Below are positions 1 through 43,498 of a stretch of DNA of 43,498 nucleotides, one piece after another. The position numbers were made by a program, and so were the translations under genes. The notes below the pieces were generated by a model that ran no database searches, was not told the DNA's origin, and saw nothing but the letters and a program-made list of their open reading frames with translations. Where the stretch lies: positions 1-43,498 of IMG/VR virus record IMGVR_UViG_3300038454_000027; one strand, given 5' to 3'. This DNA comes from a virus. Numbering within the stretch: the stretch's first letter is position 1; each line of letters begins with the position of its first letter.

Positions 1-31
1 AATATCTCCGCAGCGCCAGGATTGAAAACAT
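1..31 (-). CDS. partial virion-operon gene, N-terminus only
   Basis: An ATG on the minus strand at 31 opens a frame that runs off the left edge (MFSILALRRY...). A GGGGA ribosome-binding site lies about 6 bases upstream, and the start is 20 bases after the stop of the preceding gene, as expected inside the virion operon. Only about ten residues are visible, so no function can be given. Confidence 0.4.
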   Translation of the reverse strand, partial: MFSILALRRY

Positions 32-49
32 ATGTCCCCGAACTCGTCA

Positions 50-544
50 TCAGGCGTTCTTGCTGGCCCTTTGCCGATCAAAATGCAGTCGGGTAGCCGA
101 CACAGCAAATCCAATCGGCTGTTGATAGTGATTCGATGTGGACGGAGGCGTAGCAGTGATCGCCCCGGCCGTGGAGTCGTCGAGGTAATATTCTGCCCCA
201 ACTGTGAGTCCAGATACAGCGGTATTATCGCCCGCGAGATACATCGTTGCGGGGTTGCCGGTCGTGGCGCCGACAAGGCAGAAGCCCATCGCAATCGTGC
301 CCACGGCATCGGCTTTGGCCGGTTCAAGCAGACCTGCAGCCGTGATGTAGACAAGGTCGCCGTTCGCAACCGGCCCGGTGCCAACGTTGGCGGTATATGT
401 CCCGTCGAGCATCGTAGCGTCGATCATGCCGGATGCATTCAACGAAACGAGTTTCCCCGCATCGCCTGCACCCGCCGACGAGTCGACAGACGCCTTCTGC
501 GTTATAATACCAGAGACTACGTCAATATATTTACCAGCAGCCAT
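50..544 (-). CDS. virion protein, beta-rich (decoration- or fibre-like)
   Basis: 164 residues starting MAAGKYIDVV behind a strong AAGGAGGA site. The protein is rich in Gly, Ala and Thr, without membrane segments. Its second half contains GLTVGAEYYLDDSTAGAIT followed by a Pro-Pro turn and an IGFA...T strand. The upstream neighbour (557-1072) has the same arrangement, so the two look like diverged copies of one beta module. Such modules occur in capsid-decoration and fibre-base proteins. The position downstream of the major capsid gene fits a virion role, but the exact place in the particle is unknown. Confidence 0.75.
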   Translation of the reverse strand: MAAGKYIDVVSGIITQKASVDSSAGAGDAGKLVSLNASGMIDATMLDGTYTANVGTGPVANGDLVYITAAGLLEPAKADAVGTIAMGFCLVGATTGNPATMYLAGDNTAVSGLTVGAEYYLDDSTAGAITATPPSTSNHYQQPIGFAVSATRLHFDRQRASKNA

Positions 545-556
545 GATTCATCCTCC

Positions 557-1072
557 TTAGGCTAGAACTATTGGACGCTCTACATTGATGACCATCATAC
601 TGGTGTTGGCCACATACCCAAGTTCTACCAAAACACCAGTTGTTGGCACGACTTGGGTTATAGTACCACTAGCGCCCAAGTACATAGGTCCGACAGAAAG
701 ACCAGAATATAATGGTATCTCTCCACGACTTATTATCGTAGCATCATCTCCGAGAGCTGTTGCTACTTCAGTGATTCCGATGATAGTTAGGCACTTATTG
801 ATGTCTGTCGGATCGGCCAAGTCGGCCTCAACGCCATCTATATCGTAAAGAACGCGAAAACGCTCTGTGTATTGATGGGCTTTACGAATACTAAACAGGA
901 CATTATCTATTTGAACCGGAACGGCGCCATAAGGGCCTGTTATGTACATAACACCCGTAGGGGTTCCGCCCGAGTCAATAATTTCTATGAAACCACCAGA
1001 TACTGTCAGATATTCCCCGGCGTCGTACTGCGCCTGGGTCATACGATGAACGACAGCGAAGCCCGTATTCAT
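557..1072 (-). CDS. virion protein, paralogue-like neighbour of 50-544
   Basis: 171 residues with an AAGAGGG site before the ATG. The sequence alternates short beta strands and Gly/Thr turns. The C-terminal segment GLSVGPMYLGASGTIT, then a proline-valine turn and LGYVANTSMMVINV, aligns by eye with the end of the gene at 50-544 (GLTVGxxYYL...G.IT...IG.A...T.L). It lies 9 bases after the gene upstream. I infer a structural protein; tail-fibre base or head decoration are both possible. Confidence 0.75.
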   Translation of the reverse strand: MNTGFAVVHRMTQAQYDAGEYLTVSGGFIEIIDSGGTPTGVMYITGPYGAVPVQIDNVLFSIRKAHQYTERFRVLYDIDGVEADLADPTDINKCLTIIGITEVATALGDDATIISRGEIPLYSGLSVGPMYLGASGTITQVVPTTGVLVELGYVANTSMMVINVERPIVLA

Positions 1073-1081
1073 GGCGCCCTC

Positions 1082-2425
1082 TTATTGAAGAACAAGTTCA
1101 ACGTCTTGCATGACGCCCCCAGACTGCCAGGTAATGAGCAACGATTGCCCAGAACCAATGAGTAAGGGTTGCGACAACAAAATTTTCTGGGCCGCCAAGT
1201 CGCAACTTGAGTAGACGCCAGCCGGAAAAACCGCCGTGGCGTTGAGCCCCGTGTCGATGTTGACGAATTGCACCGTGGTGTCACTGAGTGGAGGCACGCC
1301 AGTTTCAAAAGTCAGGCACGAATAACTGGCGTCAGTCACATGCCGCACCGCGCCGCAGGCGTCCAATGACCGGGCGCGCGCTCGCGCCAAGGGCGGCGTC
1401 TGGGGAGCTATGTCCGTGACATTGGTCACTCTGGCCCGGATATGAGCAGCCGTGACTTCGACAGGGCCGCCGGGGTCAATATCCAAAATCAAAGGGAGAA
1501 CCTGCCAGTCGGCAGGGGGAACCCACCGCACGTGAAAAAGTTCTGCCGGATCGCTGAGACTCGCAGGCCCGTTCTTCATCCAATCGGACGGATCGTTTAA
1601 ACCAGGCAACGTGGCCCAAGTCCCGCCAACAGCGTAATATTCAAGAACTATATCCCGAACATCCGGGCATTTCCTGTGCACCATCAAGTCGATACCTGGA
1701 CCTGGGTACGGAAACGAAAATATAGTTGCTTGACCGTTCATGTATACTACGTCTGACACAACGCCAAAAGATCCATCTGACATGGCGGCATTGTACACAG
1801 CGGTTTCGTCTTCAAAATCATTACCAATGCCAAGCATGAAAGTCATACTGGCCTTTGGGGAAACGCTTGAAGAGACAAAGCCTGACGGTTTCACAACGAT
1901 CCATTTCCGGGATGCGATGAAACCGGGTACTGGGGACCAATCAACGCGAGAGATGGCCGGGTCAGTCCAACGGATCACACCCGTCCCGGTGTTCCTGAAT
2001 CCGTTCGTTGTGTCCTCTGTGACCGTGAGCTGCCGATTCGCCGTGACGCCGTTCGTCGAGTCCCACACCTCCAGGCCACCGCCTGTCCAGACGCCGCCGG
2101 TGTCGATTGTGAGGCGGATCTCAGTTACCGGCTCTGTCGACGCGAGATAGACCGCGTCCCCGGCAGAGAACGTGCTGTTGGTGCCCCACGGAAGAAACGA
2201 ATTGAGAACTCCCGACGTTGCTTCCGTAGTATAATCGGTGAAATCGAAACCGCCGCCAGTAACATCTAGGTTAAATGCGTAAACGGTTTCTATAGGTTCG
2301 ACGCCTTCATAAGCGCCTACGAACAGAGATTGGTCTATAGTGCCGCGAACAATGCCATCGGCAGCTTGCCCAGCCACGCTCGAAATCTCGGGTATCGTTA
2401 TAGTAAACATCGCAAGCGCCCCCAT
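1082..2425 (-). CDS. virion structural protein (large, beta-rich)
   Basis: 447 residues, mostly beta-strand-like with many Gly, Thr, Val and aromatic residues, and no signal peptide or membrane segment. The ATG at 2425 has little ribosome-binding site; a second ATG at 2410 (MFTITIPEIS) is preceded by a G-rich run and may be the real start, five codons later. A GTTTAAAC site lies inside the gene (1595-1602). Place in the virion operon suggests a tail or fibre protein, but I recognise no family. Confidence 0.75.
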   Translation of the reverse strand: MGALAMFTITIPEISSVAGQAADGIVRGTIDQSLFVGAYEGVEPIETVYAFNLDVTGGGFDFTDYTTEATSGVLNSFLPWGTNSTFSAGDAVYLASTEPVTEIRLTIDTGGVWTGGGLEVWDSTNGVTANRQLTVTEDTTNGFRNTGTGVIRWTDPAISRVDWSPVPGFIASRKWIVVKPSGFVSSSVSPKASMTFMLGIGNDFEDETAVYNAAMSDGSFGVVSDVVYMNGQATIFSFPYPGPGIDLMVHRKCPDVRDIVLEYYAVGGTWATLPGLNDPSDWMKNGPASLSDPAELFHVRWVPPADWQVLPLILDIDPGGPVEVTAAHIRARVTNVTDIAPQTPPLARARARSLDACGAVRHVTDASYSCLTFETGVPPLSDTTVQFVNIDTGLNATAVFPAGVYSSCDLAAQKILLSQPLLIGSGQSLLITWQSGGVMQDVELVLQ

Positions 2426-2555
2426 ATCACAGCACGGTGATATATTGAGTCGTTAGTGTTGCATGGCCCATTATGAGCCGTTAGCTTTCACAATCGTTGC
2501 GACGTTACTATAGATAAGCTTAGCGTGTACTACTATTGCAGAAGTAGTTTAAACG

Positions 2556-3221
2556 TTACCCATGCCATGGACCGGCATGTTGCGTGAATACCAGTTTGGC
2601 TGAACCTGTACCGGAATTCAACGTCAATTGCAGCGTTTTGGGCACAGCCGTCCATGATCCGGCCGTAGTGACCGCCAACGTTTTCAGGACCGCGTCGTCG
2701 ACCCAGACCATGTTCTGAACGCCAAGCGGGACGCCAAAACCGCCCTCGCCGTTCGGGTCGTCCTGCGACAGCCTTACGGTCGCGTTGGCTGTGCCGGTGA
2801 TCTCCAGGACAGCCGTTGCGGGGCCGAAACTGAACTCGTCTGTCACCAATGGGCGTGAATCCGCAATCCCATTGGTGCCGACCGTGATAGCTGCAGCCGT
2901 GGCCCCGGACGCTGCGATCCGGGTGACGGTCTTGAAGCTGACACCCAGGTCAACGGCCGCGATGTTGCCGCCAGCCGTGGCCTTGGACTGAATCGCTTGG
3001 TCTGACCAATCAGTCCCATACGCGGTGAACGTGATGCCCGAGTCGTTCCCCGCACTGGTCACGATGATGCGGCGCGGCTGGTCCAGCACAGCCACGCCGC
3101 CCACTACGAGGGCGCCATTCAGCGTTACATTTCCCGCTCCACCCAGCGATTGCGACAATGCGACGGCGTTCGCGCTCGCCGCCGTCAGTGGCCCAACTGT
3201 AAGCGTCGTGCGCCTGCCCAT
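2556..3221 (-). CDS. virion structural protein
   Basis: 221 residues, Ala/Gly/Thr/Val-rich, with repeated beta-strand patterns and a motif GITFTAYGTDWSDQAI in the first half. This type of small beta protein is common next to phage capsid genes. A GTTTAAAC site begins one base beyond its stop codon (2547-2554), and the next gene starts more than 100 bases further on, so this is one of the few gaps in the operon. Function beyond a probable structural role is unknown. Confidence 0.7.
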   Translation of the reverse strand: MGRRTTLTVGPLTAASANAVALSQSLGGAGNVTLNGALVVGGVAVLDQPRRIIVTSAGNDSGITFTAYGTDWSDQAIQSKATAGGNIAAVDLGVSFKTVTRIAASGATAAAITVGTNGIADSRPLVTDEFSFGPATAVLEITGTANATVRLSQDDPNGEGGFGVPLGVQNMVWVDDAVLKTLAVTTAGSWTAVPKTLQLTLNSGTGSAKLVFTQHAGPWHG

Positions 3222-3312
3222 AGCCTAAGACCTCGTTATGGTAAGTGTCTGCGAGCGGTTGGCGTCGGCGTCCGTTGTTGACGCCTCGCCGCCTTCTGCC
3301 CGTTTTCTGCCC

Positions 3313-3570
3313 TTAGCGACCCCGAAGTCCCCTCCCGGCAGAGCTGTACGGACTGGCGTCCGCGCCCCCGCCTGAAGCTCTGCAAGCGCCGCCGCGCTTC
3401 CGGTCTGCCCGGCCTTTAGACTTGGAGCCGCTCACGACGCCGATGTTTTTCGACTCCGCCGCCTCTTTCAAAACGGCTTTGCCGCCGTCCTTGGTGTGGT
3501 GCGAAGCGTGGGTTTCGCCCTTGGCGGCATGTCCGCCACGTTTAAACGCCTTTCCGCATTTCCCCTTCAT
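3313..3570 (-). CDS. small very basic Gly/Lys-rich protein
   Basis: 85 residues, unusually rich in Lys, Arg, Gly and Ser with almost no hydrophobic core (MKGKCGKAFKRGGHAAKG...). An AAGGAGG site precedes the ATG, 12 bases after the previous gene, so it is translated. A GTTTAAAC site (3540-3547) covers codons 8-10. The composition suggests nucleic-acid binding or an unstructured virion component; this is inference only. Confidence 0.65.
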   Translation of the reverse strand: MKGKCGKAFKRGGHAAKGETHASHHTKDGGKAVLKEAAESKNIGVVSGSKSKGRADRKRGGACRASGGGADASPYSSAGRGLRGR

Positions 3571-3581
3571 TGGGAACCTCC

Positions 3582-4508
3582 TTAAGCCGTGTACGGCGTG
3601 ACGCCGAACATGCCCGTCACGGACGTGATGTTAGCAAGGGGAACGGTGATGCTCTGAATGAGACGCCTTGTCCCATCCGCCACATTGCCGGTCAACGAAA
3701 CAGTTCCGCGCACGTCGCCAGTGGTGGCTGTCGCCGTCGCAGTGTCTGCGGCGGTGAACTGCGCGACAACTTGGGCGATATTGTCCCAAATACCATAGTA
3801 ATAGCCGAAGCTATCGCAACGGATGGGGAGCCCAAATATGTTGGCGGTGCCGACGCTCGCAGTCGACGCCGACGTTGCAGACGGCGTGACGCTGGCAATG
3901 TACTTCCAGGCTTTCTTGCCGTTCACAGTGTTGGCGTTGACGCCCGTAATCGTCTCGGTCTGAGGCATGCCATAGAGGTCGTAGCCGCGAACCGTGAATA
4001 CTACCGTTGCGATGTTGGCCGCCGACGTGATCGAAACCGCCCGCGTGAGCAACGTGGTAGGGCTCCACATGTTGATCGCGCCGGATGAACCCATGGCCGT
4101 AGCTACTGGCGCCGCATCAACCCGAAGCAGGCCGGTAACAGTCGCACCCGTGTCCTGACGAACGACAGACGTTCCCACGGTGATGCCGCCGCCCGTGACC
4201 GCGACCAAGGTCATTGGCGTGCTGATAGTCAACGCCTGGAGCGCAGCGATGGTCGCGGTTCCCGAAGCGGCCGGAGCCGCGTCAAGAGCCAGGATATCGG
4301 CAGAAAGCCAGCCCCGCCCATACTGATTGTTCGGGGCTTGGCCCGGGTAATAGGTGAAGAAGGGACGCGGATCCAGGATACCCGCACCGCCCCAAAAGAG
4401 GGACGGCGCGATATCAGGATTCTGGTTCGCCGACCGCGCGGTCATGCCGGGCGGCGTGGCTACATCGCCGAACGAAATCAGCGGCCCCTGCCAATGAGAA
4501 GCGGTCAT
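3582..4508 (-). CDS. virion structural protein downstream of major capsid
   Basis: 308 residues with Thr/Ala/Val-rich beta strands through the middle and an aromatic C-terminal part (FGYYYGIWDNIAQVV). It lies 14 bases after the probable major capsid gene. The start is odd: GTTTAAAC (4509-4516) sits exactly between the GGGAGG ribosome-binding site and the ATG, so anything bound there as DNA or RNA could affect initiation. It may be a decoration or minor head protein; no family recognised. Confidence 0.75.
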   Translation of the reverse strand: MTASHWQGPLISFGDVATPPGMTARSANQNPDIAPSLFWGGAGILDPRPFFTYYPGQAPNNQYGRGWLSADILALDAAPAASGTATIAALQALTISTPMTLVAVTGGGITVGTSVVRQDTGATVTGLLRVDAAPVATAMGSSGAINMWSPTTLLTRAVSITSAANIATVVFTVRGYDLYGMPQTETITGVNANTVNGKKAWKYIASVTPSATSASTASVGTANIFGLPIRCDSFGYYYGIWDNIAQVVAQFTAADTATATATTGDVRGTVSLTGNVADGTRRLIQSITVPLANITSVTGMFGVTPYTA

Positions 4509-4522
4509 GTTTAAACCCTCCC

Positions 4523-5452
4523 TTAAGACGTGGGCAGCGAACCGTACAAGCAGCGCGGATCGTTGTAGAAGAAGCCTGCACGCTGATAGCCCTTGACCAA
4601 CAGGTTGTCAGTCATGAAGTCAACGTGCATATCCAGCTCGAAACCAACGCGGTCGATGTGGATAAGCCCCTCAACGTCCGTTTTGATGAACCACGAAAAG
4701 TTCGACGTGAAATAGTCGAAAACCTCATAGTCGCGAATGCCGCCCGAAACCGAATGAATGGCGTTCACGTCGTTGTCGGAGGTTCCCGGCCGCAAGTCGG
4801 TTTTGACCAACCGGGCCGCCACGTCTTCGAGGTTCACGGGAACAAGCAGCATCTTGCCGCGAGCACGGATTTTCAGACCGGCTTCGTTGACGAAACCGGA
4901 GCGAATCTGCTTCATGCCGCCGATCAGGGTGGCTTCGTTCAAGTCAACGTCGACGGACGGTCGGTTGGCCCAAGAGCCGCCGACGAACGGCGAAGTCTCG
5001 GTCAACGGGTGCGCCGAGTTGAGCAGCGAGACGCCGTCGCCGCCGATGGACGCATTGTACGTGCCAGCGGTGTTGAAGATGTTCGCAGCCTGGATTTCCC
5101 AATAGTCTGCGAAAGACTTCGCAAGACCAAGGTTCATCGGGTTGAAGTCGCCCTTGTAGAGGTTGTCGTCGATGGCCTTGCGGGTAATCGCGTACCCGAG
5201 CCCAGCCTCGATAGGCTCCATGTTGTACACCCAACGCTGCCCGGCGTTGTTGTCCATCAAAGTTGGAGCGCCTTCATCCTTTAAGGCCGCAAGAGCCAGA
5301 TAACGAGCCTGCACAGTGCGCTCGATCTGCATTCTTGACTGAATAGTGCGGAAGACACGCTTCCACTGCGGTTCGATATTCTTGTACTGACCCGTGATTG
5401 CCGCGAGGCCGGGCAGAAGAAGGTCGCGTTCCGCTGCAAGATTAATAGCCAT
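4523..5452 (-). CDS. major capsid protein
   Basis: 309 residues with a GGAGG site before MAINLAAERD. The layout is that of HK97-fold head proteins: a helical N-terminus (about 1-60), a central domain with the spine-like stretch ITRKAIDDNLYKGDFNPMN near residue 90, and a C-terminal domain with an IHIDRVGFELDMHVDF beta element and a hydrophobic RAGFFYNDPRCLYGS end. Order is also right: portal, then scaffold-like gene, two virion genes, then this. The HK97 fold itself is inferred from pattern, not from alignment. Confidence 0.75.
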   Translation of the reverse strand: MAINLAAERDLLLPGLAAITGQYKNIEPQWKRVFRTIQSRMQIERTVQARYLALAALKDEGAPTLMDNNAGQRWVYNMEPIEAGLGYAITRKAIDDNLYKGDFNPMNLGLAKSFADYWEIQAANIFNTAGTYNASIGGDGVSLLNSAHPLTETSPFVGGSWANRPSVDVDLNEATLIGGMKQIRSGFVNEAGLKIRARGKMLLVPVNLEDVAARLVKTDLRPGTSDNDVNAIHSVSGGIRDYEVFDYFTSNFSWFIKTDVEGLIHIDRVGFELDMHVDFMTDNLLVKGYQRAGFFYNDPRCLYGSLPTS

Positions 5453-5466
5453 GGTTCGCGCCCTCC

Positions 5467-6063
5467 TTAGATGCCTGTCACCTGCGCCATATTGGCGCTG
5501 ACGACAACGAGGTTATAGTTGGCTGTGTTGTCCGTGCCGGGGGTGCTGGCCGGGGCGTAGTCGGACCAAAGCCCCTCGATATGGAAGGGGAGGGTCGCGG
5601 TTACAGCCGTTGTGCTATTGAGCGTCGCGCCCGACACGCCAAGGGAGCCCTTGATAGTGTCGGTTCCAACCACGATGTCGGCGTTCTGGCCAATCTCCGC
5701 GAACGTGATGGGCGCCAAGCTGGCCTGAACCACGAAAAGCGGGGTCGGGAAGGTGAACGGGATGTAATAGCAGGTCGCATCGTAGGCCGAGTCGTTGCCG
5801 GGCCAGAACGTGTTCTGCGTGGTCCGACCAAGAGCGGTGGACAGGTATTTTGCGCCCCAGAACACGCCCACGGCATAGGACACAGGCTGACCTGCGGTCC
5901 AAATGTCGACGTATCCGGTATTGAGGCGAATCAAAAGACTGCCACGGCAGATGGTGTGGGTGTTGCCCGAGGCAATTTTTGCCGTCCCGAGCTGAAATGT
6001 GGGCTGCGCCGCGCCGTTAATACCCAGCGGGCGAAGTCCGAACGGGGAGTTCGTGTTCGCCAT
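5467..6063 (-). CDS. virion structural protein (minor head or decoration)
   Basis: 198 residues from the ATG at 6063 (MANTNSPFGLRPLG). A longer frame reaches 6147, but its extra N-terminus is Arg/Ser/Pro-rich and unlike the rest, so I prefer 6063. The opening NTNSPFGLRP resembles small head-associated proteins of many siphoviruses and podoviruses. The body is beta-rich with hydrophobic patches (YYIPFTFPTPLFVVQ). It lies directly upstream of the major capsid gene. Exact role unknown. Confidence 0.7.
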   Translation of the reverse strand: MANTNSPFGLRPLGINGAAQPTFQLGTAKIASGNTHTICRGSLLIRLNTGYVDIWTAGQPVSYAVGVFWGAKYLSTALGRTTQNTFWPGNDSAYDATCYYIPFTFPTPLFVVQASLAPITFAEIGQNADIVVGTDTIKGSLGVSGATLNSTTAVTATLPFHIEGLWSDYAPASTPGTDNTANYNLVVVSANMAQVTGI

Positions 6064-6273
6064 TTCGATTCCGTGTTGGGTTTTCCGGCGGCTTTCAACG
6101 CAACCCGGCGCGGGGGCGGAACGGCTGCTCGGATGATGGACTTTCAACGCCGAAGCGGAACAGTCCGTTCAAACTATGTGCCTGGAAAGCCAGCACGGCT
6201 GACCGGCAAAGAAAATTCGGAGCCCCGACGCAAACAACGAGGCTCCGCTTAAAATACGCGATTGTTTAAACGC

Positions 6274-7119
6274 TTACAAGTCCCCGTCCGACGCAATTTG
6301 CAGTTCTGGCTGCCACGAAGCGTCTGCAACTTCCAAGGTCTTGCGCAAAAGCGTGTGCTTTTCGGCTTCCGGTGTGCTCGGGTCGAAGTAATCCCGTCTC
6401 CGGCTCGAAACACCCCAGTTCTTGTGCTGGATATTGACCTGATCGCGCGCTTTCATCTGGTCTTCGCGCCGCGCCTGCGCCGTAAGTCCGGCCGGGCGCT
6501 CCATGAGAATCAACCCGTCATGCCTTATCGGCTCGTCGGGTTCTCCAGGATAGCGACCGGGAAGCCTGTTGTTCAAAACGGGCGCCCAATGACCGTTCGT
6601 CATCAACTTCGACAGGTACGTCGTCTGCTGTTGGTTGTAAACGAACTCCGATTTCCACTCGATAGAGTAATTTTCGGCTTTGACGGACGCAACAAACTCC
6701 GCTGGAAGCTCGAACGGGTCCAAAGACTCGAAGGAACGGCGCACAAGAATGTTGCCGTCGCGATCTTTGACGCCCTCAGGCTCGCGTTCGCGCATCATAT
6801 GACGCGTTGAAACGCGCTCTTCCGGCCGCGCCTCGTGACGGACGGACTGTTGGGCGAGCTGTTTTTGCATGAGCAGCATGAATTCGGCCTGCTGCGCCTG
6901 CGCAGCGGCCATTTTCTCAACAGCATCGGCCAATTTGTCGATGCTATGGCCGCCATCGGCGGGTTTTGACGTCGCCATCGGTTCATCCTCTTCGGGGACA
7001 GGTTCAATCTCGGGGTCAAGCGCCGGTTCCGCCGTTGACGCGGGGAAAGACTTTACGTCCTTGGCGTTCCAAGACGGCTTGCGTTCGCTCGGGGCCTTCT
7101 TCCATGGTCCTTTAGACAC
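6274..7119 (-). CDS. hypothetical capsid-region protein with coiled-coil centre
   Basis: 281 residues if started at the GTG at 7119, five bases after a GGAGG site and overlapping the stop of the scaffold-like gene; an upstream ATG at 7182 would need a longer overlap. Residues 1-55 are Lys/Pro/Glu-rich. Then comes a Gln/Ala helix (KLADAVEKMAAAQAQQAEF) and a mixed C-terminal domain with FVYNQQQTTYLSKLM. A GTTTAAAC site lies 2 bases past the stop. Between scaffold and capsid genes it may be an assembly factor or minor head protein. Confidence 0.65.
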   Translation of the reverse strand: MSKGPWKKAPSERKPSWNAKDVKSFPASTAEPALDPEIEPVPEEDEPMATSKPADGGHSIDKLADAVEKMAAAQAQQAEFMLLMQKQLAQQSVRHEARPEERVSTRHMMREREPEGVKDRDGNILVRRSFESLDPFELPAEFVASVKAENYSIEWKSEFVYNQQQTTYLSKLMTNGHWAPVLNNRLPGRYPGEPDEPIRHDGLILMERPAGLTAQARREDQMKARDQVNIQHKNWGVSSRRRDYFDPSTPEAEKHTLLRKTLEVADASWQPELQIASDGDL

Positions 7120-8191
7120 CGGGGCCTCCTCTATACTTGTCCTTGCTCCAGAGCAGATTGGTTTTGCCCTGATTGATCTCAAGGATCCCCTTGGCGTATG
7201 CAGCCAGCGCTTCGTGCTCCGGCCTGTCGGAGAACATCTGAAGGGCAGCTTCGCGCTGCTGTTTCGTCAGCGCGATGCGATTCGGGTTCCGGGGCGCCCC
7301 CTGACCGAATGTAGTCCGCGCCGGAGGCGCGGAAGCAACCGCCGGAGCCTGCGAACGGGGTGGCGGCGGCGGGGCTTTTGTCAAGTTGCTCATGGGCGCG
7401 TATCCCATCTGTTCGTCGATTGCGGCGAAATATTCGTCGGAGTCAGCCACGAGCCCGCGCCGGATGGCCAGCCTGTGAGCCGCCTGGGCGTCGATCTGCC
7501 GTTCCGGGTCGCTGAAGATGTCCTCTTTGTGCCTGCGCAGCCATTCCTGCGACCTGGGCGAAAAATTCGCGATTTTCGCCTCGATAGGGTCTGACGGCTC
7601 ATACTGCCGCACCTGCGAAGGGGCCGTTTCGAGTTGCTGTTTGCTCGCCTCAAGCTGCTGTTTCCGAACAGAATTTTCAGAAATAGCGGTCTGCGCCTTG
7701 GCGAACGTATCCCAATCCTGCGCAGCGGCGGCGGCGCGCATGGCGACTTCCGCCTGGGCGATGTTGCTCTTGGACAACTCGATGGCGTTGTCGAGTGCGA
7801 CCGTAGCGGCTTCCCTGTAACCACGCTCATGCTCAACGGCCGTGGTGGACAGTTCTTTCGCCTTCCGCTCCGCCGCTTCCCGCTGCTGGCGCGCAAGTTT
7901 CAGCTCGGCTTCCCGCTCGTCGAACTGGCGCTTGAGAGCGTCATACGGGGTTACGCCGCCAGTTTCCTGTTCATCGTGGTCCGTGACCACGATTTCAGGC
8001 TCGTTGGGCGGCTGTTTCCCACTGAATCGCGATTCCTGACGAGGCTCGTTGAGCCCCGATGTCGTGTCAGCGATGATGGCGTCGGGATCGTTCTCGTCTA
8101 CGATAACGATCTCTGGAACTTCTTCTTTCGCTGGCCGCGCGCTTAGCCCGTCACTGAGCTGATCGGCCGCCGTTTTTCTCCGTCTGGACAT
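7112..8191 (-). CDS. scaffolding-like protein
   Basis: 359 residues with AAGGAGCGG before the ATG. The N-terminal 90 residues are acidic and low-complexity, residues about 95-200 form a long charged coiled coil (QFDEREAELKLARQQREAAE), then a Pro-rich linker with PPPPPP and a short helical C-terminus (LTKQQREAALQMFSDRPEH). Acidic N-terminus, coiled coil and helical C-terminal capsid-binding tail is the common build of phage scaffolding proteins. It sits between portal and major capsid genes, the usual scaffold position. No protease signature is visible. Confidence 0.6.
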   Translation of the reverse strand: MSRRRKTAADQLSDGLSARPAKEEVPEIVIVDENDPDAIIADTTSGLNEPRQESRFSGKQPPNEPEIVVTDHDEQETGGVTPYDALKRQFDEREAELKLARQQREAAERKAKELSTTAVEHERGYREAATVALDNAIELSKSNIAQAEVAMRAAAAAQDWDTFAKAQTAISENSVRKQQLEASKQQLETAPSQVRQYEPSDPIEAKIANFSPRSQEWLRRHKEDIFSDPERQIDAQAAHRLAIRRGLVADSDEYFAAIDEQMGYAPMSNLTKAPPPPPRSQAPAVASAPPARTTFGQGAPRNPNRIALTKQQREAALQMFSDRPEHEALAAYAKGILEINQGKTNLLWSKDKYRGGPGV

Positions 8192-8200
8192 TCCCGCTCC

Positions 8201-8683
8201 TTACAGAATAGCATCCGGTTCAGTCGTGATCATCTTGACGGAAGAGTCAAGAGAGTAGCGACACGGGACGCCGTTTAAACCAAACAGCTTAGAGTCTGTC
8301 GGGAAGTGAATAACCCAGTCTCCGACCTTGGGCGTATACTGCTTAGCGCGCTCGTAGTACGCCTTGGTAAACTTCCCGTCTTTGCCGACCTCCTTCGGGT
8401 CTGGAGAAACCCACGCGAAAGAGCCCTTGAACTTGAAGGCGTCGGGTCCGGCCTTGATCACGAGGCCAACCTTACTCTGATAGATGCTTTCCTCAAGCCG
8501 CTGCGTCGGCAAGATGATTCCGTTCTTGCTCATTTCCTTCTCGATATACACGGCAAGAACAACGTCGGCTCCTGTCAATGTGATGTGATCAAGTGACTTC
8601 CCGATGATGTCGACTACGGTCTTAGCCTGATCTTTCGCCGCAGCAAGCGTGCGGATTACATCTTCTTTGAAAAAACTGCTCAT
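8201..8683 (-). CDS. GroES-like co-chaperonin
   Basis: 160 residues. The region from about 45 reads VVLAVYIEKEMSKNGIILP, then SKVGLVIKAGPDAF, then KVGDWVIHFP and a VKMITTEPDAIL end. This is the order of Cpn10: first strand, mobile-loop 'GGIILP' type segment, 'G.V...G', 'GD.V', and the final 'EDDIL'. The protein is longer than host GroES (about 95 residues) because of an N-terminal helix and an insert before the 'GD' motif. It would cap host GroEL for folding of capsid protein, like T4 gp31. It overlaps the next gene by 4 bases. Confidence 0.7.
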   Translation of the reverse strand: MSSFFKEDVIRTLAAAKDQAKTVVDIIGKSLDHITLTGADVVLAVYIEKEMSKNGIILPTQRLEESIYQSKVGLVIKAGPDAFKFKGSFAWVSPDPKEVGKDGKFTKAYYERAKQYTPKVGDWVIHFPTDSKLFGLNGVPCRYSLDSSVKMITTEPDAIL

Positions 8684-8886
8684 GCGTTGCTGGACCTTAT
8701 TTTATCGTTCACTTGCTTAGCCAAGTCTGCCGCTTCAGCAAGTCCATTGAGAACGCCGATCTTCTTTATGTACTCTTCGTATTCGAGACCGGCCGCAAGT
8801 TCCTCCAGAAGCTCTTGACGACGCTCCAAAAGAGCCGTGGCGAATTGCTGGTAGAAAACAGTTTCAAAATAATGCACTTGAGCCAT
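8680..8886 (-). CDS. small helical protein, unknown
   Basis: 68 residues, almost wholly helical by composition (LLERRQELLEELAAGLEYEEYIKKIGVLNGLAEAADLAKQ would be amphipathic). It overlaps the upstream gene by one base and the GroES-like gene by an ATGA, so all three are translationally coupled. No family recognised; a small assembly partner is possible. Confidence 0.65.
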   Translation of the reverse strand: MAQVHYFETVFYQQFATALLERRQELLEELAAGLEYEEYIKKIGVLNGLAEAADLAKQVNDKIRSSNA

Positions 8887-9221
8887 TAATGCACCCCATA
8901 CTTGAAAGGAACATCAAGGCCCAAGTGCATGCATGCGAGCCGACTGCTCGCCGACTTTATGACAGCCGGATAGTCGTCGGCCGTCAGGGAGTATAGCGTC
9001 CCCGCTTCCAAATCTTGCTCAGTGATCAAGTACTTGTGCGGATGTTCTAGTAATTGCCATGACTTGCGTATAGCCAGAGCGAGCTTATCGTACAGTTCAT
9101 CGCTCAGTAGAGAAACATTCCTGCAATAGTAAAGATAGCTCGCTCCTAGAAACCACGGAATTACGGTCTGCGGCGCTTGGCCGATCTTTGACAAACACAT
9201 CTGATCTAGCACCGCAGACAT
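8886..9221 (-). CDS. small protein resembling the LigA N-terminal domain
   Basis: 111 residues. The stretch GASYLYYCRNVSLLSDELYDKLALAI resembles the beginning of NAD-dependent DNA ligase ('YYV.D.P.ISDaEYDrL..EL'). Small phage proteins with this piece alone are known as LigA-related proteins of unknown function; a nucleotidyl-transfer domain is absent. It abuts the upstream gene at 9222. Ligase activity is not expected. Confidence 0.6.
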   Translation of the reverse strand: MSAVLDQMCLSKIGQAPQTVIPWFLGASYLYYCRNVSLLSDELYDKLALAIRKSWQLLEHPHKYLITEQDLEAGTLYSLTADDYPAVIKSASSRLACMHLGLDVPFKYGVH

Positions 9222-9470
9222 TCAGTCTCCACGTGTAAGCTGCTTAATCTTCATGGCCAGCTTGGCGATTTTGATCGCCGAAAGCGAGCCGATGTCTTCC
9301 CCGTTGAGGATGAACACCAACTCGCTATCCTTCCCGAAGTTGTCCGGGATGTGAACCGGGACCGTGTTGACGTTGTCAACGTCGCCGCGCTTCACCTTCT
9401 CCCGAACGGACTCCCGGCTCTTGAGCGTCAACGCGTCAAGAACCTCGATTTCGTCAACGACTCCTGACAC
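9222..9470 (-). CDS. hypothetical protein
   Basis: 82 residues, charged and mixed alpha/beta (DVDNVNTVPVHIPDNFG, then LSAIKIAKLAMKIKQL helix). It overlaps the gene upstream by 17 bases, typical of this tightly packed cluster. No recognisable motif. Confidence 0.6.
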   Translation of the reverse strand: MSGVVDEIEVLDALTLKSRESVREKVKRGDVDNVNTVPVHIPDNFGKDSELVFILNGEDIGSLSAIKIAKLAMKIKQLTRGD

Positions 9471-9828
9471 CGCCGCCCCTCTTTCTCATGGGGCCAGCAA
9501 CGCCGCCGATACCCCCGGCCGGAGGCATCGCCGCTGGGGGCGGCGTCATCGGGCGAGCGGGCATGACCGGCATAGCGCCGCCAGCCGGAGGCATCGCCGC
9601 CGCCATCGGCGCCCCGGCCGGGGCCGCGCCAGCGCCGCCGGGGCTACCGATCAGGATATTGACCTGCGTGCCGCCCTTCTTTTTGCCGGTCTTCCCGCCC
9701 CGTGCGCGGTCCATCGGCTCCACGGAGCCGCCGTCCGCATAGCCAGGATGCGCGGAAGTCGAATGCACGCCAAGGTGGGCGAAACGGGCGTCGTGGGTCC
9801 GCTTGGCCTGTGCTCTGAGTTCTTTCAT
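9454..9828 (-). CDS. Gly/Ala/Pro-rich low-complexity protein
   Basis: 124 residues. The first 50 are basic with HPGYADGGSVEPMDRARGGK, the rest is a Pro/Ala/Met/Gly repeat region (PPAGG and MPA units) ending in a basic RKRGGGVRSR. Such disordered proteins are common between portal and scaffold genes in alphaproteobacterial phages; their function is unknown. Codon use agrees with the neighbours, and it overlaps the next gene by 17 bases. Confidence 0.6.
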   Translation of the reverse strand: MKELRAQAKRTHDARFAHLGVHSTSAHPGYADGGSVEPMDRARGGKTGKKKGGTQVNILIGSPGGAGAAPAGAPMAAAMPPAGGAMPVMPARPMTPPPAAMPPAGGIGGVAGPMRKRGGGVRSR

Positions 9829-9848
9829 CTGCAGTCCTCACCGAATGC

Positions 9849-10142
9849 TTAGTGTTCCGATTCGGGAACAATCTCCCAATCATGGGCGAGCATGTCTCTT
9901 GACGTAGGCCGCCAACCCATCTCGATCACGCCGTCAGCCGCTTTCATGGTCAAGCACGGACCAACTTCGGCGAAACCTCCGTTACGCTGTGCAAAGTCGC
10001 GGTTCGCAGCGGCCCAAAAAGCGCCAGACGGCAAAGCCTCAGAGCCGGGACTGTAGGCAACCCACATCCCCTTGCCGTTCCACCCTGCCCGGCGCATACG
10101 CTGACCAAGCAAAAGTTGGTCGATTGTTTCGCCGAAGTTCAT
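9849..10142 (-). CDS. DUF2829 protein, Tad2-like (candidate anti-Thoeris)
   Basis: 97 residues with the DUF2829 signature: MNFGETIDQLLLGQRMRRAGWNGKGMWV at the N-terminus and SRDMLAHDWEIV at the C-terminus. The usual family length is 70-100. Members of this family include Tad2, which binds the signalling molecule of Thoeris defence (gcADPR) and so blocks cell suicide; many others are uncharacterised. The gene overlaps its neighbour by an ATGA (10139-10142) in the packaging-assembly operon, which would make it a late or virion-associated product, unlike most early anti-defence genes. Family membership is fairly sure; sponge activity is inference. Confidence 0.75.
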   Translation of the reverse strand: MNFGETIDQLLLGQRMRRAGWNGKGMWVAYSPGSEALPSGAFWAAANRDFAQRNGGFAEVGPCLTMKAADGVIEMGWRPTSRDMLAHDWEIVPESEH

Positions 10143-10345
10143 GGTTTGGCTTCCTCCGCCGCCAGCGCAATAAGGTCTGGCTTATGCAGGGGCTCCGTCC
10201 GGGCGAACCCGATAGGCTCCGGGCGCGGCCTCGGCTCGATCCCCGGCAAGGGGGGCTCGACCGGAGGTGGGGCCGGTTCTTCCGGGGCCGGTCCTGTCGG
10301 TTCTGTCGGTTCTTCCGGGGCCGGTCCTGTCGGTTCTTCAACCAT
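10139..10345 (-). CDS. Pro/Glu-rich short protein
   Basis: 68 residues dominated by repeats of EEPTGPAPEEP, so disordered. The ATG at 10345 lies 3 bases from GTTTAAAC (10349-10356), which again separates the GGAG site from the start codon. It overlaps both neighbours by a few bases. The DNA holds an imperfect 18-27 base repeat coding the acidic proline units. Function unknown. Confidence 0.5.
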   Translation of the reverse strand: MVEEPTGPAPEEPTEPTGPAPEEPAPPPVEPPLPGIEPRPRPEPIGFARTEPLHKPDLIALAAEEAKP

Positions 10346-10610
10346 AATGTTTAAACTCCATGGATGCGGGTTTCATTCTGCGGGCCGGGCCAACCCCGCG
10401 CAAGGCCCGGAGCCTGCGAAGCATGACGGTGTGATACCTGCCCTCTTTGGGGTCGTAGGGACTGATCCCTCCATACCGGACGGCGCGCGTCGGCGTCATC
10501 ATGCGCTTGTCATTGCGCCAGAAAACCCGCTGACTCAACGACCTTTCATGCGCGAGACGCGCATCGCTGTTCCCCTTGGTCTGACCGTGACGGCCCTTGC
10601 GGCAACTCAT
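10338..10610 (-). CDS. small basic protein, unknown
   Basis: 90 residues, Arg-rich, with VRYGGISPYDPKEGRYHTVM in the middle. Its start overlaps the stop of the Gp49-family gene by ATGA (10607-10610), good support for translation. No family recognised. Confidence 0.55.
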   Translation of the reverse strand: MSCRKGRHGQTKGNSDARLAHERSLSQRVFWRNDKRMMTPTRAVRYGGISPYDPKEGRYHTVMLRRLRALRGVGPARRMKPASMEFKHYG

Positions 10611-11230
10611 TTGAAAGGCTCCTTGACCGGGAAATCCACGGTGATCGAGTTCTGAGGCGCAGTCTTGGGCGGTTGATAAAGAAACGCCAGACCGGACTTG
10701 ATCTTTTCCGCTTCATCCGGGTTGAGCAACCCGGCATCGGCGAGAGACTGCGTCGTGACCGCGAGAACCGCCTCGATCTCTGCGGCGTCAGTTGACACCG
10801 ATGCATCCATCAAATGAACGTCGCGGGCGGCGTCGATGTGGGTGATAGCGGGGTTGACGATAGGGTCGGACGGCGAAGGCAGGGGGCCGACCCAAAACTG
10901 AACAGTCGTGGGGTCGTACAGCTCTTTGTTCTGCCACAGCACCTGACACAGCCAGAAGCCGGCGAACGGCCAAATCCGGCGCAGCGCGTCTTCCCTCGCC
11001 ATCCGCCGCCCGATCTCGTCGTTGAAGTTGACCGGACTCGCGCACGACGCCTCGCCGAGCACGCGGAACCCGTTGTAGAGCGTGAGGTCGCACACCGTTT
11101 TGGTGCTATCGGGGAAGTGAAAATACTCCTCTTTCATGATCATGGACTTGATCATATCGAGACTGATTTTCGGCGCCCGGAACTGGAACCCGATCTCTGC
11201 GGCGATCTCGTCAACTGTCTTTTCGGTCAT
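10607..11230 (-). CDS. Gp49-family phage protein (N4 Gp49 / Sf6 gene 66 type)
   Basis: 207 residues. Residues about 28-95 carry the family pattern: MIMKEEYFHFPDSTKTVCDLTLYNGF, then GEASC, NFNDEIGRRMAREDALRRIWPFAGFWL. This domain is widespread in tailed phages of several types, often near structural genes, without a known biochemical role. The C-terminal 100 residues are less typical and may be a separate domain. It is 9 bases downstream of the portal gene. Confidence 0.7.
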   Translation of the reverse strand: MTEKTVDEIAAEIGFQFRAPKISLDMIKSMIMKEEYFHFPDSTKTVCDLTLYNGFRVLGEASCASPVNFNDEIGRRMAREDALRRIWPFAGFWLCQVLWQNKELYDPTTVQFWVGPLPSPSDPIVNPAITHIDAARDVHLMDASVSTDAAEIEAVLAVTTQSLADAGLLNPDEAEKIKSGLAFLYQPPKTAPQNSITVDFPVKEPFK

Positions 11231-11239
11231 GGTTCTCTC

Positions 11240-13345
11240 TTATTGCTGGACTTGGTTTCCTTCGCCGTAGCCAAAGATGGCCCCGGCCATGGGATGCGTA
11301 ATCAAGTGCTGCATCAGCCGCAGATATTCAAGCTGTTTGTCGTGGTCCATCTTGGCCGCCTCGCTCTGCATGCGCGCCTGGATATCCTGCGCCTTGGTCT
11401 GCGCCGTAATGATGGCCGTCTGGAGCTTGGCCGTGTTGGCCTGCTGCGCCGTCTGCGCCTTGAGCTGCTCGGGCGACGGCTGCGATCCGGGCTGCTGTGG
11501 CGGCAGGAACAGGTCGTCAACGTCGTCGATCTGCATCATTTGCAGCACGCGGGCGACCACTTTGCGCGGGTCGAACACACCTGGGGGCGTCTGCTGAGCG
11601 ACCATGGCGAGCGCCGTCGCCTTCATCAGGCGGTGTACGTGGCTCGGAGTGTTGGGGTCCGACCGGGGCTGCAGGTTGTAGTTCTGAAGCGCGTGCTGAA
11701 TGACGGCCGGGGTCCAGGCCGGTTGGTCCGGGTCTTGCGCCGTCGTCTCAGGTTCAAGCAGCGACTCCGGGTGACGCCGGAGCAGGTCGACAAGCAGCTT
11801 CATCTCAACCGACTGCGCAGCGTGTAAACGCTTGTGCACCGCATTCAACACTTTGCCCGCCTGCTCGATGGCGGCAAGCATCGTGCCGACCGGGATGTCG
11901 CCGTTGGCGTTCTCGGTCGGAAGCTCCGCCGTCCCCCCAAGCTGCTTGCCAGCCTGCGCGATAGCCTGCGCCAACTGCATCAGAGCGGGGTCCGGCCCCT
12001 TGTAAGGCAGCGGCATGACAGCGTCATGCAACTTCACGCCGCCCGGCACATCGACTGGGGCGCCAGAGCCAGGGGCGATGCGGAAGTTGTTGTTGCTCTG
12101 CTTGGCTCCGTTTTTGGCGTACAGGAAACCGGGAAAATTGGAGAACATGCCCGCATCGAGGAGCAGACGCCATGCGCCCGTTACGGCCGTTGTGGCGTTT
12201 CCAAGGATTTGAAGTAAACCTGTACAATAGAACCCGAAGGTAGGGGCGAATCCAAAGGGAACAAACGTGCGCTTACGAATGAAATCGTCGTCCCCTTCTG
12301 CCCAGTCACGCCGAATCTCAAGAACCGTCCGGGACGTGTGGTCGATAGTGACCCGGTAAGGAAGGGGCAATCCAGTGGGCTCCCCGTCTCTATGATGTTC
12401 GAAACCGGGCAAATCCAAATCGCAACGGCATTCATAGATTGTCCTAACTTGATCTTCCGGCCGGGTGACATTGAGGTTGATCCCTTCCATCCGCGCTTTG
12501 GCCGCGTCGAACGGACTGATATTGGCGTCCGGGGACTGCAAGTCCTTGTCCAGATATACACCCGTGAGCTGCATCCGTTTAAACGTTGTGAACTGCATCG
12601 GGATAACATGCGTCACGCGGGAGGCCGTCTGGATGTCGGTCGCCGTGTTGGCGACAACCAGATGCTCCGCGTCGACCATTTCGCTCACCGGGCGACGCCG
12701 CAACGGGCAGTAGTAGACTTTTTTGAAAGCCATCCCCGAATAGCCGACCATGAACAGCATTCTGTCAGTGTCAGGGACAAATTCTGTAGCTTTTTCAGTG
12801 AGAAAGCGGTTGAAGCTCTTTTCAAGCTTTTCCGCAAGGTTGTCTTTGATGACGGTCTGCGACCCGTACACGGCGACTTTGGCCGGTCCTTCTGACGGAA
12901 GAAGCTCGCCGCGCGCGTTGGCCTGGAAGTGAAGGCACGCTTCGGCCAGAAGGGGATGCCGGACAGTCGCCATACCCTCCAGCGGGGCCGAACTGGAGGC
13001 CAAGTCGCCTCTCGGCTCCTCAATTTTGAAGCCGAGCAGCTTGATCCCGGCCGCGCGGGTCTGCAACCATTCCGCGCTTGACCTGCGATCCTCCTCGATC
13101 CCCTCCAAGAGGTCGGTCGCGATCCCCATCAGGTCGCCTGGGTCCATGAATTCAGCCAAATTGGCGTCGTGCTTCTCGGCGCCCTTCGCGCTGTAGTTCG
13201 TTTTCGGCCCGAACTCGATCACAACGCCGCCGTCGCCGCTTTCAATGACCAAAGCATCGTTTTTCTGGTCGAATTCGACCCCTTTTGGGTCAAAAACGGG
13301 GTTGTGCGCCAGGAAACGGGACAAATCGAACGCCGCGTCGGTCAT
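11240..13345 (-). CDS. portal protein
   Basis: 701 residues with AGGGGTGAGA before the ATG. It follows the large terminase by 9 bases, the standard place for the portal. The N-terminal half has the mixed alpha/beta head region (LMGIATDLLEGIEEDRRSSAEWLQ), the centre has RMLFMVGYSGMAFKKVYYCPLRRRPVSEMV, and the last 150 residues form a long Gln/Lys helix (QQANTAKLQTAIITAQTKAQDI), like the barrel of P22-type portals, which are also about 700 residues. It would form the dodecameric DNA channel and bind terminase. Confidence 0.8.
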   Translation of the reverse strand: MTDAAFDLSRFLAHNPVFDPKGVEFDQKNDALVIESGDGGVVIEFGPKTNYSAKGAEKHDANLAEFMDPGDLMGIATDLLEGIEEDRRSSAEWLQTRAAGIKLLGFKIEEPRGDLASSSAPLEGMATVRHPLLAEACLHFQANARGELLPSEGPAKVAVYGSQTVIKDNLAEKLEKSFNRFLTEKATEFVPDTDRMLFMVGYSGMAFKKVYYCPLRRRPVSEMVDAEHLVVANTATDIQTASRVTHVIPMQFTTFKRMQLTGVYLDKDLQSPDANISPFDAAKARMEGINLNVTRPEDQVRTIYECRCDLDLPGFEHHRDGEPTGLPLPYRVTIDHTSRTVLEIRRDWAEGDDDFIRKRTFVPFGFAPTFGFYCTGLLQILGNATTAVTGAWRLLLDAGMFSNFPGFLYAKNGAKQSNNNFRIAPGSGAPVDVPGGVKLHDAVMPLPYKGPDPALMQLAQAIAQAGKQLGGTAELPTENANGDIPVGTMLAAIEQAGKVLNAVHKRLHAAQSVEMKLLVDLLRRHPESLLEPETTAQDPDQPAWTPAVIQHALQNYNLQPRSDPNTPSHVHRLMKATALAMVAQQTPPGVFDPRKVVARVLQMMQIDDVDDLFLPPQQPGSQPSPEQLKAQTAQQANTAKLQTAIITAQTKAQDIQARMQSEAAKMDHDKQLEYLRLMQHLITHPMAGAIFGYGEGNQVQQ

Positions 13346-13354
13346 TTCTCACCC

Positions 13355-15019
13355 CTACATCTCGTAAAGTGGCCGGTCGTCTGTCGGAATCCCCTCCGGC
13401 ACGACGTTTGCGGCCTGAATTTCCTCTTTCCGTTCAAGATAGCGCCTTTCGCGCAGCCACCAAAGCCCTTGCGTGACGGCGTCTGTCAAGTCGTCGAACT
13501 TGGATGTCTTTTTGACCGGGTTGAAAGCGGCCATTTCATCCTCAACCATGGCGGCCCACTCGCGGTCTGGCCTGTAAATCATGCCCGCGCTGAACAAATG
13601 TTGCACCCGGTTGGCCCTGACAGTCTTATCAGCCCGGCCTGGATTGACAAACTCGATCCCGAACGACTGGTTGAACATCAATCTTTGCAGCTCTTGCACC
13701 ACAGATATACCGGAAGCCTTGACCTCGACAAGCAAAGTATCGACCCGGAACCGTTTACACGTGCTTGCGATCCATTCAACGAGGCCCCAGCTCTCCTTAC
13801 TCCTTTGCAGGAACAAAAACGCATCCTCGCCCGGCTCGCGCTCCAGGTCCGGCCCATGCAGAGCGAGGAACTTGCGCCACGCCGCCACCAGGAACACACG
13901 GGGCGATCCATTCGGGAGGTAGTTGACACCCAGCACGACGAACGCGGACGGGTCGTTGCCCTCTTTCTGCGTGTAGGCCGGGTCGCAAGAGCCGATCAAC
14001 ACGTCGAACGGGGGGTATTTGCCGTCCTCGGGCTCCCATATGTTCCACCAGTCCCGCTTGAAAATGCCGCCGCCGCGCGGCTCCGGCCGCTGTTGGTACT
14101 GCGCCGCGACCGCGAACTCACCCATCAACAGAATCTCGTCAACAGCCTCGGGCGGAACCCGCTCCGGCCAATACACCTCGCCGTCCTCCGTGCGGGGGTC
14201 GACCCACCCGATTGACGTAGGGCCGACCCGGCCGGGCTCGTAGAAAAGCGGAATCATCAAGTGGTCATAGGGCAAGCCGTCGCTGATGATCGTGCCCGAC
14301 ACGTCGTCCTCATGAACGCGCTGCATGATCACAATAATGGCCGATTTGGTCATGTGGTTTAAACGATTCGACATAGCCTCCTTGAACCACCGAACCGTTT
14401 CTTCACGAATGACCTGCGACTCGCCTTCCTTGATATTGTGGGGGTCGTCGAGCATGACTCTGTCGCCGCGCTCGCCTGTGCCCGTTCCCCTGACTGACGA
14501 AGCGAATTTCCACCCGTGCCGGTCATTGCTCGCCTTAGTAACGCCCTTACCGCGAATATTGAATCTGTGCCCATAAAGAGCTTTGTATTCTTTGGACTCA
14601 AGCAAATCTGTAAAGCGTTGATTGTCTCTTTCTGTGAGCAGAGACGAGTAACTGAAAGAGATATAGCGCAGCCCTGGATTTATTACAGCCCACTCCCAAG
14701 CAGGCCAAAAGACATTGACCAAGAGGGACTTCATCGAACCTGGAGGGACATTGATCAACAGACGGGTGATCCTGCCGTAGGACACCGCCTCCAGGTGATC
14801 GGCCATGGCCTGGAGGGGCCAGCCGTCAACAAACTCCCGGTTGGGCTCCAGAATATGCCAGAAGTATCTGACGAAGTGCATCAGGCCGCCGGGCTCGCTT
14901 TGCCGGTCGCGCTCGATGCGCATCCTCAACTCGGAAAGCGCCGCGCCGAACATTTCCTGACGCTCTCTGACAGGTTGGTCCTTGGCGCGCCGGAGCAGTC
15001 TGTTGACAATCTCATTCAC
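13355..15019 (-). CDS. terL: terminase large subunit
   Basis: 554 residues from the GTG at 15019, which has GGAG 7 bases upstream and overlaps the previous stop; an ATG at 15079 would overlap the HNH-like gene by 68 bases. Walker A is VPPGSMKS at about residues 91-98, Walker B VMLDD at 188-192. The RNase-H-like nuclease begins near GSCDPAY (Asp about 346), with a second acidic cluster in DTLLVEVKASG. The pair ATPase plus nuclease packages and cuts phage DNA with the small subunit and portal. Two motif copies (GTTTACAC at 13753, GTTTAAAC at 14357) lie inside. Confidence 0.92.
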   Translation of the reverse strand: MNEIVNRLLRRAKDQPVRERQEMFGAALSELRMRIERDRQSEPGGLMHFVRYFWHILEPNREFVDGWPLQAMADHLEAVSYGRITRLLINVPPGSMKSLLVNVFWPAWEWAVINPGLRYISFSYSSLLTERDNQRFTDLLESKEYKALYGHRFNIRGKGVTKASNDRHGWKFASSVRGTGTGERGDRVMLDDPHNIKEGESQVIREETVRWFKEAMSNRLNHMTKSAIIVIMQRVHEDDVSGTIISDGLPYDHLMIPLFYEPGRVGPTSIGWVDPRTEDGEVYWPERVPPEAVDEILLMGEFAVAAQYQQRPEPRGGGIFKRDWWNIWEPEDGKYPPFDVLIGSCDPAYTQKEGNDPSAFVVLGVNYLPNGSPRVFLVAAWRKFLALHGPDLEREPGEDAFLFLQRSKESWGLVEWIASTCKRFRVDTLLVEVKASGISVVQELQRLMFNQSFGIEFVNPGRADKTVRANRVQHLFSAGMIYRPDREWAAMVEDEMAAFNPVKKTSKFDDLTDAVTQGLWWLRERRYLERKEEIQAANVVPEGIPTDDRPLYEM

Positions 15020-15674
15020 AGGGCAACTCCGCGCCAACAGCGTCAGCTTTGCGCCTAAGCCATTGAAAAATCTCGTCAATCGGTATCTTGAACCGCTGAC
15101 TGTTGGGGTTGCGGCGATGCACCTTCAGCGCGCCGGACTTGACCGCGTTCTCGATGAAGGAGCGGCTCACGCGCAGCGCCGAGCAAGCCTCTCTGACCGA
15201 GATGAACCTCGATCCAGCCTGTATCAGGAGCGCAGCTTCGTATAAATCGGCCGTCATGACGCGTTTTTTGGTCATGCTGGCTTTGGTTCCCGGCAGACGG
15301 TACGGCGCATAATAGAGATTCTCCAGCCGCATGTCCGTCTTGATCCCGTTCCTGACCTCCACCTCATAGCCGGGCGGCGTCTCGCCGATGAAGGCCCGCG
15401 CCATCAGGTCAATGATGGAAAAGTTGTACGATTTCAAGCCCTTACGAATCATCACGTGGGGACGGCCACGGTGGAGGAACCGCGCCATGTACCGAGGTCT
15501 GTGTACGACCTCATGGGGAGAAGTCCCCCGGTGACACTTCCCATCCGTCCAGTCTGGATCACTGCCGGCTCGTGTAAACGGAGTCTTGTCGTGATAGACC
15601 CGGCCGTAGCTCGACACCAAATATCCAGGAAATCCAACGATCTTGCGCCAGCGCTCAGCGCCTTGCTCATTCAT
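15012..15674 (-). CDS. NUMOD4/HNH-like protein with HTH, inserted between terminase genes
   Basis: 220 residues. Residues 8-28 (WRKIVGFPGYLVSSYGRV) are a NUMOD4 motif, found at the front of HNH homing endonucleases. Residues about 93-130 (LMARAFIGETPPGYEVEVRNGIKTDMRLENLYYA) align with the HNH core, but the usual 'V-N-H-I/L-D/N-G' reads VEVRNG, so the central histidine is missing. The C-terminus (ISVREACSALRVSRSFIENAVKSG) is a helix-turn-helix of excisionase type. It overlaps terS by 8 bases and terL by 8, so it is coupled to both. It may be a domesticated or dead endonuclease now serving as DNA-binding protein. Confidence 0.7.
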   Translation of the reverse strand: MNEQGAERWRKIVGFPGYLVSSYGRVYHDKTPFTRAGSDPDWTDGKCHRGTSPHEVVHRPRYMARFLHRGRPHVMIRKGLKSYNFSIIDLMARAFIGETPPGYEVEVRNGIKTDMRLENLYYAPYRLPGTKASMTKKRVMTADLYEAALLIQAGSRFISVREACSALRVSRSFIENAVKSGALKVHRRNPNSQRFKIPIDEIFQWLRRKADAVGAELPCE

Positions 15675-16407
15675 AGGCTTCCCCCGTGCCGTCGTCTTCA
15701 GCCTCCGCTTCAGCGCGGTCGGCGTCCATCATTTTGGAAAGCCTTGACGGCTCGGCCGGGGACGAGTCGACTTCAACGTCGATGACGGGGCCAAGCTGCG
15801 CCTGGAGTTTGGCAATGAAACCAATCAGCTCGTTGTTGTTCATGTTCTGCATGGCGTCGATGACCGTGACTTCCTTGCGGTCAATCAGCAAGCCGTGCAG
15901 TTTGGCGAGCCCCATTGTCGCCTGCACCGCGGCGCGGGCATCCGGGCGCCAGTCCTGGGGAGGCGCTTCCGGGGGGCGCTTGACGGGATTGCCTTCGGCG
16001 TCGAGATCGGGGAGCGTGAGTTCGCCGGTTCTCGCGAAGTGTCTGTCCTCCAACAACATTTTCGTCGTCTTGTCGATGTCAATCGCCCACCGCTCCATAG
16101 CGATGGCGCGCATGCGGTCGATGTTCTTCTGTTGTTCGAGAGCTAGAGCGCGTAAACGGTCTTTGATTTTCGGCAGCCTGAGAAGCTTGTTTCCGAGGTT
16201 GGTTGCAGCCGGGCGGAGAGCGGCGTCGTCGCCCTCCGCCCGGCTGTTTAGGAGTCGGCCGCCGTTAGCGCCAACGTCGTACCCCGCAGATTCGTAAGCC
16301 TCAGCAACGGGGTAGCCCGCTGTAACATACCTGCAAAACGCTTCCTGACGAGCGTTGAGGCCCGTTATCGGGTCTTTGACGCCCGAGCGACTCTGTTTTA
16401 TGGCCAT
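15667..16407 (-). CDS. terS: terminase small subunit
   Basis: 246 residues. Residues 17-43 (LNARQEAFCRYVTAGYPVAEAYESAGY) are the N-terminal DNA-binding helix-turn-helix typical of small terminases ('LT.KQeaFc..yv..g.a..Aa..AGY'). A central helical oligomerisation region follows (KIKDRLRALALEQQKNIDRMRAIAME), then a Pro-rich linker and an acidic C-terminal tail (RAEAEAEDDG) that would contact the large subunit. It recognises the packaging site. The large subunit is two genes downstream, separated by the HNH-like gene. Confidence 0.85.
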   Translation of the reverse strand: MAIKQSRSGVKDPITGLNARQEAFCRYVTAGYPVAEAYESAGYDVGANGGRLLNSRAEGDDAALRPAATNLGNKLLRLPKIKDRLRALALEQQKNIDRMRAIAMERWAIDIDKTTKMLLEDRHFARTGELTLPDLDAEGNPVKRPPEAPPQDWRPDARAAVQATMGLAKLHGLLIDRKEVTVIDAMQNMNNNELIGFIAKLQAQLGPVIDVEVDSSPAEPSRLSKMMDADRAEAEAEDDGTGEAYE

Positions 16408-16413
16408 AGCGCC

Positions 16414-16848
16414 TTACTGGACGGTTGCCCCGTCCGACGCTGCGGGACCGCCTTGCTGGACAGGCGCAGCGCCAGCCGGGAAGGTTTGAACTGGAACCTG
16501 AAAAGTGTAGACAAGCTTCCCGTTCCGATCAATGGCGCATCCGGGCTGAATTACGTTGCTGACCGGATATAGATGCATCTCCAGAAGCGTCTGCTCCACG
16601 ATCTGATTCAGAGCTGGTATCAGAATGGTCATGCTCGCACGCACCCAAGTCTTTGACATTAGATTGGCGCGCTCTGACTCAGGGACAAGAGGAAACACTT
16701 TCTGGTCGTCGTCCGGGGCTATGACCATGACAGTGATAATGCCGGACATATGAATCTGCATGTTGACGTTGAGGTTTTCCGGAGGCGTGCTGTCATTGGC
16801 TGCGCCGGGGAGAAGCGGAAGCGGGGGACGCTTGAATTCGATGTGCAT
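16414..16848 (-). CDS. hypothetical protein upstream of terS
   Basis: 144 residues. It begins with a Pro/Leu-rich stretch, has beta segments LNVNMQIHMSGIITVMVIAP near residue 30, and ends with a disordered Ala/Pro/Gln tail. It lies 6 bases before the small terminase and is cotranscribed with it. No family recognised. Confidence 0.65.
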   Translation of the reverse strand: MHIEFKRPPLPLLPGAANDSTPPENLNVNMQIHMSGIITVMVIAPDDDQKVFPLVPESERANLMSKTWVRASMTILIPALNQIVEQTLLEMHLYPVSNVIQPGCAIDRNGKLVYTFQVPVQTFPAGAAPVQQGGPAASDGATVQ

Positions 16849-16849
16849 A

Positions 16850-17050
16850 TTAATCCTTTGGGGCTGGGTGTCTGACGAGTTCGATAAGGTCGTCGAAGGC
16901 GTCGTTTACACGCTCTATAATAGCGTCCTCCTCGAAACCGGAAGACGGGAAGCCTTCGGTGAAGAAGCCGAACCGTTCCTTGATCCGGGAGAGTTCGCGT
17001 TCCTTCTTGGAAGTCGCGCGCCTCGGGGTCGGGCGGTCATAGTCTGACAT
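16850..17050 (-). CDS. small acidic-basic helical protein, first gene of late operon
   Basis: 66 residues from the ATG at 17050 (MSDYDRPTPRRATSKKEREL), with AAAGG about 8 bases upstream. A longer frame to 17314 runs through the leader hairpin and has an N-terminus unlike a protein, so I reject it. Residues 17-60 form a charged helix with ERVNDAFDDLIELV at the end. A GTTTACAC motif (16904-16911) is inside. Unknown function. Confidence 0.6.
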   Translation of the reverse strand: MSDYDRPTPRRATSKKERELSRIKERFGFFTEGFPSSGFEEDAIIERVNDAFDDLIELVRHPAPKD

Positions 17051-23933: not shown

Positions 23934-24314
23934 ATGCCCTTAATGGATTACAGAATCGTTTTAGGAGCTGACTGGACGCTCTACACACCCGAAGAACCGC
24001 CGGGAATCACCCTCTACGGAACCGTTGTCGAGCTGTGGGATCGCGACCTTCAACCGCTCCGCCCCGGAGCTTTCGGCGAGATCACCGAAACTCACGAATA
24101 TGTCCGCGTCAAAAACGGCTGCGTCGTCAAACTCCGTCAGAAGCGCGCCATAGACGCACTCACCAGAGCAGGCCGCCCCCCGGTGCTTACTGGAGGGCGG
24201 CGCGTCGAGGTTTACCTTGACGACAGAACAATCGAACTTGCCCGGAAGCTGGGCGATGGCAACTTGAGCGCAGGTTTACGTAAAGCGTTTAAACACAATG
24301 GAGAACCGAAATGA
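23934..24314 (+). CDS. ribbon-helix-helix-like DNA-binding protein
   Basis: 126 residues. The N-terminal 80 residues are a beta-rich domain of unknown type (MPLMDYRIVLGADWTLY). Residues about 88-118 (RVEVYLDDRTIELARKLGDGNLSAGLRKAF) fit a ribbon-helix-helix: one strand, then two helices, with 'LGDGNLS.G.R.A' as in many phage and plasmid regulators. It lies directly behind the only good sigma70 promoter and the TGTCGGA repeats, so it may bind them. Overlaps the next gene by ATGA. Confidence 0.65.
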   Translation: MPLMDYRIVLGADWTLYTPEEPPGITLYGTVVELWDRDLQPLRPGAFGEITETHEYVRVKNGCVVKLRQKRAIDALTRAGRPPVLTGGRRVEVYLDDRTIELARKLGDGNLSAGLRKAFKHNGEPK

Positions 24315-25486
24315 CCGTTCAACTAAAAGTTCATGACACGACAGTCACTGTCAAAGCGCCGTACAATTATCTCTTTGTTGAGGGCGCGCGCCGCTTTTCT
24401 GGAATTTATTCCAGGATGTACGACGTATGGACGTTTTCGCGAGCCCATGCCGATGCAGTCAGAGATTTGCTGCTCCACATATTCGGCGAGGACGGCGAGA
24501 CGCCGCCCGTCCGCGTCACTATCAAGGCCACTTTCCTATCGGACGCCTCCGCCGAGAAAGGCCCCGTCTACCTCGGGACACTCCCCATTGCGGAAGCCAG
24601 GGGCCGGGACTCTGGCGCTAAGCCCTGCAGCAACGCCGCCATTATAGCGGGAACCCCGCGAAGCGGGGGCTCTGTCAAGAATTGGAAAACGGTGATTCCC
24701 GCCGGTTGCATTTTCCAAATTCCCGACGTTCCCCTTCCGCTGGCCGAACGGCTGGCGCAGGACTTCACCGGCAAGGATTACTCCTCCGTCAAAGTGGAGT
24801 TCGACCGGCCGCCGGAGCCTACACTCCAGCCGGAAGACGCTCCGGCGCCGGAACCTGAGCCCGAGGCCCCATATTCCGACCTCTCTCCCCAAAATCCGCC
24901 TTGCGAATTCAATATCGCTGTTGACGCCGAGACGGCGTTGCAGGTTGAAAAACTCGTCTATGAGTCCGGCCTCAGCCGTCAAGGGTGGTTGCTTCGCGCC
25001 GTGCACATGGCGATCAGCCTCCAGCTTCTTGACGCGCAGATGACCGAGGGAACCGTCAAGGGGGGATTCTCCCGCCCTGGTGGGCCGAAGCCGGGCGAAA
25101 GCACGCCAAAACCGGAGCAAAAACGCCGGAAACGCGCCGAAAAGAAGCCAAAGCCGGACCAAACTCCGCCGAAAGACGCCAAAAGCGCACCGAAAGCCGA
25201 CAAGTCGGAGCCGAAGGCCGACGAAAGCGCGCCAAAGTCCCGCGCGAAGCGCGGCTCTGCGTCAGAAGATGGTGGTCCCCGGCCCCTCGATGCGCAGGAG
25301 ACGGCCGCCGTCGCCGTCTACATGGCCAAGCACGGGCTGAAGAAGTGGCGCGACGACCTCCGTCAGGTGTGGGAGAACGGCAATCCGCAAGGCGAGATCG
25401 AGACGATTCTCTATGCCCTTCGCAACTCCCACGGCCCCGAGTGGCTGGCGACCTACCGCCTGGGCGCTCGTAGCGCGAAGAAGTAA
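24311..25486 (+). CDS. multidomain protein with second RHH-like segment and Lys/Pro linker
   Basis: 391 residues. Residues 1-70 form a small beta/alpha domain (YNYLFVEGARRFSGIYSRMYDVWTF). The middle has an acidic proline linker near 180-195, then FNIAVDAETALQVEKLVYESGLSRQGWLLRAV (about 206-237), which looks like a ribbon-helix-helix. Residues 255-325 are a Lys/Pro/Ala low-complexity linker, and a C-terminal helical domain ends the protein. Likely DNA-binding; no whole-protein family recognised. Starts in an ATGA overlap with the preceding gene. Confidence 0.6.
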   Translation: MTVQLKVHDTTVTVKAPYNYLFVEGARRFSGIYSRMYDVWTFSRAHADAVRDLLLHIFGEDGETPPVRVTIKATFLSDASAEKGPVYLGTLPIAEARGRDSGAKPCSNAAIIAGTPRSGGSVKNWKTVIPAGCIFQIPDVPLPLAERLAQDFTGKDYSSVKVEFDRPPEPTLQPEDAPAPEPEPEAPYSDLSPQNPPCEFNIAVDAETALQVEKLVYESGLSRQGWLLRAVHMAISLQLLDAQMTEGTVKGGFSRPGGPKPGESTPKPEQKRRKRAEKKPKPDQTPPKDAKSAPKADKSEPKADESAPKSRAKRGSASEDGGPRPLDAQETAAVAVYMAKHGLKKWRDDLRQVWENGNPQGEIETILYALRNSHGPEWLATYRLGARSAKK

Positions 25487-25492
25487 GCACCG

Positions 25493-25519
25493 ACCGCCGG
25501 TCAGCTTGTGACCGGCGGT
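25493..25519 (+). terminator. terminator-like hairpin
   Basis: An 11-bp stem, ACCGCCGGTCA with TGACCGGCGGT, loop GCTTG, 6 bases after the stop of the preceding gene. The run after it (TCTCGC) is poor in T, so termination may be partial. GTTTAAAC follows at 25529. Confidence 0.5.
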
Positions 25520-25550
25520 TCTCGCAACGTTTAAACATATGGAGAGAAGT

Positions 25551-26111
25551 ATGCGGGATGATTCGCAGTCGCCGGTCCCCGGCAAACGGATCAAGGATAT
25601 GTCCCCTGACGAGAAGCGCGCTTACCACGCTTGGCGAAAACGGATCTATCGCTCCCAAAGGAGGGGAGCGCCGAAGCCGCCGCCCAACGGGAAACGGTTG
25701 GCTGTCATGACGTCAGAAGAGAGACGGCTCTACAACAACCGGAAACAGCTCGAACGGAAAACGCGCATCCGGGCTAATCCGAAATTGTGGGCGCAGTTTT
25801 GCCGGGACAATGTCAGGCACAGCACGCAAAGCCGCGCCCGGCGCCGGGAGCGCGAGAAAACCACGAAGGCCATAATGGTTTTCACCGCCCGGAACTCTAA
25901 CCATCTGGCGCAGCAGGTCGACCACTTCAACGCCTTTCACGGCGTCACGGTTGGCGCTGCCTGGGGCCGGTCGGAAGACGGGCTTTGGTTCGTGTACGGA
26001 AAAGGCATGAACGGGCTGAAAACCGGGCTGAAATTCAGCGCTGTCGTCAAGCACGTCCAGCAAATGGCCGACAGCGCTTTGGTCAATAAGGGCCAGGGCG
26101 AAAAAGCTTAA
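25551..26111 (+). CDS. basic protein, unknown
   Basis: 186 residues from the ATG at 25551, with GGAGAGAAG upstream and GTTTAAAC 14 bases before it. The first 110 residues are very rich in Arg, Lys and Pro (AWRKRIYRSQRRGAPKPPP); the C-terminal 75 look like a compact domain (HLAQQVDHFNAFHGVTVGAAWG). Possible DNA-binding protein; no family recognised. Confidence 0.6.
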   Translation: MRDDSQSPVPGKRIKDMSPDEKRAYHAWRKRIYRSQRRGAPKPPPNGKRLAVMTSEERRLYNNRKQLERKTRIRANPKLWAQFCRDNVRHSTQSRARRREREKTTKAIMVFTARNSNHLAQQVDHFNAFHGVTVGAAWGRSEDGLWFVYGKGMNGLKTGLKFSAVVKHVQQMADSALVNKGQGEKA

Positions 26112-26119
26112 TGTCAACG

Positions 26120-26151
26120 GAGCGAGCGGGGCATAGGGAGCCCCGCCGCTC
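26120..26151 (+). terminator. GC-rich hairpin after gene end
   Basis: GAGC...CGGGG pairs with CCCCG...GCTC with a small internal loop, about 10 bases after the preceding stop. No T-tract, so its efficiency as a terminator is doubtful. The 100 bases up to the Rha-type gene hold nothing else obvious. Confidence 0.4.
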
Positions 26152-26253
26152 GGTGTGTGGAAGGGTAAAGAACCGATCCTTACCCCTGGTGGGCGGCGTA
26201 TGCGTATGAGTGACGGCGTAAAAACGTTAAAACCCTAAAATTAGAGGTCCAGC

Positions 26254-27162
26254 ATGAATGAATTAGTCCCTGTTGAAGCCGACTTCGAACACGACGTTAA
26301 CGGCCGCCCCGTAGTGGATAGCCGGAAAGTGGCTGAGCGGTTTAAGAAGCAGCACAAACATGTGTTGCGCGATATTGACAACCTTATCGAGCGCGGCGCC
26401 CCCCAGTCCAATTTTGGACCGGGGTCTTTTACCCACCCGGACACAGGCGCCCAAGAGCACCGCTGTTTCAAAATCAACCGGGACGGCTTCACCCTGTTGG
26501 CTATGGGGTTCACTGGCGACGAAGCGCTTCGATGGAAGCTCGCCTATATCGAGCTATTCAACCGGATGGAAGCGGCGCTGACAACGCCGCCCCAACTGAT
26601 AACCCCTGACTCCCTTCGTCAGATCGCCGCCGCCATGGAGCAGGCCAATGCTCGCGCCCTTGCAGCGGAGCGGCATGCGGCGGAGATCAACGAGCGGGGG
26701 CGGGAGGACTACCGGCTTCGGGAAGAAATCAACATCCCCCGCGACAAGCGACTTGTCGAGCTTGGCAGGTATGAGCGCGTAACGCGCCTGTTCACTGGGG
26801 AAGCGGCGGAGGGTCGGTTCACCATCGCGGAGACGGCGAAGCGCCTGAACGACTACAGTCAGTACGCCTACCACCTGGACGCGTCCCACGTCTCCAGGAT
26901 CATAGGCGAAGGCGCGCCGGACCTGAAATGCCGGTCAGGGCAATTCATTATCCCCTATCTCGGCTGGGTCCGCGACGTGCACTCCCGATTTGGCCCCCGC
27001 ATCCACATCCCCGACCGCTATAAGGGTTTCGTGCTCGTGGTGGGCCATCCGGGCTTCGGGGCGCCAACAGAACTCCGCACCACATATGCGGGTATAGGCG
27101 AGTTGACGCGATGGCTTGACGAGAATACGGATGCGCTTCTCGCCGAGCGGGACTGCTTTTGA
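26254..27162 (+). CDS. Rha-family phage regulatory protein with KilAC-like C-terminus
   Basis: 302 residues. The N-terminal 100 residues show the Rha pattern: VVDSRKVAERFKKQHKHVLRDIDNLIE, then FKINRDGFTLLAMGFTGDEALRWKLAYIELFNRMEAAL. The C-terminal part (RFTIAETAKRLNDYSQYAYHLDASHVSRI) resembles antirepressor KilAC-type domains. Such proteins regulate the lysis-lysogeny choice or interfere with growth in IHF-deficient hosts. Presence suggests a temperate past. AGAGG precedes the start. It is one candidate to act at the dispersed GTTTAAAC sites, though nothing here proves it. Confidence 0.8.
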   Translation: MNELVPVEADFEHDVNGRPVVDSRKVAERFKKQHKHVLRDIDNLIERGAPQSNFGPGSFTHPDTGAQEHRCFKINRDGFTLLAMGFTGDEALRWKLAYIELFNRMEAALTTPPQLITPDSLRQIAAAMEQANARALAAERHAAEINERGREDYRLREEINIPRDKRLVELGRYERVTRLFTGEAAEGRFTIAETAKRLNDYSQYAYHLDASHVSRIIGEGAPDLKCRSGQFIIPYLGWVRDVHSRFGPRIHIPDRYKGFVLVVGHPGFGAPTELRTTYAGIGELTRWLDENTDALLAERDCF

Positions 27163-27188
27163 ACTGTTTAAACACTATGGAGAAGGCC

Positions 27189-27572
27189 ATGACGGGTAAT
27201 CCGTTTTTGCGAGCAATGCAGATGCAACAGGCGGCGCAGGATATTGAGCAGGCGATGAAGGATAATGCTATGGGCGCATCGACTTTGAACCCGGCCCTTG
27301 AGATGGCGCGGTCGTCATTCGCGGCGTTGAAGAGCTTCAACGACCACATGGGGCGCTCCGTCGCCCTTCAGCGAGACACCAACGAGCACCTTGCCGAGAT
27401 CGCGGAAGGGCTCGGTCTGCTCAACGACCACATGGAGCGGCTTGCCGACGCCGCCGAGGAGGCCGCGCAGCGGTCGCCGGTCCATGTCAACGGGTCTGCC
27501 CGGTTCAGCTTCACCGAGTGGCTTCTGTTCGGCGCAGCCATCGCGGCCGCGGTGCACTGGCTCAAATTGTAG
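27189..27572 (+). CDS. small protein with C-terminal membrane anchor
   Basis: 127 residues from the ATG at 27189; GTTTAAAC lies 15 bases upstream. Helical and coiled-coil-like (HLAEIAEGLGLLNDHMERLADAAEEA), ending in one transmembrane helix (WLLFGAAIAAAVHWLKL). Topology suggests a cytoplasmic coiled coil tethered to the inner membrane. Function unknown. Confidence 0.65.
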   Translation: MTGNPFLRAMQMQQAAQDIEQAMKDNAMGASTLNPALEMARSSFAALKSFNDHMGRSVALQRDTNEHLAEIAEGLGLLNDHMERLADAAEEAAQRSPVHVNGSARFSFTEWLLFGAAIAAAVHWLKL

Positions 27573-27602
27573 AGTTTAAACAATATGTTAGAGGAGAAGA
27601 CT

Positions 27603-27914
27603 ATGTCAGACTTTGCTGCTAGAAAATCGCAGGCAGGTTGGTTTCAGACGAACCGCGAGCGTGCGGCGTTCTTGGAAAGTCTGGAGTCGATGAGCTACGC
27701 CCAACTGAAAGAGGCGTGGGACGCCGCCGTGATCGAGGACGACCACATGGGCGAGCCCGTCATGCGGCCAGTTGATTGGAAGTGCGAGGCTATTCTTTCT
27801 GTGACCACGCAACGGCTCGCTGACGACGCGTGGGACAATGAGAATAGCGACGAGGAACGCCGCAATAACGCCGACTACAAGTCAGCCGCCAAGGCGTTCC
27901 TTGAGCGCGTCTGA
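27603..27914 (+). CDS. small protein, unknown
   Basis: 103 residues from the ATG at 27603, behind GAGGAG, 22 bases after a GTTTAAAC site. Acidic, helical, with Trp-rich spots. It is convergent with the primase gene. No family recognised. Confidence 0.6.
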   Translation: MSDFAARKSQAGWFQTNRERAAFLESLESMSYAQLKEAWDAAVIEDDHMGEPVMRPVDWKCEAILSVTTQRLADDAWDNENSDEERRNNADYKSAAKAFLERV

Positions 27915-27928
27915 TCGGTAGCAGGTCC

Positions 27929-27960
27929 AAAAAGGGGCGTCAGGTTGCGAACCTGACGCC
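27929..27960 (-). terminator. terminator of the primase-helicase gene
   Basis: An 11-bp stem (27936-27946 with 27950-27960) overlaps the last codons of the minus-strand gene, followed on that strand by CCTTTTT. It also faces the plus-strand gene ending at 27914. Confidence 0.75.
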
Positions 27961-30696
27961 TTCGAAGGCGTCGACGCGCTTCCCCTCGCTGTTGTCGGTC
28001 TTGATTGTCGACACGCCGAGCCCCTTAAGCGCACCCTGCGAGACGGTGTAAAGCTTTTTGCTGAAAGCGATCGAGGTCGACTCTCGCTGCCCGTTCTCGC
28101 TGCACCACACCCGATAGGCGTCATACAACTCTTTTTTGCTGACGCGAGCGCCGGGCTCGAACACCAGTTTTTCGTTTGCGAACGCCTTCACGGGGTTGTT
28201 CGCGACGTCCATCGTCTCCCGCGCCTGCTTGGCGTTCTCTGTCAAGGTGAAGCGGCCCTCAGCGCGCAGATCGGCGAGGCCAGCGAGCGCCCAATTCATG
28301 ATCGCGGGGATTTCGGGTTGGATTTTGTCTTCGAAGAGGCGCAAATCCTCCCGGTCGGCATAGCTGATATCGGTCTGAATCGTCACGAAGCGCAGCGCGA
28401 AGGCGCCGGAGGCGTCGGCGAAGTTGGGCATTGCGTTGGCGTTGATCATGAAACGAACGCCGAGAACACCTTTCCACGACTTTTCATATTTTCTGTCAAT
28501 GGATTGCGGGTCGCAGCCGGATATCGACTTGAGAGTTTCGACCGCCGCTTCATGGTCGATCCATTGCCCCGTGTGTGCGTCAGGGAAGACAACCATGGAT
28601 TGCCCTATGAAGCCTTCCGTGCCGAACCGCTGCACCATGCGTGTAAACGACGTGCTATAGATGTTGCTCTGTCCGATCAGCCGGTTAATCACTTGCATGA
28701 TCGTGCCTTTTCCCGAACGCGCAGGGCCGACGAGCATGAATATTTTCTGATAGCTGATGTCACCGGATATCAAATACCCCATGATCTGACGGAGGAGCCG
28801 GATCTTTTCTTCGCGTTCTTCTTCAGCGAAGATCGACCGAAGGAATTTTAGCCACTCGTCTACTTTTTTCGCTTTAGCGTCGTAATTGAAGCCCAGGACG
28901 TTGCGTGTAAACAGTCCCGGAGTGGGGTCGTAGGTTTTCCCGTTCGTGGTGTCGAGCAGAACATTAGGGAACGACACGAGATTCGCCGCGTCGGGTCCAG
29001 TGTAGCCCGGAAGCCATTGCGGCCGGTCAAGAGCGGATCGGTGCAGCTTGTTCTTGAGCGCCGCCAGGACTTCGGCAACGTCCTTTGACTTCGGGTCGAA
29101 GTCGACGTTTATCATTTCGCCGGACTCCGCGTCCTTGACCTTCGTTTTTGCGCGGTCAAGCATCGCCTGGATTTGCGATTGGACCTCGTTGTCTTCCACC
29201 TGCACGTAGGCGCCATCGCGCCAAACGAGGAATTCATCGTTCGCGCGCAGCATGTTGGGGGCAAAAGTCTTATGGAAAATATCCGCCGATTTCGACGGCT
29301 GTTGACGCGAGAGCGTCAGGATGGGGCCGTTTCCAGGCGACGGGGGAGGCGTTGCAGGCCCGTTCCCGCCGGTCCCCCCGCCCATGCCGCCGGAGCCCAT
29401 TCCGCCCATCGGCGCGAACGGCTGCGCCGGGGGAACGGAACCCCCAAGCGCAGCCGCGCCGGTCCCCTCAGGGATGGCGCCAGCGGCCCCAATGCCATCG
29501 CTGGCCTGCTTCAGATAGCCCTCCGAGTTCACGGCGTCAACCCGCCGCGTCACGAACGCCGCCCGCCAGCCAGGCGTGTTCTGGTCCGCGAGGTCGAAAA
29601 GGCGCCGGAACCCCACGTGAGGTTGCCCCGCGTCGGGCTCCCGGTTCCAGACAGTCCGCCAAAACGATTCGTCCGTGTGACTGGCGAACTGGCGCGACCA
29701 CGCCAGCGCCAGCTTGAGGGCGAACTGGTCACGGTGGAACCGTTCGTGCGCCCGCAGGCTCCAGAGAATCCCGAGCCATGTTTGCCGGTCGATGCTCGGC
29801 CGGTTGTTTAAACACTTCGCGAAGTCCGGGTCCGCCGCGTTGAGCGCGGACAGCAATAACTTTCTGTCGTTGTCGTTGGTCGGTTTCCAGATCACGCCGT
29901 AAGCCCAGTCATGCATCCACGTGCCGGGGGGCGGCGTCGGCTCCAGGTCGAACGACGGGGCGGGGGCTTTCTGGTCCTGCTTCTTCTTGGCCGCATCGAG
30001 CCGCTTGCGGCCCTTGGCCTTGGCGATGCAGTCCAGCGAGTAATCCACAAGCCAGCCGGGGGCCTCAGCGATGGGCGCGTCGCACGTAATGACGTAACGA
30101 TGGCCGGAGCGGTGGAGCGACGGCGGCAGCACAACCCACCCTTTGCCGTTGGCGCGGCCGTCCAGGTTGCCGCCGCCCCATATTGTCAGGCGCTTGTGCT
30201 TTTCGGGGTCAAGACCGGCCGGGATCGCGAACGCGATATGCGCGCCCCGCAGCCCCTGGTCATTGATGCAGCGTCCGCTGGCTGTCGTCAGTGTAGTAGG
30301 CGCGGCCCCGTGCTTGGCTTGTATTGCGGCCCACTCCGCATATCCCTTCTCGCTGTCAATATCGAGCACAATAAGGCCATGCGTTGCGCCGCCGATTGCC
30401 GGTTGCAAGCCATGCCACGGCCGTTTCTGCTCCTCGCATACTTTGCGCATGCGGAATATGGCTTTTCGCCAGAGCTTGTCTATTTCTGCAGGGACGGTTG
30501 ACGCCGTCTCCAATGACTTTGACAGAATCGGGTGTTTGTCAGTACACGCCGCCCCCTTCGCGCATGTACAATGCCCTGTGCGCGGATCAATGGGCCAAAT
30601 CGGCAAAACCGGGCGGCCACGGGCGCCCCAAAGCTTGGCGATTGCGAGGGTGTTCTCTGGCTGCGAAAAAACTTCTTGATTGGGCAGCTCTGACAT
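27940..30696 (-). CDS. primase-polymerase / SF3 helicase (P4 alpha/D5 type)
   Basis: 918 residues from the ATG at 30696, with GGAG 6 bases upstream; an ATG at 30726 is in frame but has no site. Residues 1-240 are a primase-polymerase domain (VLPIWPIDPRTG, GLIVLDIDSEKG, GGNLDGRANGKGWVVLPPS). A Gly/Pro linker lies near 400-440. The C-terminal 300 residues are a D5/SF3 helicase: Walker A GPARSGKGT near 657, Walker B-like MVVFPDAH, sensor FMINANAMPNF. It should open the origin and prime replication for the family-A polymerase. It is the only minus-strand gene in the right arm. Confidence 0.9.
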   Translation of the reverse strand: MSELPNQEVFSQPENTLAIAKLWGARGRPVLPIWPIDPRTGHCTCAKGAACTDKHPILSKSLETASTVPAEIDKLWRKAIFRMRKVCEEQKRPWHGLQPAIGGATHGLIVLDIDSEKGYAEWAAIQAKHGAAPTTLTTASGRCINDQGLRGAHIAFAIPAGLDPEKHKRLTIWGGGNLDGRANGKGWVVLPPSLHRSGHRYVITCDAPIAEAPGWLVDYSLDCIAKAKGRKRLDAAKKKQDQKAPAPSFDLEPTPPPGTWMHDWAYGVIWKPTNDNDRKLLLSALNAADPDFAKCLNNRPSIDRQTWLGILWSLRAHERFHRDQFALKLALAWSRQFASHTDESFWRTVWNREPDAGQPHVGFRRLFDLADQNTPGWRAAFVTRRVDAVNSEGYLKQASDGIGAAGAIPEGTGAAALGGSVPPAQPFAPMGGMGSGGMGGGTGGNGPATPPPSPGNGPILTLSRQQPSKSADIFHKTFAPNMLRANDEFLVWRDGAYVQVEDNEVQSQIQAMLDRAKTKVKDAESGEMINVDFDPKSKDVAEVLAALKNKLHRSALDRPQWLPGYTGPDAANLVSFPNVLLDTTNGKTYDPTPGLFTRNVLGFNYDAKAKKVDEWLKFLRSIFAEEEREEKIRLLRQIMGYLISGDISYQKIFMLVGPARSGKGTIMQVINRLIGQSNIYSTSFTRMVQRFGTEGFIGQSMVVFPDAHTGQWIDHEAAVETLKSISGCDPQSIDRKYEKSWKGVLGVRFMINANAMPNFADASGAFALRFVTIQTDISYADREDLRLFEDKIQPEIPAIMNWALAGLADLRAEGRFTLTENAKQARETMDVANNPVKAFANEKLVFEPGARVSKKELYDAYRVWCSENGQRESTSIAFSKKLYTVSQGALKGLGVSTIKTDNSEGKRVDAFEGVRFAT

Positions 30697-30962
30697 GCTA
30701 GCTCCGGTTCGACTGTTGAAGGTCATTCGGTAAAGGTTAACGGCTGTCGTGAGTCGTTGACACGTTAGGTCCCCGTATCGAGTTGGCGCGTCGTCCGGTC
30801 AAGACGGCGCGTTTCTCGTTTCTATGCGCCGGAAACGGGATTCGGGCAAAGCGAATTTTTCGCAAGAATGGTAGAAAAATCGGGTTGTCAGATGAAGCAA
30901 AGCATGGTAGCTGTACAAACATGAAATATGGTTTCAGACATCCAAGATTAAACAGAGAAAAC
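30697..30962. other. divergent intergenic region
   Basis: About 270 bases between the primase (minus) and the next plus-strand start. It must hold promoters for both directions; a TTGACA lies at 30757-30762 but I see no -10 box at the right distance. An open frame crosses it on the plus strand from 30783, without a ribosome-binding site. Confidence 0.4.
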
Positions 30963-31466
30963 ATGTCGTTTCGCTCCGGGCGTGACAGGCGGGTGTTGAG
31001 GCCATTACCGGAATACGTTCCGGTTTCGTCGTTACAGCTCAGGATTGCTAGAACAATCTTTGAACTCGCGTCTTGGGATCTGTACGAGGTGATGCGAGTA
31101 TACGGCGTGAAGTCGTCACAGGCAACCCTGTGGCGCGCTTCACAAGATAGCTCGCGCCGTCACGAACTGCAAGCCGAGATGCGGCGAGTGTATGAGTCCC
31201 TTGGGCTCATTTTCTATGAGCACGAAGGCGTGGGTTTTCATGCAGAAAACGCTCCATCACAAGCAGAAATCGACCGTATTAACCTGCCTCGTGGAGTTGT
31301 GGAGGTGTTTAAACGACTCCGTGCTGAGGTAGGCGAGCCAACAGTAGAAACAAGATTCGTCAAAAGACTTGACGGGAAACCTACCGGCCCGCCGGGTAGG
31401 CCACGGGCTAACCGTGGGCAAAAGGTGGAACAGAGTGAAAAATCTAGTGAGAAGGCCGAAGAATGA
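30963..31466 (+). CDS. hypothetical protein with HTH-like segment
   Basis: 167 residues from the ATG at 30963 (MSFRSGRDRRVLRPL); ATG at 30921 is also in frame. Residues about 30-65 (RIARTIFELASWDLYEVMRVYGVKSSQATLWRAS) could be a helix-turn-helix. The C-terminus is a Lys/Glu/Pro-rich tail. GTTTAAAC (31307-31314) codes Val-Phe-Lys. It overlaps the next gene by 4 bases, so both are coupled. Function unknown. Confidence 0.6.
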   Translation: MSFRSGRDRRVLRPLPEYVPVSSLQLRIARTIFELASWDLYEVMRVYGVKSSQATLWRASQDSSRRHELQAEMRRVYESLGLIFYEHEGVGFHAENAPSQAEIDRINLPRGVVEVFKRLRAEVGEPTVETRFVKRLDGKPTGPPGRPRANRGQKVEQSEKSSEKAEE

Positions 31467-32554
31467 CAAAACGCACTCATGACAAAAACGACCCTGAATG
31501 CAGGTTATGCGTCGAGCCCTACCTGAGCGACGGGGAACGCATATGCAAGGAATACAAAGGCGAGGCGCCGGAAGCCTGGGTGTTGAAGTTGACACGCGCC
31601 GACGAGACGGTGGCTTGGGCGCATCGGGACTTTGTCGGGTCCAAGGTCATTTGGGTTGACAACATGCTCGAAGCCACGTCGTTCGGCAGTCACAAGGACG
31701 TGCGCGCCGTTGCTGTCGCGGCTTTGACGCCTGTCGAACTTGGTGAAAAGCTGGAGATTTTGCCGCTGTCGGCTGATCTTTTGAAAGTAGCCGAAGCTAT
31801 GGTGAATAAGCAAGCCGTTGACAAGATCGAGTTTCCGTTTCCCGGCGCCTCAGCCATCGAGCTTGACCTGGACAAGCCGGATATGGCTGTCCAGGGGCTT
31901 CTGGGGCTGCTCGGCGGCGTGTTTGGCAAGCTTGAGGCCCCGGCCGCCCCGAGCGAGTTCAGCTTGAATCCCACATGGGAGGAGATCGAGGCGTCGAGCG
32001 ACCCTCGACTCAAGATGATTGTGGGCGTGTTGCCCCCCGAAGGGCGAGAGAAAGTGAAGGCCCGATTCAACATGCGCCGCAGCGTCATTGAGCGCATGTT
32101 GAATATGCTCGATGAGGTCGACACGTTGGGCGTCATGGCCACAGTGGCGGCCTCAAAAAGGCATCAGATGGCGTTGGTGAGCATCCGCCGTATCATCTGC
32201 ATGACGCTGTCGGGCAAGGACTGGATCGACCCCCGCGTCGACTGCGCCGCGATTGAGAAGGCGCTTAGCGACCCGATGGACGAAGGAGGCAATTGGCCCG
32301 AAGCTCCCGAGCCCGAGAAGGTTCCGGTCAGCAACGACTTGCGAGAGTGGGTTGTCGAGTTTGATCGTGGGAGCGTGCACCACAACTACGGCATTCGCCG
32401 GGCGAAACATCCCGAGACCGCCATTGAGATGGTCATTGACGAGATCCTGCCCTACAAGCCCACGACTGCGGGCGCCATGGACGAGAACACGAAGATTGCG
32501 GTGGATCGGGCAAGGATCCGCCGTGAGTTGAAGGCGACGCCCCACAAGTCCTGA
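31463..32554 (+). CDS. hypothetical protein, 363 residues
   Basis: It begins with a Cys pair (CRLC at 13-16 and a Cys at 28) that could bind metal, continues with an alpha/beta region (VGSKVIWVDNMLEATSFG), a hydrophobic Gly/Leu stretch (GLLGLLGGVFGKL near 146), and a helical C-terminal half (RRSVIERMLNMLDEVDTLGVM). The gene is moderately long and clearly coding, but I recognise no family. It is the second gene of the plus-strand operon leading to the RNA array. Confidence 0.7.
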   Translation: MTKRTHDKNDPECRLCVEPYLSDGERICKEYKGEAPEAWVLKLTRADETVAWAHRDFVGSKVIWVDNMLEATSFGSHKDVRAVAVAALTPVELGEKLEILPLSADLLKVAEAMVNKQAVDKIEFPFPGASAIELDLDKPDMAVQGLLGLLGGVFGKLEAPAAPSEFSLNPTWEEIEASSDPRLKMIVGVLPPEGREKVKARFNMRRSVIERMLNMLDEVDTLGVMATVAASKRHQMALVSIRRIICMTLSGKDWIDPRVDCAAIEKALSDPMDEGGNWPEAPEPEKVPVSNDLREWVVEFDRGSVHHNYGIRRAKHPETAIEMVIDEILPYKPTTAGAMDENTKIAVDRARIRRELKATPHKS

Positions 32555-32560
32555 CATGCC

Positions 32561-32586
32561 GGCCGCGGTGTTTACACGCCGCGGCC
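32561..32586 (+). promoter_or_regulatory. hairpin with motif variant in its loop
   Basis: GGCCGCGG pairs with CCGCGGCC; the loop region contains GTTTACAC (32570-32577). It is 7 bases after a stop codon. No T-tract follows, as in most of these hairpins. Confidence 0.6.
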
Positions 32587-32616
32587 AACTTCAACCCCCT
32601 ATAGGAGGCCAAACCA

Positions 32617-33018
32617 ATGGGTGAATCAGCAAAAGCGAAAATTTTCTATGGCTTCGACTTGTATAGCGAAGACATGGTGAACTCGCCGGAAATAGCAGCC
32701 CTAGTCGATGAGTATCTAGAGACTAATGATGACAGTAGCGTTCACGATTTTTTTGAATGTTGGGGCAACATACTCAAAGATCAGCTCCCGAGTCTGAAGA
32801 TCGGTTGTCACGGGTACATCGAAGAGCCGACATATTTTATCTACGTCAACGATTCCAAAATCGAGACTGATTGGGACTACGGGGCAACTTCCATCCCAAT
32901 CGCCAAGTTCGTCACTGCGCGCACAAGCGCGTGGGACAAGGATTTGCAGAAATTCTGCGACCATTTCGGTATTCCGATGGGTGTCGCTGATTGGAAACTT
33001 GCTGCTTACTTAGGCTGA
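32617..33018 (+). CDS. hypothetical acidic protein
   Basis: 133 residues behind TAGGAGG. Acidic, alpha/beta, with DLYSEDMVNSPEIAALVDEYLET near the front and a Trp/Tyr-rich middle. No motif recognised. Confidence 0.65.
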   Translation: MGESAKAKIFYGFDLYSEDMVNSPEIAALVDEYLETNDDSSVHDFFECWGNILKDQLPSLKIGCHGYIEEPTYFIYVNDSKIETDWDYGATSIPIAKFVTARTSAWDKDLQKFCDHFGIPMGVADWKLAAYLG

Positions 33019-33031
33019 TACGGAGGAAACC

Positions 33032-33235
33032 ATGAAGGGCGTCGCGCGTGTGTTGAAGCTGATACGGACTGACCGCGAGTGGGCCATCCTGGCCGCCTGT
33101 TTCTTGGCGACGGCCGGTTCTGGAGCTTATGTCGTCGCCATGCAAGGCGGCGTGGCTGTTCTTATTTTTGGTCTGGGGATTTTTGTGGGCTCCCTGGCCA
33201 CGGGTATCATCAATCAAATGGGGCGGTGGAGCTGA
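33032..33235 (+). CDS. small membrane protein with two helices
   Basis: 67 residues with ACGGAGGA before the ATG. Two membrane segments: WAILAACFLATAGSGAYVVAM (about 18-38) and VAVLIFGLGIFVGSLATGII (about 41-61), with a basic N-terminus. The size and topology match a class II holin or a small moron membrane protein, but no endolysin is seen next to it. Stop overlaps the next start (TGATG). Confidence 0.65.
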   Translation: MKGVARVLKLIRTDREWAILAACFLATAGSGAYVVAMQGGVAVLIFGLGIFVGSLATGIINQMGRWS

Positions 33236-33375
33236 TGGCGACGAAAACATGCCCTGAGTGCGGCGGCGAGGGCCTTGTCACGATGACAGACGTTCTCGAA
33301 AACGGAGAAGAGATCGAGTGGGTCAAGGTCTGCGACAATTGCGGGGGCTCGGGCGAAATTGAAGACGATGATTGA
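33235..33375 (+). CDS. mini zinc-finger protein of DnaJ type
   Basis: 46 residues starting in a TGATG overlap. Two CxxCxGxG motifs (CPECGGEG at 6-13 and CDNCGGSG at 33-40) as in the DnaJ zinc-binding domain, but no J domain. Such single-finger peptides are frequent in phages; their role is unknown. Confidence 0.65.
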   Translation: MATKTCPECGGEGLVTMTDVLENGEEIEWVKVCDNCGGSGEIEDDD

Positions 33376-33616
33376 GACGCGCCATCCACGTGCTTCAGGC
33401 CGGGCATTTGACCGGGAGACAACCGCCAAAGCCGTTTACACGGCTTTGGTAACAATCCTGGACCAAATTGACTATACAAATCAAGCCTGTAGTCCGGCCG
33501 AGCCCATCGCCGGGGTACTTGATCAGCATTTGATCGCGAAGGCGCATGCCGCCCTTCGCAACTTCAACGAGGCCCGCGCGGATATCGAGACGCCCCGCCT
33601 CAGAATTCCAGACTGA
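33368..33616 (+). CDS. small protein, unknown
   Basis: 82 residues from the ATG at 33368, overlapping the previous stop by 8 bases. Helical, Ala/Asp-rich. Codons 20-30 lie on a 10-bp hairpin with GTTTACAC (33434-33441) in its loop, showing that the motif hairpin also occurs inside genes. No family recognised. Confidence 0.55.
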   Translation: MIETRHPRASGRAFDRETTAKAVYTALVTILDQIDYTNQACSPAEPIAGVLDQHLIAKAHAALRNFNEARADIETPRLRIPD

Positions 33617-33624
33617 GAGAGAAC

Positions 33625-33879
33625 ATGCGATTCAAAAAGTTCCGCACCCTTGACGGGGGCAACATTGTTGTCGATATGGCCGCCGTTGATGCTGTCGAGT
33701 CGATGAACGATCCCGACCTGTCCAACCTCGTGGAGTTGTCGCTGAGCTCTGGCGTTCGTCGCCAGTTCCTGTTCGACGCCCCTGAAGGCGTCTCCAACGA
33801 GGACTATTTCGCCAAGATCCTGGACGACTGGAAGCGCACCCGCGTGCGCCTGGGCCATCAGGATATCAGTCTGTTCTGA
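33625..33879 (+). CDS. small protein, unknown
   Basis: 84 residues. Beta-rich front (FRTLDGGNIVVDMAAVDAVESM), basic helical end. The site before the ATG is GAGAGAA. TGATG overlap with the next gene. Confidence 0.6.
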   Translation: MRFKKFRTLDGGNIVVDMAAVDAVESMNDPDLSNLVELSLSSGVRRQFLFDAPEGVSNEDYFAKILDDWKRTRVRLGHQDISLF

Positions 33880-34337
33880 TGCAGGCGGCGACCATGTTGC
33901 CCGAGGTGTGGGCCACTTTGCCCCCGTACCAGCGTGACGCGGTGCGGATCGGGTTCATTAATTATACGCCCCCAGCGGGCGCAGGACGTTGGCCAGAGAC
34001 GGAGTTCGGTTGGGGCATCCTGCTCAACCGATTCGCGAACGCGCGGCGGATCGAGGAGCTTTGGACTCCTGGCCCGGCGCCTGTCACGATAGAAGAGCGC
34101 ACCGCGCGTGGTGCATATGAAGTGTGGAAACTCCACGGTAGTAAAGCATTCAAGCCTCGCCGTATGGTTGTAAAGAAAAATATGCGTCACTCACCAAAAA
34201 AAGTGTTGACGTGGATTTCGAACGGGGCTAAAAAGGTTTTCAGCAAGGCAACGTTCCCTGTAGCAAGCTTTGCCAAAGCTGTCCTCACTAAGTTGCGTAC
34301 AATGAACGTCCCTGAAGTGCCCCCCAGGTACGTTTAA
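33879..34337 (+). CDS. hypothetical protein with very basic C-terminus
   Basis: 152 residues. The first 90 are a mixed domain (LPPYQRDAVRIGFINYTPPAG); the last 60 are Lys-rich and amphipathic (RRMVVKKNMRHSPKKVLTWISNGAKKVFSKATF), suggesting nucleic-acid or membrane binding. It ends in the GTTTAAAC copy (34332-34339) that opens the RNA array, so it may share a transcript with the RNAs. No family recognised. Confidence 0.6.
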   Translation: MQAATMLPEVWATLPPYQRDAVRIGFINYTPPAGAGRWPETEFGWGILLNRFANARRIEELWTPGPAPVTIEERTARGAYEVWKLHGSKAFKPRRMVVKKNMRHSPKKVLTWISNGAKKVFSKATFPVASFAKAVLTKLRTMNVPEVPPRYV

Positions 34338-34344
34338 ACTGTTC

Positions 34345-34415
34345 GTCCGGGTGAATGCTGTCTAAGTCTACACAAGGCATCACAGTACGACTTAGACATT
34401 TCTTGTCACCCGGAC
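34345..34415 (+). ncRNA. Y RNA-like RNA 1 (no tRNA module)
   Basis: 71 bases. Outer stem GTCCGGGTGA with TCACCCGGAC (10 bp), then AUGC, inner stem TGTCTAAGTC with GACTTAGACA (10 bp), apical loop beginning UACA, and TTTCTTG on the 3' side. The core (GAAUGC...UUGUC around an outer stem) is the same as in the six other copies and fits the Ro-binding site of Y RNAs. The loop contains GCAT, which could pair with AUGC. Immediately preceded by GTTTAAAC. Confidence 0.7.
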
Positions 34416-34433
34416 GCGCAACTAGAGGTTTGA

Positions 34434-34520
34434 TCTGCGGCGAATGCCGTTCTGCTGTACAAACTAAGGATTGCAATTCCTTTCGTTGATCAATCAGTAG
34501 AGCAAGATTGTCGCCGCAGA
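34434..34520 (+). ncRNA. Y RNA-like RNA 2 (no tRNA module)
   Basis: 87 bases. Outer stem TCTGCGGCGA with TCGCCGCAGA (10 bp perfect), GAAUGC, an inner stem TTCTGCTG with CAGTAGAG, UACA, and AGATTG before the closing strand. The apical region holds a small AAGGA/TCCTT hairpin. Stems differ in sequence from copy 1 while core bases are the same, which supports selection on structure. Confidence 0.7.
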
Positions 34521-34533
34521 GCAAACTTCTAGA

Positions 34534-34607
34534 CGAAGCGAATGCCATATGGGATTACAACTGGCTCCAAATCAGTGCAACCATCCCATAAGTTTTTTGT
34601 CGCTTCG
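34534..34607 (+). ncRNA. Y RNA-like RNA 3 (no tRNA module)
   Basis: 74 bases. Outer stem CGAAGCGA with TCGCTTCG, AUGC, inner stem TATGGGAT with ATCCCATA, UACA, a small ACTG/CAGT hairpin in the loop, and TTTTTTG before the closing strand. Confidence 0.7.
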
Positions 34608-34627
34608 GCTTGGGGTTTACGACTTGG

Positions 34628-34762
34628 CTAGTCGAATGCTGCTAGTGTCTACAACCAACTTTAGGTTATTGGTTCGAATCCGATCCCGGATCAGAAATGG
34701 GCCGGGTAGCTCAAGTGGATAGAGCGGAAGTTCTCTAACGACACTGCGATATTGTCGACTAG
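34628..34762 (+). ncRNA. yrlA: Y RNA-like RNA 4 with permuted tRNA-like module
   Basis: 135 bases. Outer stem CTAGTCGA/TCGACTAG, GAAUGC, inner stem GCTAGTGTC/GACACTGC with one bulge, UACA. The inserted module has, in order: ACTTT (pairs with GAAGT later), a T-arm with loop TTCGAAT (34668-34684), an acceptor-like stem CCCGG/CCGGG closed by a 12-base loop, and a D-arm GCTC...GAGC with a GG in its loop (34709-34725). This is a tRNA cut open at the anticodon and closed at the acceptor end, the mimicry described for bacterial YrlA. TCTCTAA follows the 5' anticodon strand. Confidence 0.8.
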
Positions 34763-34772
34763 ACTGAACAAC

Positions 34773-34877
34773 GGCGGAGAATGCTCGTAGGTCTACATAT
34801 TTTCATTTCCGAAAATCCCTCACTGCGAGGATCAACTCTCGTTTGGTGTGGATGACTTACTGAATCTTGTCTCCGTC
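34773..34877 (+). ncRNA. Y RNA-like RNA 5 with a non-tRNA module
   Basis: 105 bases. Outer stem GGCGGAGA/TCTCCGTC (one G-T), AUGC, inner stem GTAGGTC/GACTTAC, UACA, and CTTG before the closing strand. The module contains two hairpins (ATTTTC/GAAAAT at 34799-34816; a CCTC/GAGG stem near 34818-34830) and a sequence ATCAACT, which is only faintly T-loop-like. It is either a decayed tRNA-like module or a different one. Confidence 0.65.
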
Positions 34878-35010
34878 ACTGATTTTTGGATGCCCAGAAT
34901 GGGGCGAGGTTAATGGAGCGGGGCGGGCTGGTGTCCATGGTCTGGACCCGTTACCGCATAACAGCGCGGAGAAGGGGCGGAGCCTTCCCCGTTCACCCTT
35001 GAATACAAGG
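34878..35010 (+). other. spacer between RNAs 5 and 6, GC-rich and possibly structured
   Basis: 133 bases, the only long gap in the array. Hairpins GTCCA/TGGAC (near 34933-34947) and AAGG/CCTT within a G-rich run (near 34973-34988) can form. I find neither the GAAUGC/UUGUC core nor a complete tRNA. It could be the remains of an eighth copy. Confidence 0.35.
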
Positions 35011-35143
35011 CTTGGCGAATGCAGGTGTGACTACATTGATCTTGAAAATCAGCGGTTCTGGTTCGAATCCAGGCGCCTCCGCCAAAATGGAGGTGTGGTG
35101 TAATGGTAGCACGTTAGTTGTCACGTCGATTCTTGTCGCCAAG
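35011..35143 (+). ncRNA. yrlA: Y RNA-like RNA 6 with permuted tRNA(Ser)-like module
   Basis: 133 bases. Outer stem CTTGGCGA/TCGCCAAG (8 bp perfect), AUGC, inner stem GGTGTGAC/GTCACGTC (two G-T), UACA. Module: a hairpin TTGAT-CTTGAAA-ATCAG shaped like an anticodon arm (UGA in the anticodon place), T-arm TCTGG-TTCGAAT-CCAGG, CGCCTCC + GCCA + AAAT + GGAGGTG forming a 7-bp acceptor-like stem, then D-arm GTGT...GCAC with GG. The intact GCCA at the end of the 3' strand shows derivation from a real tRNA by circular permutation. Confidence 0.85.
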
Positions 35144-35159
35144 ACGTAAACTATCAGGA

Positions 35160-35294
35160 CGACCCGAATGCTTATTCGGGACTACATCTGTCGGAGATCG
35201 AGGGGTTGGTTCGAGTCCAACAAGCCGCGCCACTATGCGGCTTAGGTGTTCGGGTGAGCACGCGTAAACGTCTCGGATGTTCCTTGTCGGGTCG
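35160..35294 (+). ncRNA. yrlA: Y RNA-like RNA 7 with permuted tRNA-like module
   Basis: 135 bases. Outer stem CGACCCGA/TCGGGTCG, AUGC, a 10-bp inner stem (35173-35182 with 35270-35279), UACA. Module: short hairpin ATCT-GTCGG-AGAT, T-arm GTTGG-TTCGAGT-CCAAC, acceptor-like stem AAGCCGC/GCGGCTT (7 bp perfect) closed by GCCACTAT, D-arm GTGT...GCAC with GGG. GCGTAAAC lies at 35262-35269 and GTTTAAAC directly after the RNA (35300). Confidence 0.85.
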
Positions 35295-35326
35295 GCCTAG
35301 TTTAAACGCAGTAGGGAGGGGAACCT

Positions 35327-35902
35327 ATGGCTATTCAATCTTTGTCAGTAGCTGAACAGATACTTGCTTCTAGTAAAGATGCTTTCAAGGCAGAGCACTT
35401 AAATGACTGGAAGTCTGTGTACTCGCCTGCAGAGCCTCGTGGACCTATTAAGACTTTATCGGCTGCTGATATCGCAGAGCGCCAGCTCAATGTTCTCTAC
35501 AAACATCATACGGTGTTTCTTGACACTCTAGCTGGCAAGCCTTGCTTCGCGCAAATTGCGTCGCTGATTTCTTTTATGGAGAAGTCTATAGAGTCTGCGT
35601 TGAAGTGCGAACCGCAGACCGAGGACAACGACGTGTATGTCAAGGAGCGGCAATTCTTTCTGACTAGGCTCGGGAATGTGAACCCTGACCAGTCGATTAC
35701 GTTCCCAACGTCGATGCAGGCCGACGTCGTTCGTCACGAAGAGCCGGTTTCCGATCACTTCGCGAACGGTTCAAGCCGACAAGCCGTTGTCAATGGCACG
35801 GCAGCTCCAACAGACTTCTGCGCTTTTTACGATGGAACTCGTGTAAACAGCATGGCCGGCGAGTTCGGCCGCTCCGAGGAGCCGAAGAAGCGCAGTAAGT
35901 AG
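35327..35902 (+). CDS. hypothetical protein between RNA array and Ro60 gene
   Basis: 191 residues behind AGGGAGGGG; GTTTAAAC lies 20 bases before the start. N-terminal part helical (LSVAEQILASSKDAFKAEHLNDW), centre with RQLNVLYKHHTVFLDTLAG, C-terminus basic (EEPKKRSK). The place between the Y RNAs and the Ro60 gene makes it a candidate partner of the RNP, but I recognise no RNA-binding domain. Contains GTGTAAAC at 35841. Confidence 0.65.
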   Translation: MAIQSLSVAEQILASSKDAFKAEHLNDWKSVYSPAEPRGPIKTLSAADIAERQLNVLYKHHTVFLDTLAGKPCFAQIASLISFMEKSIESALKCEPQTEDNDVYVKERQFFLTRLGNVNPDQSITFPTSMQADVVRHEEPVSDHFANGSSRQAVVNGTAAPTDFCAFYDGTRVNSMAGEFGRSEEPKKRSK

Positions 35903-36325
35903 TTTTTATAGGACGCCCGGTATCACGCGTGGGCCAAAGAAACGCGCGACAAAAAGGCGGATTGGTGGGCGTCTCGGCCCCTCGCCGATCACAAGCTTAT
36001 ATCTGCTGACTTTGGACGAACTGTCATAGCTGGAACTGTGGCAGTGACCCCGGCGCCTTCCAGGCCGCGCCGGGGCCGAATCCGAACTCACACCGAAAGG
36101 TGTGAAAGGCCCGGCCCTAGTGTCGCTCGGATTACATCCCAACGACGCGACAGCACACCGAGGAACCGGGCGCCCGTCGCTTGCACCTGAAGCGGCGGGC
36201 AACCCATAGAAAACCACGGAAAACCGTCCCCCAACGGCCCGTGGAGGCGGCGTCTCTCCTTGCCCAGGGACGCCGCCGACCTTTTCAACCACGTCGGGTA
36301 TGGAACCCGAATGCAAGGAGTCAAG
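35903..36325 (+). ncRNA. structured leader of the Ro60 gene
   Basis: 423 bases without a gene, strongly structured from 36048 to 36277. Stems: CCCCGGCGC/GCGCCGGGG (36048-36075); TCACACC-GAAA-GGTGTGA with a GNRA loop (36088-36105), enclosed by GGGCCG/CGGCCC; TGTCGC/GCGACA (36121-36152); a 9-bp stem at 36172-36200; ACGG-AAAA-CCGT; and GGCGGCGTC/GACGCCGCC (36246-36277). The first two share bases and exclude each other in part. It could be a 5' UTR control element or a separate RNA. I do not match it to a known class. Confidence 0.5.
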
Positions 36326-37915
36326 ATGGCCAACAAATCCCTATTCCAGTCGCGCCCCGGCCGCGCGATCAAGCCGACCGACACGACAAACAACGCAGGG
36401 GGAACGGCATACGCGCTGTCAGACAAGGCTGCGCTTGCCCAGATCGCCATGACGGGGACGCTGCACGATACGTTCTACGTCGGCGCCGAGATGCAACTTG
36501 CCAGCATTCTTGAGGCCGCCGGTAAGTGCGATCCTCTGTATGTGGCCAAGACGGCTGTCTATGCCCGCAAGCGTGGGTTCATGAAGGACATGCCTGCGCT
36601 ACTGGTCGCCCATCTGTCGACGAGGAACGCCGGACCCGTATTCCCGGCCGCCTTTCGCGCCGTCATTGACAACGGCAAGATGCTGCGGAACTTCGTTCAG
36701 ATCATGCGGTCTGGCGTCACTGGCCGGAAGTCGCTCGGCACGAGGCCGAAAAAACTCGTGCAGGGGTGGCTTGAGAACGCCTATGACGACAGGATCATCC
36801 GCGCCATGGTCGGGCAGGATCCGTCCCTGGCCGATGTGATCAAGATGGTCCATCCCAAGGCTCCGACCAAGATGCGGGAGGCTCTGCTCGCCTATATCAT
36901 TGGCCGACCGTATGAGAAGGGCTTTCTCCCCGAGGCTCTTCTGCAGTTCGAGCGGTTTAAACGGAACCCCAATGGCGTTACGCCTGATGTTCCGTTCCAG
37001 ATGCTGACGGCGCAGCCTTTGACAAAGGAGCAGTGGGCGAACATCGGCTTTGACGCCGGATGGCATATGCTACGGATGAACCTCAACACCTTCGCGCGTC
37101 ACGACGCGTTCAAGGTGGACGGATTCGCCGAGTTCGTTGCGGCTAAGATCGCCGATCCGAACGAGGTCAAGCTGGCCAAGGCGTTCCCGTATCAGATCAT
37201 GCTGGCGCATCACATGTGCGACCCGGCTGTCCCTCCAAAGGTCAAAGACGCTCTGTCTGAGGCCATGGAGTACGCGGTGAGCAACGTCCCGGCCCTTGAC
37301 TGCCGTGTCGCCATCTTCCCCGACGTGTCGGGCTCGATGTCGTCGCCTGTCACTGGCTACCGCAAGGGGGCGACGACGACCGTCACTTGCAACGACGTGG
37401 CGGCGCTCATGACGGCGGCGCTGCTTCGGGTCAACCGGGAAGCCGTGGTTATGCCGTTTGAGGGACAGGTCGTTTCAACGCATCGACTCCGGATCAACCC
37501 GCGCGACACGGTGTTCACCAACGCTCGCAAGTTGGCGTCAATCGGTGGCGGGTCGACGCAGTGTTCCGCGCCGCTGGCCAAGATGAATGCGACCGACACC
37601 CGCGCCGACCTTGTTGTGTACATTTCGGACAGCGAGTCGTGGGTTGATTCGGCGAGCCACGGGCGCGGCCTCGTGTCGTGGAACCGTGGAACACAGACCA
37701 TGGTCGAGTGGGAAAAGTTCCGGCAGCGGAACCCGAAGGCGAAAATGGTCTGCATCGACCTGACGCCGAACAGGACGACACAGGCGTCAGGTCATTCTGA
37801 CATTCTCAATGTCGGCGGCTTCTCGGATGTCGTGTTCGACGTGGTGGCGAACTTCGCCAAGGGCTCCCTTGGCGCGGATCATTGGGTCAAAGAGATCGAG
37901 GCGACGACGTTCTGA
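36326..37915 (+). CDS. rsr: Ro60/TROVE-domain RNA-binding protein
   Basis: 529 residues from the ATG at 36326, with AAGGAG upstream; an in-frame ATG at 36260 lies in the leader hairpins. Family length is about 540. Residues 1-320 are the helical-repeat TROVE ring (AEMQLASILEAAGKCDPLYVAKTAVYARKRGFMKDMPALL; later AKAFPYQIMLAHHMC), which holds RNA ends in its hole and Y RNA on its outer face. Residues about 325-529 are a von Willebrand A domain with MIDAS motif DVSGS (near 333), the Thr in GGGSTQ and the acid in YISDSES, all intact. With Y RNA it forms an RNP that steers misfolded RNA to nucleases such as PNPase or shields Ro. Confidence 0.92.
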   Translation: MANKSLFQSRPGRAIKPTDTTNNAGGTAYALSDKAALAQIAMTGTLHDTFYVGAEMQLASILEAAGKCDPLYVAKTAVYARKRGFMKDMPALLVAHLSTRNAGPVFPAAFRAVIDNGKMLRNFVQIMRSGVTGRKSLGTRPKKLVQGWLENAYDDRIIRAMVGQDPSLADVIKMVHPKAPTKMREALLAYIIGRPYEKGFLPEALLQFERFKRNPNGVTPDVPFQMLTAQPLTKEQWANIGFDAGWHMLRMNLNTFARHDAFKVDGFAEFVAAKIADPNEVKLAKAFPYQIMLAHHMCDPAVPPKVKDALSEAMEYAVSNVPALDCRVAIFPDVSGSMSSPVTGYRKGATTTVTCNDVAALMTAALLRVNREAVVMPFEGQVVSTHRLRINPRDTVFTNARKLASIGGGSTQCSAPLAKMNATDTRADLVVYISDSESWVDSASHGRGLVSWNRGTQTMVEWEKFRQRNPKAKMVCIDLTPNRTTQASGHSDILNVGGFSDVVFDVVANFAKGSLGADHWVKEIEATTF

Positions 37916-37996
37916 GACGCCGCTTCAACATTGTCCCGCCGGGGGGCGCCCTCCCTCCTCCCGGTTGCCCCGGCGCTCCCCGGCGCCGGGGCAGAA

Positions 37997-38033
37997 CCCC
38001 TCCAGGAAGGATCACCCTGGAGGGGAAGCTTTT
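37997..38033 (+). terminator. terminator after the Ro60 gene
   Basis: CCCCTCCAGG pairs with CCTGGAGGGG (10 bp, loop of 9), followed by AAGCTTTT. A second GC-rich hairpin lies just upstream (CCCCGGCGC/GCGCCGGGG near 37971-37994). Confidence 0.55.
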
Positions 38034-38062
38034 CGTGGAGGGTGTTTAAACGAGGGAGTGGA

Positions 38063-38710
38063 ATGGAAAAGATCGAAAACCCGCAGACTGTGTATTTTCA
38101 CGATGACGGCGTTATCGTCATTGAAACGGAAGGCGGCGCGCACTCTGCCTCCCACAATGGGGAAAAGTGGGTGCACAATTACGTCAACGCCAAGTCTGCC
38201 GTTCGCGTTGGCGCTCTCGATCCAAAGAAATACGGGAAAGAGACGGTCATGCGCATGTTGCGCGGGGAGGAGCCTTTCCCGGATGTCGTATCGCCGTACA
38301 CCGATATCTGGTTCGACCTCGACGAACTCCAAAAAATATCGAACGACAACGGCGTCGAAACGATTTTCAAGGTCGACGGCAACACAGTGTCTTGTCTCGC
38401 TCAGATCACATGGGAAGCGCTGGCCATGTGTGCGCTCGCCGACTGCGCGAGGTCAGGTTCTCAGCCCAACAAGCTGGCAATGATGCCGTGGGGTGAACTC
38501 GACAAACAGGCGCAGGATAATTACAAAGCGGCGGCTCTCGAAATGTTGAAGTTCCTCGCATCGGCGACGGGTAACAGGATCGAAGTGACCGATGCCGTGG
38601 CTAATCCCCCATGGCGGGAATTCTTCCCCCTGTCGGACCCGGCGCCGGACGGCCACGAGGCCCACATGTTGCACCAGATCGTGTCATGCCCACCGTTACC
38701 GAGGGCGTAA
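38063..38710 (+). CDS. hypothetical protein
   Basis: 215 residues from the ATG at 38063, with GAGGGAG upstream and GTTTAAAC 12 bases before the start; an open frame to 37931 runs through the terminator hairpins and is rejected. Alpha/beta composition (TVYFHDDGVIVIETEGG; VSPYTDIWFDLDELQKISNDNG). It overlaps nothing downstream; the next gene begins one base later. No family recognised. Confidence 0.65.
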   Translation: MEKIENPQTVYFHDDGVIVIETEGGAHSASHNGEKWVHNYVNAKSAVRVGALDPKKYGKETVMRMLRGEEPFPDVVSPYTDIWFDLDELQKISNDNGVETIFKVDGNTVSCLAQITWEALAMCALADCARSGSQPNKLAMMPWGELDKQAQDNYKAAALEMLKFLASATGNRIEVTDAVANPPWREFFPLSDPAPDGHEAHMLHQIVSCPPLPRA

Positions 38711-38711
38711 C

Positions 38712-38921
38712 ATGCTGATGAAGATTCACAAAGGCGCCGGCTGGCGCATTTCATGCGACGAGTGTAGCGAGGAAGCCGAGTTCGAGGACGCGGCCACCTT
38801 CGAGGACGCCTTGACCGCAGCCAAAGCCGCTGGGTGGATCCCCGTGCAGATCAAGGGCGCGTGGGAGCATCGTTGCCCTTCCTGTCAGGAAGAAGCGAAG
38901 AAGGATCCATTCGCGAAATGA
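38712..38921 (+). CDS. small protein with two Cys pairs
   Basis: 69 residues (MLMKIHKGAGWRISCDEC). CDEC at 15-18 and CPSC near 57-60 make a likely zinc ribbon. Overlaps the next gene by ATGA. Confidence 0.65.
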   Translation: MLMKIHKGAGWRISCDECSEEAEFEDAATFEDALTAAKAAGWIPVQIKGAWEHRCPSCQEEAKKDPFAK

Positions 38922-39136
38922 AGACTGTCGCCGCCATGGTGCTGTGGTGCACATTCGTAGGCTCTGTTGCGCCGCAGCCACATAAAATTAAGACGTATCC
39001 CTCCATGCAAAAATGTCAGGCTGCCAGGGTTAAATACGAAAGTCACAACATTTCTCGCAGTGTCCGTTGTGCTTGCAAAAGACAAATCCTAGATACTGAG
39101 TCGTATAAGCCTGGATTCGCTATCAATACGAAATGA
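38918..39136 (+). CDS. small secreted or periplasmic protein
   Basis: 72 residues starting in an ATGA overlap. MKTVAAMVLWCTFVGSVAP looks like a signal peptide; the mature part has three cysteines (QKCQAARVKY, VRCACKRQ) suited to disulphides. Directly upstream of the outer-membrane protein gene, so both may act on the envelope. Function unknown. Confidence 0.6.
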   Translation: MKTVAAMVLWCTFVGSVAPQPHKIKTYPSMQKCQAARVKYESHNISRSVRCACKRQILDTESYKPGFAINTK

Positions 39137-39225
39137 GTTGACGGACGGGCTGTGCCTAGTAGCGTTAGGCGGTGACACAGCGATTCTGCAGTTGCTGTGT
39201 TTAAACATAACCGAAGAGGGACGAT

Positions 39226-43498: not shown

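Follow-up and report, generated by a model that had tools for sequence, protein, structure and literature searches.

A tailed-phage locus with a Ro60 homologue and an array of seven Y RNA units

Particles of Ro and Y RNA have been linked to autoimmunity and RNA quality control. Ro proteins and Y RNAs of phages have been reported previously, and Listeria phage CKA15 has been guessed to make Y RNAs (PMC12282133). In Salmonella Typhimurium, the RNA repair operon is arranged rsr-yrlB-yrlA-rtcBA (PMC9879122). Y RNA tethers bacterial Rsr to PNPase, and both DusA and TruB use YrlA as a substrate (PMC8394870, PMC4726728); YrlA has also been proposed, though not demonstrated, to be a competitive inhibitor of an anticodon nuclease (PMC7790460).

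Here we describe a Ro locus in a 43,498-nt virus record from IMG/VR, the whole of which is referred to as the window. Terminase, portal, major head protein and PolA were found in this contig, identifying it as a tailed phage; a first-pass annotation of the same DNA had called it a phage. We are nearly certain of the identity of the locus as a phage-borne Ro with seven Y RNAs (Table 1), and consider it highly probable that it also follows the general Ro-RNP mechanism.

Table 1. Features of the Y RNA array and Ro gene in the window.
Feature	Position	Strand	Description	Evidence
GTTTAAAC palindrome	34332-34339	.	5 nt 5' of unit 1	
Y RNA unit 1	34345-34415	+	71 nt, minimal, YrlB-like, no tRNA-like module	R2 54.3 bits; R3 37.7 bits, E 2.5e-8; motif and two helices
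Y RNA unit 2	34434-34520	+	87 nt, minimal	R2 46.9 bits (unit 2 is in the R2 training set); R3 25.6 bits, filters off; motif and helices
Y RNA unit 3	34532-34609	+	78 nt, minimal, closest to YrlB	R3 44.1 bits, E 4.6e-10; Rfam YrlB 23.9 bits, E 0.078
Y RNA unit 4	34626-34764	+	139 nt, YrlA type	Rfam YrlA 43.4 bits, E 1.7e-6, full model length; R2 33.8 bits; R3 17.8 bits
Unit 4 tRNA-like module	34668-34725	+	permuted order: T-arm, acceptor-like stem, D-arm	sequence and YrlA alignment
Y RNA unit 5	34771-34879	+	109 nt, no tRNA-like module	R3 30.3 bits, E 2.4e-6; R2 39.9 bits
Y RNA unit 6	35009-35145	+	137 nt, YrlA type	R3 62.4 bits, E 5.5e-15; Rfam YrlA 44.8 bits, E 6.6e-7
Unit 6 tRNA-like module	35058-35112	+	T-arm, acceptor 3' strand, GCCA, acceptor 5' strand, D-arm	sequence; CCA at tRNA position 74-76
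Y RNA unit 7	35158-35296	+	139 nt, YrlA type	R3 49.1 bits, E 2.1e-11; R2 48.0 bits
Unit 7 tRNA-like module	35205-35261	+	T-arm, acceptor stem (CCA in loop), D-arm	sequence; CCA at tRNA position 74-76
GTTTAAAC palindrome	35300-35307	.	3 nt 3' of unit 7	
191-aa ORF, function not assigned	35327-35902	+	between array and Ro	
Ro60/Rsr (TROVE + vWA) protein	36326-37915	+	529 aa	profile, PDB sequence, predicted fold

Seven Y RNA units with a common core

The array occupies positions 34345-35296 on the plus strand. Each of its seven units has an outer helix with a GA/UC end, a 5' loop AUGC, an inner helix and UACA; the 3' loop is about 7 nt long with UUG at its end. The basal helix and internal-loop core (CGAAUGC opposite UUGUCG) are present in 7/7 units. 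A scan of both strands of the window for GAATGC...TTGTC together with both helices returned exactly seven units, against a mean of 0.005 and a maximum of 1 in 200 dinucleotide shuffles, confirming the earlier description of seven consecutive units with a bipartite core. The units had also been said to differ completely in their stem sequences. This is broadly right, although pairwise identity among them is 58-80% (forced global alignment) because the core is common. Recent duplication of units was considered and rejected, as the modules of the window's units are not mutual best matches. A promoter and terminator scan found no standard promoter or terminator within the array, and nothing above chance. 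The palindrome GTTTAAAC, found on both sides of the array, has 29 copies in the window (0.46 expected).

The structure of the units is conserved. Compensatory changes occur at 18/18 base pairs among 43 phage units, with a covariation score of 0.778 compared to 0.185 after shuffling and no more than 0.164 after sliding. A covariance model built from 124 bacterial units at other Ro loci and from no phage units (R3) recovered units 1, 3, 5, 6 and 7 from the whole window with E-values of 5.5e-15 to 2.4e-6, the next match having an E-value of 5.8. With filters off, a search of 34300-35400 recovered all seven units on the Ro strand at 17.8-62.4 bits, the low scores being those of unit 2 (25.6 bits) and unit 4, and the best minus-strand score was 8.4 bits. 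Units 4 and 6 matched Rfam YrlA (RF02553) significantly and across the full model, yet under its gathering score of 69 bits. Unit 3 matched Rfam YrlB (RF02565) weakly, under the gathering cut-off of 97 bits, and units 1, 2, 5 and 7 matched neither family. The Rfam matches, the covariation and the bacterial model all support the original assignment of the units to bacterial-type Y RNAs.

A permuted tRNA-like module of the YrlA type was identified in units 4 and 6 by model alignment and in unit 7 by sequence; it is absent from units 1, 2, 3 and 5, which are minimal and of the YrlB type. Units 6 and 7 encode CCA at the tRNA position, a feature of 35/252 tRNA-like units overall. We considered whether unit 6 could be read as a complete tRNA in permuted order, in which CUUGAAA would be the loop of an anticodon arm. 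A 5-bp/7-nt hairpin is found at the arm position in 32/252 tRNA-like units, and this reading was dropped because U33 is present in 5 of these 32 hairpins, no more than chance.

The Ro60 protein and neighbouring genes

The first-pass annotation had placed a full-length Ro60 homologue with an intact MIDAS about 1 kb downstream of the array on the same strand, and this proved correct. The gene lies 1,029 nt from unit 7, and its product has all five MIDAS residues (D333, S335, S337, T411 and D435), which are invariant in 135/135 homologues. The protein matched the Pfam vWA_Ro60 profile (2.4e-15, 57.3 bits, cut-off 27.7), PHROG 850 (2.6e-34) and, in a sequence search, PDB 2nvo Rsr (1.6e-18); the Pfam TROVE profile taken alone was sub-threshold (E 0.044, 13.4 against a cut-off of 23). 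The structure model has a pLDDT of 88, and its Foldseek matches at E<=0.001 were all Ro60, Rsr or TROVE proteins. The predicted fold has the TROVE/HEAT-repeat ring and superposes on Ro60 with TM scores of 0.73-0.76.

In sequence, the window Ro is closest to Ro proteins of Alphaproteobacteria, with identity of at most 60% and a long branch, and in the Ro tree it groups next to 32 Alphaproteobacteria with a support of 92. A search of IMG/VR with the single window Ro sequence returned nothing; with alignment A1 as the query, 49 loci were retrieved. The 191-aa ORF between the array and Ro had no Pfam or PHROG match and no viral relative. RtcB was not found within the record, which is linear, 43.5 kb long and may be incomplete, and neither PNPase nor another partner was identified within the window. 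A GAATGC element is also present in the Ro leader, at 36309. Among 134 relatives, 7 have it, of which five are Burkholderiales, and auto-regulation of Ro through this element was set aside.

Possible roles during infection

The array would probably be transcribed as a single RNA from which seven Y RNAs are cut, and we infer that each binds the phage Ro ring via the common outer helix with its AUGC/UUG internal loop. Beyond the inner helix lies a module that varies from unit to unit. In units 4, 6 and 7 it is a YrlA-type mimic of tRNA with permuted order; modules of this type contact PNPase and enzymes that modify tRNA in the bacteria characterised so far. In units 1, 2, 3 and 5 it is of the YrlB type, a short loop or hairpin that would mainly hold and gate Ro. 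The phage took its Ro from an alphaproteobacterial-type rsr locus, apparently leaving the RtcBA repair enzymes behind. During infection, the RNP most likely works in the decay of structured RNA (tRNA, rRNA) or in its quality control, and we tentatively suggest a tether for RNA decay as its possible main function.

A bolder idea, which we think unlikely, is that the seven Y RNAs serve as interchangeable adaptors, their different modules directing one Ro to different nucleases, tRNA enzymes or RNA targets. If true, it would be a programmable machine for RNA decay or tRNA protection in the service of the phage, and the same logic would extend to many multi-unit bacterial rsr loci missed by Rfam. 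The locus is a compact natural library, with seven Y RNAs and one Ro in a mid-sized phage, and the question of why several Y RNAs accompany one Ro can now be tested via deletion and pull-down.

It may also be, though we would not expect it, that the tRNA-like modules, bound to Ro, act as competing targets for tRNA-attacking or tRNA-modifying enzymes of the host or of defence systems, so that translation is protected and RNA decay is not the purpose. The T-arm, acceptor-like stem and D-arm of units 4, 6 and 7 and the CCA of units 6 and 7 are consistent with such a decoy, as is the anticodon nuclease inhibition proposed for YrlA; moreover, no RtcB was found in the window, and repair is therefore not an obvious role. 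However, four of the seven units have no tRNA-like module, and the mimic has no anticodon arm that is conserved, the hairpin resembling one in unit 6 not being general.

Capture of a host rsr locus that is not (yet) used in infection seems improbable. Such a passenger would fit the bacterial origin of the nearest Ro proteins and the absence of both Ro and Y RNAs from 32 phages with a related terminase, as well as a Y RNA search that was positive in 25/32 other records, nearly all of them Ro-encoding phages of the Ro clade. However, the long branch, the intact ORF with all MIDAS residues and the seven intact folds argue for selection, the gene order (array before Ro, rtcB not found) is unlike that of bacteria, and Ro plus Y RNAs have been kept by many other phages.

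Packaging of Ro with bound Y RNAs in the virion, from which the RNP would act at the start of infection, appears very improbable. The Ro-like protein of Listeria phage CKA15 is present in purified particles, and highly abundant RNAs of this phage map <2 kb upstream of the Ro-like gene (PMC12282133), but the CKA15 relative P100 had no match to model R2 or the vWA_Ro60 profile, and the comparison is therefore remote. Finally, although one segment of unit 6 falls barely above the Rfam tRNA cut-off (29.7 bits), the shuffled controls, the covariation, the independent bacterial model and the lack of any tRNA gene in an ARAGORN search all but rule out chance hairpins or decayed tRNA genes.

Relation to other Ro loci and described systems

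The annotation regarded one or two Y RNAs as usual in bacteria and seven as special, a view that the survey does not support. In a sample of 80 bacterial loci with related Ro, 78 have 2-8 units (mean 4.3), and 27 other phage loci have 1-9 units each. Seven units are at the high end of this range, not exceptional, because Ro proteins of this clade normally come with several Y RNAs. The units adjoin Ro in 78/80 bacterial loci and lie on the Ro strand in 111/111 matches at the window and phage Ro loci and 334/334 at bacterial Ro loci; in two bacterial loci checked, the gene order is the known one, rsr - Y RNAs - rtcB - rtcA. A gathering-level Rfam search of 12 bacterial loci recovered 0-2 Y RNAs each, compared to 4-8 with the new model. 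Multi-unit arrays are the rule beside the window's Ro branch and mostly fall below Rfam thresholds, and Y RNA diversity is therefore underestimated.

Like the Salmonella Typhimurium operon, the phage-borne Ro locus has Ro and adjoining Y RNAs on one strand, some of them minimal (YrlB-like) and others tRNA-like (YrlA-like), and the core of its units is shared with the Rfam YrlA and YrlB models. Unlike that operon, which has two Y RNAs, the window has seven, with the array before Ro and an unrelated ORF between them, and it differs from rsr-Y RNA-rtcBA operons in that RtcB was not found.

The window Ro belongs to the same protein family and fold as PHROG 850, the Streptomyces and Mycobacterium phage 'Ro-like RNA binding protein', and the Ro proteins of Myxococcus phage Mx1 and Thermus phage phiLo (Ro60, PDB 9l5y). 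Mx1 has two Y RNA matches. The actinophage Ro proteins are about 22-24% identical to the window Ro, and model R2 had no match in three actinophage genomes. Similar in organisation are large phages (for example L011, L012, L029, L031 and L047) that have a phage Ro and 6-9 Y RNA units on the Ro strand; unlike the window, these are mostly 90-500 kb, and their Ro proteins are 45-55% identical to the window Ro and fall on separate branches of the Ro tree. Alphaproteobacteria and other bacteria have rsr - Y RNA - rtcBA loci with multiple units (L060-L139) that share the core and have several diverse units each, tRNA-like and minimal ones among them, and their Ro proteins are 52-60% identical to that of the window. 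These loci have 2-8 units, and, unlike in the window, the array lies after Ro and before rtcB where checked.

Ro protein and the array of Y RNA-like units

The 529-aa open reading frame matched Pfam vWA_Ro60 (2.4e-15), PHROG 850 (2.6e-34) and D. radiodurans Rsr (PDB 2nvo, 1.6e-18), while the score of the Pfam TROVE profile fell under the cut-off. At E ≤ 0.001 its AlphaFold model (pLDDT 88, pTM 0.87) matched only Ro60, Rsr and TROVE structures, including Thermus phage phiLo Ro60. All five MIDAS residues are present, and none of them varies among the 135 homologues compared. The first-pass annotation had proposed a Ro60 homologue with an intact MIDAS, and these results bear it out.

Features of the Ro locus in the window
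Feature	Position	Strand	Basis
Seven consecutive Y-RNA-like units, common architecture	34345-35296	+	sequence
Ro60/Rsr, 529 aa	36326-37915		Pfam, PHROG, PDB sequence, predicted fold

Each unit is built from an outer helix closing with GA/UC, an AUGC 5' internal loop, an inner helix and UACA; a variable module comes next, then an internal loop on the 3' side, some 7 nt long, with UUG at its end. Searching for GAATGC...TTGTC together with the two helices returned exactly the seven units, as against a mean of 0.005 (maximum 1) in 200 dinucleotide shuffles, confirming the bipartite core noted previously. Spacers between units are 6-18 nt, apart from one of 129 nt that separates unit 5 from unit 6 (34880-35008); this gap is GC-rich and structured and may contain an eighth unit, now decayed, or some other RNA. 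Recent duplication of the window units was rejected because no module has another window unit's module as its best match. Scans for promoters and terminators gave no more than chance would.

Immediately 5' of the Ro ribosome-binding site, CCCGAATGC (36303-36316) contributes to a small hairpin and is similar to the Y core in its 5' half. The hexamer GAATGC also occurs at -21 to -26 of the Ro leaders of five Burkholderiales. Auto-regulation is possible, as is chance.

Covariance models and two classes of unit

A covariance-model comparison, proposed in the first-pass annotation, supported the Y RNA assignment. Rfam YrlA matched units 6 (44.8 bits, E 6.6e-7) and 4 (43.4 bits, E 1.7e-6) significantly over the whole model length, both under the gathering score of 69, and unit 3 had a weak match to YrlB (23.9 bits, E 0.078). 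Model R1, built from 15 cores, was used to search loci around phage Ro genes, and the 43 matches gathered there gave model R2. Among these 43 sequences, 18 of 18 base pairs had both-sided changes and the covariation score was 0.778 (0.185 shuffled, ≤0.164 with slid partners), figures tilted toward the structure because the alignment was fitted to it. R3, built from 124 exclusively bacterial units, recovered five of the seven units over the whole window (E 5.5e-15 to 2.4e-6; next match E 5.8). With filters off in the array region it recovered all seven (17.8-62.4 bits; best minus-strand match 8.4 bits). The E-values come from a short calibration.

Units 4, 6 and 7 (137-139 nt) resemble YrlA in carrying a T-arm, an acceptor-like stem and a D-arm in permuted order. 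Units 6 and 7 encode CCA where a tRNA has it, and so do 35 of the 252 tRNA-like units of the survey. Units 1, 2, 3 and 5 (71-109 nt) are without the tRNA-like module, as is YrlB. One Y RNA unit of another phage (L047:8086-8209) apparently has its tRNA-like parts in normal, unpermuted order (D-arm, T-arm, CCA).

Y RNA arrays at other Ro loci

Using the Ro protein alignment A1 as query, we fetched 49 viral and 80 bacterial loci, the latter being the best 80 of at least 412 matches and therefore skewed to near relatives of the window Ro. At the bacterial loci R2 identified 334 units; 78 of the 80 had them, with 2-8 in each and a mean of 4.3. In phages it identified 111 units, from 1 to 9 at each locus, counting the window together with 27 others. 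All matches, bacterial and phage, were on the Ro strand. At gathering level, Rfam gave mostly one YrlA or zero in 12 bacterial loci where R2 found 4-8, so curated models overlook most units. The first-pass annotation relied on one or two Y RNAs being usual in bacteria; for this Ro clade that assumption therefore fails. The units of the 78 bacterial loci, mostly under Rfam thresholds, constitute a large unannotated Y RNA set. Gene order was rsr - Y RNAs - rtcB - rtcA in both bacterial loci checked (n=2), in agreement with rsr-yrlBA-rtcBA in Salmonella (PMC9879122). RtcB was not found in the window, a possibly incomplete contig.

Myxococcus phage Mx1 has two unannotated Y RNA matches (45166-45297 and 45518-45627) about 11 kb before its Ro gene. 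Two short contigs from wastewater, catalogued as phages of Escherichia and Salmonella (OR845705.1, OR851267.1), have three Y RNA units apiece and a Ro C-terminus 48-50% identical; they are likely bacterial contamination. NZ_VCCH02000080.1, titled Mycobacterium sp. KBS0706, encodes a Ro near-identical to that of Inquilinus limosus, and its title or assembly may be wrong.

Phage context and comparison with known systems

By its gene content, the contig is a tailed phage, possibly incomplete, with terminase, portal, major head protein, anti-repressor and DNA polymerase genes. In a FastTree Ro tree with several open forks, the window Ro grouped with 32 Alphaproteobacteria (support 92) and away from almost every other phage Ro; the Ro of phage locus L011 was placed separately, among Burkholderiales. 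None of 32 phages with related terminases had Ro or Y RNAs. As controls, 32 records were put through the same RNA search: the window, further phages that encode Ro, and three distant actinophages. Of these 32, 25 were positive; the three actinophages gave no Y RNA match.

The palindrome GTTTAAAC occurs at 29 sites in the window versus 0.46 expected (e.g. 19790, 21003, 21464, 34332, 35300, 38044 and 39199), often just ahead of start codons and also on both sides of the Y RNA array. Several sites extend to 20-bp palindromes such as CATGATGTTTAAACATCATG; the exact 20-mer had no match in IMG/VR. GTTTAAAC looks like a phage-wide operator, stoperator-like element or transcription signal. Unusual phage cargo, an outer-membrane beta-barrel protein (Pfam OMP_b-brl, 3.4e-12), lies at 39226-40035.

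In bacteria, Y RNA tethers Rsr to PNPase, and YrlA serves as a substrate for DusA and TruB (PMC8394870; PMC4726728). If the phage system works similarly, its Ro ring would bind the core common to the units, the unit modules would recruit partners, and the Ro-RNP would act on structured RNA during infection; we infer binding, processing, partners and benefit by this analogy. Alternatively, the RNAs could serve as a tRNA decoy, the locus could be a passenger, or the particle could be delivered in the virion.

Ro proteins are widely annotated in phages, with one structure solved (Thermus phage phiLo Ro60), and the abstract of Chen et al. 2014 reportedly mentions over 250 species of bacteria and phages. 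PMC12282133 credits mycobacteriophage Y RNAs to Chen et al. 2014, and Y RNA production has been suggested for Listeria phage CKA15 (PMC12282133). Given these earlier reports, the kind is known and the window locus is a new member of it, a further example of phage Ro and Y RNA systems that stands out by its number of units.

Follow-up and report, generated by a model that had tools for sequence, protein, structure and literature searches.

Circularly permuted tRNA modules retaining a tRNA 3' end in a Ro60-linked Y RNA array of a phage

The closest described relatives of the RNAs analyzed here are bacterial Y RNAs of the YrlA type (RF02553; Salmonella structure 6CU1), in which a Y trunk with the motifs GAATGC and TTGTC carries a tRNA-like module ordered as T-arm, acceptor hairpin and D-arm, with a Ro60 gene adjoining. 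The Salmonella YrlA structure superposes on tRNA as a circular permutation (PMC11472068), and YrlA receives D by DusA and pseudouridine by TruB and was reported to tether Rsr to PNPase (PMC8394870). YrlB (RF02565) is a Y RNA without a tRNA module. Among phages, mycobacteriophages were reported to have Y RNAs, and a Listeria phage was suggested to have them too (PMC12282133). Two other systems share the permuted gene order. In the circularly permuted tRNA genes of algae and Thermofilum the 3' half lies upstream of the 5' half, and those of Thermofilum are described as encoding CCA, with 1 and 7 intervening nt (PMC3218864). The two-piece tmRNA (permuted ssrA) is a bacterial tRNA-like RNA with a circularly permuted gene and a processed precursor. 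The literature searched, covered as listings and excerpts and with the primary papers Chen 2014 and Wang 2018 lying outside it, showed no account of CCA-bearing Y RNAs.

The window (the whole stretch of DNA analyzed, a 43,498-base IMG/VR virus record) encodes a terminase, a portal protein, DNA polymerase A and a primase among its genes. Seven RNAs were located between positions 34342 and 35298, and all of them shared GAATGC, a TACA/CTACA motif, TTGTC and a closing trunk (Table 1). A Ro60/Rsr protein is encoded about 1 kb downstream of RNAs 6 and 7. Scanning of its open reading frame from an upstream start at 36260 gave a Pfam vWA_Ro60 match with E 2.7e-15, and a profile of five sequences including the phage Ro60 matched Deinococcus Rsr (PDB 2nvo) at E 3e-101. 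A first scan of viral records with the single sequence returned no Ro60 relatives. Among the matches listed, the closest Ro60 sequences were bacterial (up to 60%), the top ones being mostly alphaproteobacterial according to record titles, and among the phage records listed that of Myxococcus phage Mx1 was the closest over most of its length (46%). Our guess is that the phage host is an alphaproteobacterium. No close DNA relative of the Y RNA array was found among 50,697 phage records, and a promoter scan gave no match, with 1.2 expected. The same record encodes an outer-membrane beta-barrel protein at 39226-40032 (OMP_b-brl, E 3e-12).

Table 1. Positions of the Y RNA units, the parts of their tRNA modules and the Ro60 gene in the window.
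Feature	Position	Strand	Remarks
Y RNA 1	34342-34415	+	stem-loop without tRNA module; motif GAATGC...CTACA...TTGTC; fold z-score -6.0
Y RNA 2	34434-34521	+	stem-loop without tRNA module; motif present; fold z-score -5.7
Y RNA 3	34531-34610	+	YrlB-like; Rfam YrlB 23.9 bits, E 0.04; fold z-score -2.9
Y RNA 4	34625-34765	+	permuted tRNA module, GAAA-capped acceptor, without CCA; Rfam YrlA match
RNA 4 T-arm	34668-34684
RNA 4 3' acceptor strand	34685-34693
RNA 4 GAAA	34694-34697
RNA 4 5' acceptor strand	34698-34706
RNA 4 D-arm	34709-34725
Y RNA 5	34770-34880	+	without recognisable tRNA module; motif present; fold z-score -3.8
Y RNA 6	35011-35143	+	8-bp trunk, 35011-35018 with 35136-35143; Rfam YrlA match
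RNA 6 anticodon-like arm	35036-35052	+	5 bp, loop CTTGAAA; pair probability 0.13-0.20
RNA 6 T-arm	35057-35073	+	loop TTCGAAT; pair probability mostly 0.9
RNA 6 acceptor hairpin	35074-35095	+	pair probability 0.99-1.0
RNA 6 3' acceptor strand	35074-35080
RNA 6 G73 and CCA	35081-35084
RNA 6 linker	35085-35088		AAAT
RNA 6 5' acceptor strand	35089-35095
RNA 6 D-arm	35098-35112	+	loop AATGGTA; pair probability about 0.65; nearest tRNA-Gln
Y RNA 7	35160-35294	+	trunk, 35160-35167 with 35287-35294; fold z-score -3.2
RNA 7 permuted tRNA module	35205-35261	+	every helix part of minimum-energy fold
RNA 7 T-arm	35205-35221		loop TTCGAGT
RNA 7 3' acceptor strand	35222-35228
RNA 7 GCCA	35229-35232
RNA 7 linker	35233-35236		CTAT
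RNA 7 5' acceptor strand	35237-35243
RNA 7 D-arm	35246-35261
Ro60/Rsr protein	36326-37915	+	529 aa; Pfam vWA_Ro60; 2nvo profile match

RNA 3 resembles YrlB in being a Y RNA without a tRNA module, although its score lies far under the YrlB gathering threshold of 97. RNAs 4, 6 and 7 each combine the Y motif and an 8-bp trunk with a tRNA module, and in RNA 4 the fold containing this module is nearly as stable as the best fold (-43.9 versus -44.3 kcal/mol). The interval 34628-35294, assigned as a whole to CCA-bearing modules by the initial annotation, does hold RNAs 6 and 7, but it begins at RNA 4, which has no CCA. The 129-base spacer between RNAs 5 and 6 (34881-35009) has no Y motif and folds like its shuffles (z-score -0.7); it is perhaps a decayed unit.

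The base-by-base check of RNAs 6 and 7 was in agreement with the order first proposed for them, namely T-arm, 3' acceptor strand, GCCA, four bases, 5' acceptor strand and D-arm, as well as with the reported T-loops and the lengths of 133 and 135 bases from trunk to trunk. The acceptor stems, described as perfect or almost perfect over 7 bp, are paired at 7/7 positions in both RNAs, with one G-U pair in RNA 6 and Watson-Crick pairs throughout in RNA 7. These features support the assignment of both as Y RNAs whose tRNA modules are circularly permuted and retain the tRNA 3' end. The fold z-score was -1.7 for RNA 6, with 15/200 shuffles folding equally well, and -3.2 for RNA 7. The anticodon arm claimed for RNA 6 is possible as a 5-bp arm but is absent from the minimum-energy fold, which includes the acceptor, T-arm and D-arm; the full cloverleaf costs 2.7 kcal/mol (-43.0 versus -45.7 kcal/mol). 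Within the array, only RNA 6 has a 7-nt loop with U33 at this place.

ARAGORN called no tRNA gene in place over the window. When rotated into tRNA order, RNA 6 was called as a tRNA, while RNAs 4 and 7 were not. An Rfam tRNA match of 29.7 bits was obtained in place at 35021-35081. AATGCAGGTGTG (35018-35029, left Y strand) and AATGGAGGTGTG (35086-35097, RNA 6 linker and 5' acceptor strand) differ by one base, and this near-identity accounts for the match. An unpermuted tRNA at these positions was rejected: it draws on the Y strand for an alternative pairing and is much less stable than the best fold (-37.4 versus -45.7 kcal/mol).

The Rfam YrlA model aligned over its full length with RNA 6 (44.8 bits, E 1.6e-8) and RNA 4 (43.4 bits, E 4e-8). 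Unlike described YrlA, both stay below the gathering threshold of 69, and RNA 7 had no match in the Rfam search at E up to 1. Ro60-linked YrlA RNAs elsewhere also miss this cut-off, the best match lying above it in 6/10 genomes. At a lax threshold, YrlA matches appeared in 7/14 control genomes, all below the cut-off; these are presumably tandem tRNA genes, since the junction of two tRNAs has the same arm order. The circularly permuted order is the normal YrlA order and no sign of a tRNA precursor. It is the retained CCA, as NCCA in register, that is distinctive of RNAs 6 and 7, together with the possible anticodon-like arm of RNA 6. The permuted tRNA genes differ in that the trunk of RNAs 6 and 7 is a Y stem, and inspection of the folds revealed no bulge-helix-bulge junction, the trunk being regular with an asymmetric internal loop instead. 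In comparison with two-piece tmRNA, a Ro60-linked Y trunk stands in place of the coding piece.

The tRNA-Ser family is class II, with a long variable arm. The Ser-like character ascribed to RNA 6 is true of its loop, in which UGA gives a loop equal to that of a tRNA-Ser, but the body has a variable region of 4 nt and both halves are nearest to tRNA-Gln, and a Ser identity was rejected. The best local match of RNA 6 was a Microbacterium phage tRNA (80.7% over 57 nt), which is Gln(TTG) according to ARAGORN and annotated as tRNA-Leu(ttg). Over the full length, tRNA-Phe (75.7%) ties with tRNA-Gln (74.3%), so a Gln isotype for RNA 6 is not certain.

The occurrence of CCA was then compared across YrlA-like modules from other loci. 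The sample comprised loci of the best 79 of 312 viral and the best 80 of 434 bacterial Ro60 relatives, 38 viral stretches selected by a Y-plus-T-arm pattern that did not require CCA, and 46 loci selected by the YrlA model, which added just 5 new modules with a strict finder. A first finder, covering the window and loci up to L167, yielded 98 distinct modules, 73 of them in the 7-bp tRNA register. CCA occupied positions 74-76 in 12 of these 73 as compared with 1.6 in shuffled loops (0/5000 shuffles reached 12), and the count was 0 to 3 at other loop offsets. A second finder, from which two tRNA-rich reference loci were left out, gave 153 modules; 35 that lacked a clear D-arm or had shorter loops were removed ahead of the CCA count, leaving 118 in which a D-arm was present and the loop was 4 nt or longer. 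In-register CCA was present in 21 of these 118 (6/40 viral and 15/78 genomic modules), whereas shuffled loops had a mean of 2.8 and a maximum of 9, and none of 5000 reached 21. The L128 module with ACCACTAT belongs to the first-finder CCA count and is missing from the second-finder list. According to record titles, the bacterial CCA modules came from Alpha- and Gammaproteobacteria, Verrucomicrobia and a Polyangia MAG. The remaining 97/118 modules lack CCA and still keep the fold.

Simple tests of this kind overstate independence because the modules are related by descent. Counting one module per cluster (clusters built on seed identity, values given as averages), the observed versus shuffled numbers were 15.8 versus 1.9 at 80% identity and 7.4 versus 0.7 at 70%, and 5.5 versus 0.5 at 65% and only 1.8 versus 0.17 at 60%. 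Across the family, CCA in register is far more frequent than expected by chance. A recent origin from true tRNA genes had been deduced from the retained GCCA. Since in-register CCA recurs widely across phages and bacterial groups, and RNA 6 shares about 76% full-length identity with the closest tRNAs examined, the retained CCA is not proof of recent origin.

Two further features were associated with CCA, with p-values that ignore the relatedness of the modules. The dinucleotide A(-2)U(-1) preceded the 5' acceptor strand in 10/21 CCA loops and in 13/87 of the other loops with 5 nt or more (p 0.002); for U(-1) alone the numbers were 11/21 and 24/87 (p 0.04). CCA was also more frequent (16/56 versus 5/62, p 0.004) in the anticodon-hairpin spacing class, defined by a T-loop 42-47 bases from GAATG and comprising 56 of the 118 modules. 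At the anticodon place, 48/56 modules of this class show a hairpin whose loop is 7 nt long (shuffles: mean 27, maximum 38), and 39/56 have one with U33 (mean 7.4, maximum 19). The frame U33, A37 and A38 of the loop is kept while the triplet varies. Triplets were tRNA-like in 21/48 as compared with 16.7 in reshuffled columns (maximum 25), showing no excess, and the retention of real anticodons is accordingly unsupported. After rotation to tRNA order, ARAGORN called 32/37 modules of the spacing class and 1/31 of a shorter class; with the anticodon interval shuffled 21.6/37 were still called, so the anticodon arm is only part of the ARAGORN signal.

Ten phage modules with long spacing had a D-arm and a long variable arm of the Leu type (L220, L222, L215, L216, L228, L234, L235, L245, L248 and L250; L040 and L235 are one contig). 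Both a Leu-like D-arm and long spacing were found in 9 modules, one of the two alone in 1, the other alone in 1 and neither in 107. Several of the ten kept the anticodon stem, with the trunk continuing from the anticodon loop, and Ro60 was detected in 7/10 of the records, six by Pfam and the seventh by the Ro60-relative search. Because other phage Y RNAs carry these tRNA-Leu-type modules, sequence comparison suggests that Y RNA modules were captured from tRNAs more than once. The two halves of a module showed modest agreement on the nearest isotype, in 20/132 cases as compared with 7.8 under shuffled pairing (maximum 17, n=2000); the L029 row (49/49 identical) is void in this comparison, its reference tRNA apparently being an ARAGORN call within a Y RNA. 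A 392-kb phage record, IMGVR_UViG_3300029893_000001 (L228, L229, L237), contains six or more Y RNAs that have T-arms and differ in D-arm type, possibly a set of tRNA mimics. Another record, L003 (OR845705.1), is a 1.7-kb contig labelled Escherichia phage in which the end of an rsr-like gene is followed by YrlB and YrlA, and is more likely host DNA than phage. The idea that the CCA of Rhizobiales Y RNAs could not derive from host tRNA genes was refuted, since CCA is encoded in 35/35 tRNA genes read in three alphaproteobacterial genomes bearing CCA-type YrlA. We infer an origin of the CCA-keeping subclass from whole tRNAs; a tRNA gene may have been duplicated in tandem, with the outer halves lost afterwards.

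We consider it probable that the array is a phage Ro60-Y RNA system in which RNAs 6 and 7 mimic tRNA while bound to Ro60 and belong to a YrlA subclass that keeps CCA. The placement in YrlA is based on the trunk motif in all seven RNAs, the Ro60 gene downstream and the arm order of the Rfam YrlA model. From this arrangement we infer Ro60 binding, with Ro60 predicted to grip each Y RNA trunk at GAATGC and TTGTC, while the far end of RNAs 4, 6 and 7 would fold into a YrlA-type, tRNA-shaped docking module. The rotated order would follow because the Y trunk enters at the opening of the tRNA body between the D-arm and the anticodon arm. The docking module would most likely bring tRNA-recognising partners to Ro60, candidates being the enzymes that modify tRNA, in parallel with Salmonella YrlA, and an effector nuclease, for instance the PNPase of the host. 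Alternatively, it may compete with cellular tRNA for tRNA-attacking or tRNA-processing enzymes during infection. The subclass occurs in bacteria as well as phages and is characterized by NCCA in register, in many cases together with an AU leader or an anticodon-like hairpin.

Cutting of RNAs 6 and 7 at GCCA is possible, and the initial annotation saw in them potential precursors of permuted tRNAs. RNase P and a 3' nuclease would open the acceptor loop at GCCA, giving two pieces joined via the acceptor stem and Y trunk, with a free CCA that might be chargeable or bind EF-Tu in a tmRNA-like way. The in-register CCA occurs with A(-2)U(-1), which was reported to be the best leader for E. coli RNase P (PMC9433436), and a 12-bp stack of T and acceptor stems is available. 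In bacteria, circularly permuted genes yield two-piece tmRNA, with RNase P and tRNase Z as probable processors (PMC3985003), and the Thermofilum permuted tRNAs likewise encode CCA and have short intervening stretches. Against this, just 4 nt separate the CCA from the 5' end, G73 can pair with U(-1), the tRNA isotype is blurred and most modules keep the fold without CCA; whether RNase P and tRNase Z require linear ends was called unknown in a 2014 review (PMC3978253). The association of CCA, AU leader and hairpin keeps such processing alive as an unlikely reading by our judgement, and a Ro60-bound subclass cut at its CCA into nicked, permuted, CCA-ended tRNAs tethered to Ro60 has a comparably small chance of being correct. 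If true, permuted tRNA would be used here in the manner of tmRNA, and phages would carry sets patterned on several isotypes.

The modules might instead absorb host anticodon nucleases or other tRNA-directed defence enzymes during infection, and the preserved anticodon-loop frame around a variable triplet and the differing tRNA types imitated among phage Y RNAs would fit such decoys. The tRNA-like domain of Salmonella YrlA was indeed proposed as a possible competitive inhibitor of an anticodon nuclease, but in the same source that nuclease did not cut YrlA (PMC7790460). RNAs 4 and 7 lack the 7-nt loop with U33, and because bacterial chromosomes carry the same subclass, phage counter-defence would not be the sole role; we regard decoys as an unlikely main explanation. 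It is somewhat more doubtful that the modules are inert fossils of tRNA genes with GCCA as neutral loop sequence. A module captured from tRNA genes like the 35 mentioned would include CCA, and many YrlA-like loops do without it, but the acceptors of RNAs 6 and 7 are fully paired even though the RNA 6 stem differs from the nearest tRNAs, and CCA is associated with the AU leader and the hairpin spacing class. A remnant of a tandem tRNA cluster, with the 3' half of one tRNA next to the 5' half of the following one and no Y role, would show the same arm order and recalls the sub-threshold matches in control genomes. It is very improbable, as every module is enclosed by an 8-bp trunk of its own that bears the Y motif, seven motifs stand in a row and Ro60 adjoins them.

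Mimicry of tRNA by Y RNAs was already known, and the question raised by the present array, read as a Ro60-Y RNA system, is how far it extends. The retained CCA is the unusual part, and it is worth asking whether RNAs 6 and 7 are cut or charged like tRNAs. The combination of a CCA end, a leader favoured by RNase P and an anticodon-loop frame makes the handling of Y RNAs by the tRNA machinery directly testable. The Leu-type modules suggest repeated construction of Y RNAs from tRNAs, and phages may carry isotype-specific tRNA mimics.
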